Shown piece after piece: positions 1 to 64,000 of a DNA stretch of 64,000 nucleotides. The notes beneath the pieces are model-generated. The model was not told the DNA's origin, ran no database searches, and saw only the letters and a list, made by a program, of their open reading frames with translations. Numbering within the stretch: position 1 is the first letter of the stretch; each line of letters opens with the position of its first letter. Origin of the DNA: Pseudomonas putida (GTDB lineage: Bacteria > Pseudomonadota > Gammaproteobacteria > Pseudomonadales > Pseudomonadaceae). Both the position numbers and the translations under genes were made by a program. The stretch is taken from assembly GCF_009883635.2 (NCBI RefSeq), contig NZ_CP026115.2, forward strand, positions 1,922,001-1,986,000, in the 5' to 3' direction.

Positions 1-3000
1 CTTCACTGCGCTGCTGGCGTTGTCCAGGCTTGCAGCGCTCTGGGCCAGGTTCTGGTTCTCCAGTTCCAGGCCTGCTGGCAACAAATCGACCACCAGGGCA
101 TCCGGCACGCGATCGCTGGCCTTGAGCGCCAGATGCACCAGCACCAGGTCGCCGCTGCGCAGGTTATGCAGGTCCAGCGCCTGGCCGTTCATGCCCAGGT
201 ACTCACGGCGGATCTCCATGCCGTTGCCACCCGCGACAGGTGCCTGGCGTGGATAGCCCGACAGGGTCAGTTGCTGATACAGCGTTTCGCTGCCTTCGTT
301 CTGCACGCTCAGCGGCGAGGCCAGCAATGGCCCTTCGAGCTTCATGCCCGCTTCGACGTTGTTGAACTCACGCACTTCGCCGGCACTGTCCAGGCGTGCC
401 TGCCACGGTGCCTCCGGCTTGCCAAGCAGGCCACGGCCGGCCAGATACAAGGCATTGCGCTCCTGGGTCGACAGCCAGCGGTTGGCTGCCAGCTCGTCCG
501 ACAGGGCAAACAGACGCTGGTCGACCTGGTTGCTGGCCAGTTTGCTCTCCTGCAGCAGCGCCAGGATCAGTGCCTGGTCGCGCAGGCTGCTGCCATAGTC
601 GGCCATCCAGCCCTTGCTGCGGCTGATTCCCAGGCCCGCCTGCAGCGCTTGCTCGGCGCGCGGCTTGTCGCCCATGGCGTCCAGCGCGACGGCCAATTGC
701 ACCAGCGGCAGGCCGGAGCGGGCATCGGCACGGCGCTCGAACAGGCTGCGCAACGCGCCCAGCGGTGCCTGCTGGCTGCGCGACAGCACCAGCGCGGCGT
801 AGGCTTGCACGGCGAAGCGGGTGTGCTCGGCGTTTTCGCTGTAGTCGACTTCGATCAGGTTGCGCTCCTGCAAGTAGCGCAGCAGGCGCTCGTTGGCCTT
901 CTTCAAGGCCTCGGCCGGCACGCCGTAGCCTTGGTCGCGGGCACGCAGGAGGAAGTCGGTGACATAGGCAGTCAGCCAGTATTCCTCTTCGCTGTCCGAG
1001 CTCCACAGGCCGAAACTGCCGTTGTAGCGCTGCATGCCCAGCAGGTGCTCGATGCCCATCTCGATCTTGCGTTTGCGCACCTCGGCCGGCTCACCCTTGA
1101 TGCCCAGGCGCTTGAGGCTCTCGGCATCGGCGTACAATGACGGATACAGGCCACTGGTGGTCTGCTCCAGGCAGCCGTAAGGGTAGGCTTCCAGGGCGCG
1201 GATCTGCTCGGCCAGGTTCAGCGGCGGGCGGCTCGACAGCGCCAGGCTGGCCTCCAGGCCAGCCGGTTCGAAGGCGGCCAGGTCGCTTTCCGGCAAGGTC
1301 CATGGCTGGTCCTTGAGGGCGACGCGGTAATGCTTGAGCACCGCCGGGTAGGCCGGGCGCACGCCCAGGGTCCATTCGCGTTCGAAGGTGTTCGCCGGCT
1401 CGCCCGGCAGTTGCAGGCCATTGACCCGCACCTGCACCTTGCCCTGCCCCAGGCCACCCAAGGCCTGCACCGGGATCAGCAGCGTGCTGCGCTGGCCTTC
1501 TGCCAGGGCGATAGTCTGCTGCGCGCTGGCCGTCAGGCTCAGCTGGCCTTCAGTGCGGATCTCGACGCTCAACTGCTGCGCACGCCCCGACAGGTTGGCC
1601 AGGTCCAGCGCCAGGCTGGTGCGGTCACCGCCGGCCAGGAAGCGCGGCGCCGACAGTTCGGCAATCAGCGGCGCGGCCACCACCGTCTTGCCTTCGGCCA
1701 TGCCGAAGTGCTCGTCGGTCCAGGCTTGGGCCATCAGCCGCAACTCGCCATTGAAGTCGGGAATATCGACGGTCGCCTCGCCTTCCCCCTGGTCGTTCAG
1801 GGTCACCGGCAGGCTTTGCTGGGCAACGATGGTGACCGTGGTGTTGGGCCGCTTGCCGCCCTTGGCCAACGCCGCGTCACCGCCGAAGGCCAGGCTGGCC
1901 AAGCGGCCCTGGCCGGCTTCGATCAGCTGGCCGTAGATGTCCAGCTGATCGGCGCCGTAGGCCTTGCGGCCGAACAGGCTGGTGAACGGGTCGGGGGTCT
2001 TGAAGTCGGTGATGTTGAGGATGCCGACATCGACCGCGGACAGCAGCACATGCACCTGCTTCGGCACGCCGCCGTCAGCATTGGCGGCCTTGATCTTCAC
2101 CGTCAGCGGCTGCTTGGGCCGCATCTTCTCCGGCGCCTGCAGGCTGACCGCGAGCTTGCGCTCGGCACGCGCCAGCGGCAGGTGCAGCACGCCGACGGCG
2201 CGCTTGGGCGTGGCATTGGCCTTGCGCTCACCCGGGCGGATCACCAGCGCACTGATGTACAGGTCATGGCGCGCCCACTGTTTGTCCAGTTGCACATCGA
2301 AGGTCTTGCCCTCGGCAGGCACCTCGATTTCCTGCCACCACAGCGGGCCATCGCTGGACTCGATCATCAGGTAGCCGCTGCCGGCCGCAGGCGGGGTCAC
2401 GGTGACCTTGGCGGTGGCGCCATCGGCATAGGCCGGCTTGTCCAGTGCCAGCTTCACCTGGTCCGGCCGCACCGCGCCGCCTTCGGCGTTGTCCTGGGCG
2501 CGGTAACCGGCCCAGAAGCGCTCGCTGGAAACCAGCCCGGTCTCAGGGTCTTCCACCTCGACGCGGTATGGGCCCCACTCCACCTGGAAGTTCAGCTTGG
2601 CGGTGGAGCCGGCCTTGACGCTGATGGTCTCCTCGCTCTGGGTGAGGAATTTCTCGTTGTAGTTGTAGCTCCAGCCATCGCTCTGCGAGTAGTTCCAGTA
2701 GTAGTCGCGACGCTCGCGGATCAGGCGCACCTTCAGGTCATTGGCGGCGAGCTTGTTGCCTTCGCGGTCGGCCACGAGGAACTCGAATTCCACCGGGCCA
2801 TCGCTGTCGGTTTCCTCACCGTCGAACAGGCCGCGCAAGCCAGGCAGGCGCTCGGCAGGCCAGATTGGCTGCTCCAGGCGACGGGTGATCGGCCGGCCAC
2901 CAGACTCCTGCAGGCTGGCCTGCACGGTCAACTGCAGCGGCGAGCGTGCTTCGGCCCAGTGGCTCTCGATATCGACCACGGCCTTGCCAGCCTGGTCGAG

Positions 3001-4668
3001 GGTCACTTCGTCCAGCTCCAGATCCTGGGCCAGTTCGGTTTCGGTAACCGAGCCGAACTGGTAGCCCGGCAGTGCCGGCACGGCTTCGCGCAGTGGGCGC
3101 ACATAGGCTTGGCCGCTCAAGCGGTTGCCGGCAGCCGGCGCACCGTAGAGGTAGCGGCCATTGACCTGGATGCGCGCATCTTCCTCGGGCGACAGCGGTG
3201 TCTCGCTGCCCTTGAGCTCAAGTGCCAGGCGCTCGGGAAGGAAGTCTTCGACCAGGAACTCGTATACCTGCTTTCGCCCACCACCGAGGTCTAGCAGCAA
3301 TTGCCAGCGGCCGGTTGGGGCCTCCGTAGCCAGTTGCAGCTGGTATTGGTACAGGCCATTGGCGTCGGCCTCCCAGACGAACTTGCGGCTGACCTGCTCA
3401 TCCGGGCGACGCACCTCCACGCTGACCGGTTGAGCCTTGACCGGCTTGCCATCCTGGTCGCGCAGCAAGCCGTTGAGCAGCACCGTTTCACCTGGGCGAT
3501 AGAGGTCCCGCGGCCCGAAGATGAAGAACTGCAGGGGGTTGGCCTGGGGGCCGGTGATGTCGAACTCGGCCAGGTCCAGGGCTGCGGTGTTCAGGCGCAG
3601 CAAGGTGGTGTGCACGCCCTGGGTGGCGATCAGGGTGTCGGCCTTGGCCGTGATCGGCATCTGGGCATGGCCGGCGCCGTCGGTCTTGGCCTGGGCCAGC
3701 AGCTTGCCCTTCTCGTCATGCAGTTCGAGGGTGACGTCCTTGAGCGCCTTGCCGCCTTCCAGGGCCTGGGCGAACACGTCCAGGCGGTCACGGTAGCGGT
3801 GGGCGGACACGCCGATGTCGCTGAGGGTGAACAGCGTCGCCGGCTGCGAATAATCATAGGTGCCCGAGGCACGCATCACGGCCAGGTACACGCCCGGCTC
3901 CTGCAGTGGCTTGATCCCGGCAATCGGCAGCAGCACGGTTTCGCGGGTGTTGCGCGCCGGGTTCAGGTCGAAACGGCCGCTGTAGACCAGCTCGGCCATG
4001 TCCAGGGTTTCCTTGGACTGGTAGTAGTACAGGCTGCTGTTGCGGCCCCAGTTGGCCAGGAAGGTCGAAAGCATCTCCGGTTTGACCCGGAAGAACTCGA
4101 CATCGACCTTGGGCACGTTCAGCGCGATCACCGGCAGGCCTTCGGCCAGGCGGGTGGGCAGCAATGAACCACGGCTGGCAAAGCCAACGGTGGCTTGCAT
4201 GTCGCGGGTTTCCAGGCGGCTCACCGATTCGCTGTCGAGCTGCTTGCCGTTGACCGCCAGCAGGCCCTTGTCGACGGTCAGCACCAGCTTGCGCTGCGGC
4301 TCCAGATGGCGCAGGCGCAATTCCATCTGATTGTCGGAGAGTTCCCAGGCACCGTCGATCTTGCCTTTGACCGTATCGACCAGGTGCACCTTGGCGGCAA
4401 AGTCCTGGTTGGCGTCCAGCGGTGCCGAGAAGCTGATCGACAGGGTACTGGCGCCATCGAGCTGCACTTCCGAGACATCCAGCACACTGAGCTCGCGCCC
4501 TTCGTAGCGCTTGGCGAGGACTGCAGGGTCCTCGCGCTTGAGCACCGGGGCCTCGACCGCAGCACTCGCAGCCGTTTTTTCGGCGGAAGCGGGCTTGCCC
4601 GGCGTCGAGGAGTCACAGGCACTGAGCAAGGCCAGCGCGCAGGCCAGCAACAATCCTTTGTTGAACAT
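1..4668 (-). CDS. alpha-2-macroglobulin family lipoprotein (YfhM-like), 3' end outside the window
   Basis: Bacterial alpha-2-macroglobulins are large periplasmic protease traps anchored to a membrane and usually paired with penicillin-binding protein 1C. The first 1556 codons are present and the frame runs off the left edge without a stop; family members are about 1600-1650 residues, so little is missing. The start at 4668 gives a lipoprotein signal, MFNKGLLLACALALLSAC, with the lipobox Cys at residue 18. The reactive thioester motif CLEQ lies at residues 1166-1169, followed by TTSG, so this is the thioester-bearing YfhM type rather than the thioester-less YfaS/MagD type. It is divergent from the MATE gene. 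The pbpC partner, if present, would lie left of the window. The family call is firm; the substrate proteases are unknown. Confidence 0.93.
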   Translation of the reverse strand, partial: MFNKGLLLACALALLSACDSSTPGKPASAEKTAASAAVEAPVLKREDPAVLAKRYEGRELSVLDVSEVQLDGASTLSISFSAPLDANQDFAAKVHLVDTVKGKIDGAWELSDNQMELRLRHLEPQRKLVLTVDKGLLAVNGKQLDSESVSRLETRDMQATVGFASRGSLLPTRLAEGLPVIALNVPKVDVEFFRVKPEMLSTFLANWGRNSSLYYYQSKETLDMAELVYSGRFDLNPARNTRETVLLPIAGIKPLQEPGVYLAVMRASGTYDYSQPATLFTLSDIGVSAHRYRDRLDVFAQALEGGKALKDVTLELHDEKGKLLAQAKTDGAGHAQMPITAKADTLIATQGVHTTLLRLNTAALDLAEFDITGPQANPLQFFIFGPRDLYRPGETVLLNGLLRDQDGKPVKAQPVSVEVRRPDEQVSRKFVWEADANGLYQYQLQLATEAPTGRWQLLLDLGGGRKQVYEFLVEDFLPERLALELKGSETPLSPEEDARIQVNGRYLYGAPAAGNRLSGQAYVRPLREAVPALPGYQFGSVTETELAQDLELDEVTLDQAGKAVVDIESHWAEARSPLQLTVQASLQESGGRPITRRLEQPIWPAERLPGLRGLFDGEETDSDGPVEFEFLVADREGNKLAANDLKVRLIRERRDYYWNYSQSDGWSYNYNEKFLTQSEETISVKAGSTAKLNFQVEWGPYRVEVEDPETGLVSSERFWAGYRAQDNAEGGAVRPDQVKLALDKPAYADGATAKVTVTPPAAGSGYLMIESSDGPLWWQEIEVPAEGKTFDVQLDKQWARHDLYISALVIRPGERKANATPKRAVGVLHLPLARAERKLAVSLQAPEKMRPKQPLTVKIKAANADGGVPKQVHVLLSAVDVGILNITDFKTPDPFTSLFGRKAYGADQLDIYGQLIEAGQGRLASLAFGGDAALAKGGKRPNTTVTIVAQQSLPVTLNDQGEGEATVDIPDFNGELRLMAQAWTDEHFGMAEGKTVVAAPLIAELSAPRFLAGGDRTSLALDLANLSGRAQQLSVEIRTEGQLSLTASAQQTIALAEGQRSTLLIPVQALGGLGQGKVQVRVNGLQLPGEPANTFEREWTLGVRPAYPAVLKHYRVALKDQPWTLPESDLAAFEPAGLEASLALSSRPPLNLAEQIRALEAYPYGCLEQTTSGLYPSLYADAESLKRLGIKGEPAEVRKRKIEMGIEHLLGMQRYNGSFGLWSSDSEEEYWLTAYVTDFLLRARDQGYGVPAEALKKANERLLRYLQERNLIEVDYSENAEHTRFAVQAYAALVLSRSQQAPLGALRSLFERRADARSGLPLVQLAVALDAMGDKPRAEQALQAGLGISRSKGWMADYGSSLRDQALILALLQESKLASNQVDQRLFALSDELAANRWLSTQERNALYLAGRGLLGKPEAPWQARLDSAGEVREFNNVEAGMKLEGPLLASPLSVQNEGSETLYQQLTLSGYPRQAPVAGGNGMEIRREYLGMNGQALDLHNLRSGDLVLVHLALKASDRVPDALVVDLLPAGLELENQNLAQSAASLDNASSAVK

Positions 4669-4821
4669 GGAGTGGGAACTCTTTGGCAGCGTGTACGTGA
4701 GGGCAGCAACTATAGCGCAACGGTGGAAGTGGGACTTTCACCGATGCGGCAAGTGAGACCCCGTTCGCGCGGATTGGTTGTCAGGTCGTTACAATGCGAC
4801 CCTACCTGATTAGGAACCCAA

Positions 4822-6159
4822 ATGTCGCAACTGACCACCGACTGGCAGCACCGCCCCACCCACCGCAAGGTCTGGGCACTGGCCGCGCCGATGATCCTTT
4901 CCAACATATCGGTACCGCTGGTGGCGCTGGTCGACAGTACCGTGATCGGCCACTTGCCCCACGCCCACCAGCTCGGCGCCGTGGCCGTGGGCGCCACGCT
5001 GTTCACCTTCATGGTCGGCCTGATGGGCTTCCTGCGCATGGGCTCCACCGGCTTCGCCGCCCAGGCCGCCGGGCGGGCCGACGGCGCCGCCCTGCGCCAG
5101 GTGCTGGTGCAAGGCCTGCTGCTGGCCGTGGCCTTCGCCCTGCTCATTGGCCTGCTTGCCCTGCCCTTCAGCCAGTTGGCGCTACAGGCCATGCAACCGA
5201 GCGAGGCGTTGCAGCAATCCACCGAAGACTTCTTCCATACCCGGCTGCTCGGCCTGCCAGCGGCGCTGGCCAGCTATGCGCTGGTCGGCTGGTTCCTCGG
5301 TACACAGAACGCACGCGCGCCGTTGGCGATTCTGCTGACCACCAACCTGCTGAACATCGCCCTCAACCTGTGGTTCGTGCTGGGCCTGAACTGGGGCGTG
5401 CTGGGTTCGGCACGGGCCTCGGTGATCGCCGAATGGAGCGCCGCGCTGCTCGGCCTGGCCCTGACCCGCCCGGCCCTGCGCGCCCACCCCGGGCAGATCG
5501 TCTGGGCTGCACTCAAACGCTGGCAGGCCTGGCGGCCACTGCTGGCGGTAAACCGCGACATCTTCCTGCGCAGCCTGGCGCTGCAACTGGTGTTCCTGCT
5601 GATCACCGTGCAGGGCGCGCGGCTGGGCGAAGCCACGGTGGCGGCCAATGCCCTGCTGCTCAACGGGCTGCTGCTCACCGCCTATGCGCTCGATGGCCTG
5701 GCGCATGCTGTGGAGGCGCTGTGCGGGCATGCCATCGGTGCGCGGGATCGAGATACCTTGCGTCGCTCGCTGGTGGTGGCCTGCGGTTGGTCGCTGATCA
5801 CCAGCCTGGGGTTTGCTGGCTTGTTCCTGCTGTGCGGGCACCTGTTCATCGACCTGCAGACCGATATCGATAGCGTGCGGGCGGCGGCCTATCCGTACCT
5901 GCCGTACCTGGCGCTGCTGCCATTGATTGCGGTGTGGAGCTACTTGCTCGACGGGCTGTTCATCGGCGCAACCCGGGCGCGGGAGATGCGCAATGCGATG
6001 CTGCTGTCGGTGCTGATAGCGCTGCCCTTTGGGGTGGTCATGAGCGGGTTTGGCAACCATGGGTTGTGGTTGGCCTTTCTCGGGTTCATGGCGTTGCGGG
6101 CAGTGACGCTGGGGTGGGTAGGTTGGCGATTGCAGGAAAATGGGCGCTGGATTCAATGA
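4822..6159 (+). CDS. MATE family efflux transporter (DinF-like)
   Basis: This 445-residue protein is a polytopic inner-membrane cation/drug antiporter of the MATE family. The sequence is hydrophobic throughout, with about twelve predicted membrane segments. The N-terminal half holds the typical stretch APMILSNISVPLVALVDST, matching DinF/NorM relatives that place an Asp in helix 1. The ATG at 4822 follows a weak AGGA sequence and agrees with the family N-terminus. It is transcribed alone and diverges from the macroglobulin gene with a 153-bp gap. It ends in a GC-rich hairpin region near 6161. The substrate cannot be told from sequence. DinF members are linked to oxidative or bile-salt tolerance in enteric bacteria, but applying that here would be inference. 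Confidence 0.92.
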   Translation: MSQLTTDWQHRPTHRKVWALAAPMILSNISVPLVALVDSTVIGHLPHAHQLGAVAVGATLFTFMVGLMGFLRMGSTGFAAQAAGRADGAALRQVLVQGLLLAVAFALLIGLLALPFSQLALQAMQPSEALQQSTEDFFHTRLLGLPAALASYALVGWFLGTQNARAPLAILLTTNLLNIALNLWFVLGLNWGVLGSARASVIAEWSAALLGLALTRPALRAHPGQIVWAALKRWQAWRPLLAVNRDIFLRSLALQLVFLLITVQGARLGEATVAANALLLNGLLLTAYALDGLAHAVEALCGHAIGARDRDTLRRSLVVACGWSLITSLGFAGLFLLCGHLFIDLQTDIDSVRAAAYPYLPYLALLPLIAVWSYLLDGLFIGATRAREMRNAMLLSVLIALPFGVVMSGFGNHGLWLAFLGFMALRAVTLGWVGWRLQENGRWIQ

Positions 6160-6160
6160 C

Positions 6161-6230
6161 GCCGGGGCCGCTTTACGGCCCTTCCGACCGGTCCGGCGCC
6201 CCGGCAAGGCCGCTCCCACAGGGATCGCTG
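6161..6230. repeat. hairpin and degenerate REP-like sequence after the MATE gene
   Basis: GCCGGGGC at 6161-6168 pairs with GCCCCGGC at 6198-6205, enclosing an inner GGGCCG/CGGCCC stem. A half REP (ggccgctcccacaggga) follows. It lies between the convergent MATE gene and speA and probably ends transcription in one or both directions. No U-tract is visible. Confidence 0.5.
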
Positions 6231-6305
6231 CATCCTCACAAAAATGAGCAAGACAGTTGCTCCCACAAAAAAGCCGTACAGCGTTTGCAGGAGCGGCCTA
6301 GGCGA

Positions 6306-8219
6306 TCACGACGAGAGGTAGGACGAGCGGGTCAGGCCCAGGCGCAACGCATCGAGGAACTGGGTCCGCTCGCGTGCGCTGATCTTGGCGCTGGCTACCT
6401 TGTCGCGGTAGTGCGTCATCAACTCCTCCGGCGACAGGTGCACGTAACGCAGCATGTCTTCGATGGTGTCGTGGGTCTCGATACCGGCGTGGTACACGCT
6501 GCCATCGGCATTCTGGTAGATGTTCACCGAGTCGGTGTCACCGAACAGGTTGTGCATGTCGCCAAGGATTTCCTGGTAGGCGCCGACCAGGAACACGCCC
6601 AGCAGGTAGTCCTCGCCTTCGTTGACCGCATGCACCGGCATGCTGGTCTCGATGCTCTGCTCGTCGACGTACTGGTTGATCTTGCCGTCGGAGTCACAGG
6701 TCAGGTCCTGCAGCACTGCACGACGCATCGGCTCTTCGTCCAGGCGGTGCAGCGGGATGATCGGCAACACCTGACCGATGGCCCAGGTGTCCGGCAGGCT
6801 CTGGAACACCGAGAAGTTGCAGATGTACTTGTCGGCCAGCTTGTCGTTGAGCTCGTCCAGCACCTGGCGGTGCGAGCGCTGGCGGGCTTTCAGCGAGTTG
6901 TGCAGGCGACGGCACACGGCGAAGTAGCACTGCTCGGCCAGGGCCTTCTCGGCCAGGCTGATCTTGCCATCGGCGTACTGCGCCGCCACGTCGCCCATGT
7001 AGTGGGTGGCGCGCCAGTAGGTTTCGGTGACCATCTCGATGTCGGTCGGGCCCAGCAGGTCGACCAGCCATTGCACGGTTTCCGGCAGGGCTTCCTTGTT
7101 CTCGATGGTCGGCACGTCGTCGTTGTGCTTCTCGACGTCGGTTACCTGGATCACCAGCATCGCGTGGTGCGCGGTCAGCGAACGGCCGCTCTCGGAGAAG
7201 ATGTGCGGGTGCGGCAGGCCCTGCGCGTCGCAGAACTCCTTGAGCATGCCCACCACCACGCCGGCGTAGTCGTCCATGTCGTAGTTGATCGAGCTGGCGT
7301 TACGCGAGTGGGTACCGTCGTAGTCCACGCCCAGGCCACCGCCGACGTCGATATGGTCGACCGGTAGGCCCAGCGCACGCAGTTCACCGTAGTAGCGGAT
7401 GGCTTCCTTGAAGCCGTGCTGGTAGTCGGCCAGGTTGGCGATCTGCGAACCCATGTGGAAGTGCAGCAGGCGGATGCCCTGGTCCAGGCCAGCATCGCGG
7501 AAGCGCTGTACCACAGAGATCAGCTGGGCGGCGGACAAACCGAACTTGGACTTTTCACCCCCGGTGTCGGCCCACTTGCTCGAAGCCAGCGACGACAGGC
7601 GCACGCGCAGGCCGACCTGTGGCTTGACCTTGAGATCGGCAGCCTCGTCGATCACCAAGGCCACTTCCGACTCTTTCTCGATGACGATGAACACGTTGTG
7701 GCCGAGCTTCTGGCCCATCAGCGCCAGGCGGATGAACTCGCGGTCCTTGTAGCCGTTGCAGACGATGGTGCCGCCTTTCGGCGCCAGCGCCAGCACGGCC
7801 AGCAGCTCGGGCTTGGAACCGGCTTCCAGGCCGATCGATACGTTTTGCGTGGCGATGATGTTTTCCACCACCGCTTCCTGCTGGTTGACCTTGATCGGGT
7901 ACAGCGCGGTGTACTGGCTCTGGTATTCCAGGCGCGCGATGTTGGCGTCGAACGCGCCCGTCAGCTGGCGTACGCGGTCCTGCAGGATGTCGGGGAAGCG
8001 CACCAGCAGCGGCAGCGACAGGCCGCTCTGACGCAGCTCGTCGACCTGCTCGAACAAGTCGATCGGCGCGCTGCCGGGGCCGTTGGGGCGCACTTCGACG
8101 CGCCCGGCTTCATTGATGGCGAAATAACCAGCGCCCCAATGGCGGATGCCATAAACACTGCGGCTGTCGGCCACGGTCCATTGGCTACCATCGTCTTTGC
8201 GTGTGCGTCGTACGGACAT
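6306..8219 (-). CDS. speA: biosynthetic arginine decarboxylase
   Basis: SpeA converts arginine to agmatine and CO2, the first step of the agmatine route to putrescine. At 637 residues it matches the usual length of the cytosolic, PLP- and Mg-dependent fold-III enzyme. The PLP-binding lysine is K110 in YPIKVNQ. A glycine-rich phosphate-binding region ([11 protein letters not shown]) and the C-terminal catalytic Cys region are in the expected places. The ATG at 8219 has a good ribosome-binding site (AGGGGA, seven bases upstream). It is separated by about 150 bp from the SUI1 gene upstream on the same strand, so it may have its own promoter. The position beside the SUI1 gene matches my memory of the P. 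aeruginosa speA locus. Confidence 0.97.
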
Positions 8220-8370
8220 TCAAGTCCCCTATAGTAAGTCGAAGACACTGCCCCGCAAGGAGGCGGGCGCAGTGTAAAAGCCGAAAATGACGATTCGTCC
8301 GTGCCCTGGGATAGACCCTGGTCACGGGAACGAGTTTAGAAAGCGTTGGGCAAAAAATCGCGGGGGCGCA

Positions 8371-8742
8371 TCAGCCGCCGGACTTTTTCGCCTTGAAGCC
8401 CTGTTTGATCAGCTCGGCGATCAGCAGCTCGACGTGGTCACCCTGAATCTCGATGACCCCATCCTTCAAAGCACCACCGGTACCGCAACGGCGCTTGAGG
8501 GTGGTAGCCAGCTCCTTGAGCTGGTCGAGCGGCAGCGGCACGCCGGTGACGGTGGTCACGGTCTTGCCACCACGGCCTTTGCTTTCACGACGCACACGGG
8601 CGATGCCGTCACCTTCGGGGATGACTTGCTGCTTGCAGGTGCAGGCGTCCACCGGCTGGCCACAGTCGGGGCAGTGCCGACCTGAATCGGTGGAGTAAAC
8701 GAGACCGCCAAGGGCGGCGAAGGAAGAAGCTTTCTTGGCCAC
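8371..8742 (-). CDS. yciH: SUI1/YciH family translation initiation factor-like protein
   Basis: This small protein (123 residues) is homologous to eukaryotic eIF1/SUI1. In E. coli YciH can influence initiation fidelity, but its role in Pseudomonas is unproven. The GTG at 8742 is chosen because AGAGGAAC sits just upstream and the next residues (AKKASSFAALGGLVYSTDSG) match family N-termini; longer upstream starts add unrelated residues. An N-terminal Cys cluster (CPDCGQPVDACTC) may bind zinc. The C-terminal half is the SUI1 domain, with basic residues (VRRESKGRGGKTVT) typical of the family. Confidence 0.93.
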   Translation of the reverse strand: MAKKASSFAALGGLVYSTDSGRHCPDCGQPVDACTCKQQVIPEGDGIARVRRESKGRGGKTVTTVTGVPLPLDQLKELATTLKRRCGTGGALKDGVIEIQGDHVELLIAELIKQGFKAKKSGG

Positions 8743-8936
8743 TTTTGTTCCTCTGTGCTGAGGACAAAAACTGGTCGGGCTCTGCTGCAGGGACCGACCG
8801 CGAAGCCCCACTCTGGCAGGGGCGGCGCTACTGCCGCAAGATCCTGCGGCAGCCCGAAAAGGGCGCGCAGTGTAACGATAAATCAGGCTGTTGCTAAGTA
8901 CTGGAATGCGCCATTTTGCGAATGATTTGCGACCTT

Positions 8937-8955
8937 GGGGCTGCTCTGCAGCCCC
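8937..8955 (-). terminator. terminator-like hairpin after the NUDIX gene
   Basis: Perfect 8-bp arms GGGGCTGC/GCAGCCCC with a 3-base loop lie five bases past the NUDIX stop codon. There is no real U-tract. The same core recurs at 44873, 51480 and 52934. Confidence 0.6.
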
Positions 8956-8959
8956 AGTT

Positions 8960-9496
8960 CTAATTCACGCTGGCCTTGTAGCGCTGCAACGCGGCCAGCG
9001 AGTCAGGGCAATACGGCTTTTTCAGGCTTTCCTGCTCGGCCTGCTCAAGGCTGATGAATTTCGCCTCGATCACCTCTTCCGGCTGCAACCGCAGTGGCGC
9101 ATCCGACACCGCCGAATACACCGCGCACCACAGGTGGTTGTCCGGCATATCGAAATAGAACCGCTCATGGAAACGCAGCTTGACGCCTTCAATACCCAGT
9201 TCCTCGGCCAGCTCGCGGGCAGCCGAGTCGTCATATGCTTCCCCTGCCGTCACCATGCCACCGGCCGCCACGTCCCAATACCCCGGGTACAGCGCCTTGC
9301 TCAGAGCCCGCCGGTGCACGCACAGCTCACCGGCACTGTTGAACAACAGGATGAACGTGCAGCGGCCGATCAAGCCGCGCTCGCGCAGCTCGGCCCTGGG
9401 CAGCGCGCCGAGCACCTGGTCGGCGTCGTCCACCCAGGCGACCAGTTCACGGTCTGAAGCCGCCCGATGGGCGGCCTCGCTGGCGCTGATGGCCAT
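8960..9496 (-). CDS. NUDIX hydrolase
   Basis: This 178-residue enzyme of the nucleoside-diphosphate-linked hydrolase superfamily has a complete Nudix box at residues 80-102: G80, E86, R94, E95, E98, E99 and G101. It aligns best with the YfcD/IDI-like branch, whose substrates are poorly defined. The ATG at 9496 lies two bases after the stop of the DUF2333 gene and has CAGGG upstream inside that gene's end, so the two are almost certainly co-transcribed and translationally coupled. Longer in-frame starts would run into the DUF2333 gene and are rejected. A hairpin at 8937-8955 ends the unit. The substrate is unknown. Confidence 0.93.
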   Translation of the reverse strand: MAISASEAAHRAASDRELVAWVDDADQVLGALPRAELRERGLIGRCTFILLFNSAGELCVHRRALSKALYPGYWDVAAGGMVTAGEAYDDSAARELAEELGIEGVKLRFHERFYFDMPDNHLWCAVYSAVSDAPLRLQPEEVIEAKFISLEQAEQESLKKPYCPDSLAALQRYKASVN

Positions 9497-9498
9497 GC

Positions 9499-10566
9499 TC
9501 AACCCTGCGACAGCAGCTGACGCAGGTCGATGACTGCGGCGTTGGCCCGGGAAATGTAGTTGGCCATGACCAGCGAGTGGTTGGCCCACATGCCGAAGCC
9601 GCTGCCGTTGAGCACCATCGGGCTCCACAACGGTTCCTGCGAGGCTTCCAGCTCACGAATGATCTGGCGCACGCTGACGGTGGCGTTCTTCTTCGCCAGC
9701 ACGTCGGCGAAGTCGACCTCGATGGCGCGCAGCAGGTGCGACAGCGCCCAGGCCTGGCCACGGGCTTCGTAGAACACGTTGTCGATCTGCAGCCATGGCG
9801 TTTCCACCAGCTCTTCATCAACCTGCGGCGCCTGGCCGGCGACCACCGACTCGGTCTTAAGGGTGCTGTTGAGCTTGACCCGGCCAACGCTGGCCGACAG
9901 GCGCTGCGACAGCGAACCCAGGCGGGTGGCCACGTCACCCAGCCAGTTGTTCAGGTTGTCGGCGCGGGTATAGAAGATCGCGCCCTTGTCGCCAGCGGCC
10001 AGGCGCGCCTGGTAGCGGCTCAGCGACTTGATGCCCTCTTCGAACTCCGACTCGCTCGATGGCAGGATCCAGCTCTTGTTGTCGAAGTTGAAGCGCGGTT
10101 CGGCCTTGGCCAGGTCGGCATCCTCGGTGGATTGCGACTGCGAACGGGCGAAGTCCTTGCGCAGGGCCCGGGACAAGTCACGCACCTGCACCAGCACGCC
10201 ATATTCCCAGCTCGGCATGTTGTCCATCCACAGGCCAGGAGGGAAGCGGTCGTTGGAAATGTAACCGCCCGGCTTGTTCAGCAAGGTACCGGCGACGGTC
10301 TTGAGCGTTTCGATGGTCGTATAACCGATTACCATCTGCTGGCCGCTGCGCTCGGCGGCGGCCTGGGCGTTCTGCTGCACCGGGAACAGGTCCGGCTCCT
10401 GGCTCCAGTACCAGCCCAGGCCGATGCAGACCAGCAGGTACAACCCGATCAGGGTCCCCAGGGCACGGCTCCAAAGGCCGCCAAGGTAGCTACGGGCTGC
10501 TGCGCCGCGGCCGTCCACACGTTCACGGGGCTCGGCTTTGGCCTCGCGGTTTTTCCAGTCCAGCAT
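9499..10566 (-). CDS. DUF2333 family membrane-anchored protein
   Basis: The function is unknown. The 355-residue protein has a short charged cytoplasmic N-terminus, one membrane segment (about residues 37-54, LGTLIGLYLLVCIGLGWYW), and a long periplasmic domain matching DUF2333, a gamma-proteobacterial family. The ATG at 10566 is preceded by AAGGAC. It is the first gene of a two-gene unit with the NUDIX hydrolase. It diverges from the GcbA-like gene across a 247-bp gap, the largest gene-free stretch in the window. I saw no convincing promoter in that gap by eye. Confidence 0.9.
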   Translation of the reverse strand: MLDWKNREAKAEPRERVDGRGAAARSYLGGLWSRALGTLIGLYLLVCIGLGWYWSQEPDLFPVQQNAQAAAERSGQQMVIGYTTIETLKTVAGTLLNKPGGYISNDRFPPGLWMDNMPSWEYGVLVQVRDLSRALRKDFARSQSQSTEDADLAKAEPRFNFDNKSWILPSSESEFEEGIKSLSRYQARLAAGDKGAIFYTRADNLNNWLGDVATRLGSLSQRLSASVGRVKLNSTLKTESVVAGQAPQVDEELVETPWLQIDNVFYEARGQAWALSHLLRAIEVDFADVLAKKNATVSVRQIIRELEASQEPLWSPMVLNGSGFGMWANHSLVMANYISRANAAVIDLRQLLSQG

Positions 10567-10813
10567 GGCGTTGTCCTTAATCAGTCACGACGGTTCAAGG
10601 GCTTGGACCACAGGCCAGCGCCAGGGTGCCACGGCAAGCCCGCGTCGCAGCACTATAAAGCAGACACCGCCGTACGCATAAGCGACCAATGAGTCAGTAA
10701 CTGAATATTCGTTCGCAAGCCTTTGTTGATGCGGCGCACATACGGGTGGAAAAAGTGGTGCTAGCATACAGCCATCATCGAACCTGCATAGCCCACTAAC
10801 AAGTAGCCAGGAC

Positions 10814-12193
10814 ATGACCCAAGCCGCAGAGCCGAGCCAGGAGCGCCTTTCGCAGGAGCTCGAACAGCTGTTGCAGCGCCTGTCGCGTACGCGCCTGCGC
10901 CACGGCGACCAGCCCGACCAGCTGGAGCTGCCACCTGCGCGCAAACCGGTCTACCTGCTGCTGCACGACCATGAGCGCGCCGAGCGCCTCGCCCAGCAGC
11001 TGGAGTTCTTCGGCCTGAGCGCGCAGCCGCAGCCGTGCGCCAGCGCGTTTCTGGCATCGCTGGCCGAGCAGCCTCCGGCCGCCATCGTCATGGATGTCGA
11101 CTTCGCCGGCCCCGGTGCCGGCCTGCCGTTGGCGGCGCTGGCGCAGCGGGGCCAGGCGCAACCCATACCGCTGCTGTTCTTCAGCCTGCACGAAGCCGAC
11201 ACGCCGACACGCCTCGCTGCGGTGCGAGCTGGGGGCCAGGCGTTTCTGACCGGTACGCTGGAAGCCTCCAGCCTGCTGGAAAAACTCGAAGCCATGACCA
11301 GCCACGCACAGCAAGAACCCCTGCGCGTGCTGATCATCGACGATTCGCGCGCCCAGGCCTTGCATACCGAACGGGTACTGGCCAGTGCCGGGATGCTGAC
11401 CCGCAGCCTGAACGACCCGATCCGCGCCATGGCGGAGCTGGCCGACTTCCAGCCCGACCTGATCATCCTCGACCTGTACATGCCGATGTGCTCGGGCCCC
11501 GAGCTGGCCAAGTTGATCCGTCACAATGACCGTTACGTCAGCGTGCCGATCATCTACCTGTCCGCCGAGGACGACCTGGACAAGCAGCTCGATGCCATGA
11601 GTGAAGGCGGCGACGACTTTCTGACCAAGCCGATCCGTTCGCGCCACCTGATCACCACGGTGCGCAACCGCGCCGCCCGCGCCCGCCACCTCAAGGCCCG
11701 CATGGTCCGCGACAGCCTGACCGGGCTGTACAACCACACCCACATCCTGCAACTGCTCGAAGATTGCAGCTACCGTGCCCGCCGCGAGCAGCAGCCGCTG
11801 AGCTTCGCCATGCTCGACATCGATCACTTCAAGAAGATCAACGACCGCCATGGCCACCCCATGGGCGACCGGGTGATCAAGAGCCTGGCGCTGTTCCTCA
11901 AGCAGCGCCTGCGCAAGACCGACTTCATTGGCCGCTATGGTGGCGAGGAATTTGCCATCGTCATGCCCAACACCCCGCTGAAAGCCGCGCACAAGGTACT
12001 GGACGAGATTCGCCGGCGCTTTGCCGAGATTCTGTACCCGGCGCAGCCGGAGGACCTGCAATGCACCTTCAGTGCCGGGGTGGTGCAGCTGGACGATGAG
12101 CTGGATGCGCTGAGCATGGCCAGTACGGCGGACGAGGCGTTGTACCGGGCCAAGCATGCTGGGCGTAACTGCGTGGTCAGGGTAGAGCCGTAA
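10814..12193 (+). CDS. gcbA: two-receiver diguanylate cyclase response regulator (GcbA/AdcA-like)
   Basis: This makes cyclic-di-GMP from GTP. The order in 459 residues is a first receiver-like domain (about 45-160), a second receiver (about 170-290) and a GGDEF domain (about 300-459). The active site GGEEF is at 376-380 and the inhibitory I-site RKTD at 367-370, so feedback inhibition by product is expected. The second receiver is intact (D220 phosphoacceptor, K272, IIDD acidic pocket). The first keeps an Asp at 94 but has Gly-Thr where the conserved Lys should be, so it is probably not phosphorylated normally. GcbA of Pseudomonas promotes attachment and affects dispersal. The name rests on domain order plus the adjacent ctpL/dsbD context. 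Confidence 0.9.
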   Translation: MTQAAEPSQERLSQELEQLLQRLSRTRLRHGDQPDQLELPPARKPVYLLLHDHERAERLAQQLEFFGLSAQPQPCASAFLASLAEQPPAAIVMDVDFAGPGAGLPLAALAQRGQAQPIPLLFFSLHEADTPTRLAAVRAGGQAFLTGTLEASSLLEKLEAMTSHAQQEPLRVLIIDDSRAQALHTERVLASAGMLTRSLNDPIRAMAELADFQPDLIILDLYMPMCSGPELAKLIRHNDRYVSVPIIYLSAEDDLDKQLDAMSEGGDDFLTKPIRSRHLITTVRNRAARARHLKARMVRDSLTGLYNHTHILQLLEDCSYRARREQQPLSFAMLDIDHFKKINDRHGHPMGDRVIKSLALFLKQRLRKTDFIGRYGGEEFAIVMPNTPLKAAHKVLDEIRRRFAEILYPAQPEDLQCTFSAGVVQLDDELDALSMASTADEALYRAKHAGRNCVVRVEP

Positions 12194-12298
12194 CGGCCGA
12201 GCGCAATAGCTCAACGCCACTATCGTCATCACCTGGTAACAAATTCGCCATAAATTCAGGCGCTTATCTCTCGACTCCCCCGCAGGAAGTTCGCGGCT

Positions 12299-14260
12299 AT
12301 GCGCCTGAAGTGGCTGACCAATTTCAACACCCTGTTGCTGGTGACCGTGTGTATCGCCCTAGGTGCGACCCTGTGGTGGTCGCAACGCGCCCTGGAGCGG
12401 CCCTATCAGTTGATGGAGCGCTACCTGAGCCTGTCGCAGCAGTTCCAGAACCAGACGGCGCGCAACATCCAGGCCTACCTGGGCAGTGGTGATGCCCTGC
12501 GCCATGCCGCTGCCGTCGACGCCAACAAGCAGCTCGAAGCCTCGCTGACCGACTGGCCGCCAGAACTCGCCGGCAAGCTGCGCCCAAGCCTGGACACCCT
12601 GCAGGCCTTCACCGCCAACGAACTGCTCGCCGCCGGCAAGCTGGCCGGCGACCCGCAAGCCCTGCTGCTGCAGGCCGAACGCGAGCTGGGGGCCAACTTC
12701 GAACAGTTGACCGCCTATGCCCACGACAGCGGCAGCAGCGAAGTCAACCGCTACCTGCTGCCATTGCTCGACGCCACCGTGCACCTTGGCCGGCTGTCGC
12801 TGGCCCGGGACAAACTGGTCAGCAGCGGCCGCGCCGAACTGGCCGACGAGGTCGAGCGCGAACTGCAGCTGATCCGCACCCAGGCCCAGGTCATCGACGG
12901 CCTGCCGCTGTTGGGCGTAACCCGGGCCGCCGAATCCAATGCCGATGACTTCGCCGCCATGATGGGCCTGGAGTCCCAGGCCAGCGAACACCAGGAAGAC
13001 GTGGCGGTCGGCCTCAAGCGCGAGCTACAAAGCCTGCTCAACCGCTATCCCGCCGAACTGCAACGTACCCGCGAGCAGATCGACCGCCGCACCGCCCTGG
13101 CCGCCAGCACCAATCAGCGCCTGGAAGCCGTGCAACAGGCCATCGCCGGCCTGGAGCCGGAAGTGCGCGGTCAGCACGCGAAGATTGCCGGCGAAGTGCG
13201 CATCATCCAGGGGCTGATGATCGGCCTGATCCTGCTGATCGCCCTGCTCATCGACACCTTGCAGCGGCGCCTGGCCCGTACCCTGACCAGCCTGGCCCCG
13301 GCCCTGTCGCGCTGGGCCGAAGGCGACTTTGCCGCGCCTATCGCGCTGGGCAAGACCAACCGCGAACTGCACGACATCCAGGAATCGCTCAACCGCCTGC
13401 GCCAGTACCTCGTGGAGCTGGTGGGCACCATTCGCCACAACGCCGAACAGGTCGCCGGCAGCAGCCACGCCTTGGCCGGCATGAGCGCCGCCCTGCACGA
13501 CGGCGCCGAGCGCCAGGCCGGCGACACCGGGCAGATTCGCGATGCGCTCGGCGAGCTGGAAGCCACCATCCAGCAAGTGGCCGGCGACGCCAGCTCTGCC
13601 GCCGATGCCAGCCGCGATGCCGGCCGTGCGGTGGAACAGGGCCAGACGGTGATTGGCCAGAGCCTGTCAGGCCTTCGGGCGCTGGTCGACGAGGTGCAGG
13701 GCAACGCGCGCATGATCGAACAGCTGGCCGAGGAGTCAGCCACCATTGGCGGGGTACTGACAGTGATTCGCTCCATCGCCGAACAGACCAACCTGCTGGC
13801 ATTGAATGCTGCCATCGAGGCCGCCCGTGCCGGTGAGATGGGCCGTGGCTTCGCGGTGGTGGCCGACGAGGTGCGCTCACTGGCGCAGCGCACCACCGGG
13901 GCTACCGGCGAAATCCAGGCGCTGATCGACCGCCTGCAGCAGGCGGCGCGGGAGTCGGTGGCCGGGATGCGCACCCAGCTCGAACATGCCGAAGCCACCG
14001 CCAACCAGGCCCAGGCCGCCGATGGCGCGCTGGACGAGATTGTCAGCGCGATCCGCACGATTGCCGATACGGCGGTGCGCATTGCCGATGTCACGGCGCA
14101 GCAGAGTGGCGCGGTGAGTGAGATTCGCGATCACAGTGAGCGGATTCATGAGTTGGGTGAAGACAACCTGCAGCGCATTGGCGAAGGGCGCGAGCAAGGC
14201 GAACAGCTGCTGAGCCTGGGCGGGGAGCTGAGCAAGGCAGTGCGGGCCTTCAGGGTCTGA
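12299..14260 (+). CDS. ctpL: methyl-accepting chemotaxis protein (CtpL-like)
   Basis: This 653-residue transducer has a membrane segment at about 11-27, a large helical periplasmic sensor region (about 28-300), a second membrane segment (about 301-321), a HAMP linker and a cytoplasmic signalling domain. The conserved hairpin tip ([20 protein letters not shown]) lies near residues 494-513. The start at 12299 has AGGAAG upstream. In P. aeruginosa the gene at this position beside gcbA and dsbD is ctpL, linked to taxis at low phosphate and to some chloroethylenes; I use that name from synteny. No C-terminal CheR-binding pentapeptide is visible. Confidence 0.88.
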
Positions 14261-14266
14261 GCCCTA

Positions 14267-14373
14267 CTGTGCCGGCCTCTTCGCGGCTAAAGCCGCTCCC
14301 ACAGGGATATCACAGGTTTTGAAACTGTGCGGTCCCTGTGGGAGCGGCTTTAGCCGCGAAGAGGCCGGCACAG
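14267..14373. repeat. BIME: perfect inverted REP pair
   Basis: Two 41-bp arms (14267-14307 and 14333-14373) are exact reverse complements around a 25-bp spacer. Each contains the P. putida REP core GCGGCTAAAGCCGCTCCCAC. It lies between the chemoreceptor gene and dsbD and may terminate or stabilise the upstream transcript. Confidence 0.9.
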
Positions 14374-14464
14374 GCAATACATAACTCGAGCCATGTGTCG
14401 CCGTCACTTTCAACCACCGCCAACTTCGCTATCATGCGGGCACGTTCCACCACGCGAGTCCGCC

Positions 14465-16243
14465 ATGCGCCGCCTGTTTTTCCTGCTGTTCCTGCTGCTG
14501 GCCAGCCCTGCTTTCGCCTCGGGCCTGCTCGACAACCGCCCCAGCGCCACCCTCGGCGCCGCTTCGCTGTCCAACAATGCCGACTTCCTGCCGGTGCACG
14601 AAGCCTTCAAGCTCAGCCTGGTGCAGGCCGACGCGCAGACCCTCAAGCTGCGCTTCGTCGCTACCGACGGCTACTATCTGTACCGCCACCGTTTCCACTT
14701 CCGCACGGAACCGGCCGACATCGCCCTGGGCCCGCCGAACATCCCCAAGGGCGAAGCCAAGCACGACGAGTTCTTCGGCGACGTCGAGGTATACCACGGC
14801 GTGCTCGACATCGAGATCCCACGCACCGACGCTCGCGCCTTCACCTTGCTGGTGGGTTACCAGGGCTGCGCCGACAAGGGCCTCTGCTACCCGCCGGAAA
14901 CCGAACGCCTGAGCATTGATGGCGAAGCGCCCGCTGCAGGCGCCGCCGTGCCTGCCGGCAGCGAACAGGGCTGGAGCTGGAAGTCACTGCTGCTGTTCTT
15001 CCTCGCCGGGGTAGGCCTGACCTTCACCCCTTGCGTGCTGCCGATGCTGCCGATCCTCTCCGGCGTGGTCCTGCGTGGCCAGGTCGGTGGCCTGCGCGGT
15101 CTGGCCCTGTCGCTGGCCTACGTGCTGCCGATGGCGGCCAGCTTCGCCGTGCTCGGCGCACTGATGGGCCTGTTCGGCGCCGGCCTGAACCTGCAGGCAC
15201 GCCTGCAGTCGGCCTGGGTACTGGTGCCTTTTGCGCTGTTCTTCGTGGTGTTCGCCCTGGCCATGTTCGGCCTGTTCGAGCTCAAGTTGCCGCAAGCCCT
15301 GAGCAACCGCCTGAACAATGTCGCCAACCACACCCGGAGCGGCTCGCTGCTCGGTGCGGCAGTGCTCGGCGTGCTCTCCAGCCTGTTGGTCTCGCCCTGT
15401 GTGTCGGCGCCACTGGCGGGCGCCTTGCTGTACATCAGCGCCAGTGGCGATGCCGTGGGCGGTGCGCTCAAACTGTTCGCCCTGGGCCTGGGCATGGGCG
15501 CACCCTTGCTGCTGATTGCCACGGGTGGCGCCGCCTGGTTGCCGAAGAGCGGCCCTTGGCTGAACACCGTGAAAAACGCCATCGGCGTATTGCTGCTGGG
15601 CCTGGCCATCGGCCTGCTCAGCCGTGTGCTGCCAGGGCCGGCGACCTTGCTGCTGGTCGGCTTCCTGGCGGCTGGCGTGGCGCTGTTCCTCGGCGCCCTG
15701 GAGTTCGTGGTCAAATCGCCACGCCAACGCCTGGCACAACTGCTGGGCCTGGCGCTGCTGGTGTATGCGCTGGCCTGCTGGTACGGCGCACTCAGTGGCC
15801 AAGGTGACCCGCTGCGCCCACTGCCGCCCCCCGCCGCTGCCACCGTCAGCGGTGCAGTGGCCAAGTCCGATGCCTGGCAAACCGTCACCACCCCGGCCGC
15901 ACTGGACGCCGCCCTGGCCGAAGCCAAGGCCGCCGGCCAACCGGTGCTGCTGGACTGGTACGCAGAATGGTGCATCAGCTGCAAGGTAATCGAACGCGAA
16001 GTGCTCAATGCGCCGCAGGTTCAAGGGCAGTTGAGCGCCTTCAAGCTGCTGCGCTTCGACATCACCGAGAGCAGCGCCGAACAACGTACGCTGCTCGACC
16101 GCTACCAGCTGTTCGGGCCGCCTGCGCTGTTGTTCTTTGCGGCGAACGGCAGCGAAATGACCAGCGATCGGGTGATTGGCGAGATAAACGCCGGGGAATT
16201 TGCGCAGATTCTGACGCGCGTGCGCGGCAAACTCGGTCTATAA
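14465..16243 (+). CDS. dsbD: thiol:disulfide interchange protein DsbD
   Basis: DsbD carries electrons from cytoplasmic thioredoxin across the inner membrane to periplasmic DsbC and cytochrome c maturation proteins. The 592-residue protein shows all three parts: a signal peptide (MRRLFFLLFLLLASPAFA) and N-terminal domain with C135/C141 (GCADKGLC); an eight-helix membrane domain with C190 (TPCVLP) and C312 (SPCVSA); and a C-terminal thioredoxin domain with C503/C506 (WCISCK). All six redox cysteines are present. The ATG at 14465 gives a clean signal peptide; earlier in-frame starts overlap the leader. It lies upstream of aroQ on the same strand with a 179-bp gap. Confidence 0.96.
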   Translation: MRRLFFLLFLLLASPAFASGLLDNRPSATLGAASLSNNADFLPVHEAFKLSLVQADAQTLKLRFVATDGYYLYRHRFHFRTEPADIALGPPNIPKGEAKHDEFFGDVEVYHGVLDIEIPRTDARAFTLLVGYQGCADKGLCYPPETERLSIDGEAPAAGAAVPAGSEQGWSWKSLLLFFLAGVGLTFTPCVLPMLPILSGVVLRGQVGGLRGLALSLAYVLPMAASFAVLGALMGLFGAGLNLQARLQSAWVLVPFALFFVVFALAMFGLFELKLPQALSNRLNNVANHTRSGSLLGAAVLGVLSSLLVSPCVSAPLAGALLYISASGDAVGGALKLFALGLGMGAPLLLIATGGAAWLPKSGPWLNTVKNAIGVLLLGLAIGLLSRVLPGPATLLLVGFLAAGVALFLGALEFVVKSPRQRLAQLLGLALLVYALACWYGALSGQGDPLRPLPPPAAATVSGAVAKSDAWQTVTTPAALDAALAEAKAAGQPVLLDWYAEWCISCKVIEREVLNAPQVQGQLSAFKLLRFDITESSAEQRTLLDRYQLFGPPALLFFAANGSEMTSDRVIGEINAGEFAQILTRVRGKLGL

Positions 16244-16422
16244 CTTCCCGCGTGCCGGGAATTTTCTCCCAATGAGTGACCAGATTTAATTATTTGGTCA
16301 CATACTTCGCGCGAACCTCGGGCAACGTGCTGGCTATTGCCGGGAACTGGACACTTGCCGTCGCTTTGCGGCACACTCGCCGCGCTGTGTCGAATTGCCC
16401 TACAAATCCAAGGAATCCGCAG

Positions 16423-16875
16423 ATGGCAACCCTACTGGTGCTTCACGGCCCCAACCTGAACCTGCTCGGGACTCGCGAACCGGGCCACTACGGCGCCGTG
16501 ACCCTGGCCCAGATCAACCAGGACCTGGAGCAGCGCGCCCGCGCCGCTGGCCACCATCTGCAGTACCTGCAGAGCAATGCCGAGTACGAACTCATCGATC
16601 GTATTCATGCCGCACGCAACGAGGGTGTGGACTTCATCCTGATCAATCCGGCTGCTTTCACCCACACAAGCGTCGCATTACGTGACGCATTGCTCGCGGT
16701 GAGCATCCCATTCATCGAAGTGCACCTGTCCAACGTGCACAAACGCGAACCGTTCCGTCACCACTCCTACTTTTCCGATGTTGCCGTAGGAGTGATCTGC
16801 GGCCTGGGCGCCAGCGGTTATCGCCTGGCCCTGGAATCTGCACTGGAACAACTGGCTGCCAACGCACAGCCCTGA
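16423..16875 (+). CDS. aroQ: type II 3-dehydroquinate dehydratase
   Basis: This converts 3-dehydroquinate to 3-dehydroshikimate, the third step of the shikimate pathway. The 150-residue length is standard for the dodecameric type II enzyme. The N-terminal motif [20 protein letters not shown] with its catalytic Arg and Tyr, the [10 protein letters not shown] stretch, and the C-terminal [20 protein letters not shown] segment are all present. AAGGAA precedes the ATG at 16423. The aroQ-accB-accC order is common in Pseudomonas. A hairpin at 16883-16908 separates it from accB. Confidence 0.97.
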
Positions 16876-16882
16876 TAACGAA

Positions 16883-16908
16883 AACCCTGGCCTCAGTGGG
16901 CCGGGGTT
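16883..16908 (+). terminator. hairpin between aroQ and accB
   Basis: AACCCTGGCC and GGCCGGGGTT pair with one G-T wobble around a 6-base loop. No U-tract follows, so it may only attenuate aroQ read-through into accBC. Confidence 0.45.
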
Positions 16909-16975
16909 AGAGAGAAACGTTCAGATACGTTTTTAAATTTCGCCCCCTGACCGAACCTTTGGGAGTTGATGATTA

Positions 16976-17437
16976 ATGGATATCCGTAAAGTCAAGAAAC
17001 TGATCGAGCTGCTGGAAGAGTCTGGCATCGACGAGCTGGAGATCAAGGAAGGCGAAGAGTCGGTCCGTATCAGCCGCCACAGCAAGACCCCGGCCGCCCA
17101 GCAGTTCTACGCACCTGCGCCAATGGCTGCCGCGCCTGTCGCTGCTCCGGTTGCCGCTGCCGCTGCGCCAGCCGCCGAAGCTGCTGCTGCACCAGCCCTG
17201 AAAGGCACCGTGATCCGTTCGCCAATGGTCGGTACCTTCTACCGCAAGCCTTCGCCGACCTCGCCGAACTTCGCTGAAGTTGGCCAGAGCGTGAAGAAAG
17301 GCGACACCCTGTGCATCGTCGAAGCCATGAAGATGATGAACCACATCGAAGCCGATGTTGGCGGTGTCATCGACGCCATCCTGGTGGAAGACGGCCAGCC
17401 GGTTGAGTTCGACCAGCCGCTGTTCACCATCGTTTGA
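16976..17437 (+). CDS. accB: acetyl-CoA carboxylase biotin carboxyl carrier protein
   Basis: AccB carries CO2 on biotin between biotin carboxylase and carboxyltransferase in the first step of fatty-acid synthesis. In 153 residues there is an N-terminal helix region, an Ala/Pro-rich flexible linker (about 47-75) and a biotinyl domain with the biotinylated lysine K119 in EAMKM. GGGAG lies about ten bases before the ATG at 16976. accC follows after 17 bp, giving the usual accBC operon. Confidence 0.98.
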
Positions 17438-17454
17438 ATCGCGGAGAGCCAACG

Positions 17455-18810
17455 ATGTCTGGGAAGCTCGAAAAAGTCCTGATCGCCAACCGTGGGGAAA
17501 TTGCCCTGCGGATCCTGCGTGCCTGCAAAGAGCTGGGCATCAAGACCGTCGCCGTGCACTCCACTGCCGACCGTGAACTGATGCACCTGGGCCTGGCAGA
17601 CGAGTCGGTCTGCATCGGCCCTGCATCGTCCAAGGATTCCTACCTGCACATCCCGGCGATCATCGCTGCCGCCGAAGTTACCGGCGCCACCGCGATCCAC
17701 CCGGGTTACGGCTTCCTTGCGGAAAATGCCGATTTCGCCGAGCAGGTGGAAAAGTCCGGTTTCGCCTTCATCGGCCCGAAAGCCGACACCATTCGCCTGA
17801 TGGGCGACAAGGTTTCGGCCAAGGACGCGATGATCAAGTCGGGCGTGCCAACCGTACCAGGCTCCGATGGCCCGCTGCCGGAAGACGAAGAGGTCGCCCT
17901 GGCGATCGCTCGTGACGTCGGCTACCCGGTGATCATCAAGGCCGCCGGTGGCGGTGGTGGTCGCGGCATGCGCGTGGTGCACAAGGAAGAGGACCTGATT
18001 TCCTCGGCCAAGCTCACCCGTACCGAAGCCGGTGCTGCCTTCGGCAACCCGATGGTCTACCTGGAAAAGTTCCTGACCAACCCACGTCACGTGGAAGTTC
18101 AGGTGCTGTCCGACGGCCAGGGCAACGCCATCCACCTGGGCGACCGTGACTGCTCGCTGCAGCGCCGTCACCAGAAGGTGCTGGAAGAAGCCCCGGCCCC
18201 GGGCATCGACGAGAAGGCCCGCCAGGAAGTCTTCAAGCGTTGCGTCGATGCGTGCATCGAGATCGGCTACCGCGGTGCCGGTACCTTCGAGTTCCTGTAC
18301 GAGAACGGCCGTTTCTACTTCATCGAGATGAACACCCGCGTGCAGGTTGAGCACCCGGTGTCGGAAATGGTCACCGGTATCGACATCGTCAAGGAGATGC
18401 TGAGCATCGCCGCTGGCAACAAGCTGTCGTTCCGCCAGGAAGACGTGGTCATCCGTGGCCACTCGCTGGAGTGCCGGATCAACGCCGAAGACCCGAAGAA
18501 GTTCATTCCGAGCCCAGGCAAGGTCAAGCACTTCCACGCCCCGGGCGGCAATGGCGTACGCGTCGATTCGCACCTGTACAGCGGCTACTCGGTTCCGCCG
18601 AACTACGACTCGCTGATCGGCAAGCTGATCACCTACGGCAAGGACCGCGACGAAGCCATGGCGCGCATGCGCAATGCCCTGGACGAAATCGTCGTCGACG
18701 GCATCAAGACCAACATCCCGCTGCACCGCGACCTGGTGCGTGATGAAGGTTTCTGCAAAGGCGGCGTAAACATCCACTACCTCGAGCACAAACTGGCCAA
18801 CCAGGAGTGA
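17455..18810 (+). CDS. accC: acetyl-CoA carboxylase biotin carboxylase subunit
   Basis: AccC carboxylates biotin on AccB using ATP and bicarbonate. The 451-residue protein has the ATP-grasp layout: N-terminal domain beginning [14 protein letters not shown], the glycine-rich ATP loop GGGGGRGM, and the catalytic segment around [12 protein letters not shown]. The ATG at 17455 is chosen because GGAGAG lies upstream and the protein then begins [14 protein letters not shown] as in homologues; an earlier in-frame start at 17434 overlaps accB. A strong terminator follows. Confidence 0.98.
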
Positions 18811-18833
18811 TCGCGTTAGCGTGATGCATCAAG

Positions 18834-18859
18834 ACCCCGGCCCAGTGCCGGGGTTTTTT
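18834..18859 (+). terminator. intrinsic terminator after accC
   Basis: The stem ACCCCGGC/GCCGGGGT with a short loop is followed directly by TTTTTT. It lies between accC and the convergent acoR gene. Confidence 0.92.
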
Positions 18860-18875
18860 ATTGCCTGCCAGGGCC

Positions 18876-20729
18876 CTACCCTTTCATCCGCGGCATCTCG
18901 ATCCGGTGCTCATGCACCCGCCGATACAAGGTCGCTCGCGATATCCCCAACGCCCGCGCCGCTTCCGCCGGCTTCCAGCGATGGCGGATCAGGGCATCGA
19001 GCAGCAACTGCCGAGCCGGGCTCGACACGCCGACATCCGCCGCAGGCACGGCATCAACCCGCACCTCTTGCGGCAGGTTCTCAAGGCACAGCAGTCCGCC
19101 GTCACTGACCGCACAGGCATAACGCAGCACCTGTCGCAGCTGGCGCAAATTCCCCGGCCAGCGGTACACCAGCAGCGCTTGCAACGCATCATCTGTCAGC
19201 ACTACCTCAACCCCGCAAGCCTCAGCCTCCTCAGCCAGCAACTGATGAATCAGGCCCAATCGGTCCTCCCGCTCACGCAGCGGTGGCAACTCGAAGCGGG
19301 CATTGGCCAGACGGAAATACAGGTCCTCACGGAAACGCCCTTCACTCACCATCGCCGCCAGGTCGCGGTGGGTGGCACAGATCACCTGGATATCCACCCG
19401 TTCCCGCCGCGCAGCGCCCAGCGGCGCCACTTCGCCTTCGGCCAGCACCCGCAGCAGGCGGGTCTGCAGGTGCAGCGGCATGTCGCCGATTTCGTCGAGG
19501 AACAAGGTGCCGCCATCAGCCTGCTGCAACAGCCCCTGCATGCCTTTGCTCGACGCACCGGTAAACGCCCCGGCGACATAACCGAACAGCTCGCTCTCGA
19601 TCAGGCTCTCGGGGATGGCTGCACAATTCAGCGTGACGAACGGCCCTTCACGGCGCTGGCTCTGTTGGTGCAACTGGCGCGCGAAAACTTCCTTGCCGGC
19701 ACCGGTCTCGCCCTGCACCAGCACGGCCAGGTTGCAATCCTTGACCCTTATGGCCAATCGCAAGTGCTGTTCGATGCGCGCATCCTGCCCTTGCTGCAAG
19801 GGTTGCGCCCGGCCCCGCCGCTGGGGCGCGCTGACCCGCCCGTACAACCCGCCCCAACCCGGCAGGCGCTGGGCCGAGGCATCGTTGGCGCGGCGTAGCT
19901 GGGCCATGTCGAATAGTTCACCGATGTGTTCAGGCAAACGCCCGTGCCGCGCCAGCAGGCGCTCGCGGGCCAGGCTGTTGATCGCCTGCAGGCGGCCTTC
20001 GGCATCCCAGGCCAGCAAGTAGTCAGGCTGGCTTTCCACATAACCTGGCGTGCCATGGGCGCGCATCACCCAGTGGCCCTGGGCGCTGTGCATGAAAAAG
20101 GCGTTCTCGATTTCCCGCGCGGTCTGCTCCACCAGTTGCAGGATCAGGTGCTGGCTGCGGCGGTCGTCCGGTGATTGCAGGGCCGACACATCCACCACGC
20201 CGAGCAGTTCGCCCTGCGGGTCGAATACCGGAGCCGCCGTGCAGGTCAGGCCGATGAAGGCGGCGCGAAAGTGATCGCGCTTGTGCACCGTGACCGGCGC
20301 CTTGCTGGTCAGCACCGCCGCCACGCCACAGGTACCCTCTTCGCCCTCGGACCAGCAGGTGCCCAGGTACAGGCCGGCCTTGCGGCAATCGTTGCGGATG
20401 GCCGATTCGACCCGGTAATCGATGGTGCGCCCCAGGGCATCGGTCAGCAGCACGCAATAGTCGGCGCCGCGCACCCGCGCATGCAGGCGCGCCACGGCAT
20501 CGCTGGCGATGCGCAGGAACAGTTCGGCGCGCTCGCGGCATTCATTGAGCAGGGTTTGAGAAAGGATACGCGGCCCCTGCTGGGACCCGGGGTCAAGACG
20601 ATACAGCTCCATGGAACGGCGCCATGAGTCGAGGATCAGCGGCGGCACCGGCGCCTGGGGCAAGCGGTCGGCGTTCTTCAGCACCCGGCTGACGCAATCG
20701 ACATGGGCTCGGGAGTTCGCGGCAAGCAT
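18876..20729 (-). CDS. acoR: sigma-54-dependent activator of acetoin catabolism AcoR
   Basis: AcoR activates the acetoin dehydrogenase operon with sigma-54 RNA polymerase. The 617-residue protein has an N-terminal GAF-type sensor region, a central AAA+ domain with Walker A GETGAGKE and the sigma-54 contact loop GAFTGAS, and a C-terminal Fis-type helix-turn-helix (EAARALGISRATLYRRVHEH). The ATG at 20729 is preferred because GGAGG lies just upstream; an in-frame start 69 bases earlier has no such site. It diverges from acoX, and the gap holds two palindromic sites and a -24/-12 promoter. Its effector is presumably acetoin or a related compound. Confidence 0.93.
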   Translation of the reverse strand: MLAANSRAHVDCVSRVLKNADRLPQAPVPPLILDSWRRSMELYRLDPGSQQGPRILSQTLLNECRERAELFLRIASDAVARLHARVRGADYCVLLTDALGRTIDYRVESAIRNDCRKAGLYLGTCWSEGEEGTCGVAAVLTSKAPVTVHKRDHFRAAFIGLTCTAAPVFDPQGELLGVVDVSALQSPDDRRSQHLILQLVEQTAREIENAFFMHSAQGHWVMRAHGTPGYVESQPDYLLAWDAEGRLQAINSLARERLLARHGRLPEHIGELFDMAQLRRANDASAQRLPGWGGLYGRVSAPQRRGRAQPLQQGQDARIEQHLRLAIRVKDCNLAVLVQGETGAGKEVFARQLHQQSQRREGPFVTLNCAAIPESLIESELFGYVAGAFTGASSKGMQGLLQQADGGTLFLDEIGDMPLHLQTRLLRVLAEGEVAPLGAARRERVDIQVICATHRDLAAMVSEGRFREDLYFRLANARFELPPLREREDRLGLIHQLLAEEAEACGVEVVLTDDALQALLVYRWPGNLRQLRQVLRYACAVSDGGLLCLENLPQEVRVDAVPAADVGVSSPARQLLLDALIRHRWKPAEAARALGISRATLYRRVHEHRIEMPRMKG

Positions 20730-20822
20730 GGGGCCTCCGGTTCCTGTTTGTTCTTGTCGTTGTGCGGCCATTAAGCGCCTGCCGGCATGTCCCGACAAGC
20801 GCTGTGTGATTACCGGTGGGCT

Positions 20823-20839
20823 TGAGACGCAGCGTCTCA
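20823..20839. promoter_or_regulatory. upstream activator site 1 (perfect palindrome)
   Basis: TGAGACGCAGCGTCTCA is a perfect 17-bp palindrome centred on 20831. It lies about 120 bp upstream of the acoX -24/-12 promoter. Its likely ligand is AcoR, by position. Confidence 0.75.
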
Positions 20840-20865
20840 GCCTCCCGGTAAACGCCCGACGATGC

Positions 20866-20882
20866 TGGCACGCAGCGTCTCA
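20866..20882. promoter_or_regulatory. upstream activator site 2 (imperfect copy)
   Basis: TGGCACGCAGCGTCTCA repeats site 1 with two mismatches in the left half. Its centre, 20874, is 43 bp (about four helical turns) from site 1, so both would face the same side of the DNA. Confidence 0.7.
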
Positions 20883-20959
20883 GGCAACGGCCACTGCAGC
20901 CTTGCCCGATAGCCATTCAACCGCTCTGCAACGGCGCTTTCAGGGCACGCGAAGAAAGC

Positions 20960-20974
20960 TGGCACCCGCCTTGC
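20960..20974 (+). promoter_or_regulatory. sigma-54 (-24/-12) promoter of acoXABC
   Basis: TGGCACCCGCCTTGC matches the consensus TGGCAC-N5-TTGC exactly, with GG and GC ten bases apart. It lies about 35 bp before the acoX start and just beyond the two palindromic sites. Confidence 0.9.
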
Positions 20975-21008
20975 TCAAGCCTAGGCAAACAAGAACACGA
21001 GGTGTGCC

Positions 21009-22064
21009 ATGCCGCAGCCCGCCCCGACCATCGGGATCATTGCCAACCCTGCCTCCGGCCGCGACCTGCGTCGCCTGACCAGCAACGCCGGGCTCTACTC
21101 CAGCACCGACAAGGCCTCGGTCATCCAGCGCCTGCTCGGCGCTTTTGGCGCCACGGGCGTTGCCGAGGTGCTGCTGCCCACCGACATGACCGGGATTGCC
21201 GCCGCCGTGCTCAAGGCCAGCCTCGGCCCCGTGGCACAGGACCAGCACTGGCCGCGCCTGGCACTGCTCGACCTGCCATTGACCCAGACTGTCAGCGACA
21301 CCCGGCTGGCCACCCGGCAGATGGTCGAGCGAGGCGTGGCGATGATCGCCGTGCTGGGCGGCGATGGCACGCACAAGGCCGTGGCGGCCGAGGCTGGGGA
21401 CACGCCCCTGCTCACCCTGTCCACCGGCACCAACAACGCCTTCCCGGAGCTGCGCGAAGCCACCAGCGCAGGCCTCGCTGGCGGCTTGCTCGCTGGCGGC
21501 CGGGTACCGGCCAGCATCGGCCTGCGCCGCAACAAGCGGCTGCTGGTGAAGGTACCGCAGCAACAGCTGTGCGAGTGGGCGCTGGTCGAAGTGGCGGTGT
21601 CGCCGCAACGCTTCATCGGCGCCCGTGCGCTGAGCCGCAGCGAAGACCTCAGCGAAATCTTCGCCTGCTTCGCCGAGCCCCACGCCATCGGCCTGTCCGC
21701 GCTCTGCGGGCTGTGGCAGCCGGTGGCCCGCCATGAACCCCACGGCGCCTGGGTAAGGCTCAACCCTGGTGCCGAACAGGCCCTGCTCGCCCCACTGGCC
21801 CCCGGCCTGCTGCAAGGCTGCGGCATCACCGCCAGCGGCACGCTCAGCCCGGGCGTGGCCCATCGCCTGAGCCTCACCGCCGGCACCCTGGCCCTGGATG
21901 GCGAACGCGAGATCGAGTTCGCCGAACACGACACCCCGACCATCACCCTCGACCTGCAGGGCCCGTTGACCGTCGACGTCGAGGCCGTGCTGGCACATGC
22001 CGCCCGTCATCACCTGCTGGCCGTCCCGCACGGCCATCGGCTGCACCCTGCAACCCCGTGTTGA
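21009..22064 (+). CDS. acoX: acetoin catabolism protein AcoX (ATP-NAD kinase-like)
   Basis: AcoX is conserved in Pseudomonas and Ralstonia acetoin operons but its role is not settled. The 351-residue protein belongs to the ATP-NAD/AcoX kinase family: it begins PTIGIIANPASGRDLRRL and carries the nucleotide-binding motif GGDGTH (about residue 117) followed by STGTNNAFPE. This suggests phosphorylation of a nucleotide or small metabolite, which is inference. The ATG at 21009 has GAGGTG upstream. It is the first gene after the sigma-54 promoter, and acoA follows after 22 bp. Confidence 0.92.
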   Translation: MPQPAPTIGIIANPASGRDLRRLTSNAGLYSSTDKASVIQRLLGAFGATGVAEVLLPTDMTGIAAAVLKASLGPVAQDQHWPRLALLDLPLTQTVSDTRLATRQMVERGVAMIAVLGGDGTHKAVAAEAGDTPLLTLSTGTNNAFPELREATSAGLAGGLLAGGRVPASIGLRRNKRLLVKVPQQQLCEWALVEVAVSPQRFIGARALSRSEDLSEIFACFAEPHAIGLSALCGLWQPVARHEPHGAWVRLNPGAEQALLAPLAPGLLQGCGITASGTLSPGVAHRLSLTAGTLALDGEREIEFAEHDTPTITLDLQGPLTVDVEAVLAHAARHHLLAVPHGHRLHPATPC

Positions 22065-22086
22065 GACAACCCTGGAGAACAACAAG

Positions 22087-23063
22087 ATGTCCACTCACCT
22101 CAGTTCAGAGCAATTGCTGCATGCCTATGAAGTGATGCGCACCATCCGCGCCTTCGAAGAACGCCTGCACGTGGAATTCGCCACCGGCGAGATACCCGGT
22201 TTCGTCCACCTGTATGCCGGCGAAGAGGCCTCCGCCGCCGGGGTCATGGCGCACTTGCGCGACAGTGACTGCATCGCCTCGACCCACCGCGGCCATGGCC
22301 ACTGCATCGCCAAGGGCGTCGACGTGTACGGCATGATGGCCGAGATCTACGGCAAGAAGACCGGCGTGTGCGGCGGCAAGGGCGGTTCCATGCACATCGC
22401 CGACCTGGAGAAAGGCATGCTCGGTGCCAACGGCATTGTCGGTGCCGGCGCGCCACTGGTGGCCGGTGCCGCCCTGGCGGCCAAGATCAAGGGCAATGAC
22501 AACGTGGCCGTGGCCTTCTTCGGCGACGGCGCTTCCAACGAGGGCGCGGTGTTCGAGGCGATGAACCTGGCCTCGATCATGAACCTGCCGTGCATCTTCG
22601 TCGCCGAGAACAACGGCTATGCCGAAGCCACCGCCTCGACCTGGTCGGTGGCCTGCGACCACATCGCCGACCGCGCCGCCGGTTTCGGCATGCCGGGGGT
22701 GACCATCGACGGCTTCGGTTCTTTGCCGTGCACGAGGCCGCTGGCGCCGCCATCGAGCGCGCCCGTTCCGGGCAAGGCCCGTCGCTGATCGAGGTCAAGC
22801 TGAGCCGCTACTACGGGCACTTCGAAGGCGACGCACAGACCTACCGTGCCCCCGATGAAGTGAAAAACCTGCGCGAATCCCGCGACTGCCTGCTGCAGTT
22901 TCGCAACAAGACCACCCGTGCCGGCCTGCTACAGGCGGCGCAACTGGACGCCATCGACGCCCGTGTCGACGACCTGATCGTAGACGCCGTGCGCCGCGCC
23001 AAAGCCGACCCCAAGCCGCAGCCAGCCGACCTGCTCACCGACGTCTACGTCAGCTACCCCTGA
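22087..23063 (+). pseudogene. acoA: acetoin dehydrogenase E1 alpha subunit, frameshifted
   Basis: AcoA with AcoB forms the thiamin-diphosphate E1 component that cleaves acetoin. From the ATG at 22087 (GGAG nine bases upstream) the frame encodes the first 212 or so residues, including the ThDP motif GDGASNEGAVFEAMN and VAENNGYAEATA. After DGF at 22711-22716 the frame is wrong and ends at a TGA at 22786-22788 (233 residues). The rest (FFAVHEAAGAAIERARSGQG through DVYVSYP) continues in the +3 frame from 22719 to the stop at 23063. Adding one base near 22717-22719 restores a 325-residue protein, the normal AcoA length. It is either a true one-base deletion or a sequencing error; there is no homopolymer at the site. 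Confidence 0.9.
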
Positions 23064-23095
23064 GCCCGGACAACAAGAACAACAGGAGAACCACC

Positions 23096-24118
23096 ATGGC
23101 TAGAAAAATCAGCTATCAGCAGGCCATCAACGAGGCCTTGGCCCAGGAAATGCGCCGCGACACCAGCGTGTTCATCATTGGCGAAGACGTTGCCGGTGGT
23201 GCGGGTGCCCCGGGCGAGGATGACGCCTGGGGTGGCGTGCTCGGCGTCACCAAAGGCCTGTACCACCAGTTCCCGGGGCGTGTGCTCGATGCGCCGCTGT
23301 CGGAAATCGGCTACGTCGGTGCCGCCGTCGGTGCCGCCACTCAAGGCCTGCGCCCGGTGTGCGAGCTGATGTTCGTCGACTTTGCCGGCTGCTGCCTGGA
23401 CCAGATCCTCAATCAGGCCGCCAAGTTCCGCTACATGTTCGGCGGCAAGGCGGTCACCCCGCTGGTGATGCGCACCATGTACGGTGCCGGCCTGCGCGCT
23501 GCGGCCCAGCACTCGCAGATGCTTACCTCGCTTTGGACTCACATCCCCGGCCTGAAGGTGGTCTGCCCGTCTTCGCCGTATGACGCCAAGGGCCTGCTGA
23601 TCCAGGCAATCCGCGACAACGACCCGGTGATCTTCTGCGAACACAAGCTGCTCTACAGCATGCAGGGCGAAGTGCCGGAAGAGGTGTACACCGTGCCATT
23701 TGGCGAGGCCAACTTCCTGCGCGACGGCGACGACGTGACCCTGGTGACCTACGGGCGCATGGTCCATGTGGCCATGGAAGCGGCCAACAACCTCGCCCGC
23801 CAGGGCATCGACTGCGAAGTGCTGGACCTGCGCACCACCAGCCCGCTGGACGAGGACAGCATTCTCGAAAGCGTGGAGAAGACCGGCCGCCTGGTGGTGA
23901 TCGACGAAGCCAACCCGCGCTGCTCGATGGCCACCGATATCAGCGCACTGGTCGTGCAAAAGGCCTTTGCCGCGCTCAAGGGCCCGATCGAGATGGTCAC
24001 CGCGCCGCACACTCCAGTGCCGTTCTCCGATGCCCTGGAAGACCTGTACATCCCTGACGCGGCGAAGGTCGAAGCAGCCGTGCGCAAGGTGATCGAAGCT
24101 GCGAGGAATGCCGCATGA
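23096..24118 (+). CDS. acoB: acetoin dehydrogenase E1 beta subunit
   Basis: AcoB is the beta chain of the ThDP-dependent E1 of acetoin:DCPIP oxidoreductase. The 340-residue protein has the transketolase pyrimidine-binding domain (starting ISYQQAINEALAQEM, with FIIGEDVAGG) and the C-terminal transketolase domain (DDVTLVTYGRMVH). AGGAG precedes the ATG at 23096. It lies 32 bp after the acoA remnant and overlaps acoC by four bases (ATGA). The reading frame is intact although its partner acoA is broken. Confidence 0.95.
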   Translation: MARKISYQQAINEALAQEMRRDTSVFIIGEDVAGGAGAPGEDDAWGGVLGVTKGLYHQFPGRVLDAPLSEIGYVGAAVGAATQGLRPVCELMFVDFAGCCLDQILNQAAKFRYMFGGKAVTPLVMRTMYGAGLRAAAQHSQMLTSLWTHIPGLKVVCPSSPYDAKGLLIQAIRDNDPVIFCEHKLLYSMQGEVPEEVYTVPFGEANFLRDGDDVTLVTYGRMVHVAMEAANNLARQGIDCEVLDLRTTSPLDEDSILESVEKTGRLVVIDEANPRCSMATDISALVVQKAFAALKGPIEMVTAPHTPVPFSDALEDLYIPDAAKVEAAVRKVIEAARNAA

Positions 24119-25221
24119 GCCAGATCCATACCCTGACCATGCCCAAGTGGGGCCTGTCGATGACCGAAGGCCGGGTCGACGCCTGGCTCAAGCAGGAGGG
24201 GGATGAAATCAGCAAGGGCGACGAGGTGCTGGATGTCGAGACCGACAAGATCAGCAGCAGCGTCGAGGCGCCGTTCAGCGGCGTGCTGCGCCGCCAGGTG
24301 GCCCGGCCCGACGAAACTTTGCCGGTAGGTGCACTGCTGGCCGTGGTGGTGGAAGGGGAAGCCGAGGAATCGGAAATCGATGCCGTGGTGCAACGCTTCC
24401 AGGCCGAGTTCGTCGCTGAAGGGGGTGCCGACCAGGCCCAGGGGCCAGCACCGCAAAAGGCCGAAGTGGCCGGGCGCCTGCTGCGCTGGTTCGAACTGGG
24501 TGAAGGTGGCACGCCGCTGGTGCTGGTGCATGGTTTTGGCGGCGACCTCAACAACTGGCTGTTCAACCACCCGGCATTGGCGGCCGAGCGTCGAGTCATC
24601 GCCCTGGACCTGCCGGGGCATGGTGAATCGGCCAAGGCCCTGGCAAAAGGTGATCTGGATGAGCTGAGCGAAACCGTGCTGGCCTTGCTCGATCATCTGG
24701 ATATCGCCAAGGCCCACCTGGCCGGGCACTCCATGGGTGGCGCGGTCAGTCTGAATGTGGCGCGCCTGGCGCCGCAACGGGTAGCTAGCCTGAGCCTGGT
24801 GGCCAGTGCCGGGCTGGGTGAGACGATCAATGGCCAGTACCTGCAAGGTTTCGTCGCCGCCGCCAACCGCAATGCGCTGAAGCCGCATCTGGTGCAGCTG
24901 TTTGCCGACCCAGGGCTGGTGACCCGGCAGATGCTCGAAGACATGCTCAAGTTCAAGCGCCTGGAAGGCGTGGATGACGCCTTGCGCCAGCTGGGGTCGG
25001 CGCTGGCTGACGGTGACCGCCAGCGGCATGACCTGCGTGGGGTGCTGGGGCAGCATCCGGCGCTGGTGATCTGGGGGGCCGAGGACGCGATCATTCCGGC
25101 GGCGCATGCCGATGGGGTCGAGGCCGAGGTGCTGGTGGTGCCAGGGGTCGGGCACATGGTTCAGATGGAGGCGGCGGAGCAGGTGAACCAGCGGCTGCTG
25201 GAATTCCTGCGCAAGCACTGA
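24115..25221 (+). CDS. acoC: acetoin dehydrogenase E2 component (lipoyl plus alpha/beta hydrolase)
   Basis: AcoC transfers the acetyl group from E1 to CoA. In 368 residues the order is an N-terminal lipoyl domain (1-80) with lipoyl lysine K45 in VETDKIS, a short linker, and an alpha/beta-hydrolase fold domain (about 120-368) with nucleophile motif GHSMGG, Asp in WGAED, and His in GVGHMV. This architecture is typical of Pseudomonas AcoC and differs from the usual E2 catalytic domain. No E3 (lpd/acoL) or butanediol dehydrogenase gene follows; acoC is the last gene before a REP pair. Confidence 0.95.
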   Translation: MSQIHTLTMPKWGLSMTEGRVDAWLKQEGDEISKGDEVLDVETDKISSSVEAPFSGVLRRQVARPDETLPVGALLAVVVEGEAEESEIDAVVQRFQAEFVAEGGADQAQGPAPQKAEVAGRLLRWFELGEGGTPLVLVHGFGGDLNNWLFNHPALAAERRVIALDLPGHGESAKALAKGDLDELSETVLALLDHLDIAKAHLAGHSMGGAVSLNVARLAPQRVASLSLVASAGLGETINGQYLQGFVAAANRNALKPHLVQLFADPGLVTRQMLEDMLKFKRLEGVDDALRQLGSALADGDRQRHDLRGVLGQHPALVIWGAEDAIIPAAHADGVEAEVLVVPGVGHMVQMEAAEQVNQRLLEFLRKH

Positions 25222-25248
25222 CCACTCTCTACTGCCTATTACGGCCTA

Positions 25249-25332
25249 TTCGCGGGGCAAGCCCGCTCCCACAGGATCTCCACAGCCCTTGATGCCTGTG
25301 AACCACCTGTGGGAGCGGGCTTGCCCCGCGAA
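25249..25332. repeat. inverted REP pair after acoC
   Basis: Two exact 27-bp arms (25249-25275 and 25306-25332), with core GGGGCAAGCCCGCTCCCAC, are separated by 30 bp. It forms the boundary between the acetoin operon and prmA. Confidence 0.9.
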
Positions 25333-25443
25333 GAAGGCGACGCGGTCTACTGACCCTGCTCTACAAACCCCCCGCACTCGCGTAAACTGCCAGGCTTCTC
25401 GCAGCCTCGGGCTGCCCCTGTCGATTTACCAAAGGTGCCCGCC

Positions 25444-26322
25444 ATGCCTTGGCTGCAAGTACGCCTGGCCATCAGCCCGGAACAAGCCGAAACCTACGAA
25501 GACGCCCTGCTCGAAGTCGGCGCCGTATCGGTCACGTTCATGGACGCCGAAGACCAGCCGATCTTCGAACCCGACCTCAACACCACCCCGCTGTGGTCGC
25601 ATACCCACTTGCTGGCCCTGTTCGAAGCCGACGCCGAGCCTGAGGCGGTATTCGCCCACCTGCAACTGCTGACCGGCGCCGAGCTGCCCGAGCACCATGC
25701 CGAAGTGATCGAGGACCAGGACTGGGAACGTAGCTGGATGGACGGTTTCCAGCCGATGCGCTTTGGCCAGCGCCTGTGGATCGTGCCAAGCTGGCACGAG
25801 GCCCCGGAACAGGACGCGGTCAACCTGCTGCTCGACCCGGGCCTGGCGTTCGGCACCGGCACCCACCCGACCACCGCACTGTGCCTGGAATGGCTCGACG
25901 GCCAGCAGCTGGAAGGCACCCAGGTGCTGGACTTCGGCTGCGGCTCGGGCATCCTTGCCATCGCCGCCCTGCTGCTGGGCGCGCGTGAGGCCGTCGGTAC
26001 CGACATCGACGTGCAGGCCATCGAAGCCTCCCGTGACAATGCCCAGCGCAACGGCATCGCCGACGAAAAGCTGGCGCTGTACCTGCCCGAGCATATGCCG
26101 GCCATGCAGGCCGACGTCCTGGTCGCCAACATTCTCGCCGGCCCGCTGGTGTCGCTGGCACCGCAGCTGTCCGGCCTGGTCCGCCCAGGTGGGCTGCTGG
26201 CCCTGTCGGGCATCCTCGCCGAACAGGGTGAGGAAGTGGCTGCCGCCTACGCTGCCGACTTCGATCTGGACCCGATCGTCGTACGCGACGGCTGGGTGCG
26301 CATCAGTGGTCGGCGCCGCTAA
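25444..26322 (+). CDS. prmA: ribosomal protein L11 methyltransferase
   Basis: PrmA trimethylates several amino groups of ribosomal protein L11 using S-adenosylmethionine. At 292 residues it is standard length, with an N-terminal substrate-recognition domain ([11 protein letters not shown]...) and a Rossmann methyltransferase domain carrying motif [19 protein letters not shown] and the NILAGPL segment. The ATG at 25444 has AAAGGTG upstream; a GTG three codons earlier falls within that ribosome-binding site. It is followed by the zinc-ribbon gene. Confidence 0.97.
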
Positions 26323-26364
26323 GCGGGCCTAGAATAGTTCTCTGCACAGCTCCCGGATCGCCGC

Positions 26365-27684
26365 ATGACCGACAGTTTCGTCACCCAGTGCCCGCATTGC
26401 CAGACCAGCTTTCGCGTCACCCATCACCAGTTGAGCGTGGCTCGCGGCGTCGTGCGCTGCGGTCACTGCCTGCAGGTGTTCAATGCGGCCAAGCAGTTGC
26501 TGGAGCAGAACCGTGCCAAGGCCGGCGTTGCCCCCGAAGCGCCACCACCCGCGGTGGTCGAACCGGTCGCCGCGCCTGAACCGGTCGCCAGCGAGCTGCC
26601 GCCGGTCGAGAAAGAGGACTGGGCCATCACCGCCCAGGCCCTGGATGAACTCGACCTGGACCAGGAACTCGCCCGCCTCGAACGCCGTGGCGAACCTGTC
26701 GAGCCCGGCCCGGATACCAAGGCCGGTGCCCTGCAGGCCCGTCGCGACGAGCCGACTACCGATGAGCACGATGATGAACTGTTCGGCACCGCGACCAACG
26801 ACCGTCATGAACCGCTCGCGGCCCATGACCCGGCGCCGGTGCTGCTGGACGAGCAGCCCCTGGAGCCGGAGCCGGGTGACCGCACCGAGCCGACCCTCGG
26901 TGGCAACCTGGACCTGGACCTCGACGACGAACCGCCGGCACAACGCGCTGACGAGCCAGAGCCCGCGCAACGGTTCGACGAGCACGATGACGACGTCATT
27001 CACGAAAAAGGCCTGAGCGCCCGTGACGACGACGACACCGACCTCCATTTGTCAGCCCGCGAAGACGACCCGCTCGAGCCGCTGCCCGGCGAACGCCTGG
27101 AGCCTGGCTTCACCGCCAGGCCTGAGCGCCCGTCACGCAAGGAGCCGCTGGTCGACGTGGTCGACGACCCGCTGCAGCTGGGTTGGGAGAAACCCCGACC
27201 CAACTGGGGCAAGCGCCTGCTATGGAGTTTGCTGACCCTGCTGGCCGCTGGCCTGCTGGCATTCCAGTACGTGTGGTTCCACTTCGACGAGTTGGCCCGC
27301 CAGGACCAGTACCGGCCGATCTTCCAGCAACTGTGCCCGATGCTCGGCTGCCAGGTGCCGACCCGCGTCGATATCGGCCGGATCAAGAGCAGCAACCTTG
27401 TGGTACGCAGCCACCCGGACTTCAAGGGCGCGCTGATCGTCGATGCGATCATCTACAACCGCGCACCGTTCGCCCAGCCGTTCCCGCTGCTGGAGCTGCG
27501 TTTCGCCGACCTCAACGGCCAGCTGATCGCCAGCCGTCGGTTCAAGCCCAGCGAGTACCTGTCGGGTGAATTGGCCGGGCGCGGCGAAATGCCCAGCCAG
27601 ACGCCGATCCACATCGCGCTGGATATTCTCGACCCGGGCCCCAAGGCCGTGAACTACAGCCTCAGCTTCCGTTCCCCGGAGTGA
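26365..27684 (+). CDS. zinc-ribbon (MJ0042) and DUF3426 membrane protein
   Basis: The function is unknown, though the family is conserved between prmA and dusB in pseudomonads. The 439 residues hold an N-terminal zinc ribbon (CPHC at 9-12, CGHC at 33-36), then about 230 residues of acidic, Asp/Glu/Pro-rich low-complexity linker, one membrane segment (LLWSLLTLLAAGLLAFQYVWF, about 287-307), and a C-terminal DUF3426 domain. The topology suggests a cytoplasmic zinc ribbon and a periplasmic DUF3426 domain. It starts with ATG at 26365. Confidence 0.92.
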   Translation: MTDSFVTQCPHCQTSFRVTHHQLSVARGVVRCGHCLQVFNAAKQLLEQNRAKAGVAPEAPPPAVVEPVAAPEPVASELPPVEKEDWAITAQALDELDLDQELARLERRGEPVEPGPDTKAGALQARRDEPTTDEHDDELFGTATNDRHEPLAAHDPAPVLLDEQPLEPEPGDRTEPTLGGNLDLDLDDEPPAQRADEPEPAQRFDEHDDDVIHEKGLSARDDDDTDLHLSAREDDPLEPLPGERLEPGFTARPERPSRKEPLVDVVDDPLQLGWEKPRPNWGKRLLWSLLTLLAAGLLAFQYVWFHFDELARQDQYRPIFQQLCPMLGCQVPTRVDIGRIKSSNLVVRSHPDFKGALIVDAIIYNRAPFAQPFPLLELRFADLNGQLIASRRFKPSEYLSGELAGRGEMPSQTPIHIALDILDPGPKAVNYSLSFRSPE

Positions 27685-27859
27685 CGACCCCAGGCTGGTT
27701 GCCGGTTTATCGGCGCCAGCCCACTGTCGCGAACCCTTGGGCATAAGGCCGCAGCTGTTCAGAATTTATCCAAATCCATCTTTATCCGGTCACCGAGAGC
27801 GGGTATCATGCCAACCCTTTTTCGACTCCAATGATTCGGCCCCACAACAGGGAACACCT

Positions 27860-28873
27860 ATGTCGGCGGTACGCATCGGCCCATACACACTACGCAACAA
27901 CCTGATCCTCGCGCCCATGGCCGGGGTCACGGACCAGCCTTTCCGTACACTTTGCAAGCGCCTGGGCGCCGGCATGGTGGTGTCGGAGATGGTCAGCAGC
28001 GACATGAGCCTGTGGAACAGCCGCAAGTCCAGCCTGCGCCGCATCCATGAAGGTGATCCCGAGCCACGCTCGGTACAGATCGCCGGTGGAGATGCGCAGA
28101 TGATGGCGGCGGCGGCCCGGGCCAACGTCGAAGCAGGCGCCCAGATCATCGATATCAACATGGGCTGCCCGGCAAAAAAAGTCTGCAACAAAGCTGCAGG
28201 CTCTGCTTTATTGAGAGATGAAGCTCTGGTCGCCGAAATCCTCCACGCCGTGGTCGGCGCGGTGGACGTACCGGTGACGCTGAAAATCCGCACCGGATGG
28301 GACCGGGCGAACAAGAACGGCCTGAACGTGGCGAAAATCGCCGAACAGGCCGGTATCCAGGCGCTGGCGGTGCATGGCCGCACACGCGCCGACCTGTACA
28401 CCGGCGAAGCCGAATACGACACCATCGCTGCCATCAAGCAGGCGGTGTCGATCCCGGTTTTCGCCAATGGCGATATCACTTCGCCAGAAAAGGCCTGGGC
28501 GGTGCTGGATGCCACCGGGGTCGACGGCTTGCTGATTGGCCGGGCTGCCCAGGGGCGGCCATGGATCTTTCGCGAGATCGAACATTTTTTGGGGACTGGC
28601 CAGCATTTGCCGGCCCCGCAGTTGGACGAAGTGGAACGCATCCTGCTGGAACACCTGGCCGCGCTGCATGCCTTCTATGGCGATGTGATGGGCGTACGTA
28701 TCGCCCGCAAGCACGTGGGCTGGTACCTGGCAACACGACCCGGCGGCAAGGAGTTTCGCTCCCGGTTCAACGCTTTGGAAGACACACAAGCGCAGTGCGC
28801 CAACGTTCGCGCGTATTTCAGCGAAAGTCGACAGAGCCTTGAGACAGAGGACGGACAAGGGGTGGCCGCATGA
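27860..28873 (+). CDS. dusB: tRNA-dihydrouridine synthase B
   Basis: DusB reduces uridine to dihydrouridine in the tRNA D-loop using FMN and NADPH. The 337-residue protein shows the TIM-barrel Dus motifs: [13 protein letters not shown] near the N-terminus, and [20 protein letters not shown] with the catalytic Cys. The ATG at 27860 follows AGGG and gives the family N-terminus; earlier in-frame starts lie in the leader. It overlaps fis by four bases, so dusB-fis is a translationally coupled operon as in enterics. Confidence 0.97.
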
Positions 28874-29190
28874 CGATGATGACCGAGACATTAGTGAGTG
28901 GAACAACGCCCGTGAGCGACAACGCCAACCTCAAACAGCACCTCAACACGCCAAGCGAAGAGGGTCAGACCCTTCGCGACAGCGTCGAGAAGGCGCTGCA
29001 CAACTACTTCGCACACCTGGAAGGCGCGACCGTCACCGACGTGTACAACCTGGTGCTCTCCGAAGTCGAGGCGCCCCTGCTCGAAAGCGTGATGAACTAC
29101 GTGAAGGGCAACCAGACCAAGGCCAGCGAGATGCTCGGGCTCAACCGTGGCACCCTGCGCAAGAAGCTCAAGCAGTACGACTTGTTGTAA
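28870..29190 (+). CDS. fis: DNA-binding protein Fis
   Basis: Fis is a nucleoid-associated protein and regulator of rRNA, recombination and many growth-phase genes. The 106-residue protein has the C-terminal helix-turn-helix ([20 protein letters not shown]) typical of Fis and NtrC tails. It overlaps the end of dusB (ATGA). The first ten residues could be an extension, since another possible start lies at the internal Val of ETLVSG; the ATG at 28870 is simplest because of the coupling. A strong terminator follows. Confidence 0.96.
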
Positions 29191-29207
29191 GCCAGAATCC
29201 CAATCAG

Positions 29208-29240
29208 AAAAGGCGGCCTCTGCGAAGAGACGCCTTTTTT
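29208..29240 (+). terminator. intrinsic terminator after fis
   Basis: The stem AAAGGCG/CGCCTTT with inner pairing (CTCT/AGAG) ends in a run of six T. Confidence 0.85.
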
Positions 29241-29270
29241 GCTGACTCCACCGCGTTATTGGAACCCGAA

Positions 29271-30878
29271 ATGACCGACCAGACTACCCGCCTGCCAGTC
29301 CGCCGCGCCCTGATCAGCGTCTCCGACAAGACCGGTATCCTCGAATTCGCCCGTGAGCTGCAACAGCTCGGTGTCGAGATCCTGTCCACCGGCGGCACCT
29401 ACAAGCTGCTCAAGGACAACGGTGTCAACGCGGTGGAAGTGGCCGACTACACTGGCTTCGCCGAAATGATGGATGGCCGGGTCAAGACCCTGCACCCGAA
29501 GATCCACGGTGGCATCCTCGGCCGCCGCGGCACTGACGACGCCATCATGAACGAGCACGGCATCAAGCCGATCGACCTGGTTGCAGTCAACCTGTACCCG
29601 TTCGAAGCCACCATTTCCAAGCCTGGCTGTGACCTGCCGACCGCCATCGAGAACATCGATATCGGCGGCCCGACCATGGTCCGTTCGGCGGCCAAGAACC
29701 ACAAGGATGTCGCCATCGTGGTCAACGCCAGCGACTACGCCGGCGTGCTGGAAGGCCTCAAGGCCGGCGGCCTGACCTACGCCCAGCGCTTCGACCTGAT
29801 GCTCAAGGCGTTCGAGCACACTGCCGCCTACGACGGCATGATCGCCAACTACATGGGCACCATCGACCAGGCCAAAGAGACCCTGAGCACCGAAGCGCGC
29901 AGCGAGTTCCCGCGCACCTTCAACAGCCAGTTCGTCAAGGCCCAGGAAATGCGCTACGGCGAGAACCCGCACCAGAGCGCTGCGTTCTACGTTGAAGCCA
30001 AGAAAGGCGAAGCCAGCATTTCCACTGCCGTGCAGCTGCAGGGCAAGGAACTGTCGTTCAACAACGTGGCCGACACCGACGCCGCGCTGGAGTGCGTGAA
30101 GAGCTTCGTCAAGCCGGCCTGCGTCATCGTCAAGCACGCCAACCCATGCGGCGTGGCTGTTGTACCTGAAGACGAAGGCGGCATCCGCAAGGCCTACGAC
30201 CTGGCCTACGCCACCGACACCGAGTCGGCGTTTGGCGGCATCATCGCCTTCAACCGCGAGCTGGACGGCGAAACCGCCCAGGCCATCGTCGACCGTCAGT
30301 TCGTCGAAGTGATCATCGCGCCGAAAATTTCCCAGGCTGCCCGCGACGTGGTGGCGGCCAAGCAGAACGTGCGTCTGCTGGAATGCGGCGAGTGGCCAGC
30401 CGAGCGCGCTGCCGGTTGGGACTTCAAGCGCGTCAACGGTGGCCTGCTGGTACAGAGCCGCGATATCGGCATGATCACCGCCGATGACCTGAAGATCGTC
30501 ACCAAGCGTGCACCGACCGAGCAAGAGGTCCACGACCTGGTCTTCGCCTGGAAAGTGGCCAAGTTCGTCAAGTCCAACGCCATCGTCTACGCCAAGCAGC
30601 GCCAGACCATCGGTGTCGGCGCCGGCCAGATGAGCCGCGTCAACTCCGCGCGCATTGCCGCCATCAAGGCCGAGCATGCCGGCCTGCAGGTGCAGGGTGC
30701 GGTCATGGCATCGGACGCGTTCTTCCCGTTCCGTGACGGCATCGACAATGCGGCTAAAGTGGGTATCAGCGCCGTGATCCAGCCGGGTGGTTCGATGCGT
30801 GATGCTGAAGTCATCGCTGCTGCCGACGAAGCCGGCATCGCCATGGTGTTCACCGGCATGCGCCACTTCCGCCACTGA
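29271..30878 (+). CDS. purH: bifunctional AICAR transformylase / IMP cyclohydrolase
   Basis: PurH performs the last two steps of IMP synthesis. The 535-residue protein has an N-terminal MGS-fold cyclohydrolase ([13 protein letters not shown], with STGGTYKLL) and a C-terminal AICAR transformylase containing VKHANPCG and the [16 protein letters not shown] segment. The ATG at 29271 follows the fis terminator and yields the family N-terminus; longer upstream starts run through that terminator. purD follows 182 bp later. Confidence 0.98.
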
Positions 30879-30920
30879 TATACGGCAATCGGCCGCACTG
30901 AAGCAGGCATCTGCTGCGTT

Positions 30921-30980
30921 GGGGCCGGTTCCGCTGATGCTCATTGCCAGAAGGCAACTCCGCTCATCGGAACCGGCCCC
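30921..30980 (+). promoter_or_regulatory. long hairpin in the purH-purD gap
   Basis: GGGGCCGGTTCCG (30921-30933) pairs perfectly with CGGAACCGGCCCC (30968-30980). A smaller TTGCC/GGCAA stem sits inside. No U-tract follows, so it may be a processing or attenuation element or a protective 3' end for purH mRNA. Confidence 0.65.
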
Positions 30981-31060
30981 GCCTTGCATCTACCTGCTTC
31001 ATTGCGACCTCGTACAGCGAGAGGCCAGGCCTCTCGTTCGACAGATTTCGAGGTTTTGAC

Positions 31061-32356
31061 ATGAAAGTTTTGATCATCGGCAGCGGCGGCCGTGAGCACG
31101 CCCTGGCCTGGAAAGTCGCCCAGGACCCACGCGTCGAGAAAGTCTTCGTTGCCCCGGGCAACGCCGGCACCGCCATCGAGCCAAAATGCGAGAACGTCGC
31201 CATCGACGTGTGCGCGCTGGAGCAACTGGCCGACTTCGCCGAGAAGAACGTCGACCTGACCATCGTCGGCCCGGAAGCGCCGCTGGTGATCGGCGTGGTC
31301 GACCTGTTCCGCAGCCGTGGCCTGGACTGCTTTGGCCCGACCAAGGGCGCGGCCCAGCTGGAAGGCTCCAAGGCCTTCACCAAGGACTTCCTGGCGCGCC
31401 ACAAGATCCCGACCGCCGACTACCAGAACTTCACCGAGATCGAGCCGGCCCTGGCCTACCTGCAGGAAAAAGGCGCACCGATCGTGATCAAGGCCGACGG
31501 CCTGGCCGCGGGCAAGGGCGTGATCGTCGCCATGACCCTGGAAGAAGCCGAAGCCGCCGTGCGTGACATGCTGGCCGGCAACGCCTTTGGCGAAGCGGGT
31601 TCGCGTGTGGTGATCGAAGAGTTCCTCGACGGCGAGGAAGCCAGCTTCATCGTCATGGTCGACGGCCACAACGTGCTGCCGATGGCCACCAGCCAGGACC
31701 ACAAGCGCGTCGGCGACCAGGACACCGGCCCGAACACCGGCGGCATGGGCGCCTACTCCCCTGCCCCGGTGGTTACCCCGGACGTGCACCAGCGCGTGAT
31801 GGACCAGGTGATCTGGCCGACCGTGCGTGGCATGGCCGAGGAAGGCAACGTCTACACTGGCTTCCTGTATGCCGGTCTGATGATCGACAAGGCGGGCAAC
31901 CCCAAGGTCATCGAGTTCAACTGCCGCTTCGGCGACCCTGAGACCCAACCCGTCATGCTGCGCCTGGAGTCGAGCCTGGTGCTGCTGGTCGAAGCTGCCT
32001 TCGCCAAAGCCCTGGACAAGGTCGAAGCACAGTGGGACCCGCGCCCGAGCCTGGGCGTGGTGCTGGCTGCCGGCGGTTACCCGGGCGACTACGCCAAGGG
32101 CGACGTGATCAACGGCCTGGATGCTGCTGCCAAGATCGAAGGCAAGGTGTTCCATGCCGGTACTTCGCTGAAGGACGGCCAGGTTGTCACCAACGGCGGC
32201 CGCGTGCTCTGCGCCACCGCCATGGGTGCCAGCGTTGCCGATGCCCAGCAGCAGGCCTACCGCCTGGCCAAGGAAGTGAGCTGGAACGGCAGCTTCTACC
32301 GTACCGACATCGGCTACCGGGCCATCGCCCGCGAGCGCGGTGAGCACCAGCAGTAA
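31061..32356 (+). CDS. purD: phosphoribosylamine-glycine ligase
   Basis: PurD joins glycine to phosphoribosylamine using ATP, the second step of purine synthesis. The 431-residue protein has the ATP-grasp fold: N-terminal MKVLIIGSGGREHALAW, ATP-binding IVIKADGLAAGKGVIVA, and the DHKRVGDQDTGPNTGGMGAY segment. The ATG at 31061 has GAGG eight bases upstream. The purH-purD order, followed by retS, is as in P. aeruginosa. Confidence 0.98.
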   Translation: MKVLIIGSGGREHALAWKVAQDPRVEKVFVAPGNAGTAIEPKCENVAIDVCALEQLADFAEKNVDLTIVGPEAPLVIGVVDLFRSRGLDCFGPTKGAAQLEGSKAFTKDFLARHKIPTADYQNFTEIEPALAYLQEKGAPIVIKADGLAAGKGVIVAMTLEEAEAAVRDMLAGNAFGEAGSRVVIEEFLDGEEASFIVMVDGHNVLPMATSQDHKRVGDQDTGPNTGGMGAYSPAPVVTPDVHQRVMDQVIWPTVRGMAEEGNVYTGFLYAGLMIDKAGNPKVIEFNCRFGDPETQPVMLRLESSLVLLVEAAFAKALDKVEAQWDPRPSLGVVLAAGGYPGDYAKGDVINGLDAAAKIEGKVFHAGTSLKDGQVVTNGGRVLCATAMGASVADAQQQAYRLAKEVSWNGSFYRTDIGYRAIARERGEHQQ

Positions 32357-32500
32357 GTTGTACCGGGTTGCCGCAGCGCGCCACAGCACCTTGCGCCTGC
32401 GGTATCCGGCTCGTCGACAGGGCCCCGAGGGGCCTTGCCTTCGACTTGGCGCGCCGCGCATAGTTAGTATCTGGCACATCGGCTAGGAAGGGATCTCGTA

Positions 32501-35278
32501 GTGCGTCGGCTTCGGATTGCCACAGCTCTGATCGTCAGCTTGCTGACCTTGTTCTGCCTGTTGCCGGCTTCGGCCGAACAGGGCGGAGGCTGGTCCGTTC
32601 TGCTCGATGAACAGGCCAACCTGCAACTAAGTGACGTGCGCTCCGATCGCTATCGCAGCCAGTTCAGCCCGATCACCCTTGGCGAGCTCGATGCAGCACC
32701 GGCCGAACAGGCCCTGTGGTTGCACTATCGCCTGGAACCGGGCGACCAGGAGCAACTGCTGCGCATCTTCGCCCCCGACCTGTCCCGCCTCGATCTGTAC
32801 GCCCTCGATGGCGGCAGGCTGCTGCGCCAGCTGCACCATGGCCGCCAGGCCGGCAACGGCGATGGCAGCCCGACCCTGCGCGGCAGCGACCACGTATTAC
32901 CCTTGCCCAACAGCCAGCACTCGCTGGACATCTACCTTCGCCTGGTCTCGGAACACCAACTGCGCCCGGCGATAAGCCTGGAGCCTGCAGCGGTAGCCGC
33001 CTCCGACCATAGCCAACCGTTACTGTTCGGCATGCTGTTCGGCGGTCTGGTGATGCTCATCCTGCACAACCTGATCCGCTTCCTCTATACCCGTTCAAGC
33101 ACCACGCTGTATCTCGCCCTGTACCATGGGCTGATGATGCTCAGCGGCCTGATCCTGCTCAACCTCAGCGGCCCGTGGTGGCACCTGTGGCACAGCGCGC
33201 AAACCCCCGCCGCCTACCTGACCCTGGTGCTGGCCGGGCTGTCAGGGCTGTATTTCACCCAACATTTCTTCGCCCCCCGCAACTCACCGCGGCTTAACCG
33301 CCTGCTGCAGGGCGAAATGCTGGTCGCTGCAGTCAGCGGCCTGATTCTGCTGTTCGTCGACACCTTGCCGCTCAACCTGATGACCTATGCCCTGCTGGCC
33401 ATCGGTAGTGTGACCATGCTGCTGGCCAGCAGTTACCACTGGTACAAGGGCTATGCCCCCGCACGGCTGTTCAGCATCGCCATGCTGGTGTTCAACCTTG
33501 GCGGCCTGGTGCTGCTGCCGGCCCTGCTCGGCCTGACCCGCACTTCGACACCCTGGCTGCTGTGCATCCTCCTGGGCATGACGGTGGCCAGCGGTCTTCT
33601 GCTCAACCTGGCCGTCAGTGAGCGCCTGCGGCGCATCAGCGAAGAGCGCTTCAGTGCCAGCCGTGCACTGGCAGCCAGCGATGCCGAGATCAATGCCAAG
33701 GCGGAATTCCTGGCCAAGATCAGCCACGAAATCCGCACCCCCATGAACGGTGTGCTGGGCATGACCGAGCTGCTGCTTGGCACGCCGCTGTCGGTCAAGC
33801 AACGCGACTATGTACAGACCATCCATAGCGCCGGCAACGAGCTGCTGACGCTGATCAACGAGATTCTCGATATTTCCAAGCTGGAGTCGCGGCAGATCGA
33901 ACTGGATGACGTGCAGTTCGACCTGAACGCCCTGATCGAAGACTGCCTGAACATTTTCCGCGCCAAGGCCGAGCAGCAGAACATCGAGCTGATCAGCTTC
34001 ACCCAGCCGCAGGTGCCGCGGGTCATCAGTGGTGACCCGACACGCCTGCGCCAGGCGCTGTCGAGCCTGCTGGAAAATGCCCTGAAGAACACTTCCCAGG
34101 GCGAGATCCTGCTGGTGGTGGCGCTGGACCAGCGCGGCGAAATCCCCCGCCTGCGCATTGCCGTGCAGGACAGTGGCGAGCCACTGCCTGCTGCCGAGCG
34201 TGAAGCGTTGCTGCAGGCCGAACTGCACAGCCACCACTTCCTCTCCAGCAACAAGCTTGGCGGCCACCTCGGGCTGATCATCGCCAAGCAGCTGATCGGC
34301 CTGATGCAAGGCGAGTTCGGCATCAAGAGCAGCACCAGTATGGGCAACACCCTGTGGCTGACCTTGCCGCTCGACCCGTCACGCCTGGAGCAGCCGCCGG
34401 CAGACCTGGACGGCCCATTGCGCGACGCCCGGGTCCTGGTGGTGGACGACAACGACACCTGCCGCAAGGTGCTGGTGCAACAGTGCAGCGCCTGGGGCAT
34501 GAATGTCAGCGCGGTGCCATCCGGCAAGGAGGCGCTGGCCCTGCTGCGAACCAAGGCGCACCTGCGCGACTACTTCGACGCCGTGTTGCTGGACCAGAAC
34601 ATGCCCGGCATGACCGGCATGCAGCTGGCGGCCAAGATCAAGGAAGACCCGAGCCTGAACCACGACATCCTGGTGGTGATGCTCACCGGTATCAGCAACG
34701 CGCCCAGCAAGGTCATCGCGCGCAATGCCGGGGTCAAGCGCATCCTCGCCAAGCCGGTTGCCGGCTATACGCTGAAGACCACCTTGGCCGAAGAACTGGC
34801 CCAGCGCGGGCGCGAGCAGGCTGTGCCGGCTCCGCTACCCGGCGCGCAAGGCACCCTTGAGCTGCCGAGCGACTTCCGTGTGCTGGTGGCCGAAGACAAC
34901 AGCATCTCGACCAAGGTCATCCGCGGCATGCTCGGCAAGCTCAACCTGGAGCCCGATACCGCCAGCAACGGCGAGGAGGCCTTGCAGGCGATGAAGGCAC
35001 AGCGTTACGACCTGGTGCTGATGGACTGCGAAATGCCGGTGCTGGACGGTTTCTCCGCGACCCAGCAGCTGCGCGCTTGGGAAACCACCCACCAGCGCCA
35101 GCGCACCCCGGTGGTGGCGCTGACCGCGCATATACTGGCAGAGCACAAGGAGCGCGCGCGTCTAGCCGGCATGGACGGGCACATGGCCAAGCCAGTGGAG
35201 CTGTCGCAGTTGCGCGAGTTGATCCAGTACTGGGCCAATCAGCGCGAAGCCAAGGCTGACCCAGCGCATACTTCTTGA
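32501..35278 (+). CDS. retS: hybrid sensor kinase RetS
   Basis: RetS controls the switch between acute and biofilm lifestyles by binding GacS and blocking its signalling to RsmY/RsmZ. The 925-residue protein has a signal sequence, a periplasmic 7TMR-DISMED2 domain, seven membrane helices (about 170-380), a HisKA dimer domain with H409 ([12 protein letters not shown]), an ATPase domain, and two receivers with D698 (LLDQNMPG) and D842 (LMDCEMP). These line up with H424, D713 and D858 reported for P. aeruginosa RetS. The start is GTG at 32501 with AAGGGAT upstream. The position after purD also matches. Confidence 0.94.
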
Positions 35279-35329
35279 CCACGCCGAACGCGCTCCTACA
35301 CACCACGCTTCTCACTCAAGGATCATCCC

Positions 35330-35926
35330 ATGCTCCACGAGTTGTTCAGTGTCTACCTGAAGATGCTGGTGCTCTATAGCCCGTTCTTCGTGCTGTCGTG
35401 CTTCATCAGCCTAACCCGTGGCCATTCCAGCAAAGAGCGCAAACAGCTGGCCTGGAAAGTCGCCTTTGCCGCGCTGGTGGCCAGCGTGCTGCTGTACCTG
35501 TTCGGCCGGGTGATTTTCGGGATTTTCGGCATCACCGCCGACGCCTTCCGCATCGGTGCCGGCAGCGTGCTGTTCATTTCGGCGTTAAGCATGGCCCAGG
35601 GCAAACCGGCCGTGCAGGCCGACAACGTGCAGCAGGACGTGACCATCGTGCCGCTGACCATCCCGCTCACTGTCGGCCCCGGTACCATCGGTGCCTTGCT
35701 GGTAATGGGCGTGGGCCAACCGCACTGGGACGACAAGCTGCTGGCCATCGTCAGCATCGCCCTGGCCAGTTTCACCGTAGGTGTGGTGCTGTACCTGTCG
35801 CACGGCATCGAAAAGCTGCTCGGTGACCAGGGCCTGCAGATCGTCAGCCGCTTGATGGGGCTGTTCGTCTGCGCCCTGGCGGCGCAGATCATCTTTACCG
35901 GGATCAAGGGCTACCTGGTCGGTTAG
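35330..35926 (+). CDS. MarC family membrane protein
   Basis: This 198-residue protein has about six membrane helices and belongs to the MarC (UPF0056) family. MarC proteins are annotated as possible transporters, but no substrate is established and the old link to multiple antibiotic resistance was not supported. Motifs include the N-terminal SPFFVLSCFISLTRGHS and the central VPLTIPLTVGPGTIGALL repeat typical of the family. AAGGA precedes the ATG. It converges on cobJ with a nine-base gap. Confidence 0.92.
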   Translation: MLHELFSVYLKMLVLYSPFFVLSCFISLTRGHSSKERKQLAWKVAFAALVASVLLYLFGRVIFGIFGITADAFRIGAGSVLFISALSMAQGKPAVQADNVQQDVTIVPLTIPLTVGPGTIGALLVMGVGQPHWDDKLLAIVSIALASFTVGVVLYLSHGIEKLLGDQGLQIVSRLMGLFVCALAAQIIFTGIKGYLVG

Positions 35927-35935
35927 CCCTCGGGT

Positions 35936-37642
35936 TCAGGGCGCGACCGGGTACCAGCGCGGGGTGTAGACCCACTGCCCTCCCTCAACACGGGCAAAGG
36001 TGCAGGTGGTCGACGAACCCACCAGCACCATTGTGCGCATGTCGACCATCTCGGGCGTCAGCTCAGCCAGCGTCACCACCCTCAGGGTCTGCCCCGGCCT
36101 GCCGATATCACGGCCCAACACTACGGGCGTCTGCCCCTCGCGATGCCTGCGCACCACCTCCAGCGCCAAACCGAGCTGATGCGGCCTGGATTTGGAGATC
36201 GGGTTGTAGAAGGCCAGCACCAGATCCGCCTGGGCCGCGAGGTCCAGGCGTTTTTCGATGATCGACCAAGGCTTGAGGTTGTCCGACAGCGACATCACGC
36301 AGAAGTCGTGCCCCAATGGCGCGCCAGCTTGCGCAGCGGTTGCCAGCGAAGCCGATACCCCTGGCAGGATCTCAAGGTCGACACGGTGCCAGGCAGCGTC
36401 GCTGGACTCATGCAGGGCTTCGAGCACCGCCGCCGCCATGGCGAATACACCTGGGTCGCCCGAGGACACCACCACCACCGAACGCCCCTGGGCCGCCAGC
36501 TCGAAGGCATGGCGGGCGCGCTGCATCTCTTCTCGGTTGTCGGTGCAGTGCTGCACCTGATCGTCACGGAACGGCCCGGCCATGCGCACATAGGTTTCGT
36601 AGCCGAGGATGTCCTCGGCACGCGCCAGCTCGGCTTTTACCGCCGGCACCATCAGCTCGGCCGCACCAGGGCCCAGGCCGATCACCGCCAGGCGACCCCG
36701 CTTGCGACCCAGGCGCGCCGTGTCGACCGGCAGTGGGGCCGATGCAATGACCAGGCCCGACTGTTCGATCAGGCGAGCCTCGGGCATGGCCTCGGCCGCC
36801 ATGCTGGCCAACGTGCCGTTCATGGCCGCGAAGCGCAGCACGACACCCAGTTCTGCTGCGGCCTCGTGCAAGGAAGGCTCGGCCATCGCCTGCTCGGCGA
36901 CCAGCAAGCAAGCCAGCGAGGGCTCTGCAATGCCGGCCTCACGCAAGGCGCCACGCACCTTATCGGCCAGGCCAGGCCCGCCTGCAGCGAGCGCCACCAC
37001 CACGGAGCGTGGGTGGATCAGCAGCTCATCACGGCTGACCACGCGCGCGTCACAGCCAACATGGATGGTGCGCCGGGCCGTGTCACTGGCAGGCAATTGC
37101 GCCTGCGCAAGCCAGGGTGCGTCGCCCTCGACACGCACGCTTTCGCCGGCCAGCAGGTCGGAGACAAAGCGCTTGCCCTGCTCAAGATCTGCCAGGGCAT
37201 AGCCCTCGGGCGGGTTGAGCAGGCAGGTGCCGAAGCGTAGTTCGCCACTGGTGGTGATTGCAGCCGCCACACCCAGCACCTCGCCGAGTTCACGGGCCAT
37301 GACATTGACCCCGCTCAGGCCACCCAGCAACGGCACCACCGCACTACCGTCCTCGGCCACGGCTAACACTGGCGGTTCAGCACCTTTCTCGTCGAGCAGG
37401 CTGGCCAGGCTGCGGATGACGATGCCGGCGGCGCACAGCGCGATGATCGGGACGGCCTGCTGGTACAGCGCACGCAAGGTATCGCCGAAACCGTCGTAAT
37501 ACTGATCGGCACCCTCGACCCGACCACGCAAACCATGAATGGTCGCCCGTGGATAACGTTGCTGGATGCGCTGCGCCGTAGCCAGGCTGCCGCCGCCAAG
37601 AATGACGATGGCCGGCGCCTGTTGCGTGTTCAGCCCTGCCAT
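35936..37642 (-). CDS. cobJ: fused CbiG / precorrin-3B C17-methyltransferase (CobJ)
   Basis: CobJ methylates C17 and contracts the corrin ring. The 568-residue protein is a fusion. Residues 1 to about 310 resemble CbiG (N-terminal domain with [15 protein letters not shown] and [11 protein letters not shown], plus a CobE/CbiG C-terminal domain), which opens the delta-lactone ring in the anaerobic pathway. Residues about 315-568 are the SAM-dependent methyltransferase ([27 protein letters not shown]). Its start overlaps the end of cobI by 13 bases. Last gene of cobG-cobH-cobI-cobJ. Confidence 0.95.
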
Positions 37643-38358
37643 TTTTCCCCCGGCACGATGATCAGCGAGAAGTACGGTGAGGACTGTGGGTCCACTTCAT
37701 CCAGCGGCACGATCTTCTGGTTGGCCATGGTCGCCCGCTCGACATACAACGCGCGCCCGTCCAGGCCCAGTTCACCCAGCACCTGGCGCACCTTGGGGAA
37801 GTTGCGGCCCAGCTTCATGATCACCGCCGCATCGGCGTCTGCCAGCCGGCGCTTGAGCTCTTCGGCGGGCAGCACGCCCGACAGTATCGACAGGCTCTGG
37901 TTGCGATACACCAGCGGCGCGCCCAGTACCGAGGCACCACCGAGCATCGAACACACGCCCGGGACCACTTCGGCCTCATGCTGCTGGGCCAGGCGGTCAT
38001 GCAGGTACATGTAGGAGCCGTAGAAGAACGGATCACCTTCGCAGATCACGGCCACATCGCGACCGGCATCCAGGTGCTCGGCTATCTGTACGGCAGCTTC
38101 ATCGTAGAAATCACTGATCACCTGCTCGTAGGACAGCGGCGCGGGCAGTACCTCGGTGGTCACCGGGTATACCAGCGGCAGCAAGGTCTGCTCGGCTTGC
38201 AGGTGCGCCTCGATAATGCCGAAGGCGTTGCCGCGCTTGCCCTTGGCCACGAAATACGCCACCACTGGCGCCTCGCGCAGCAGGCGCAGCGCCTTGACGG
38301 TGATCAGTTCAGGGTCGCCGGGGCCTACGCCCAGGCCCAGCAGTCGTCCGCGCGCCAT
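37630..38358 (-). CDS. cobI: precorrin-2 C20-methyltransferase
   Basis: CobI methylates C20 of precorrin-2 with SAM. The 242-residue protein has the family opening [20 protein letters not shown] and the [14 protein letters not shown] motif of tetrapyrrole methylases. The ATG at 38358 overlaps the cobH stop (ATGA); a GTG one codon earlier is possible but less likely. The 3' end overlaps cobJ by 13 bases. Confidence 0.96.
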
Positions 38359-38984
38359 CACTCCACCTCCGTGGCCAGGGCGTTGACCGCGGCAGCAGCC
38401 ATCGCGCTACCGCCCAGGCGGCCCTGCATGATCACGAACGGCACGCCGCGGCTGTCTGCAGCGAGCATCGCCTTGGACTCGGCGGCGCCGACGAAGCCGA
38501 CCGGGAAGCCAAGGATCAGGGCGGGCTTTGGCGCACCCGCATCGATCATCTCCAGCAGGTAGAACAGCGCAGTCGGGGCATTGCCGATCACCACCACGCT
38601 GCCTTCCAGATGCGGGCGCCACAGCTCCAGGGCCACGGCGGAACGGGTGTTGCCGGCCTCCTTGGCCAGGCCTGGCACGCTCGGGTCGCGCAGGGTGCAG
38701 ATCACCGGGTTGTTGGCGGGCAAGCGGGCACGGGTGATGCCTTCGGCAACCATGTGCGCGTCGCAGAGAATCGGCGCGCCATTGGCCAGGGCTTCGCGAC
38801 CGGCGCGGCCGGCACCTTCGGAGAACTGCAGGCCGTCGATGGCATCAACCATGCCGCAGGCATGGATCACGCGCACGGCGAGCTTTTCCAGGTCGGCGGG
38901 GACCCGCTCGAGCCGGGCTTCCTCACGGATGATCCGGAAGGAATTGCGATAGATCTCCTGACCATCGCGGATGTAGTCAATCAT
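38358..38984 (-). CDS. cobH: precorrin-8X methylmutase
   Basis: CobH moves the methyl group from C11 to C12, making hydrogenobyrinate. The 208-residue protein begins [20 protein letters not shown], the family N-terminus, with the catalytic His expected in [10 protein letters not shown]. The ATG at 38984 follows GGAGCACC; a longer in-frame start inside cobG is rejected. It overlaps the cobG 3' end by eight bases and the cobI start by one base or a little more, so all four genes are tightly coupled. Confidence 0.97.
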
Positions 38985-40308
38985 CAAGGTGCTCCGTCGG
39001 CAGGGCGAGCATGGCGCCTGCTTCATTCAAGGTAAGGTCGGTGGCGCGCAGGGCCCCCAGGCCCGGCAGGTGCGCGTCACGCAAATAGAGGTCATAGCGG
39101 CCCGGTGAACGGGCCAGCAAGGTGGCCGGGGCGACATGGGCCACGGCACAGGAACGGGGGCAGCCAGACAAATGCACGCTGCCGGGCACGCCACTGCCCA
39201 GCAGCGCCGCCAGCTCGACGGCATCGGCCTTGGTTTCGGCCTGGGCCTTGGCGCAGCCACTGCTGCCGGTGCAGGCAACCACGCGCGCCAAGGGCTCATC
39301 GGCTTGGCAGAGCAGGCCCATTGCTGACAGCTCGACGCGGGCTTGTTCCAGGTCGGCTGCGGCGATGTTGGTCAGCATCAGGCTTTGCCACGGAGTCAGG
39401 CGCAGGCTGCCATCCCCCCATTGGCGGGCAACCCGGGCAGCGCCACGCAACATGGCCGGTGACAGGCGACCCAGCGGCGGAGCGACCCCCAACGCCATGC
39501 CCTGCTTTTGTGCCACGGCACCCAGCCATGGGTTTTGCGCGCCTTCGCGCTGCCAGTCGAGCACCGCCGCATCGCGGCGGACCTGCAAGCCGAGCCCTTC
39601 GATGAAGACATCGACCTGGCAACCTTGCAGAAGCTGGCGCATGCGCGACTGCTCCGGGCTGGCCAGATCAAGGAAGCGATCGATCACCGCGCGCACCAGC
39701 GCCAGCCCCTGCTCCAGCGGCACCGCGCCAAGTACCGGGCCATCGGCCGGGCAGCTTGCCAAGCCAAATGCCAGCCAGTCGCGCTGCCCCAGGCGCATTG
39801 CCGAGAGCCACAGGTCGTGAGGATGATCGAGCATGGCCACGCCTTCACCCCCATCGAGTTGCACGGCGAACTTGGCCGACAACTGATGGAAGCGCGACGT
39901 ACCTTGCAGCAGGTCGAGGATCTGCCCGGCCAGGGGGCGTACATCCAGCATCATCGACGGATCATGGCCAGCCAGCGGACTGAGCATCAGGTTGCGCACG
40001 TCATCGCTGGCCGCGTCACGCGGGCCGAGGCCGGCGGCCAGCAGGCCTTCGACCAGCCCGGCATGATCGCTGCCGATACCGCGGATCTGCAGATTGCCGC
40101 GGTTGGTCGCTTCGATCACCCCACCCGCGAAACGCTCGGCCGCCACCGCCACTGCCTCGGCCTGGTCGGCCAGCAGCAGGCCGCCGGGCAGCTTGATGCG
40201 GCAGATGCCACCTTCACGGGCGCTGACGATGCGCCACAACCCCGGACAGGCCGAGGGACGGGGTGATGCTACGGGCGTGTTGGCTGGCGTCAAAGGGGCG
40301 TCCGGCAA
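38977..40308 (-). CDS. cobG: precorrin-3B synthase
   Basis: CobG is the oxygen-dependent monooxygenase that converts precorrin-3A to precorrin-3B, the hallmark of the aerobic cobalamin pathway. The 443-residue protein resembles nitrite/sulfite reductases and keeps four iron-sulfur cysteines (CTGSSGC and CPRSC, near residues 345-390). The start appears to be TTG at 40308: no ATG or GTG lies in frame upstream before a stop, and the ribosome-binding site is weak (CAGCGA). A slightly later start is possible. It is divergent from cobL. Confidence 0.9.
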   Translation of the reverse strand: MPDAPLTPANTPVASPRPSACPGLWRIVSAREGGICRIKLPGGLLLADQAEAVAVAAERFAGGVIEATNRGNLQIRGIGSDHAGLVEGLLAAGLGPRDAASDDVRNLMLSPLAGHDPSMMLDVRPLAGQILDLLQGTSRFHQLSAKFAVQLDGGEGVAMLDHPHDLWLSAMRLGQRDWLAFGLASCPADGPVLGAVPLEQGLALVRAVIDRFLDLASPEQSRMRQLLQGCQVDVFIEGLGLQVRRDAAVLDWQREGAQNPWLGAVAQKQGMALGVAPPLGRLSPAMLRGAARVARQWGDGSLRLTPWQSLMLTNIAAADLEQARVELSAMGLLCQADEPLARVVACTGSSGCAKAQAETKADAVELAALLGSGVPGSVHLSGCPRSCAVAHVAPATLLARSPGRYDLYLRDAHLPGLGALRATDLTLNEAGAMLALPTEHLDD

Positions 40309-40412
40309 TCGCTGAAAATGCGCTTGAGTGTAGAAGGCGCGGTATTATGCCTGCTTTGTCCGGCGGCATGAAAAGCCGGTGGTCGAGCGTCAACAGCGTT
40401 TGAGCTGAAATT

Positions 40413-40434
40413 TTGGGGGCGCTGCGCACCCCAA
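40413..40434 (+). promoter_or_regulatory. hairpin in the cobL leader
   Basis: TTGGGGGCG and CGCACCCCAA pair with one bulged A around a tiny loop, ending about ten bases before the cobL ribosome-binding site GAGG. It could affect cobL translation; no known riboswitch fold is recognised. Confidence 0.35.
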
Positions 40435-40453
40435 GGATCTGAAAGAGGTATGC

Positions 40454-41665
40454 ATGGCACCCTGGCTGACAGTAGTAGGCATCGGCGAAGACGGCTTCAG
40501 CGGCCTGGGCAAGCAGGCCCGACGCGCCTTGCTGGGCGCCTCGCGGATCATCGGCAGCCCGCGCCAGCTGGCCTTGCTGCCGCGCTGCATCGGTGCCGAG
40601 CGGCAAGACTGGCCGTCCCCGTTTTCCCTCGCCCCGGTGTTGGCACTGCGCGGTGAGCCGACCTGCGTACTGGCCAGCGGCGACCCGATGTTCTTTGGCG
40701 TCGGCGCCAGCCTGGCGCGGCAGGTGGCGGCCGAAGAAATGCAGGTGCTGTCGATGCCCTCCTCCTGTGCCCTGGCCGCCGCCCGCCTGGGCTGGCCACT
40801 GCAGGACGTGCAGGTGGTATCGGTGGTCGCACGCCCCTTGGCGGCGCTCAATGCCCACCTGTACGGCGGCCAGCGCCTGCTAGTGCTGAGCAACGACGGC
40901 GATAGCCCTGCAGCCATCGCCGCACTGCTGCGCGAACGCGGCTTCGGGCCCAGCCGCCTGCATGTGCTGGAGCACCTCGGTGGTGCGGCCGAGCAGCACC
41001 TCTGTGGCACAGCTGATGACTGGCCGTACCGCGAAGTCGCCGCCCTCAACCTGGTCGCCATCGAGTGCCTGATCAGCCCGGATGCCATGCCTCTGTCGCG
41101 TGTACCCGGGCTGCCAGACAGCGTCTTCCGCCATGACGGCCAGCTGACCAAGCGCGACGTGCGCGCCATTACCCTGGCGCGCCTGGCGCCGCAACCCGGC
41201 GAGTTGCTGTGGGATGTCGGCGCCGGTTGCGGTTCGATCGGTATCGAATGGATGCGCGCTCACCCGGCCTGCCGCACCCTGGCCATCGAAGCCGACGAAG
41301 GTCGGCAGGGTTTCATCGACTACAACCGCGATGCCCTCGGCGTGCCGGGCCTTCAGCTGGTTCGCGGCAAGGCACCCGACGCCCTGGCCGAACTGGAACG
41401 CCCGGACGCCATTTTCATTGGTGGCGGTGTCACCCGCGAAGGCGTGTTGCCACTGTGCTGGGAACGCTTGCGCCCCGGTGGGCGGCTGGTGGCCAATGCA
41501 GTGACCCTGCAAAGCGAACTGGCCCTGGCGCACTTCCGTGAACAGCACGGTGGCGAACTGACCCGCATCCACGTCGCCCAGGCTCAGCCGCTGGGCGCCT
41601 TCGACACCTGGCGCCAGGCGTTGCCGATCACCTTGCTTGACGTGGTGAAACCCCTCGATGCGTGA
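40454..41665 (+). CDS. cobL: precorrin-6Y C5,15-methyltransferase (decarboxylating)
   Basis: CobL methylates C5 and C15 and decarboxylates the ring. The 403 residues comprise a CbiE methyltransferase domain (1 to about 200, starting [15 protein letters not shown], with [11 protein letters not shown]) and a CbiT domain (about 220-403, with [16 protein letters not shown]). GAGG precedes the ATG at 40454; an ATG four bases earlier is in another frame. It overlaps cbiD by eight bases. Confidence 0.97.
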
Positions 41666-42752
41666 AGAAACCCGCGAGCAACCCGCGCCCCTGCGCAGCG
41701 GCCTGACCACCGGCAGCTGCGCCACCGCCACCAGCCTTGCCGCCGCCAAGTTGCTGCTGACCGGACAGTGCGATGACGCGGTGAACATCACCCTGCCCAA
41801 GGGCAAGGTAGTGCAGATGCGCCTGGAATTCTGCCGCCTGGTCGGCGAACGCGCCGAAGCGGGCACGCTCAAGGATGCCGGCGACGATCCTGACGTCACC
41901 CACGGCGCTCTGCTCTACAGCCAGATCCGCCTGCAGGTGCAACCTGGCATACGCTTCGTCGCAGGCTCTGGCGTCGGTACCGTCACCCGCCCCGGCCTGG
42001 TGCTGGCAGTGGGTGAGCCGGCGATCAATCCGGTGCCACGGCGGATGATCAGCGAGCACTTGCTGCAGCTGGCCGACGATTGCGGCTATCCGGGCGGCTT
42101 CGAGGTCACGGTCAATGTGCAAGGCGGTGAGGCGCTGGCGCTGAAGACCATGAACCCGCGCCTGGGCATCCTCGGCGGGCTGTCGATCCTCGGCACCAGC
42201 GGCATCGTCCGGCCCTTCTCCTGCTCGGCGTACATCGCCTCGATCCACCAGGGCATCGACGTTGCCCACACCAATGGCTACACCCACATCGCTGCGTGCA
42301 CTGGCAACGCCAGTGAGGACACCATGCGCCGGGTCTACAACCTGCCCGAGATCGCCTTGATCGAAATGGGCGACTTCGTCGGCGCAGTACTCAAGCACGT
42401 GCGCAAGGTGCCGGTGCCACGCCTGACCCTGTGCGGCGGCTTCGGCAAGATCAGCAAGCTGGCTGCCGGGCACATGGACCTGCACAGCCGTCACTCGAGC
42501 ATCGACCTGCCACAGTTGGCTGGCTGGGCAGCGGACATCGGCGCCGACGCCGAGCTGCAAGCGGCCATCATTGCCGCCAACACCAGCCAGCAGGCCCTGG
42601 CCCTGGCACATGCCGCCGGCGTCGCCCTGGGCGACGCGGTGTGCGCCCATGCCCTGGCCTTCGCCCGTAGCGTGGTGCCAGCCCAGGTGCAGGTCGAAGT
42701 GTTTGCCATCGACCGCCAGGGCGGCATCGTCGGCAAGGCAGGTGTGCAATGA
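41658..42752 (+). CDS. cbiD: cobalt-precorrin-5B C1-methyltransferase (CbiD)
   Basis: CbiD methylates C1 in the anaerobic pathway, where it replaces CobF. The 364-residue protein begins [20 protein letters not shown], the conserved N-terminal motif, and carries VGTVTRPGL and [16 protein letters not shown]. It overlaps cobL upstream and cobK downstream (ATGA). Its presence with the aerobic enzyme CobG marks a mixed corrin pathway. Confidence 0.96.
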
Positions 42753-43483
42753 GCCACCGTATCCTGCTGCTCGGCGGCGTCACCGAAGCCTTGGCCATCG
42801 CCCGCCAGCTCGGCCCTGAGCACGTCTACAGCCTGGCCGGCATCGGCCGCGTGCCGCAGGACCTTACGTGCCAGATACGGGTCGGTGGCTATGGTGGCGC
42901 GGAAGGCCTGGCCGCTTATCTGCGTGAGGCCGGCATCACCCTGCTGATCGATGCCACCCACCCCTATGCCGCACAGATCAGCCGCAACGCTGCCAGCGCC
43001 GCAAAGGTTGCCGGTATCCCCTGCTGGGCTTTGCGTCGCCCGGCCTGGCAAGGGCAGCCGGGGGACGACTGGCGCGAAGTGGAAGACTGGGATGGCCTGA
43101 TCGAAGCGCTCAAGCCGTTCAGGCGGCCGCTGTTCACCCTCGGTCGCGAGCCACTGCAACATCTTGAGGAGATTCCGCCGGAGCAGTTCTGGACCTTGCG
43201 GGCGCTGGAAGCCTGCACGGGCAACGAGCGATGTGAAGTAATCGGCGCACGTGGGCCGTTTCAGATCGAAGACGAGCGGGTATTGTTCGAGCGGCGCCGC
43301 ATCGATGTGCTGGTGAGCAAGAACAGCGGCAGCGTGGCGACCGAACCAAAGCTCGACGTGGCACGGGAACGCGGGGTGCCGGTGCTGATACTAAAACGCC
43401 CTGTGTTACCTGTGGTGGATCGGGAGTTCACATCTTCAGCTCAGTTGACTACAGCACTTTCAGACTTTTCCGGCCGTCCGTGA
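42749..43483 (+). CDS. cobK: precorrin-6A reductase
   Basis: CobK (CbiJ) reduces the macrocycle of precorrin-6A with NADPH. The 244-residue protein has a Rossmann-like start, [19 protein letters not shown], the [11 protein letters not shown] motif and a C-terminal [19 protein letters not shown] segment typical of the family. The ATG overlaps the cbiD stop. It is the last gene of cobL-cbiD-cobK. Confidence 0.96.
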
Positions 43484-43545
43484 AGTGGCCTAGTGCCGCT
43501 CCACTGCCTTAAACTTTGGCCTCCCCTCCGGAAGGCGTCGCTCAT

Positions 43546-43983
43546 ATGGAAATGCAATGGTGGATCTGGCTGGTCTTCGGTATCGGCCTGATCCTGCTCG
43601 AACTGGTCCTGCCCACGTTCTTCATCATCTGGTTCGGCATTGGTGCCGTGCTGGTCTCGCTCATCGCCCTGGCCGCCCCCGCCCTGCAACTGGACATGCA
43701 GGTGCTGCTGTGGGTGCTGTTCTCCTCGGTGACCACGTTCCTCTGGTTCAAGCTGTTCAAGCGCAAGCAGCCAGACGTGCGCTGGACCGCCGACAGCGTG
43801 ATCGGTGAAGTCGGGCTGCTGACCAGCAGCGTCTCGCCATTCCAGAAAGGCCGCGTGCGCTTCCAGAAGCCACTGCTCGGCAACGAGGAATGGACCTGCA
43901 TCGCCGACGGCGACATCCCGGCAGGCGAGCGTGTGCGGCTCGTCGCCATCGAAGGCAATACCGCCCGGGTCGTCCGGGCCTGA
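43546..43983 (+). CDS. NfeD family membrane protein
   Basis: This 145-residue protein has two or three N-terminal membrane helices (WIWLVFGIGLILLELVLP) and a C-terminal OB-fold domain typical of short NfeD proteins, which act with SPFH/stomatin partners in membrane microdomains. The ATG at 43546 follows GGAAGG. The SPFH gene follows after 26 bp, the standard pairing (as in E. coli YbbK/QmcA and YbbJ). Confidence 0.92.
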   Translation: MEMQWWIWLVFGIGLILLELVLPTFFIIWFGIGAVLVSLIALAAPALQLDMQVLLWVLFSSVTTFLWFKLFKRKQPDVRWTADSVIGEVGLLTSSVSPFQKGRVRFQKPLLGNEEWTCIADGDIPAGERVRLVAIEGNTARVVRA

Positions 43984-44009
43984 ATTGGCATTTAAAAGGA
44001 AGTTTGATC

Positions 44010-44864
44010 ATGACCAGTCTCATCGTCGTCGGCGCCCTCGCCCTGTTCGTCCTGATCACCGTGTTCAAGGGGGTGCGCATCGTGCCCCAGGGCGAGGAAT
44101 GGATCGTCGAGCGTCTGGGCCGCTACCACAACACCCTCAAACCGGGCCTGAACATCGTCATCCCGTACATGGACGTGGTCGCCTATCGCCTGCCGACCAA
44201 GGACATCATCCTCGACGTGCAGGAGCAGGAAATCATCACCAAGGACAACGCGGTGATCGTGGCCAACGCCTTGTGCTTCGCCAAGGTGGTCGACCCACAG
44301 AAGGCCTCCTATGGCGTGCAGAACTTCTCGTTCGCCGTCACCAGCCTGACCATGACCTCGCTGCGCGCCATCGTCGGTGCAATGGACCTGGACGAGGCGC
44401 TGTCGAGCCGCGAACAGATCAAGGCGCGCCTGCGTGAGGCGATGTCCGAGCAGACCGAAGACTGGGGCGTGACCGTGCGCTCGGTCGAGATCCAGGACAT
44501 CAAGCCGTCGGAGAACATGCAGCTGGCCATGGAACGCCAGGCGGCCGCCGAGCGTGAGCGCAAGGCCGACGTGACCCGCGCCGAAGGCGCCAAACAGGCG
44601 GCGATCCTCGAAGCCGAAGCGCGCCTGCAGTCGGCCAAGCTGGATGCCGAAGCACAGATCAACCTGGCCGAGGCCTCGGCGCGGGCAATCTCGCTGGTCA
44701 AGGAGGCCGTGGGTAACGAGACCGTGCCAGCCATGTACCTGCTGGGTGAGCGTTATGTGGGCGCCATGGAGAACCTGGCCAGCAGCAACAATGCCAAGGT
44801 TGTGGTGCTGCCAGCAGACCTGCAGGAGACCGTGCGTGGGCTGATGGGTCGCAACAAGGCCTGA
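44010..44864 (+). CDS. SPFH/band-7 (stomatin-like, QmcA) protein
   Basis: SPFH proteins form large ring assemblies on the inner membrane and often help membrane proteases. The 284-residue protein has one N-terminal membrane segment (SLIVVGALALFVLITVF), the SPFH domain starting GVRIVPQGEEWIVERLGRYH, and a C-terminal Ala/Glu-rich coiled coil (AAAERERKADVTRAEGAKQA). The ATG at 44010 has AAAAGGAAG upstream and gives this topology. It ends with a hairpin at 44873-44891. Confidence 0.95.
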   Translation: MTSLIVVGALALFVLITVFKGVRIVPQGEEWIVERLGRYHNTLKPGLNIVIPYMDVVAYRLPTKDIILDVQEQEIITKDNAVIVANALCFAKVVDPQKASYGVQNFSFAVTSLTMTSLRAIVGAMDLDEALSSREQIKARLREAMSEQTEDWGVTVRSVEIQDIKPSENMQLAMERQAAAERERKADVTRAEGAKQAAILEAEARLQSAKLDAEAQINLAEASARAISLVKEAVGNETVPAMYLLGERYVGAMENLASSNNAKVVVLPADLQETVRGLMGRNKA

Positions 44865-44872
44865 GCCTGCCG

Positions 44873-44891
44873 GGGGCTGCTGTGCAGCCCC
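44873..44891 (+). terminator. terminator-like hairpin after the SPFH gene
   Basis: GGGGCTGC/GCAGCCCC with a 3-base loop, eight bases past the stop codon and without a U-tract. Confidence 0.6.
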
Positions 44892-44985
44892 AATGCCTGG
44901 CACCTGCGTCACTTCACCGCACCCCACCATTTTTACCTATACTCCGCCTTACAATACCGCCCACGATTCCTGACCGGATCTCTCC

Positions 44986-45375
44986 ATGCCCCCACGTCGG
45001 CACATTGCCTGGATAGCCTGCCTAGCAGTGCTGTTCAACCTGCTGGCCATGCCGCTGTCTTCTGCCGCGCCCAAAGGCCCGGCTGAGCAGCTGCTGTGGG
45101 GGGCTTTCTGTTCCAGCCTGGCCGGCAAGGCCAAGGCCGATGTCCAGGCCCTGGCCAAGATCGACCTCGGCACCCAAAGCGACCAGCACTCCAACATGCA
45201 GCACTGCTGGTGCTGCTCGGGAGCTGCACCGCTGCTGGCCCTGCCGGGTTATCCGCCGCAACTGCACAACCCGCCCACGCTGCTGGCCGGGGATGCTCCA
45301 CCGTTAATCGACTACCAACCCACGCCGCGCCAGCTATGGCCCGCGCTCAATCCCCGTGCCTCTCCGCTGGCCTGA
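44986..45375 (+). CDS. DUF2946 family protein, first of the copper cluster
   Basis: The function is unknown. The 129-residue protein has an N-terminal signal or membrane segment (HIAWIACLAVLFNLLAMPLSSA) and a Cys/His pair region (MQHCWCCSG, about residues 66-74) that could bind copper, and resembles DUF2946 proteins found beside copper receptors. It opens a five-gene run of DUF2946, PCuAC, DUF2946, OprC and PepSY. I could not identify a metal-responsive operator upstream. Confidence 0.8.
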   Translation: MPPRRHIAWIACLAVLFNLLAMPLSSAAPKGPAEQLLWGAFCSSLAGKAKADVQALAKIDLGTQSDQHSNMQHCWCCSGAAPLLALPGYPPQLHNPPTLLAGDAPPLIDYQPTPRQLWPALNPRASPLA

Positions 45376-45421
45376 GTTCATCACGCTGTCTGCCTGAACC
45401 TGAACAGATCGGAGACTCACC

Positions 45422-45901
45422 ATGCTCAAGCAAGCTCTTGTACTGGCTGCCCTGCTGCTGCCCGGCGCCTACGCCAATGCCCATGAATACACCGTGGGCG
45501 ACCTGCACATCGCTCACCCGTGGTCGCTGCAACTACCGCCCAACGCCCCTAACGTCGCCGCCTATTTCGTCGTGCACAACAACGGCAAGGCCGATGACCG
45601 CCTGCTCAGCGTCGACAGCCCGATCAGCGATGACGCGCAGTTGCATGAGCACACCATGAGCGCCAGTGGCGCCATGAAAATGCAGCAGGTGCAGAGCGTG
45701 GTGGTGCCCGCGGGCAAGGACCTGACCTTCGCACCCAACGCCTACCACGTGATGTTGATGCAGCCCAAGGACCGCAGCCTCCTCACCGACGGCAAGCGCT
45801 TCCCGATGACCCTGCACTTCGAGAAGGCCGGCGACATCAAGGTCGACGTGGCCGTACAGAAGCAGGCGCCATCGGACCAGGCTCACGAACACGCGCACTG
45901 A
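45422..45901 (+). CDS. periplasmic copper chaperone PCu(A)C
   Basis: PCu(A)C proteins bind Cu(I) in the periplasm and deliver it to cytochrome oxidase assembly or other sites. The 159-residue protein has a signal peptide (cleavage near ANA-HE), the pattern LHEHTM...MKM (residues 74-87), and HVM at 109-111. The Met-to-His distance (M87 to H109) fits the family site; the first His to Met spacing is off by one from the HX10M consensus. The tail is His-rich (HEHAH). GGAG precedes the ATG. Confidence 0.93.
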   Translation: MLKQALVLAALLLPGAYANAHEYTVGDLHIAHPWSLQLPPNAPNVAAYFVVHNNGKADDRLLSVDSPISDDAQLHEHTMSASGAMKMQQVQSVVVPAGKDLTFAPNAYHVMLMQPKDRSLLTDGKRFPMTLHFEKAGDIKVDVAVQKQAPSDQAHEHAH

Positions 45902-45926
45902 CGCCCGCTGACAGGCGCTCGCCAAC

Positions 45927-46376
45927 ATGAGCCTGCCGCGCAACAGCCTCAGCCGCACCACCCGCCCTGAACGCAGGCGCGTCGGTGGCGGCTGGCTGAG
46001 CCTGTTCGCCATGTGGATGATCTTCATCGGCCCGCTGGTTTCCCAGTCGATGCCGATGGACCACCACGCCGGCATGAGCATGCCCATGGACGCGTCGATG
46101 TCCATGCCAGTGGGCAGCGAGACCCATCAGGCCCATGGCAGTGATGCCCATCACGGCCACGGCAACGATGGCCAGCTGCATGTGATGTGGGAAAAGTGCG
46201 GCTACTGCAGCCTGCTGTTCAATTGCCCGGCCTTGCCGCAAACCCTCAGCCCACTCAGCGTCGCCAGCACAGCTCCCCCCACCCTCATCCCGGCACCTAC
46301 GCGCCAGGGCCACGCCCGGCAGGCCGTGTTCCCCGGTGCGCGCAGCCGCGCGCCGCCCCTTTCGATCAGCGTCTGA
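45927..46376 (+). CDS. DUF2946 family protein with Met/His-rich segment
   Basis: This 149-residue protein has a basic N-terminus, one membrane segment (WLSLFAMWMIFIGPLVSQ), then a Met/His-rich stretch (residues 41-75) containing repeated MPMD, HHAGM and HHGHG, and a CGYC motif in the DUF2946 core. Such segments usually bind copper. It lies 25 bp after the PCuAC gene. Its role is unknown; holding or passing copper in the periplasm is inference from composition and neighbours. Confidence 0.82.
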   Translation: MSLPRNSLSRTTRPERRRVGGGWLSLFAMWMIFIGPLVSQSMPMDHHAGMSMPMDASMSMPVGSETHQAHGSDAHHGHGNDGQLHVMWEKCGYCSLLFNCPALPQTLSPLSVASTAPPTLIPAPTRQGHARQAVFPGARSRAPPLSISV

Positions 46377-46442
46377 CACCACTGTTATCGCACGGAGCCA
46401 GGAGGCTTCGCGCACACTCATGACTGATCGACTGGAATCCCT

Positions 46443-48500
46443 ATGTCCGGCTGCCCCCCTGTTTTAGCTTCTTCCCTGCGAGGGACATTCGCCGCGCTGT
46501 GCGGCTCGCTGCTCGCGCCCATGGCCCTGGCTGCCGAACCTGGCCATGAAGGCCCTGAGGCCGAGCTGAGCCCAACGGTGATCACCGCGCTTGCGCCGAG
46601 TTCGCCACTGACCGTGGTCACCAACCCCAAGGACCCGCGCCAACCCGTGCCCGCCAGCGATGGGGCCGACTACCTGAAGACCATCCCTGGCTTTTCCGCC
46701 ATCCGCGCCGGCGGCACCAATGGCGACCCAGTGCTGCGCGGCATGTTCGGCTCGCGCCTGAACATTCTCACCAACGGCGGCGTGATGCTCGGCGCCTGCC
46801 CCAACCGCATGGATGCCCCGACCTCCTACATCGCACCGGAAACCTACGACCGCCTGACCGTGATCAAAGGCCCGCAAAGCGTGATCTGGGGGCCAGGCGG
46901 CTCGGCGGGTACCATCCTCTTCGAACGTGAGCCGGAAAAGTTCGGCACCCTCGGCAGCCGGGTCAACGCCAGCCTGCTGGCCGGCTCCAACGGCCGCTTC
47001 GACAAGGTGCTCGATGCTGCGGCCGGCAACAGCCAGGGCTATGCCCGCTTCGTCGGCAACCAGTCGCACTCGGACGATTACGAGGATGGCAACGGCGACA
47101 CAGTGCCTTCGCGCTGGGAGAAATGGAACGGCGACGTGGCCCTGGGCTGGACGCCCGACCAGGACACACTGCTAGAACTCACCGCCGGCAAGGGTGACGG
47201 CGAGGCGCGCTACGCCGGCCGTGGCATGGACGGCTCGCAGTTCAAGCGCGAGAGCCTGGGCCTGCGCTTTGAAAAGTCCAACCTCGGCGAGGTGCTCGAC
47301 AAGGTCGAGGCGCAGGTCTATTACAACTACGCCGACCACGTGATGGACAACTACAGCCTGCGCACACCATCAGGCTCCGGCATGATGGGCATGCCCATGG
47401 TCAGCAACGTCGACCGCCGCACGCTGGGCGCTCGCCTCAAGGCCACCTGGCGCTGGGCCGACGTGCAACTGATTGGCGGCATCGACGCGCAGACCAACGA
47501 ACACCGCCAGCGCGGCGGCATGGGCGTCGATGCGCACAAGGGCCAGCCTTGGACCAAGGACGCAGACTTCCACAACTATGGTGCTTTCGGCGAGCTCACC
47601 TGGTACGCCACCGGCGAAGACCGGCTGATCACCGGTGCCCGCCTGGACCGTGCCTCGGCCCGGGACTTCCGCCAGGGCAGCGCCACTCAGGGCGACACCC
47701 GCGCCGACACGCTGCCCAGTGGCTTCGTGCGTTACGAGCATGACCTGGCGGCAGTCCCCGCCACCACCTACATCGGCCTCGGCCACGCCGAGCGCTTCCC
47801 GGACTACTGGGAGCTGTTCTCGCCCAAGCTGGCGCCACCCGGCGCGGCCAACGCGTTCGACGGCATCAAGCCGGAGAAGACCACCCAACTCGACTTCGGC
47901 ATCCAGTACCGCGACGAGCGCCTGGAGGCCTGGGCCTCGGGCTATGTCGGGCAGATCCGTGACTACATTCTGTTCGACTACCGCACCGGGATGATGGGCA
48001 TGAGCACCTCCCAGGCACAGAACATCGATGCCCGCATCATGGGCGGCGAACTGGGCGCGGCCTACAAGCTCACCGAGCGCTGGAAGGCCGATGCCACCCT
48101 GGCCTCCGCCTGGGGCAAGAACAGCAGCGACGGCAAGGCACTGCCACAGATGCCGCCGCTGGAAAGCCGCCTGGGCCTGACCTACAGCCGCGACAGCTGG
48201 AGCGCCGGTGCCCTGTGGCGCCTGGTGGCGGCGCAGAACCGCATCGCCGAGAACCAGGGCAACGTGGTCGGCAAGGACTACGACAAGAGCGCCGGTTTCG
48301 GCGTGTTCTCGCTCAACGGCGCCTACAAGGTGAACCACAACCTCAAGCTCAGCGCAGGGGTCGACAACCTGTTCGACAAGGCCTACGCCGAGCACCTGAA
48401 CCTGGCCGGGAATGCCGGGTTCGGCTACCCGGCCAATGACCCACAGCCGGTGAACGAGCCAGGCAGGACCTTCTGGACCAAGGTCGATTTCAGCTTCTGA
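46443..48500 (+). CDS. oprC: TonB-dependent copper receptor (OprC/NosA-like)
   Basis: This is an outer-membrane channel for copper uptake. The 685-residue protein has a signal peptide (ending ALAA near 30), a plug domain (about 55-170) and a 22-strand barrel ending in the aromatic residue F685. The plug carries CPNRM (about 119-123), the CxxxM copper motif known from P. aeruginosa OprC, and further Met clusters (MMGMPM). The ATG at 46443 is used; the preceding ribosome-binding sequence is weak. Confidence 0.93.
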   Translation: MSGCPPVLASSLRGTFAALCGSLLAPMALAAEPGHEGPEAELSPTVITALAPSSPLTVVTNPKDPRQPVPASDGADYLKTIPGFSAIRAGGTNGDPVLRGMFGSRLNILTNGGVMLGACPNRMDAPTSYIAPETYDRLTVIKGPQSVIWGPGGSAGTILFEREPEKFGTLGSRVNASLLAGSNGRFDKVLDAAAGNSQGYARFVGNQSHSDDYEDGNGDTVPSRWEKWNGDVALGWTPDQDTLLELTAGKGDGEARYAGRGMDGSQFKRESLGLRFEKSNLGEVLDKVEAQVYYNYADHVMDNYSLRTPSGSGMMGMPMVSNVDRRTLGARLKATWRWADVQLIGGIDAQTNEHRQRGGMGVDAHKGQPWTKDADFHNYGAFGELTWYATGEDRLITGARLDRASARDFRQGSATQGDTRADTLPSGFVRYEHDLAAVPATTYIGLGHAERFPDYWELFSPKLAPPGAANAFDGIKPEKTTQLDFGIQYRDERLEAWASGYVGQIRDYILFDYRTGMMGMSTSQAQNIDARIMGGELGAAYKLTERWKADATLASAWGKNSSDGKALPQMPPLESRLGLTYSRDSWSAGALWRLVAAQNRIAENQGNVVGKDYDKSAGFGVFSLNGAYKVNHNLKLSAGVDNLFDKAYAEHLNLAGNAGFGYPANDPQPVNEPGRTFWTKVDFSF

Positions 48501-48558
48501 CAACAACAACGGGCGCGGCTTCGGGCGCGCCCATCAGCTGGTCAAACAGGAGGTTCCC

Positions 48559-49926
48559 ATGAGAGGAACACGCATCAACTTCTATAACCTGGCCTGGCGT
48601 TGGCACTTCTATGCGGGGCTGTTCGTGGCCCCGTTCATGATCCTGCTGGCGATCACCGGGATCATCTACCTGTTCAAGCCGCAGCTCGACCCGCTGCTGT
48701 ACCGTGATCTGATGGTGGTCGAAGCCGGCCATCATCGACAGGGCGCCGACACGCTGCTGGCCGAAGTGCGCCAGGCCTACCCGAAAGGCCATGTCGGCCA
48801 GTACCTGCCGCCGATCAATGCCGAGCGCAGCGCGCAGTTCGTGGTGCATGACGGTGGCCGCGAGCTGAACGTGTTCGTCGACCCGTACAGCGGCAAGATC
48901 CTTGGAGAGCAGGACGGCAAGCAGAACCTGCAGGCCATCGCCCGCGCCCTGCACGGCGAGCTGATGGTCGGTACGGTCGGTGACCGCCTGGTTGAGTTGG
49001 CCGCCGGCTGGGGCATCGTGCTGGTGGTGTCCGGGCTGTACCTCTGGTGGCCACGCGGGCGTAACGGTGCCGGCGTGCTGTGGCCACGGTTCGCGGCGAA
49101 AGGGCGGTTGTTCTGGCGCGACCTTCACGCGGTGACCGGGTTCTGGGGTTCCGCCCTGCTGTTGCTGATGCTGGTCAGCGGCATGACCTGGACCGGTATG
49201 TGGGGCAAGCAGTACGCCGATCTGTGGAACCGGTTCCCGGCGGCCATGTGGAATGACGTGCCCAAGTCGGACCAGGAAGCTCGCGAACTGAACAGCGCGC
49301 ACCGTCAGACCGTGCCGTGGGCGATGGAGAACACACCGATGCCGCAATCCGGCGCGCATGCCGAACATGCTGGGCATCACATGATGGACAGTGCACCGGC
49401 TGCGCCTCAGGTGAGCCTGCAGCAGGTTGAAGACATCGCCACGGCGCGCCAGGTCGAGCCGGGCTACAGCATCACCGCGCCGACCACTGCCGAAGGTGTT
49501 TACACCATCGCCGTGTTCGCCGACGACCCGCGCAACGACGCAACCCTGCATGTCGACCAGTACACCGGCAAGGTGCTGGCCGATGTGCGCTGGCAGGACT
49601 ACAGCCCGGTGGCCCGCGCTACCGAGCTGGGCGTGATGCTGCACGAGGGCAAGATGTTCGGACCGCTGAACCAGATCATCATCCTGCTGGTGTGCCTGAT
49701 GATCCTGCTGGGTTCGGTAAGCGGTCTGGTGATGTGGTGGAAGCGCCGGCCCGAGGGTGGCCTGGGCGTGCCGCCGCTGCGCCATGACCTGCCGCGCTGG
49801 AAGACGGCTGTGGGGGTGATGCTGGTGCTGGGCGTGATGTTCCCGCTGGTGGGAGTGTCGATGGTGGTGATGTGGGTGGTGGATAGCCTGGTGGTAAGAC
49901 GCCGCCGGGTGCTGGCCAACGCTTGA
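48559..49926 (+). CDS. PepSY-associated membrane protein
   Basis: This 455-residue protein has four membrane helices (about 20-40, 150-172, 195-215, 370-395 and a further C-terminal pair) and PepSY domains facing the periplasm. The family (PiuB/FsrB-like) is linked to metal-siderophore or metal reduction at the inner membrane. A periplasmic Met/His patch (MPQSGAHAEHAGHHMM) fits copper. CAGGAGG precedes the ATG at 48559. It closes the copper cluster, followed by a hairpin. Confidence 0.9.
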   Translation: MRGTRINFYNLAWRWHFYAGLFVAPFMILLAITGIIYLFKPQLDPLLYRDLMVVEAGHHRQGADTLLAEVRQAYPKGHVGQYLPPINAERSAQFVVHDGGRELNVFVDPYSGKILGEQDGKQNLQAIARALHGELMVGTVGDRLVELAAGWGIVLVVSGLYLWWPRGRNGAGVLWPRFAAKGRLFWRDLHAVTGFWGSALLLLMLVSGMTWTGMWGKQYADLWNRFPAAMWNDVPKSDQEARELNSAHRQTVPWAMENTPMPQSGAHAEHAGHHMMDSAPAAPQVSLQQVEDIATARQVEPGYSITAPTTAEGVYTIAVFADDPRNDATLHVDQYTGKVLADVRWQDYSPVARATELGVMLHEGKMFGPLNQIIILLVCLMILLGSVSGLVMWWKRRPEGGLGVPPLRHDLPRWKTAVGVMLVLGVMFPLVGVSMVVMWVVDSLVVRRRRVLANA

Positions 49927-49931
49927 GATCG

Positions 49932-49955
49932 CCGGGGGGCGCTTTGCGCCCCCGG
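49932..49955 (+). terminator. GC-rich terminator hairpin after the PepSY gene
   Basis: CCGGGGGGCGC pairs with GCGCCCCCGG around TTT. No clear U-tract. Confidence 0.65.
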
Positions 49956-50065
49956 CTGCTACCCAAAAGTCGAGTCGATCTGTCGCGCCCCGATCTGGCA
50001 CGAGCGTGTTAGCCTAACCGGCTACCTCCGACAAGAAGACCGACCTTCCAAGGGAATGCAGCTTG

Positions 50066-51472
50066 ATGACGCAAACTTCTCCCAACACGCCAGATGAACA
50101 ACATCTGCAGCGCAACCTGACCAACCGCCACATCCAGCTGATCGCCATCGGCGGGGCCATCGGCACCGGCCTGTTCATGGGCTCGGGCAAGACCATCAGC
50201 CTGGCGGGGCCGTCGATCATCTTCGTCTACATGATCATCGGCTTCATGCTGTTCTTCGTCATGCGCGCCATGGGCGAACTGCTGCTGTCGAACCTCAACT
50301 ACAAGTCCTTCATCGACTTCTCCGCCGACCTGCTCGGCCCCTGGGCCGGCTACTTCACCGGCTGGACCTATTGGTTCTGCTGGGTGGTCACCGGCATCGC
50401 CGACGTGGTCGCCATTGCTGCCTACACGCAGTTCTGGTTCCCCGACCTGCCGCAGTGGATACCAGCGCTGACCTGCGTGGCGGTGCTGCTGTCGCTGAAC
50501 CTGGTGACAGTGAAGATGTTCGGCGAGCTGGAGTTCTGGTTCGCCCTGATCAAGATCGTCGCCATTCTCGGCCTGGTCGCCACCGGCCTGTACATGGTCC
50601 TCACCGGCTTCACTTCGCCGAGCGGTCGCACCGCGCAACTGGCCAACCTGTGGAACGACGGCGGCATGTTCCCCAACGGCGTGATGGGCTTTTTCGCCGG
50701 TTTCCAGATCGCCGTGTTCGCGTTCGTCGGTATCGAGCTGGTGGGCACCACGGCGGCTGAAGCGAAGAACCCCGAGCGCACCCTGCCGCGGGCGATCAAC
50801 TCGATCCCGGTACGGATCATCGTATTCTACGTGCTGGCACTGATCGCGATCATGGCGGTGACCCCATGGCGCGACGTGATACCAGGCAAGAGCCCGTTCG
50901 TAGAACTGTTCGTGCTGGCCGGCCTGCCGGCGGCGGCGAGCATCATCAACTTCGTGGTGCTGACTTCGGCGGCCTCGTCGGCCAACAGCGGCGTGTTCTC
51001 CACCAGCCGCATGCTTTACGGCCTGTCCCAGGAAGGCGATGCACCGAAGGCGTTCGAGAAACTGTCGAGCCGCTCGGTGCCGGCCAACGGCCTGTTCTTC
51101 TCCTGCGCCTGCCTGCTGCTGGGTGCGGTGCTGATCTATCTGGTACCGAACGTGGTTGAGGCGTTCACCCTGGTGACCACGGTGTCGGCGGTGCTGTTCA
51201 TGTTCGTCTGGACGCTGATCCTGCTGTCGTACCTGAAGTACCGCAAGCACCGCGATGCGCTGCACCAGGCGTCGACCTACAAGATGCCTGGCGGGCGCTT
51301 CATGTGCTACGTGTGCCTGGCGTTCTTTGCCTTCATTCTGGTGCTGCTGAGCCTTGAGGCGGACACCCGCTCGGCGCTGGTAGTCACCCCGATCTGGTTC
51401 CTGCTGCTGGCGGTGACCTACCAGTTCGTGCGTAGCCGTCGTCATCCGCGCTCGGCTGTGCGTAACGGCTGA
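50066..51472 (+). CDS. cycA: D-serine/D-alanine/glycine transporter (CycA-like permease)
   Basis: This 468-residue APC-superfamily permease with twelve predicted helices imports small neutral amino acids with protons. It begins NLTNRHIQLIAIGGAIGTGLFMGSG, the amino-acid permease signature, and contains GIELVGTTAAEAKNPERTLP. It is closest in feel to CycA, but the exact substrate is inferred. The ATG at 50066 is ten bases after AGGGA; a TTG one codon earlier is unlikely. A hairpin follows at 51480-51498. Confidence 0.87.
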   Translation: MTQTSPNTPDEQHLQRNLTNRHIQLIAIGGAIGTGLFMGSGKTISLAGPSIIFVYMIIGFMLFFVMRAMGELLLSNLNYKSFIDFSADLLGPWAGYFTGWTYWFCWVVTGIADVVAIAAYTQFWFPDLPQWIPALTCVAVLLSLNLVTVKMFGELEFWFALIKIVAILGLVATGLYMVLTGFTSPSGRTAQLANLWNDGGMFPNGVMGFFAGFQIAVFAFVGIELVGTTAAEAKNPERTLPRAINSIPVRIIVFYVLALIAIMAVTPWRDVIPGKSPFVELFVLAGLPAAASIINFVVLTSAASSANSGVFSTSRMLYGLSQEGDAPKAFEKLSSRSVPANGLFFSCACLLLGAVLIYLVPNVVEAFTLVTTVSAVLFMFVWTLILLSYLKYRKHRDALHQASTYKMPGGRFMCYVCLAFFAFILVLLSLEADTRSALVVTPIWFLLLAVTYQFVRSRRHPRSAVRNG

Positions 51473-51479
51473 TTCTGCT

Positions 51480-51498
51480 GGGGCTGCTTTGCAGCCCC
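51480..51498 (+). terminator. terminator-like hairpin after the permease gene
   Basis: GGGGCTGC/GCAGCCCC around TTT, seven bases past the stop. Confidence 0.6.
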
Positions 51499-51592
51499 AA
51501 TCCTGTGCACACAAATCTCCCAGGCACCAACCTGGACCTGAGAAACGCCCTAATACCTCGCATAACCCCTCTACCCCGGTGCTTTCGCCACT

Positions 51593-51608
51593 AGGCACAC
51601 CCCTTGCA
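51593..51608 (+). promoter_or_regulatory. sigma-54 (-24/-12) promoter of urtA
   Basis: AGGCACACCCCTTGCA has GG at 51594-51595 and GC at 51606-51607, exactly ten bases apart. It is about 52 bp before the urtA start, as expected for an NtrC-controlled nitrogen-uptake operon. Confidence 0.82.
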
Positions 51609-51660
51609 ACGCTCCTCCCCGCTTGGCCAACACCATAAAAAATCTCAGCGGAGAGAGCAC

Positions 51661-52926
51661 ATGAAGCGTCGCAGTCTGATCAAGGCCTTTACCCTCAGTG
51701 CATCGCTTGCGGCGATGGGCCTGAGCTGGAGTATCCAGGCCGCCGAGACCATCAAGGTCGGCATCCTGCATTCGCTGTCCGGGACCATGGCGATTTCCGA
51801 GACCTCGCTCAAGGACATGGCGCTGATGACCATCGACGAGATCAACGCCAAGGGCGGTGTGAACGGCAAGCTGCTTGAACCGGTGGTGGTCGACCCAGCC
51901 TCCAACTGGCCGCTGTTTGCCGAGAAGAGCCGTCAGCTTCTGACCCAGGACAAGGTCGCGGTGGTGTTCGGCTGCTGGACCTCGGTATCACGCAAATCCG
52001 TGCTGCCGGTGTTCGAGGAACTCAACGGCCTGCTGTTCTACCCGGTGCAGTACGAAGGTGAAGAGATGTCGCCGAACGTGTTCTACACCGGTGCTGCGCC
52101 CAACCAGCAAGCCATCCCGGCCGTGGAATACCTGATGAGCGAAGATGGCGGCAGCGCCAAGCGCTTCTTCCTGCTGGGCACCGATTACGTCTACCCGCGC
52201 ACCACCAACAAGATCCTGCGCGCCTTCTTGCACAGCAAGGGCGTGGCCGACAAAGACATCGAAGAGGTGTACACCCCGTTCGGCCACGCCGATTACCAGA
52301 CCATCGTCGCCAACATCAAGAAGTTCTCCGCTGGCGGCAAGACCGCGGTCATCTCCACCGTCAACGGCGACTCCAATGTGCCGTTCTACAAGGAACTGGC
52401 CAACCAGGGCCTGAAGGCCACCGACGTACCGGTGGTGGCCTTCTCGGTGGGCGAAGAAGAGCTGCGCGGCATCGACACCAAGCCGCTGGTGGGCCACCTG
52501 GCGGCGTGGAATTACTTCGAGTCGGTGGATAACCCGGTCAACCAGAAGTTCGTCGCCGACTGGAAGGCCTATGCCAAGGCCAAGGGCCTGCCGGGGGCCG
52601 ACAAAGCGGTGACCAACGACCCGATGGAGGCCACCTACGTGGGCATCCACATGTGGGCCCAGGCCGCCGAGAAGGCCAAGTCCACCGACGTCGACAAGGT
52701 CCGTGAGGCGCTGGCCGGGCAGACCTTCAAGGCACCGTCGGGCTTCACCCTGACCATGGACAAGACCAACCACCACCTGCACAAGCCGGTGATGATCGGC
52801 GAGATTCAGGATGACGGGCAGTTCAGCGTGGTGTGGGAGACTGAGCAGCCATTGCGCGCGCAGCCTTGGAGCCCGTTCATTCCGGGTAACGACAAGCGCC
52901 CTGATTACGCGGTGAAAGGTAAATGA
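51661..52926 (+). CDS. urtA: urea ABC transporter substrate-binding protein
   Basis: UrtA captures urea in the periplasm for the UrtBCDE importer. The 421-residue protein has a signal peptide (MKRRSLIKAFTLSASLAAMG, cleavage near QAAE) and a type I periplasmic-binding fold starting IKVGILHSLSGTMAISE, with the family stretch VVFGCWTSVSRKSVLPVFEE. GGAGAG precedes the ATG at 51661. A hairpin and a REP pair follow before urtB, which may lift urtA mRNA above the permease message. Confidence 0.96.
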   Translation: MKRRSLIKAFTLSASLAAMGLSWSIQAAETIKVGILHSLSGTMAISETSLKDMALMTIDEINAKGGVNGKLLEPVVVDPASNWPLFAEKSRQLLTQDKVAVVFGCWTSVSRKSVLPVFEELNGLLFYPVQYEGEEMSPNVFYTGAAPNQQAIPAVEYLMSEDGGSAKRFFLLGTDYVYPRTTNKILRAFLHSKGVADKDIEEVYTPFGHADYQTIVANIKKFSAGGKTAVISTVNGDSNVPFYKELANQGLKATDVPVVAFSVGEEELRGIDTKPLVGHLAAWNYFESVDNPVNQKFVADWKAYAKAKGLPGADKAVTNDPMEATYVGIHMWAQAAEKAKSTDVDKVREALAGQTFKAPSGFTLTMDKTNHHLHKPVMIGEIQDDGQFSVVWETEQPLRAQPWSPFIPGNDKRPDYAVKGK

Positions 52927-52933
52927 GTGCATT

Positions 52934-52951
52934 GGGGCTGCTTTGCAGCCC
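52934..52951 (+). terminator. attenuator-like hairpin between urtA and urtB
   Basis: GGGGCTGCTTTGCAGCCC, the same core as three other unit-end hairpins, seven bases past the urtA stop. Confidence 0.55.
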
Positions 52952-52952
52952 T

Positions 52953-53016
52953 ATCGCGGATAAATCCGCTCCTACAGGTTCTGCGCCGACCTTGTAGGAG
53001 CGGATTTATCCGCGAT
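52953..53016. repeat. inverted REP pair between urtA and urtB
   Basis: Exact 24-bp arms (52953-52976 and 52993-53016) with core GCGGATAAATCCGCTCCTAC surround a 16-bp spacer, inside an operon. Confidence 0.9.
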
Positions 53017-53047
53017 GAATCCACCGCCGATTTCCAGGATTGCCCGC

Positions 53048-54535
53048 ATGCTCAGATTCCTGCTCACACTGCTCCTGCTAATCCCTCTGGCAACCCAAGC
53101 CAGCGAGGGCGAATTCTTCCTCACCGCCAAGCCCGCCGAGCAGGCCCGACTGCTCGAAAGCTGGGCGGCACAACCCGATGCCGCGCGCGTGCCGCTGCTG
53201 GACAACCTGCGCCAGGGCCGCATCGCCGCCGATGACACGCGCAAGGTACGCCTGAACAACCGCCTGCGCGGCCTGATCGACAACGCGCTGGCCAGCCACC
53301 AGCTGCTCAGCGACGACAACGCCACCCGCCTGGCCGCCGCCCAACAACTGCAAAAGAGCGCGCAGCCGGCACAGATGGCCTTCCTCGACCGGCGCTTCGC
53401 CAGCGAGCCAGATGCCGCCGTGCACGCCGCCCTCGGCCTGGCCCTGGCCAACCTGCAACTGGGCGCCAGCGAGCCGGCCGTGCGCCTGGCTGCGGTACGC
53501 CTGCTCGGCGAAACCGGCGACCCGCTGGCTCGCACCCGCCTCGAAGCGCTGCTGCAACCTGGCGCGGAAAGCGACCCAGGCGTGCGCACCGCCGCCGAAA
53601 CCAGCCTGGCCCAGGTCAAGCGCAAGCTACTGGTCGGCGAACTGCTTGGCCAGGCCTTCAGCGGCCTGTCACTGGGCTCGATCCTGCTGCTGGCCGCGCT
53701 GGGCCTGGCGATCACCTTCGGCCTGCTCGGGGTGATCAACATGGCCCATGGCGAGATGCTCATGCTCGGCGCCTACAGCACCTACATGGTCCAGGTGCTG
53801 CTGCAACGCTACGCCCCCGGTGCCATCGAGTTCTACCCGCTGATCGCCCTGCCGGTGGCGTTCGCGGTCAGTGCCGGGGTCGGCATGGCCCTGGAACGCA
53901 CGGTGATCCGCCACCTCTACGGGCGCCCGCTGGAAACCCTGCTGGCCACCTGGGGCATCAGCCTGATCCTGATCCAGGCCATCCGCCTGCTGTTCGGCGC
54001 GCAGAACGTCGAAGTCAGCAACCCGGCCTGGCTTTCTGGCGGCATCCAGCTGCTGCCCAACCTGGTGCTGCCGTACAACCGCCTGGTGATCATCGGCTTC
54101 GCGCTCGCCGTGGTCCTGCTCACCTGGCTGCTGCTCAACCGCACACGCCTGGGCCTGAACGTGCGCGCTGTCACCCAGAACCGCAACATGGCGGCCTGCT
54201 GCGGCGTCTCCACCGGGCGCGTCGACATGCTCGCCTTCGGCCTCGGCTCCGGCATCGCCGGCCTGGGCGGCGTGGCCCTGAGCCAGGTCGGCAACGTCGG
54301 CCCGGACCTGGGCCAGAGCTACATCATCGACTCGTTCCTGGTGGTGGTGCTCGGCGGCGTCGGGCAACTGGCCGGCAGCCTGTGGGCAGCGTTCGGCCTT
54401 GGTATCGCCAACAAGCTGCTGGAGCCGCAGATCGGTGCGGTGCTCGGCAAAATCCTCATCCTTGCGTTGATCATTCTGTTCATCCAGAAGCGCCCGCAAG
54501 GCCTGTTCGCCCTCAAGGGACGGGTAATCGACTGA
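53048..54535 (+). CDS. urtB: urea ABC transporter permease UrtB with long N-terminal domain
   Basis: UrtB is one of two membrane subunits of the urea importer. The 495-residue protein has a signal-like N-terminus (MLRFLLTLLLLIPLATQASE), about 180 residues of helical, charged sequence probably in the periplasm, and then a LivH-type permease domain (about 200-495) starting GQAFSGLSLGSILLLAALGL. Ordinary LivH permeases are about 300 residues; the extension is usual in proteobacterial UrtB. The stop overlaps the urtC start (TGATG). Confidence 0.94.
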   Translation: MLRFLLTLLLLIPLATQASEGEFFLTAKPAEQARLLESWAAQPDAARVPLLDNLRQGRIAADDTRKVRLNNRLRGLIDNALASHQLLSDDNATRLAAAQQLQKSAQPAQMAFLDRRFASEPDAAVHAALGLALANLQLGASEPAVRLAAVRLLGETGDPLARTRLEALLQPGAESDPGVRTAAETSLAQVKRKLLVGELLGQAFSGLSLGSILLLAALGLAITFGLLGVINMAHGEMLMLGAYSTYMVQVLLQRYAPGAIEFYPLIALPVAFAVSAGVGMALERTVIRHLYGRPLETLLATWGISLILIQAIRLLFGAQNVEVSNPAWLSGGIQLLPNLVLPYNRLVIIGFALAVVLLTWLLLNRTRLGLNVRAVTQNRNMAACCGVSTGRVDMLAFGLGSGIAGLGGVALSQVGNVGPDLGQSYIIDSFLVVVLGGVGQLAGSLWAAFGLGIANKLLEPQIGAVLGKILILALIILFIQKRPQGLFALKGRVID

Positions 54536-55610
54536 TGAACCAGCCACTGCTTGTCACCGCTACGCAAAAGGCCGGGCCACGGCTGTCGCTGGCCATCGGC
54601 GCGGTCGTCGTCCTGCTGCTGGTGGCCCTGCCGCTGCTGTCGCTGCTACCGGCGGATCACGCCCTGCAGGTCTCGGCCTACACCCTCACCCTGGTCGGCA
54701 AGATCCTCTGCTACGCCATCGTCGCCCTGGCCCTGGACCTGGTCTGGGGCTATGCCGGGTTGCTGTCGCTGGGTCACGGCCTGTTCTTCGCCCTCGGCGG
54801 CTACGCCATGGGCATGTACCTGATGCGCCAGGCGGCCGGCGACGGCCTGCCCGGGTTCATGACTTTCCTGTCGTGGAGCGAACTGCCGTGGTACTGGGCC
54901 GGCACCCAGCACTTCGCCTGGGCCCTGTGCCTGGTGGTGCTGGCGCCCGGGCTGCTGGCGCTGGTGTTCGGCTGGTTCGCCTTCCGCTCGCGGATCAAGG
55001 GCGTGTACTTCTCGATCATGACCCAGGCGCTGACCTTCGCCGGCATGTTGCTGTTCTTCCGTAACGAAACGGGCTTCGGCGGCAACAACGGCTTCACCAG
55101 CTTCCGCACCATCCTCGGCTTCGACATCGCCGCGCAGGGCACCCGCGCGGTGCTGTTCCTGCTGACTGTCGGCCTGCTGCTGGCCAGCCTGTACCTGTGC
55201 TGGCGCCTGACCCAGAGCAAGTTCGGCCGCCTGCTCACCGCCGTGCGCGACGCCGAGAACCGCCTGATGTTCTGCGGCTACGACCCACGCGGCTTCAAGC
55301 TGCTGGTATGGGTGCTCAGCGCCGTGCTGTGCGGCCTGGCCGGTGCGCTGTACGTGCCGCAGGTGGGCATCATCAACCCCAGCGAAATGTCGCCGACCAA
55401 CTCCATCGAAGCCGCCGTGTGGGTGGCCCTCGGCGGGCGTGGCACGCTGATCGGCCCGCTGCTCGGTGCCGGCCTGGTCAATGGCATGAAGAGCTGGTTC
55501 ACCGTGGCCTTCCCGGAGTTCTGGCTGTTCTTCCTCGGTGCGCTGTTCATCCTCGTGACCCTGTACCTGCCCAAGGGCGTGGTCGGCCTGTTGAAAAAAA
55601 GGAGCCAGCC

Positions 55611-55614
<4 letters not shown>
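54535..55614 (+). CDS. urtC: urea ABC transporter permease UrtC
   Basis: This second membrane subunit (LivM type) has 359 residues and about nine helices. It carries the family segment LDLVWGYAGLLSLGHGLFFALGG and the cytoplasmic loop AVRDAENRLMFCGYDPRGFK that contacts the ATPases. It overlaps urtB by one base and urtD by four, indicating translational coupling. Confidence 0.96.
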
Positions 55615-56468
<854 letters not shown>

Positions 56469-56487
56469 TCAATACCAAGGACAACAC

Positions 56488-57186
56488 ATGCTGAAAATCG
56501 ACACCCTGCACCAGTACTACGGCGGCAGCCACATCCTCCGGGGCCTGTCCTTCGAAGCCAAGGTCGGCGAAGTCACCTGCCTGTTGGGCCGCAACGGGGT
56601 GGGCAAGACCACCCTGCTGCGCTGCCTGATGGGCCTGGTGCCTGCCCGCGAGGGCAATATCGAGTGGGAAGGCAAACCGATCACCACACTCAAGCCCCAG
56701 CAGCGGGTCCACGCCGGGATCGCCTACGTGCCCCAGGGCCGTGAAATCTTCCCGCGCCTGACTGTCGAGGAAAACCTGCTGATGGGCCTGTCGCGCTTCC
56801 CTGCCCGCGAGGCACGTGAAGTGCCCGCGTTCATCTACGAACTGTTCCCGGTGCTGGAACAGATGAAACAACGCCGTGGCGGCGACCTGTCCGGCGGCCA
56901 GCAGCAACAGCTGGCCATCGGCCGCGCCTTGGCCAGCCGCCCGCGCTTGCTGATCCTCGACGAGCCGACCGAAGGCATCCAGCCCTCGGTGATCAAGGAG
57001 ATCGGTACGGTGATCCGGCGCCTGGCCGAGCGTGGCGACATGGCGATCCTGTTGGTGGAACAGTTCTACGACTTCGCCGAGGCGTTGGCCGACCACTATC
57101 TGGTCATGGCCCGTGGCGAGATCATCCAGCGTGGCCGCGGTGCAAACATGCAAGCCGAAGGTGTGCGCGGGCTGGTAACCATTTAA
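56488..57186 (+). CDS. urtE: urea ABC transporter ATP-binding protein UrtE
   Basis: This LivF-type ATPase has 232 residues, standard for the family. Walker A is GRNGVGKTTL, the signature LSGGQQQQLAIGRAL, and Walker B LLILDEPTEGI. CAAGGA precedes the ATG at 56488, which is 19 bp after urtD. It completes the urea importer. Confidence 0.96.
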   Translation: MLKIDTLHQYYGGSHILRGLSFEAKVGEVTCLLGRNGVGKTTLLRCLMGLVPAREGNIEWEGKPITTLKPQQRVHAGIAYVPQGREIFPRLTVEENLLMGLSRFPAREAREVPAFIYELFPVLEQMKQRRGGDLSGGQQQQLAIGRALASRPRLLILDEPTEGIQPSVIKEIGTVIRRLAERGDMAILLVEQFYDFAEALADHYLVMARGEIIQRGRGANMQAEGVRGLVTI

Positions 57187-57217
57187 TCTGCCATCAACGA
57201 CCCTGCGAGACGCTGTC

Positions 57218-57733
57218 ATGAGTTACGAAATCCGCGACGCCCTGCCCACCGATGTGCCGGGCATCCTCGACATCTACAACGACGCCGTGCGCAATACCAC
57301 CGCGATCTGGAACGAAACCCCGGTGGAGCTGGCCAACCGCCAGGCCTGGTTCGAAGCACGGGCGCAGCAGGGCTATCCGATCCTGGTGGCTGTGGATGAG
57401 ACCGGTGTGCTGGGTTATGCATCGTTTGGCGACTGGCGGCCGTTCGAAGGTTTTCGCCTGACCGTGGAACACTCGGTGTATGTGCGTGGCGACCAGCGTG
57501 GCAAGGGCCTGGGGCCAGTGCTGATGGCAGCGCTGATCGAGCGGGCGCGGGGGTGCGGCAAGCATGTGATGGTCGCGGCCATCGAGAGCGGCAATGCTGC
57601 ATCGGTGCGCCTGCATGAGCGGCTGGGCTTCGTGGTAACCGGGCAGATGCCGCAGGTGGGGGTGAAGTTTGGCCGCTGGCTGGATTTGACCTTCATGCAG
57701 CTTGTGCTGAACCCGGGTGCTGAACCAACCTGA
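57218..57733 (+). CDS. GNAT acetyltransferase (phosphinothricin/methionine sulfoximine type)
   Basis: This 171-residue GNAT enzyme resembles Pat/PitA proteins that acetylate phosphinothricin or methionine sulfoximine. The acetyl-CoA loop VRGDQRGKGLGPVLM (about 88-102) and the C-terminal NAASVRLHERLGF are clear. Related genes lie inside urease clusters in P. aeruginosa. It starts 31 bp after urtE, so it is probably in the same operon. The native substrate is uncertain. Confidence 0.9.
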   Translation: MSYEIRDALPTDVPGILDIYNDAVRNTTAIWNETPVELANRQAWFEARAQQGYPILVAVDETGVLGYASFGDWRPFEGFRLTVEHSVYVRGDQRGKGLGPVLMAALIERARGCGKHVMVAAIESGNAASVRLHERLGFVVTGQMPQVGVKFGRWLDLTFMQLVLNPGAEPT

Positions 57734-57745
57734 AATGCGATCTCT

Positions 57746-57774
57746 TGTGGGAGCGGCCTTGTGTCGCTCCCACA
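57746..57774. terminator. REP-derived hairpin between the GNAT gene and cbpM
   Basis: Exact 10-bp arms TGTGGGAGCG/CGCTCCCACA around a 9-base loop, between convergent genes. Confidence 0.7.
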
Positions 57775-57793
57775 TCGGGCCAATCAGGGCGGC

Positions 57794-58099
57794 TTACATC
57801 TGGGTAAACCTGCCCAACCGCTGGCGCAACATGCTGTTCTCGCTGCGCAACTGCTGCACTTCCTGCAGCAGCTCCAGCGCCAACGCTACCCCTTCCCACT
57901 CCAGTTCCAGCTCTTGATGCAGTTTCGCCGCGCGCTTGGCCAAAAGCGGCGCCTGATCGTCGAACAACCAGTCCTCCGGCGTTCGCCCCGAAGGTTCGAC
58001 AATGCCGTGCTCGACGATTTCGATCACGTAGTCAGCCGTGATATCGGCTTCCTGACACAGGGTACGCATGTCCAGTTGAACGATCAGGGTGCTGCTCAT
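57794..58099 (-). CDS. cbpM: chaperone modulator CbpM
   Basis: CbpM binds the J domain of CbpA and inhibits its co-chaperone and DNA-binding activity. The 101-residue protein has a MerR-like N-terminal fold (LCQEADITADYVIEIVEHGI) and a C-terminal coiled coil (LLQEVQQLRSENSMLRQRL). The ATG at 58099 is preferred over a GTG two codons earlier because GGAG is then well spaced. It lies two bases after the cbpA stop. Confidence 0.94.
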   Translation of the reverse strand: MSSTLIVQLDMRTLCQEADITADYVIEIVEHGIVEPSGRTPEDWLFDDQAPLLAKRAAKLHQELELEWEGVALALELLQEVQQLRSENSMLRQRLGRFTQM

Positions 58100-58101
58100 G
58101 A

Positions 58102-59070
58102 TCACTTACTCCATTGTGTCCTCGGGTCGAACGCCGCTTTCTCGGAAAGCTGGGTCCACAGTTCACGGGTAGCAGCGTCAGAGGCCGGCGGCATCACCAC
58201 TTTCAGCTGCGCGTAGAGGTTGCCGCGCTCGCCGTTCTTGTTCGCCAGGCCCATGCCCGGCACGCGCAGGCGCTGGCCGCTCTGGCTGTCGGGGCGGATG
58301 GTCAAGTTGATCTTGCCGGTCAGGGTCGGCACCGCCACCTTGGTGCCCAGGGCAGCCTCCCACGGCGCCAGCGGCACGGTGATGATCAGGTCATGACCTT
58401 CGACATCGAACAGCGGGTGCGGTGCCATGCGCACGGTCAGGAACAGGTCGCCGTTGGCACCACCGCCAACGCCTGGGGCGCCCTGGCCCTTGAGGCGGAT
58501 GCGCTCGCCATCGGTGACCCCGGCAGGGATCTTCACGTTCAGGGTCTTGGTGGTGAACCCGGTGCGCTGGCCGGCCGCGTTGGTCTGCGGCACCTGGAAG
58601 CTGATCTGCTTGGATTCCTTGCTCAGGGTTTCTTCCAGGAAGATCGCCAGTTCCAGTTCCACGTCCTGCCCTCGCCTGCCGGCACTGCGTTGTTGTTGCC
58701 GGCCGCCACCACCGAACGGGTTACCGCCACGGGCACCGAAGATCGAGCTGAAGAAGTCGGAGAAGTCGCCGCCCTCGAAGCCACCGCCAGCGCCACCCGC
58801 GCCGCCACGGCTCTGCCAGCCTGGTGGTGCCTGGAACGGCCGGCCATGCTGGCCGCCGTACTTGCGGATTTCGTCGAACTCGGCGCGTTTCTGCGCGTCA
58901 CCGAGCACCTCGTAGGCCTCATTGGCCTCCTTGAACTTGTCCTCGGCGTCGCGCTCCTTGCTGACGTCAGGATGATACTTGCGCGCCAGCTTGCGGTACG
59001 CGGCCTTGATCGCCTTCTCGTCCGCCGTGGGCTCTACGCCGAGTATCTTGTAATAGTCTTTGAAGTCCAT
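58102..59070 (-). CDS. cbpA: curved DNA-binding protein / DnaJ-class co-chaperone CbpA
   Basis: CbpA is a DnaJ homologue that stimulates DnaK and binds curved DNA. The 322-residue protein has a J domain (1-70, HPD in KYHPDVS), a Gly/Phe-rich linker (about 75-125) and a C-terminal peptide-binding domain; it lacks the DnaJ zinc finger, as CbpA should. The ATG at 59070 gives [13 protein letters not shown] heat-shock-like promoter lies 41 bp upstream, and cbpM follows in the operon. Confidence 0.96.
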
Positions 59071-59110
59071 CTTTGGATCACCAATGTGAATTTTCGTGTT
59101 GCATCTGAAG

Positions 59111-59136
59111 ATAGGGGTCAAGCATAGCCTTTCAAG
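59111..59136 (-). promoter_or_regulatory. sigma-32-like heat-shock promoter of cbpA
   Basis: On the minus strand, CTTGAAA is followed 13 bases later by CCCTATCT, close to the sigma-32 consensus CTTGAAA-N11-16-CCCATnT. It ends 41 bp before the cbpA start. Confidence 0.7.
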
Positions 59137-59233
59137 GTTCGCTTGGGGTTGCCTCAAGGCAGACGATCGGTCTTGATTCTGTAGCCAACTGGCATAAACT
59201 GCGCGGCCGTTTTGCCTCCGGAAGCTTTTTCCC

Positions 59234-60505
59234 ATGTCTGACGTATCGCCGGCCCGCGCCCTGGGCATCGACTTTGGCACCTCCAACTCCACGGTCGGCT
59301 GGCACCGCCCGGGCGTCGAATCGTTGATCGCCCTGGAAGACGGCAAGATCACCCTACCGTCGGTGGTGTTCTTCAACATCGAAGAGCGTCGCCCGGTATA
59401 TGGCCGCCTGGCGCTGCACGAATACCTGGAAGGCTACGAAGGCCGCCTGATGCGCTCGCTGAAGAGCCTGCTGGGCTCCAAGCTGATCAAGCACGACACC
59501 AGCGTGCTGGGCAGCGCCCTACCGTTCAAGGACCTGCTGGGCATGTTCATCGGCGAGCTGAAAAAGCGTGCCGAGGCTGCCGCCGGTCGTGAATTCGACC
59601 AGGTGGTGCTGGGCCGCCCGGTATTCTTCGTCGACGAAGACCCTGCCGCCGACCAGGAGGCCGAGGACACCCTGGCCGAGGTAGCGCGCAAGATCGGCTT
59701 CAAGGACGTGTCGTTCCAGTACGAGCCGATTGCCGCGGCGTTCGACTACGAGTCGGGCATCAGCCGTGAAGAGCTGGTGCTCATCGTCGATATCGGCGGT
59801 GGTACGTCGGACTTTACCCTGATCCGCCTGTCGCCCGAGCGCCACCTGGTGGCCGAGCGCCAGAGCGACATCCTCGCCACCGGTGGCGTGCACATCGGCG
59901 GTACCGACTTCGACAAGCAGCTGAGCCTGCAGGGCGTGATGCCACTGTTCGGCTACGGCAGCCGGATGAAGAGCGGCGCGCTGATGCCGACCAGCTACCA
60001 TCTGAACCTGGCGACCTGGCACACCATCAATGCCCTGTACTCGCAGAAGTCGCAGCTGGCGCTGGGCAGCATGCGCTACGACATCGAAGACACGCTGGGC
60101 ATCGATCGCCTGTTCAAGCTGATCGAAGAACGCGCCGGGCACTGGCTGGCGATGGAAGTGGAAGCCAGCAAGATCGAGCTGACCGAGCAGGTCAGCCGCC
60201 GCGTCGACCTCAGCCGGGTAGAGCGCGAGCTGGGTGTGGACCTGACCCGGGTGCTGTTCGAGGAGGCCATCGAAGGGCTGCTGGAGCGGGTGCGCGGCAG
60301 TGTCACCGAGTTGCTGACCAAGGCTGGCGTGAGCGCTGGCCAGGTCGATACGGTGTTCTTCACCGGTGGTTCGAGCGGGATTCCGGCACTGCGCAACAGC
60401 GTGTCGGCGATGCTGCCGAATGCGCGACATGTGGAAGGCAACATCTTTGGCAGCATCGGTAGCGGCCTGGCTATCGAGGCGCGCAAGCGCTACGGCGCGG
60501 CCTGA
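59234..60505 (+). CDS. yegD: Hsp70 family protein (YegD-like)
   Basis: This 423-residue protein has the Hsp70/actin ATPase fold without a peptide-binding domain. Phosphate loop 1 is [14 protein letters not shown], phosphate loop 2 [14 protein letters not shown], and the adenosine motif [13 protein letters not shown]. YegD proteins have no proven partner. The ATG at 59234 has GGAAG upstream. It is divergent from cbpA, which hints at a shared chaperone role. Confidence 0.92.
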
Positions 60506-60522
60506 CAACCCTTTATTACCTG

Positions 60523-60626
60523 CACCGGCCTATTCGCGGGACAAGCCCGCTCCTACAAGATCACCATTGCCTCTGAGCAATAGGTAATCCTGTAGGAGCG
60601 GGCTTGCCCCGCGAAAGGGCCGGCAC
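60523..60626. repeat. inverted REP pair after yegD
   Basis: Arms at 60523-60557 and 60591-60626 pair over about 35 bp with a few mismatches; the core is GCAAGCCCGCTCCTACA-type. Confidence 0.85.
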
Positions 60627-60632
60627 AGGAGA

Positions 60633-61640
60633 TCAGACCAGCTCCGCCCGCCGCAGCTCACTCTTCAGGTAGGCGTAATAGACCGGCCCCGCCACCACCC
60701 CCGGCAAGCCGAACGCCGCCTCGAACACCAGCATCGCCAGCAACAGCTCCCAGGCCTTGGCACTGATCTGCCCACCGACGATCTTGGCGTTGAGGAAGTA
60801 CTCGACCTTGTGGATCACGATCAGGTAACCCAGCGCCGCCGCCGCCACCCAGATCGACAGCGACATGCCGACGATGGTGATCAGGGTGTTGGACATCAGG
60901 TTGCCGATCACCGGCAGCAGCCCGAGCAGGAAGGTCAGCACGATCAGCGTCTTGGTCAACGGCAGGTGCACGCCGAACAACGGCATCACCACGGCGAGGA
61001 AAATGCCGGTGAACGCGGTGTTGAGCATCGAGATCTTGATCTGCGCGAAGACGATGTTGCGAAACGCCTGCACCAGCAGGTTCAGCCGCTCGAACAGGGC
61101 CGCAGCCAGGGGTTTGCGCCGGGAAACGTCGGGGATGCGCTGCAGGGCGATGATGGCACCGAGGATCATGCCGATCAGCAGGGTCACGAACATGTGCGCC
61201 ATGCCCTTGCCCACCAGCTGCAGGTCGCTCAGGTGGCTCTTGATCCAGTCACCGATGGCCACCTTGAACTCCGCCGCGCTGGCCGGCAGGTAGGCTTCGA
61301 TGAACGGCGGCAGCTGGCTGCGAGCACGCTCGACCAAGGTCATGAACTTGTCCAGCGAGGCACCGGGGTTCTCGGCTTCGTGCAGCAGGAAGCTGAAGGC
61401 ACCGGCTATCAGCAGGGTCAGCACGCTCACCACCAGCACACCCAGCAGCGCCACCGCCAACCAGCGCGCACGCTGCCCGGCGATCAGCGGCTGCAAGCGC
61501 GGGGTGAGCATGTTCACCAGCTCGAACACCAGCAGCCCGGCCAGCAGGCTGGGCAGCAATTTCAGGGGCAAAGCCAGCAGCAGCCCGGCCATGACGATGA
61601 TCAGGCTGGCCAGGGTGATCTGGCGGGGGGTGAAAGTCAT
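60633..61640 (-). CDS. AI-2E family transporter (PerM-like)
   Basis: This 335-residue membrane protein has about eight helices and belongs to the AI-2E exporter/PerM family. Members include TqsA and sodium/proton exchangers, so the substrate cannot be named. The C-terminal FGLPGVVAGPVYYAYLKSEL matches family tails. The ATG is at 61640. It is convergent with yegD, with a REP pair between them. Confidence 0.9.
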   Translation of the reverse strand: MTFTPRQITLASLIIVMAGLLLALPLKLLPSLLAGLLVFELVNMLTPRLQPLIAGQRARWLAVALLGVLVVSVLTLLIAGAFSFLLHEAENPGASLDKFMTLVERARSQLPPFIEAYLPASAAEFKVAIGDWIKSHLSDLQLVGKGMAHMFVTLLIGMILGAIIALQRIPDVSRRKPLAAALFERLNLLVQAFRNIVFAQIKISMLNTAFTGIFLAVVMPLFGVHLPLTKTLIVLTFLLGLLPVIGNLMSNTLITIVGMSLSIWVAAAALGYLIVIHKVEYFLNAKIVGGQISAKAWELLLAMLVFEAAFGLPGVVAGPVYYAYLKSELRRAELV

Positions 61641-61710
61641 ACAGCCTCGACGGCAGACGGCGGGAATGCCCGCAGTCTGCCAGCCTTCGGGGCACAGGCA
61701 TAGGCGCAGG

Positions 61711-61998
61711 TCACTTCTTCTTCAGGCAGTCACTCATGTACGCCTTGCGCTCGTCTCCCTTGAGCGCCTTGGTGGTGGCGTCGGCGTTGCAGGTCTTCAT
61801 CTTGTCCTGCTGAGACTGCGGCACGTCCTTTTTCAGGCAAGTACTCATGAACGCCTTGCGTTCATCGCCCTTGAGGGCCTTGGTCGTGGCGTCGGCGTTA
61901 CAGGTTTTCATCTTTTCCTGTTGTGCCGTGTTGGCGGCGAATCCTTGCGCGCTGAACAGCACAGCCAGCGCCAGCAGTGGCACGTGCAACATCTTCAT
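61711..61998 (-). CDS. PsiF repeat family protein
   Basis: This small secreted protein (95 residues) has a signal peptide (MKMLHVPLLALAVLFSAQGFAA) and two near-identical PsiF repeats (MKTCNADATTKALKGDERKA), each ending in a Cys-Leu-Lys-Lys segment. E. coli PsiF is induced by phosphate starvation, but its role is unknown. The ATG at 61998 follows GGAGA and gives the signal peptide; a longer start upstream is rejected. Confidence 0.93.
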   Translation of the reverse strand: MKMLHVPLLALAVLFSAQGFAANTAQQEKMKTCNADATTKALKGDERKAFMSTCLKKDVPQSQQDKMKTCNADATTKALKGDERKAYMSDCLKKK

Positions 61999-62137
61999 GG
62001 AGTGGTCTCCTTGGCTCCGCGCCCGATGCACGGACCTGCGCCTGAGTGTAGACAATATTTTTTACATTTAACCCGACCATGGGCCTTCATAATGTCCAGC
62101 CAAGGCGTCACTGCCAAACGAAAGAGTCTGTTGCTGC

Positions 62138-63010
62138 ATGAATTACGCGTTCCCCCTTTTCGCCATCCTCATCTGGGCCGGTAATACCGTGGTCACCAAG
62201 ATGTCGGCCGGCGCCATCTACCCTGCCGAAATCGGCTTCTATCGCTGGCTGCTGGCCGGCGCGCTGTTCACGCCGTTCCTGTTGCCCGCCGTGTGGCGCA
62301 ACCGTGCGGCCATTCGCCCGCACCTGGGCAAGGTGGCCATCCTCGGCGTGCTGGGCATGGCCGTGTACCAGAGCCTGGCATATTTCGCCGCTGGCATCAC
62401 CAGCGCCACCAACATGGGCATCATCCTCTCGCTGATGCCACTGATGTCACTGGCCCTGTCCATCGCCTGGCTGGGCCAGCGCCTGAGCTACGGGGCCCTC
62501 GCAGGTGCGGTGGTGTCGTTCGTCGGTGTGCTCGAAGTGGTCTCCGCCGGCCAGCCCGGCATCTTGCTGGAACAAGGCCTGAACAGCGGCGACCTGCTGA
62601 TGCTGGTAGCAACCCTGGCCTACGCGCTGTACAGCTTCCTGCTGAAGAAATGGCAATTGCGCCTGCCACCGTTGCAGCTGCTGTACCTGCAAGTGCTGGT
62701 AGCCATTCTGGTGTTGCTGCCGCTGTTCCTGCTTTCGGACAAGACCGGCCTGAATGGCCACAACATCGGCCTGGTGCTGTATGCCTGCGTGCTCGCCTCG
62801 ATGATCGCGCCGCTGGTGTGGATGCAGGCCGTGCATCGCCTGGGGCCAAGCCGTACCACGTTGTTTTTCAACCTGCTGCCGTTGGTGACCGCGCTGATCG
62901 CCGCAGTAGTCCTCGACGAACGACTGGCCAGCTATCACCTGATCGGTGGTTTGCTGACCTTGGTCGGCGTCATTCTGGCCGAGCGCTGGACCACGCCGGT
63001 ACGCCGCTAG
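62138..63010 (+). CDS. EamA/DMT family transporter
   Basis: This 290-residue protein has ten predicted helices in two EamA repeats, typical of the drug/metabolite transporter superfamily. Motifs include AILIWAGNTVVTKMSAGAI at the N-terminus and APLVWMQAVHRLGPSRTTLF in the second repeat. Its substrate is unknown. It ends at CTAG, sharing its stop with the lipase on the other strand. Confidence 0.92.
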   Translation: MNYAFPLFAILIWAGNTVVTKMSAGAIYPAEIGFYRWLLAGALFTPFLLPAVWRNRAAIRPHLGKVAILGVLGMAVYQSLAYFAAGITSATNMGIILSLMPLMSLALSIAWLGQRLSYGALAGAVVSFVGVLEVVSAGQPGILLEQGLNSGDLLMLVATLAYALYSFLLKKWQLRLPPLQLLYLQVLVAILVLLPLFLLSDKTGLNGHNIGLVLYACVLASMIAPLVWMQAVHRLGPSRTTLFFNLLPLVTALIAAVVLDERLASYHLIGGLLTLVGVILAERWTTPVRR

Positions 63011-63897
63011 AGGCCGGCGGCCTTGAGCCGTGCCGCATGTTCGGTGAACAGTCGCAGCGGCTCGGCCCCTTTGCCCACGGCGCCCAGCGACTGGTTGACG
63101 ATGTCCAGGTGATCGAGCGGGTAGTCATCGCCGATCACCTGCCCCAGGTGCGAGCTGAAACGCCCGACCATGCCATCGCAATGGCCCTTTTCCCTGACGA
63201 AACTGCGCGCGAACAGCCGGCAGAAGCGGTTGCTGCCGTCGAAGCGGTTGCGCCCCTGGTCGGTCAACCCCGGCTGCAAGGTGCCGGACCAGGAGTAGTA
63301 GTGCACGCCGTTCACCTCATACGCCCCCTCCCCGCCCCAGGTATCTGGCAGCCCTTGTGGATAAGCCTGGTTGAACAGGGCCACCCCGGCGCTGGTCAGT
63401 GCCTGGTGCGAAGCATGCACGTCGACCGGCAGCGGGTCGCGCCGCCAGCCGGTTTCCAGCCATACCAGCAACACCGCCAGGCCATGCAGGATGGCCTTGA
63501 GCATGCGCCCCTGGGGTGAATCACCCGGCGCCGTGCGCTCAAGATGATCGGCCAGCTCCGAGCCATGATTGGGCCCCGCCACCGAAGTGACCGAGGCCAC
63601 CCGATCCGGACGTTTGGCTGCCGCATAACGTGCGTTCAGCGCCCCCTGGCTGTGGCCGATGAGGTTGACCTTTGCCGCGCCGGTGCGCTGGCAGATGTCT
63701 TCGATAATCGCCAGCAACTGCTCACCGCGCACCTCGTTGGAATGCAGCGGCGAGACCTGCACCGGGAACACCTGGGCGCCGCCCTTGCGCAACGCCGGCA
63801 CGATGCCGAACCAGTACGGATAGAGCAGCACCCGGACAAAGCCGAGCATGCCGGGCACCAGCACCAACGGGTATCGCGTGGCCAACTCCTGCTGCAT
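63007..63897 (-). CDS. triacylglycerol lipase family alpha/beta hydrolase
   Basis: This 296-residue protein resembles family I Pseudomonas lipases. It shows the oxyanion region YPLVLVPGMLGF, the nucleophile motif GHSQGALNARY, an Asp in the C-terminal half and a His in SSHLGQVIGDDYPLDHLD. The ATG at 63897 has GGAAAGGGG upstream; there is no clear signal peptide, so the protein may stay in the cytoplasm unless a longer start is used. The stop overlaps the EamA stop. Confidence 0.9.
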   Translation of the reverse strand: MQQELATRYPLVLVPGMLGFVRVLLYPYWFGIVPALRKGGAQVFPVQVSPLHSNEVRGEQLLAIIEDICQRTGAAKVNLIGHSQGALNARYAAAKRPDRVASVTSVAGPNHGSELADHLERTAPGDSPQGRMLKAILHGLAVLLVWLETGWRRDPLPVDVHASHQALTSAGVALFNQAYPQGLPDTWGGEGAYEVNGVHYYSWSGTLQPGLTDQGRNRFDGSNRFCRLFARSFVREKGHCDGMVGRFSSHLGQVIGDDYPLDHLDIVNQSLGAVGKGAEPLRLFTEHAARLKAAGL

Positions 63898-64000
63898 GGC
63901 TTTAACCCCTTTCCGTGGACGATCGGCCAACACTAGCGTCGCTTCGATGACTATCGCAATCGAACTCCCGACGCGACGTGTGGTTCCAACGCAGAACAGA

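Follow-up and report, generated by a model that had tools for sequence, protein, structure and literature searches.

A net one-base frameshift in acoA of a Pseudomonas putida-group genome: probable recent loss of acetoin dehydrogenase E1 alpha

The aco locus and its interrupted acoA frame

The DNA analysed here, called the window throughout, is a stretch of 64,000 nucleotides from an assembly labelled Pseudomonas putida (NZ_CP026115.2, positions 1,922,001 to 1,986,000), and it carries a cluster of aco genes for acetoin catabolism (Table 1). Within this cluster acoA, the gene for E1 alpha of acetoin dehydrogenase, is placed between acoX and acoB and is accompanied by an AcoC-type E2, as judged from gene order and from an NF011457 match above its cut-off.

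Table 1. Features of the aco locus, numbered from the first base of the window
Feature	Position	Strand	Description
acoR, sigma-54-dependent activator	18876..20798	-	640-codon open frame; true start may be internal
sigma-54-type promoter site	20960..20974	+	pattern match; 49 nt before acoX start
acoX	21009..22064	+	351 aa, intact; no indel against 12 loci
acoA native 5' part	22087..22716	+	210 codons to IDGF; ORF list and profile matches
lesion	22717..22721	+	one base replaces two of the relatives, inside one codon; differs from all 87 aligned loci
out-of-frame tail	22717..22788	+	23 residues and stop
acoA remaining 3' part	22719..23063	+	next frame; 114 codons and stop; ORF list and profile matches
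acoB, E1 beta	23096..24118	+	340 aa, intact; no indel against 12 loci; NF006667 above cut-off
acoC, acetoin dehydrogenase E2	24115..25221	+	368 aa, intact; NF011457 508.9 bits against a cut-off of 307; no indel against 12 loci
acoC-prmA junction	25222..25443		bdh position in relatives such as L052, L056 and L065; no remnant here

The acoA frame opens with an ATG at 22087, takes in the ThDP motif, reaches IDGF at residue 210 and ends at a stop at 22786-22788, which gives a truncated product of 233 aa composed of 210 native and 23 foreign residues. The next frame, read from 22719, begins with FFAVHEAAGAAIERA and continues for 114 aa up to the stop at 23063. An earlier sequence-only reading of this DNA had described this remainder as intact. 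Both pieces match the same profiles at adjacent positions. TIGR03182 is covered at positions 2-205 and 207-315, with both pieces scoring under the curated cut-off as expected for partial sequences, and Pfam E1_dh is split across the two frames (3-194 and 197-299 of 300) with no full domain in any single frame. The frame is thus broken relative to intact orthologs while both parts remain recognisable, as in a recent pseudogene.

The codon hit by the lesion follows directly after the conserved IDGF and encodes Asp in 87 of 87 aligned loci, all of which are longer than the window by one base at this point. The frameshift placed at 22717-22719 by the sequence-only reading is therefore borne out as a net change of one base. 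Its description as one base lost does not hold, since the adjacent base, which that reading had missed, also differs from the relatives and two bases have become one. The site does not lie in a homopolymer, and the change is a two-for-one replacement and not a slip.

No second acoA was found. The genome consists of one contig of 6,190,190 bases, and a DNA search of it returned a single acoA, the two other matches being only 28 and 66 bases long. A search of the same genome with Pfam E1_dh returned both pieces of acoA, a further full-length E1 alpha at 897894 (436-codon frame), which we take to be the branched-chain enzyme, and three more matches that were weaker or partial and lay within other frames.

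The neighbouring genes and the promoter look intact, as had been proposed. The genes all have open frames, and acoX, acoB and acoC align without indels to 12 loci from 8 genomes; acoR aligns over its full length without an indel to 8 of the 12, the other four showing an insertion or the end of the match. The sigma-54 activator profiles matched by acoR all scored under curated cut-offs that were set for other family members. The pattern TGGCA[CT]-N5-TTGC, which we assume to be the sigma-54 consensus, was matched in 77 of 79 loci when sought anywhere in locus positions 1801-4000 and not only before acoX.

acoA and bdh among relatives

The 87 loci comprise 80 named genome contigs, collected through acoB (80 kept of 505 confirmed), and 7 others, 4 of which duplicate named ones when contigs of equal length are treated as the same, so that 83 contigs are distinct. 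In 85 of these loci acoA can be read through the whole matched region without a break, the exceptions being L105, which ends at a contig end, and L081, which has a separate frameshift. By scripted measurement acoA is exactly 325 aa long in 79 of the 87 loci and 339-340 aa in 3, while L105 gives 243 and L081 gives 167; 3 further loci are open-framed with the start Met not located. The closest loci are those of P. putida KH-21-134 (L034) and Pseudomonas sp. CC120222-01a (L032), each with 96.2% identity over acoA. Both lack bdh, the (R,R)-2,3-butanediol dehydrogenase gene, as does the window, but unlike the window they keep acoA open over 325 codons. Comparison with close relatives, a check proposed by the sequence-only reading, gave the same picture for all 7 nearest genomes, in which acoA is open. 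At approximately 96% identity over acoA these nearest genomes are species of the P. putida group, and the name P. putida serves here as no more than a group label.

The complete chromosome of Pseudomonas sp. KNUC1026 (L081) resembles the window in having a frameshifted acoA with acoR, acoB, acoC and bdh otherwise present, although its frame is lost elsewhere, near the equivalent of window position 22491 (L081 about 4027-4975). From its position we regard this frameshift as an independent event or an error. We did not find acoX in the L081 locus. A truncated AcoA was absent among the best 120 of 8000 scored candidates (lengths 324-352), where clustering at 90% could hide one. A literature search returned no title on a natural acoA frameshift in Pseudomonas, which does not prove that none is in print.

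The acoRXABC-bdh cluster of P. putida KT2440 (PP_0557 to PP_0552) contains the same genes in the same order from acoR to acoC, and acoXABC together with PP0552 are described as co-transcribed in that strain (PMC8427195). The window differs from KT2440 in its frameshifted acoA, in the absence of bdh and in having prmA after acoC; the adjoining bdh that would mark an aco-bdh operon is thus lacking. Among the 80 loci, bdh follows acoC in 55, two of them partial (L066 and L105), and prmA directly follows acoC without bdh in 11 (L031-L036, L044, L057, L058, L060 and L068) as well as in the window. The other 14 have neither bdh nor prmA in the stretch compared, where L040 is cut. Neither a remnant at the acoC-prmA junction of the window nor an ortholog elsewhere in its genome (best 42% over 120 residues) was found. 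With a limit of E 1e-40, bdh was likewise not found in any of the 7 nearest genomes, while 3 of 3 bdh-bearing control genomes were positive.

In an acoB tree of 81 rows, the window falls inside an 8-row group entirely without bdh (support 94, not starred). With L040 and L105 excluded from the bdh state count and the partial L066 scored as present, absence of bdh recurs on this tree and needs at least 14 changes; bdh loss is therefore common and not special to the clade of the window. An internally deleted bdh lies between acoC and prmA in P. aegrilactucae (L066, 7252-7788) and represents an intermediate stage in the decay of this gene.

PQQ alcohol dehydrogenases of the PedE/PedH type are described as the other route from 2,3-butanediol in KT2440 (PMC8427195). 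None scored above the family cut-off in the genome of the window (best 150 bits against 480), and 2 of the 7 nearest genomes have one above it. With bdh missing and no PQQ enzyme above the cut-off, the known butanediol entries were lost earlier than, or separately from, the acoA lesion. The 7 nearest relatives lack bdh but keep acoA whole, from which it follows that absence of bdh alone does not lead to acoA loss and that acetoin use itself seems worth keeping. Growth on 2,3-butanediol, one of the tests suggested by the sequence-only reading, is consequently not diagnostic of the acoA lesion, since neither this genome nor any of the 7 nearest has bdh; failure to grow on it would say nothing about acoA, and acetoin is the diagnostic substrate.

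Recent loss or sequencing error

To place the acoA lesion among the frameshifts of the assembly, we compared 515 ORFs, covering 605 kb within an 800-kb stretch, with the genome G057, and 525 ORFs in the reverse direction. The forward test gave 26 out-of-frame rows. Substitutions were then counted by codon position on each side of every frameshift event, with third-position bias serving as the coding signature, and only 2 of the 26 rows carried this signature on both sides. These are acoA (2/0/19 upstream and 2/1/13 downstream) and a gene that we label AsmA-like from its sequence (11/4/57 upstream and 7/2/26 downstream). The latter, at C1:1986970-1989062 just past the end of the window, is frameshifted in a short C run relative to both G057 and G058. 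The remaining rows lie in the first 16% of their ORFs, as with upstream extensions. Sorting by position had tagged 3 of the 26 rows as mid-gene, and one of these three, at 216012-218388 of the joined stretch, was doubtful and shows no upstream third-position bias (3/8/4). In the reverse test there were 27 rows among the 525 ORFs, of which two are the truncated acoA and AsmA-like frames of the window's own genome and one (its 664123-665722, with 5 upstream substitutions) is ambiguous; no clear gene-body frameshift of G057 was found among the other rows.

A three-way test produced 7 rows per reference for the window's genome, 5 and 5 for G058, and 5 and 2 for G057; most lie near the ORF start, and one is a gene-body event in G058. 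Over 338 kb the unique one-base indels of the window's genome are balanced, with 56 deletions and 47 insertions; the corresponding figures are 41 and 48 for G057, and 106 and 119 for G058. Of the 103 in the window's genome, 89 fall in runs no longer than two bases. Inside the window 49 ORFs were tested and gave 3 out-of-frame rows; acoA alone is hit later than 15% into its ORF. Nothing in the assembly points to frequent indel errors, and it is still compatible with a single one.

Outside the lesion, acoA has 1 non-synonymous and 6 synonymous window-specific substitutions, compared with 6 and 8 in acoR. Substitution-based selection tests on such numbers are too small to date the lesion, and the ratio in acoA would fit a gene still in use, or in use until very recently. 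The earlier suggestion that loss, if real, is recent agrees with this mostly synonymous pattern. The one non-synonymous change lies in the severed part and gives Val where relatives have E in 76 of 80 loci and D in 4; in addition, AcoB residue 287 is Val in the window but Ala in all 80 loci, and one residue encoded by acoR occurs in none of the relatives. In a leave-one-out control, at least one such odd residue occurred in 10 of 72 loci for the acoA 3' part and in 16 of 72 for acoB (none and 1, respectively, among the 7 closest relatives), and the odd residues are at best a weak hint of drift.

We consider acoA to be probably a very young pseudogene and the loss to be real and recent, and rank this above the reading that the strain has a whole acoA and a working complex and that the frameshift is a single base-calling or assembly error. 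The sequence-only reading had allowed for both. Such an error is a serious if lesser prospect, as it would look identical, a two-for-one miscall is possible, acoA is whole in every close relative and no conspecific strain with the same lesion appeared in anything searched. The 1 to 6 substitutions suit a working gene equally well, the bdh-less relatives keep acoA, and the odd-residue hint is weak. Against an error stand the position of the change outside any homopolymer and the lack of any excess of deletions, homopolymer indels or frameshifted genes elsewhere in the assembly. Real loss is further favored by a sequence shorter by one base than all 87 loci, by the single copy of acoA, by the absence of bdh in the clade, by the KNUC1026 frameshift, by the growth defect of a KT2440 acoB mutant considered below and, slightly, by the hint of drift.

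Two readings that would leave E1 alpha functional are far less credible. Ribosomal slippage could restore the frame and allow some full-length protein to be made, and the two acoA frames do abut almost exactly and are both still constrained, but the arrangement occurs in 0 of 87 loci, 85 of which are simply open, and inspection by eye shows no slippery run there; we judge slippage very improbable. It is just as hard to credit that the two pieces cooperate to form a working E1 alpha. ThDP enzymes with split chains are known, such as the transketolase component in PDB 6yak, but here the cut falls inside a conserved stretch, the first piece bears 23 foreign residues and the second has no start signal visible by eye.

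Consequences for acetoin catabolism

Under the preferred reading of a real and recent loss, one complex small mutation replacing two bases with one after IDGF would have shifted the acoA frame. The cell would then make only the 233-residue product, which would miss the last 115 of the 325 E1 alpha residues including the conserved RYYGHFEGDAQTYR. In an alignment with human PDH E1 alpha, this segment of the lost third pairs with RYHGHSMSDP, a stretch with an active-site role. Acetoin cleavage by the dehydrogenase complex should fail when E1 alpha is missing, while production of AcoX, E1 beta and E2 could continue.

By analogy, a strain that has lost E1 alpha should be unable to grow on acetoin. 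An insertion mutant of KT2440 in acoB is reported not to grow on acetoin or 2,3-butanediol, and its authors note a possible polar effect on acoC (PMC13185156), so this evidence bears on acoA by analogy and with that reservation. In E. coli carrying P. putida aco genes, conversion of acetoin is reported to have also required acoX (PMC10943186).

The acoA lesion would have followed an older, clade-wide loss of bdh, the 2,3-butanediol entry. Loss of bdh probably lowered the usefulness of the pathway, and relaxed selection may then have permitted the lesion. A more far-reaching proposal, that a P. putida-group clade is dismantling the operon in order, bdh and then, in this species, acoA, with acoX, acoB and acoC kept perhaps for a non-acetoin role, seems unlikely to us; its context is that no PedE/PedH-type enzyme exceeds the cut-off in the window's genome, nor in 5 of the 7 genomes nearest to it. 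The acoA lesion is an ordinary strain-level frameshift in a catabolic gene whose pathway was already shortened in the clade, and it is not a new kind of thing.

If real, the loss would provide a natural strain that has genes for AcoX, E1 beta and E2 but no E1 alpha. Such a strain could serve as a background in which to study the function of AcoX and of the remaining subunits, and would be a minor example of a catabolic branch lost in an ordered way. The case likewise cautions that the presence of aco genes alone should not be taken to imply growth on acetoin or 2,3-butanediol.
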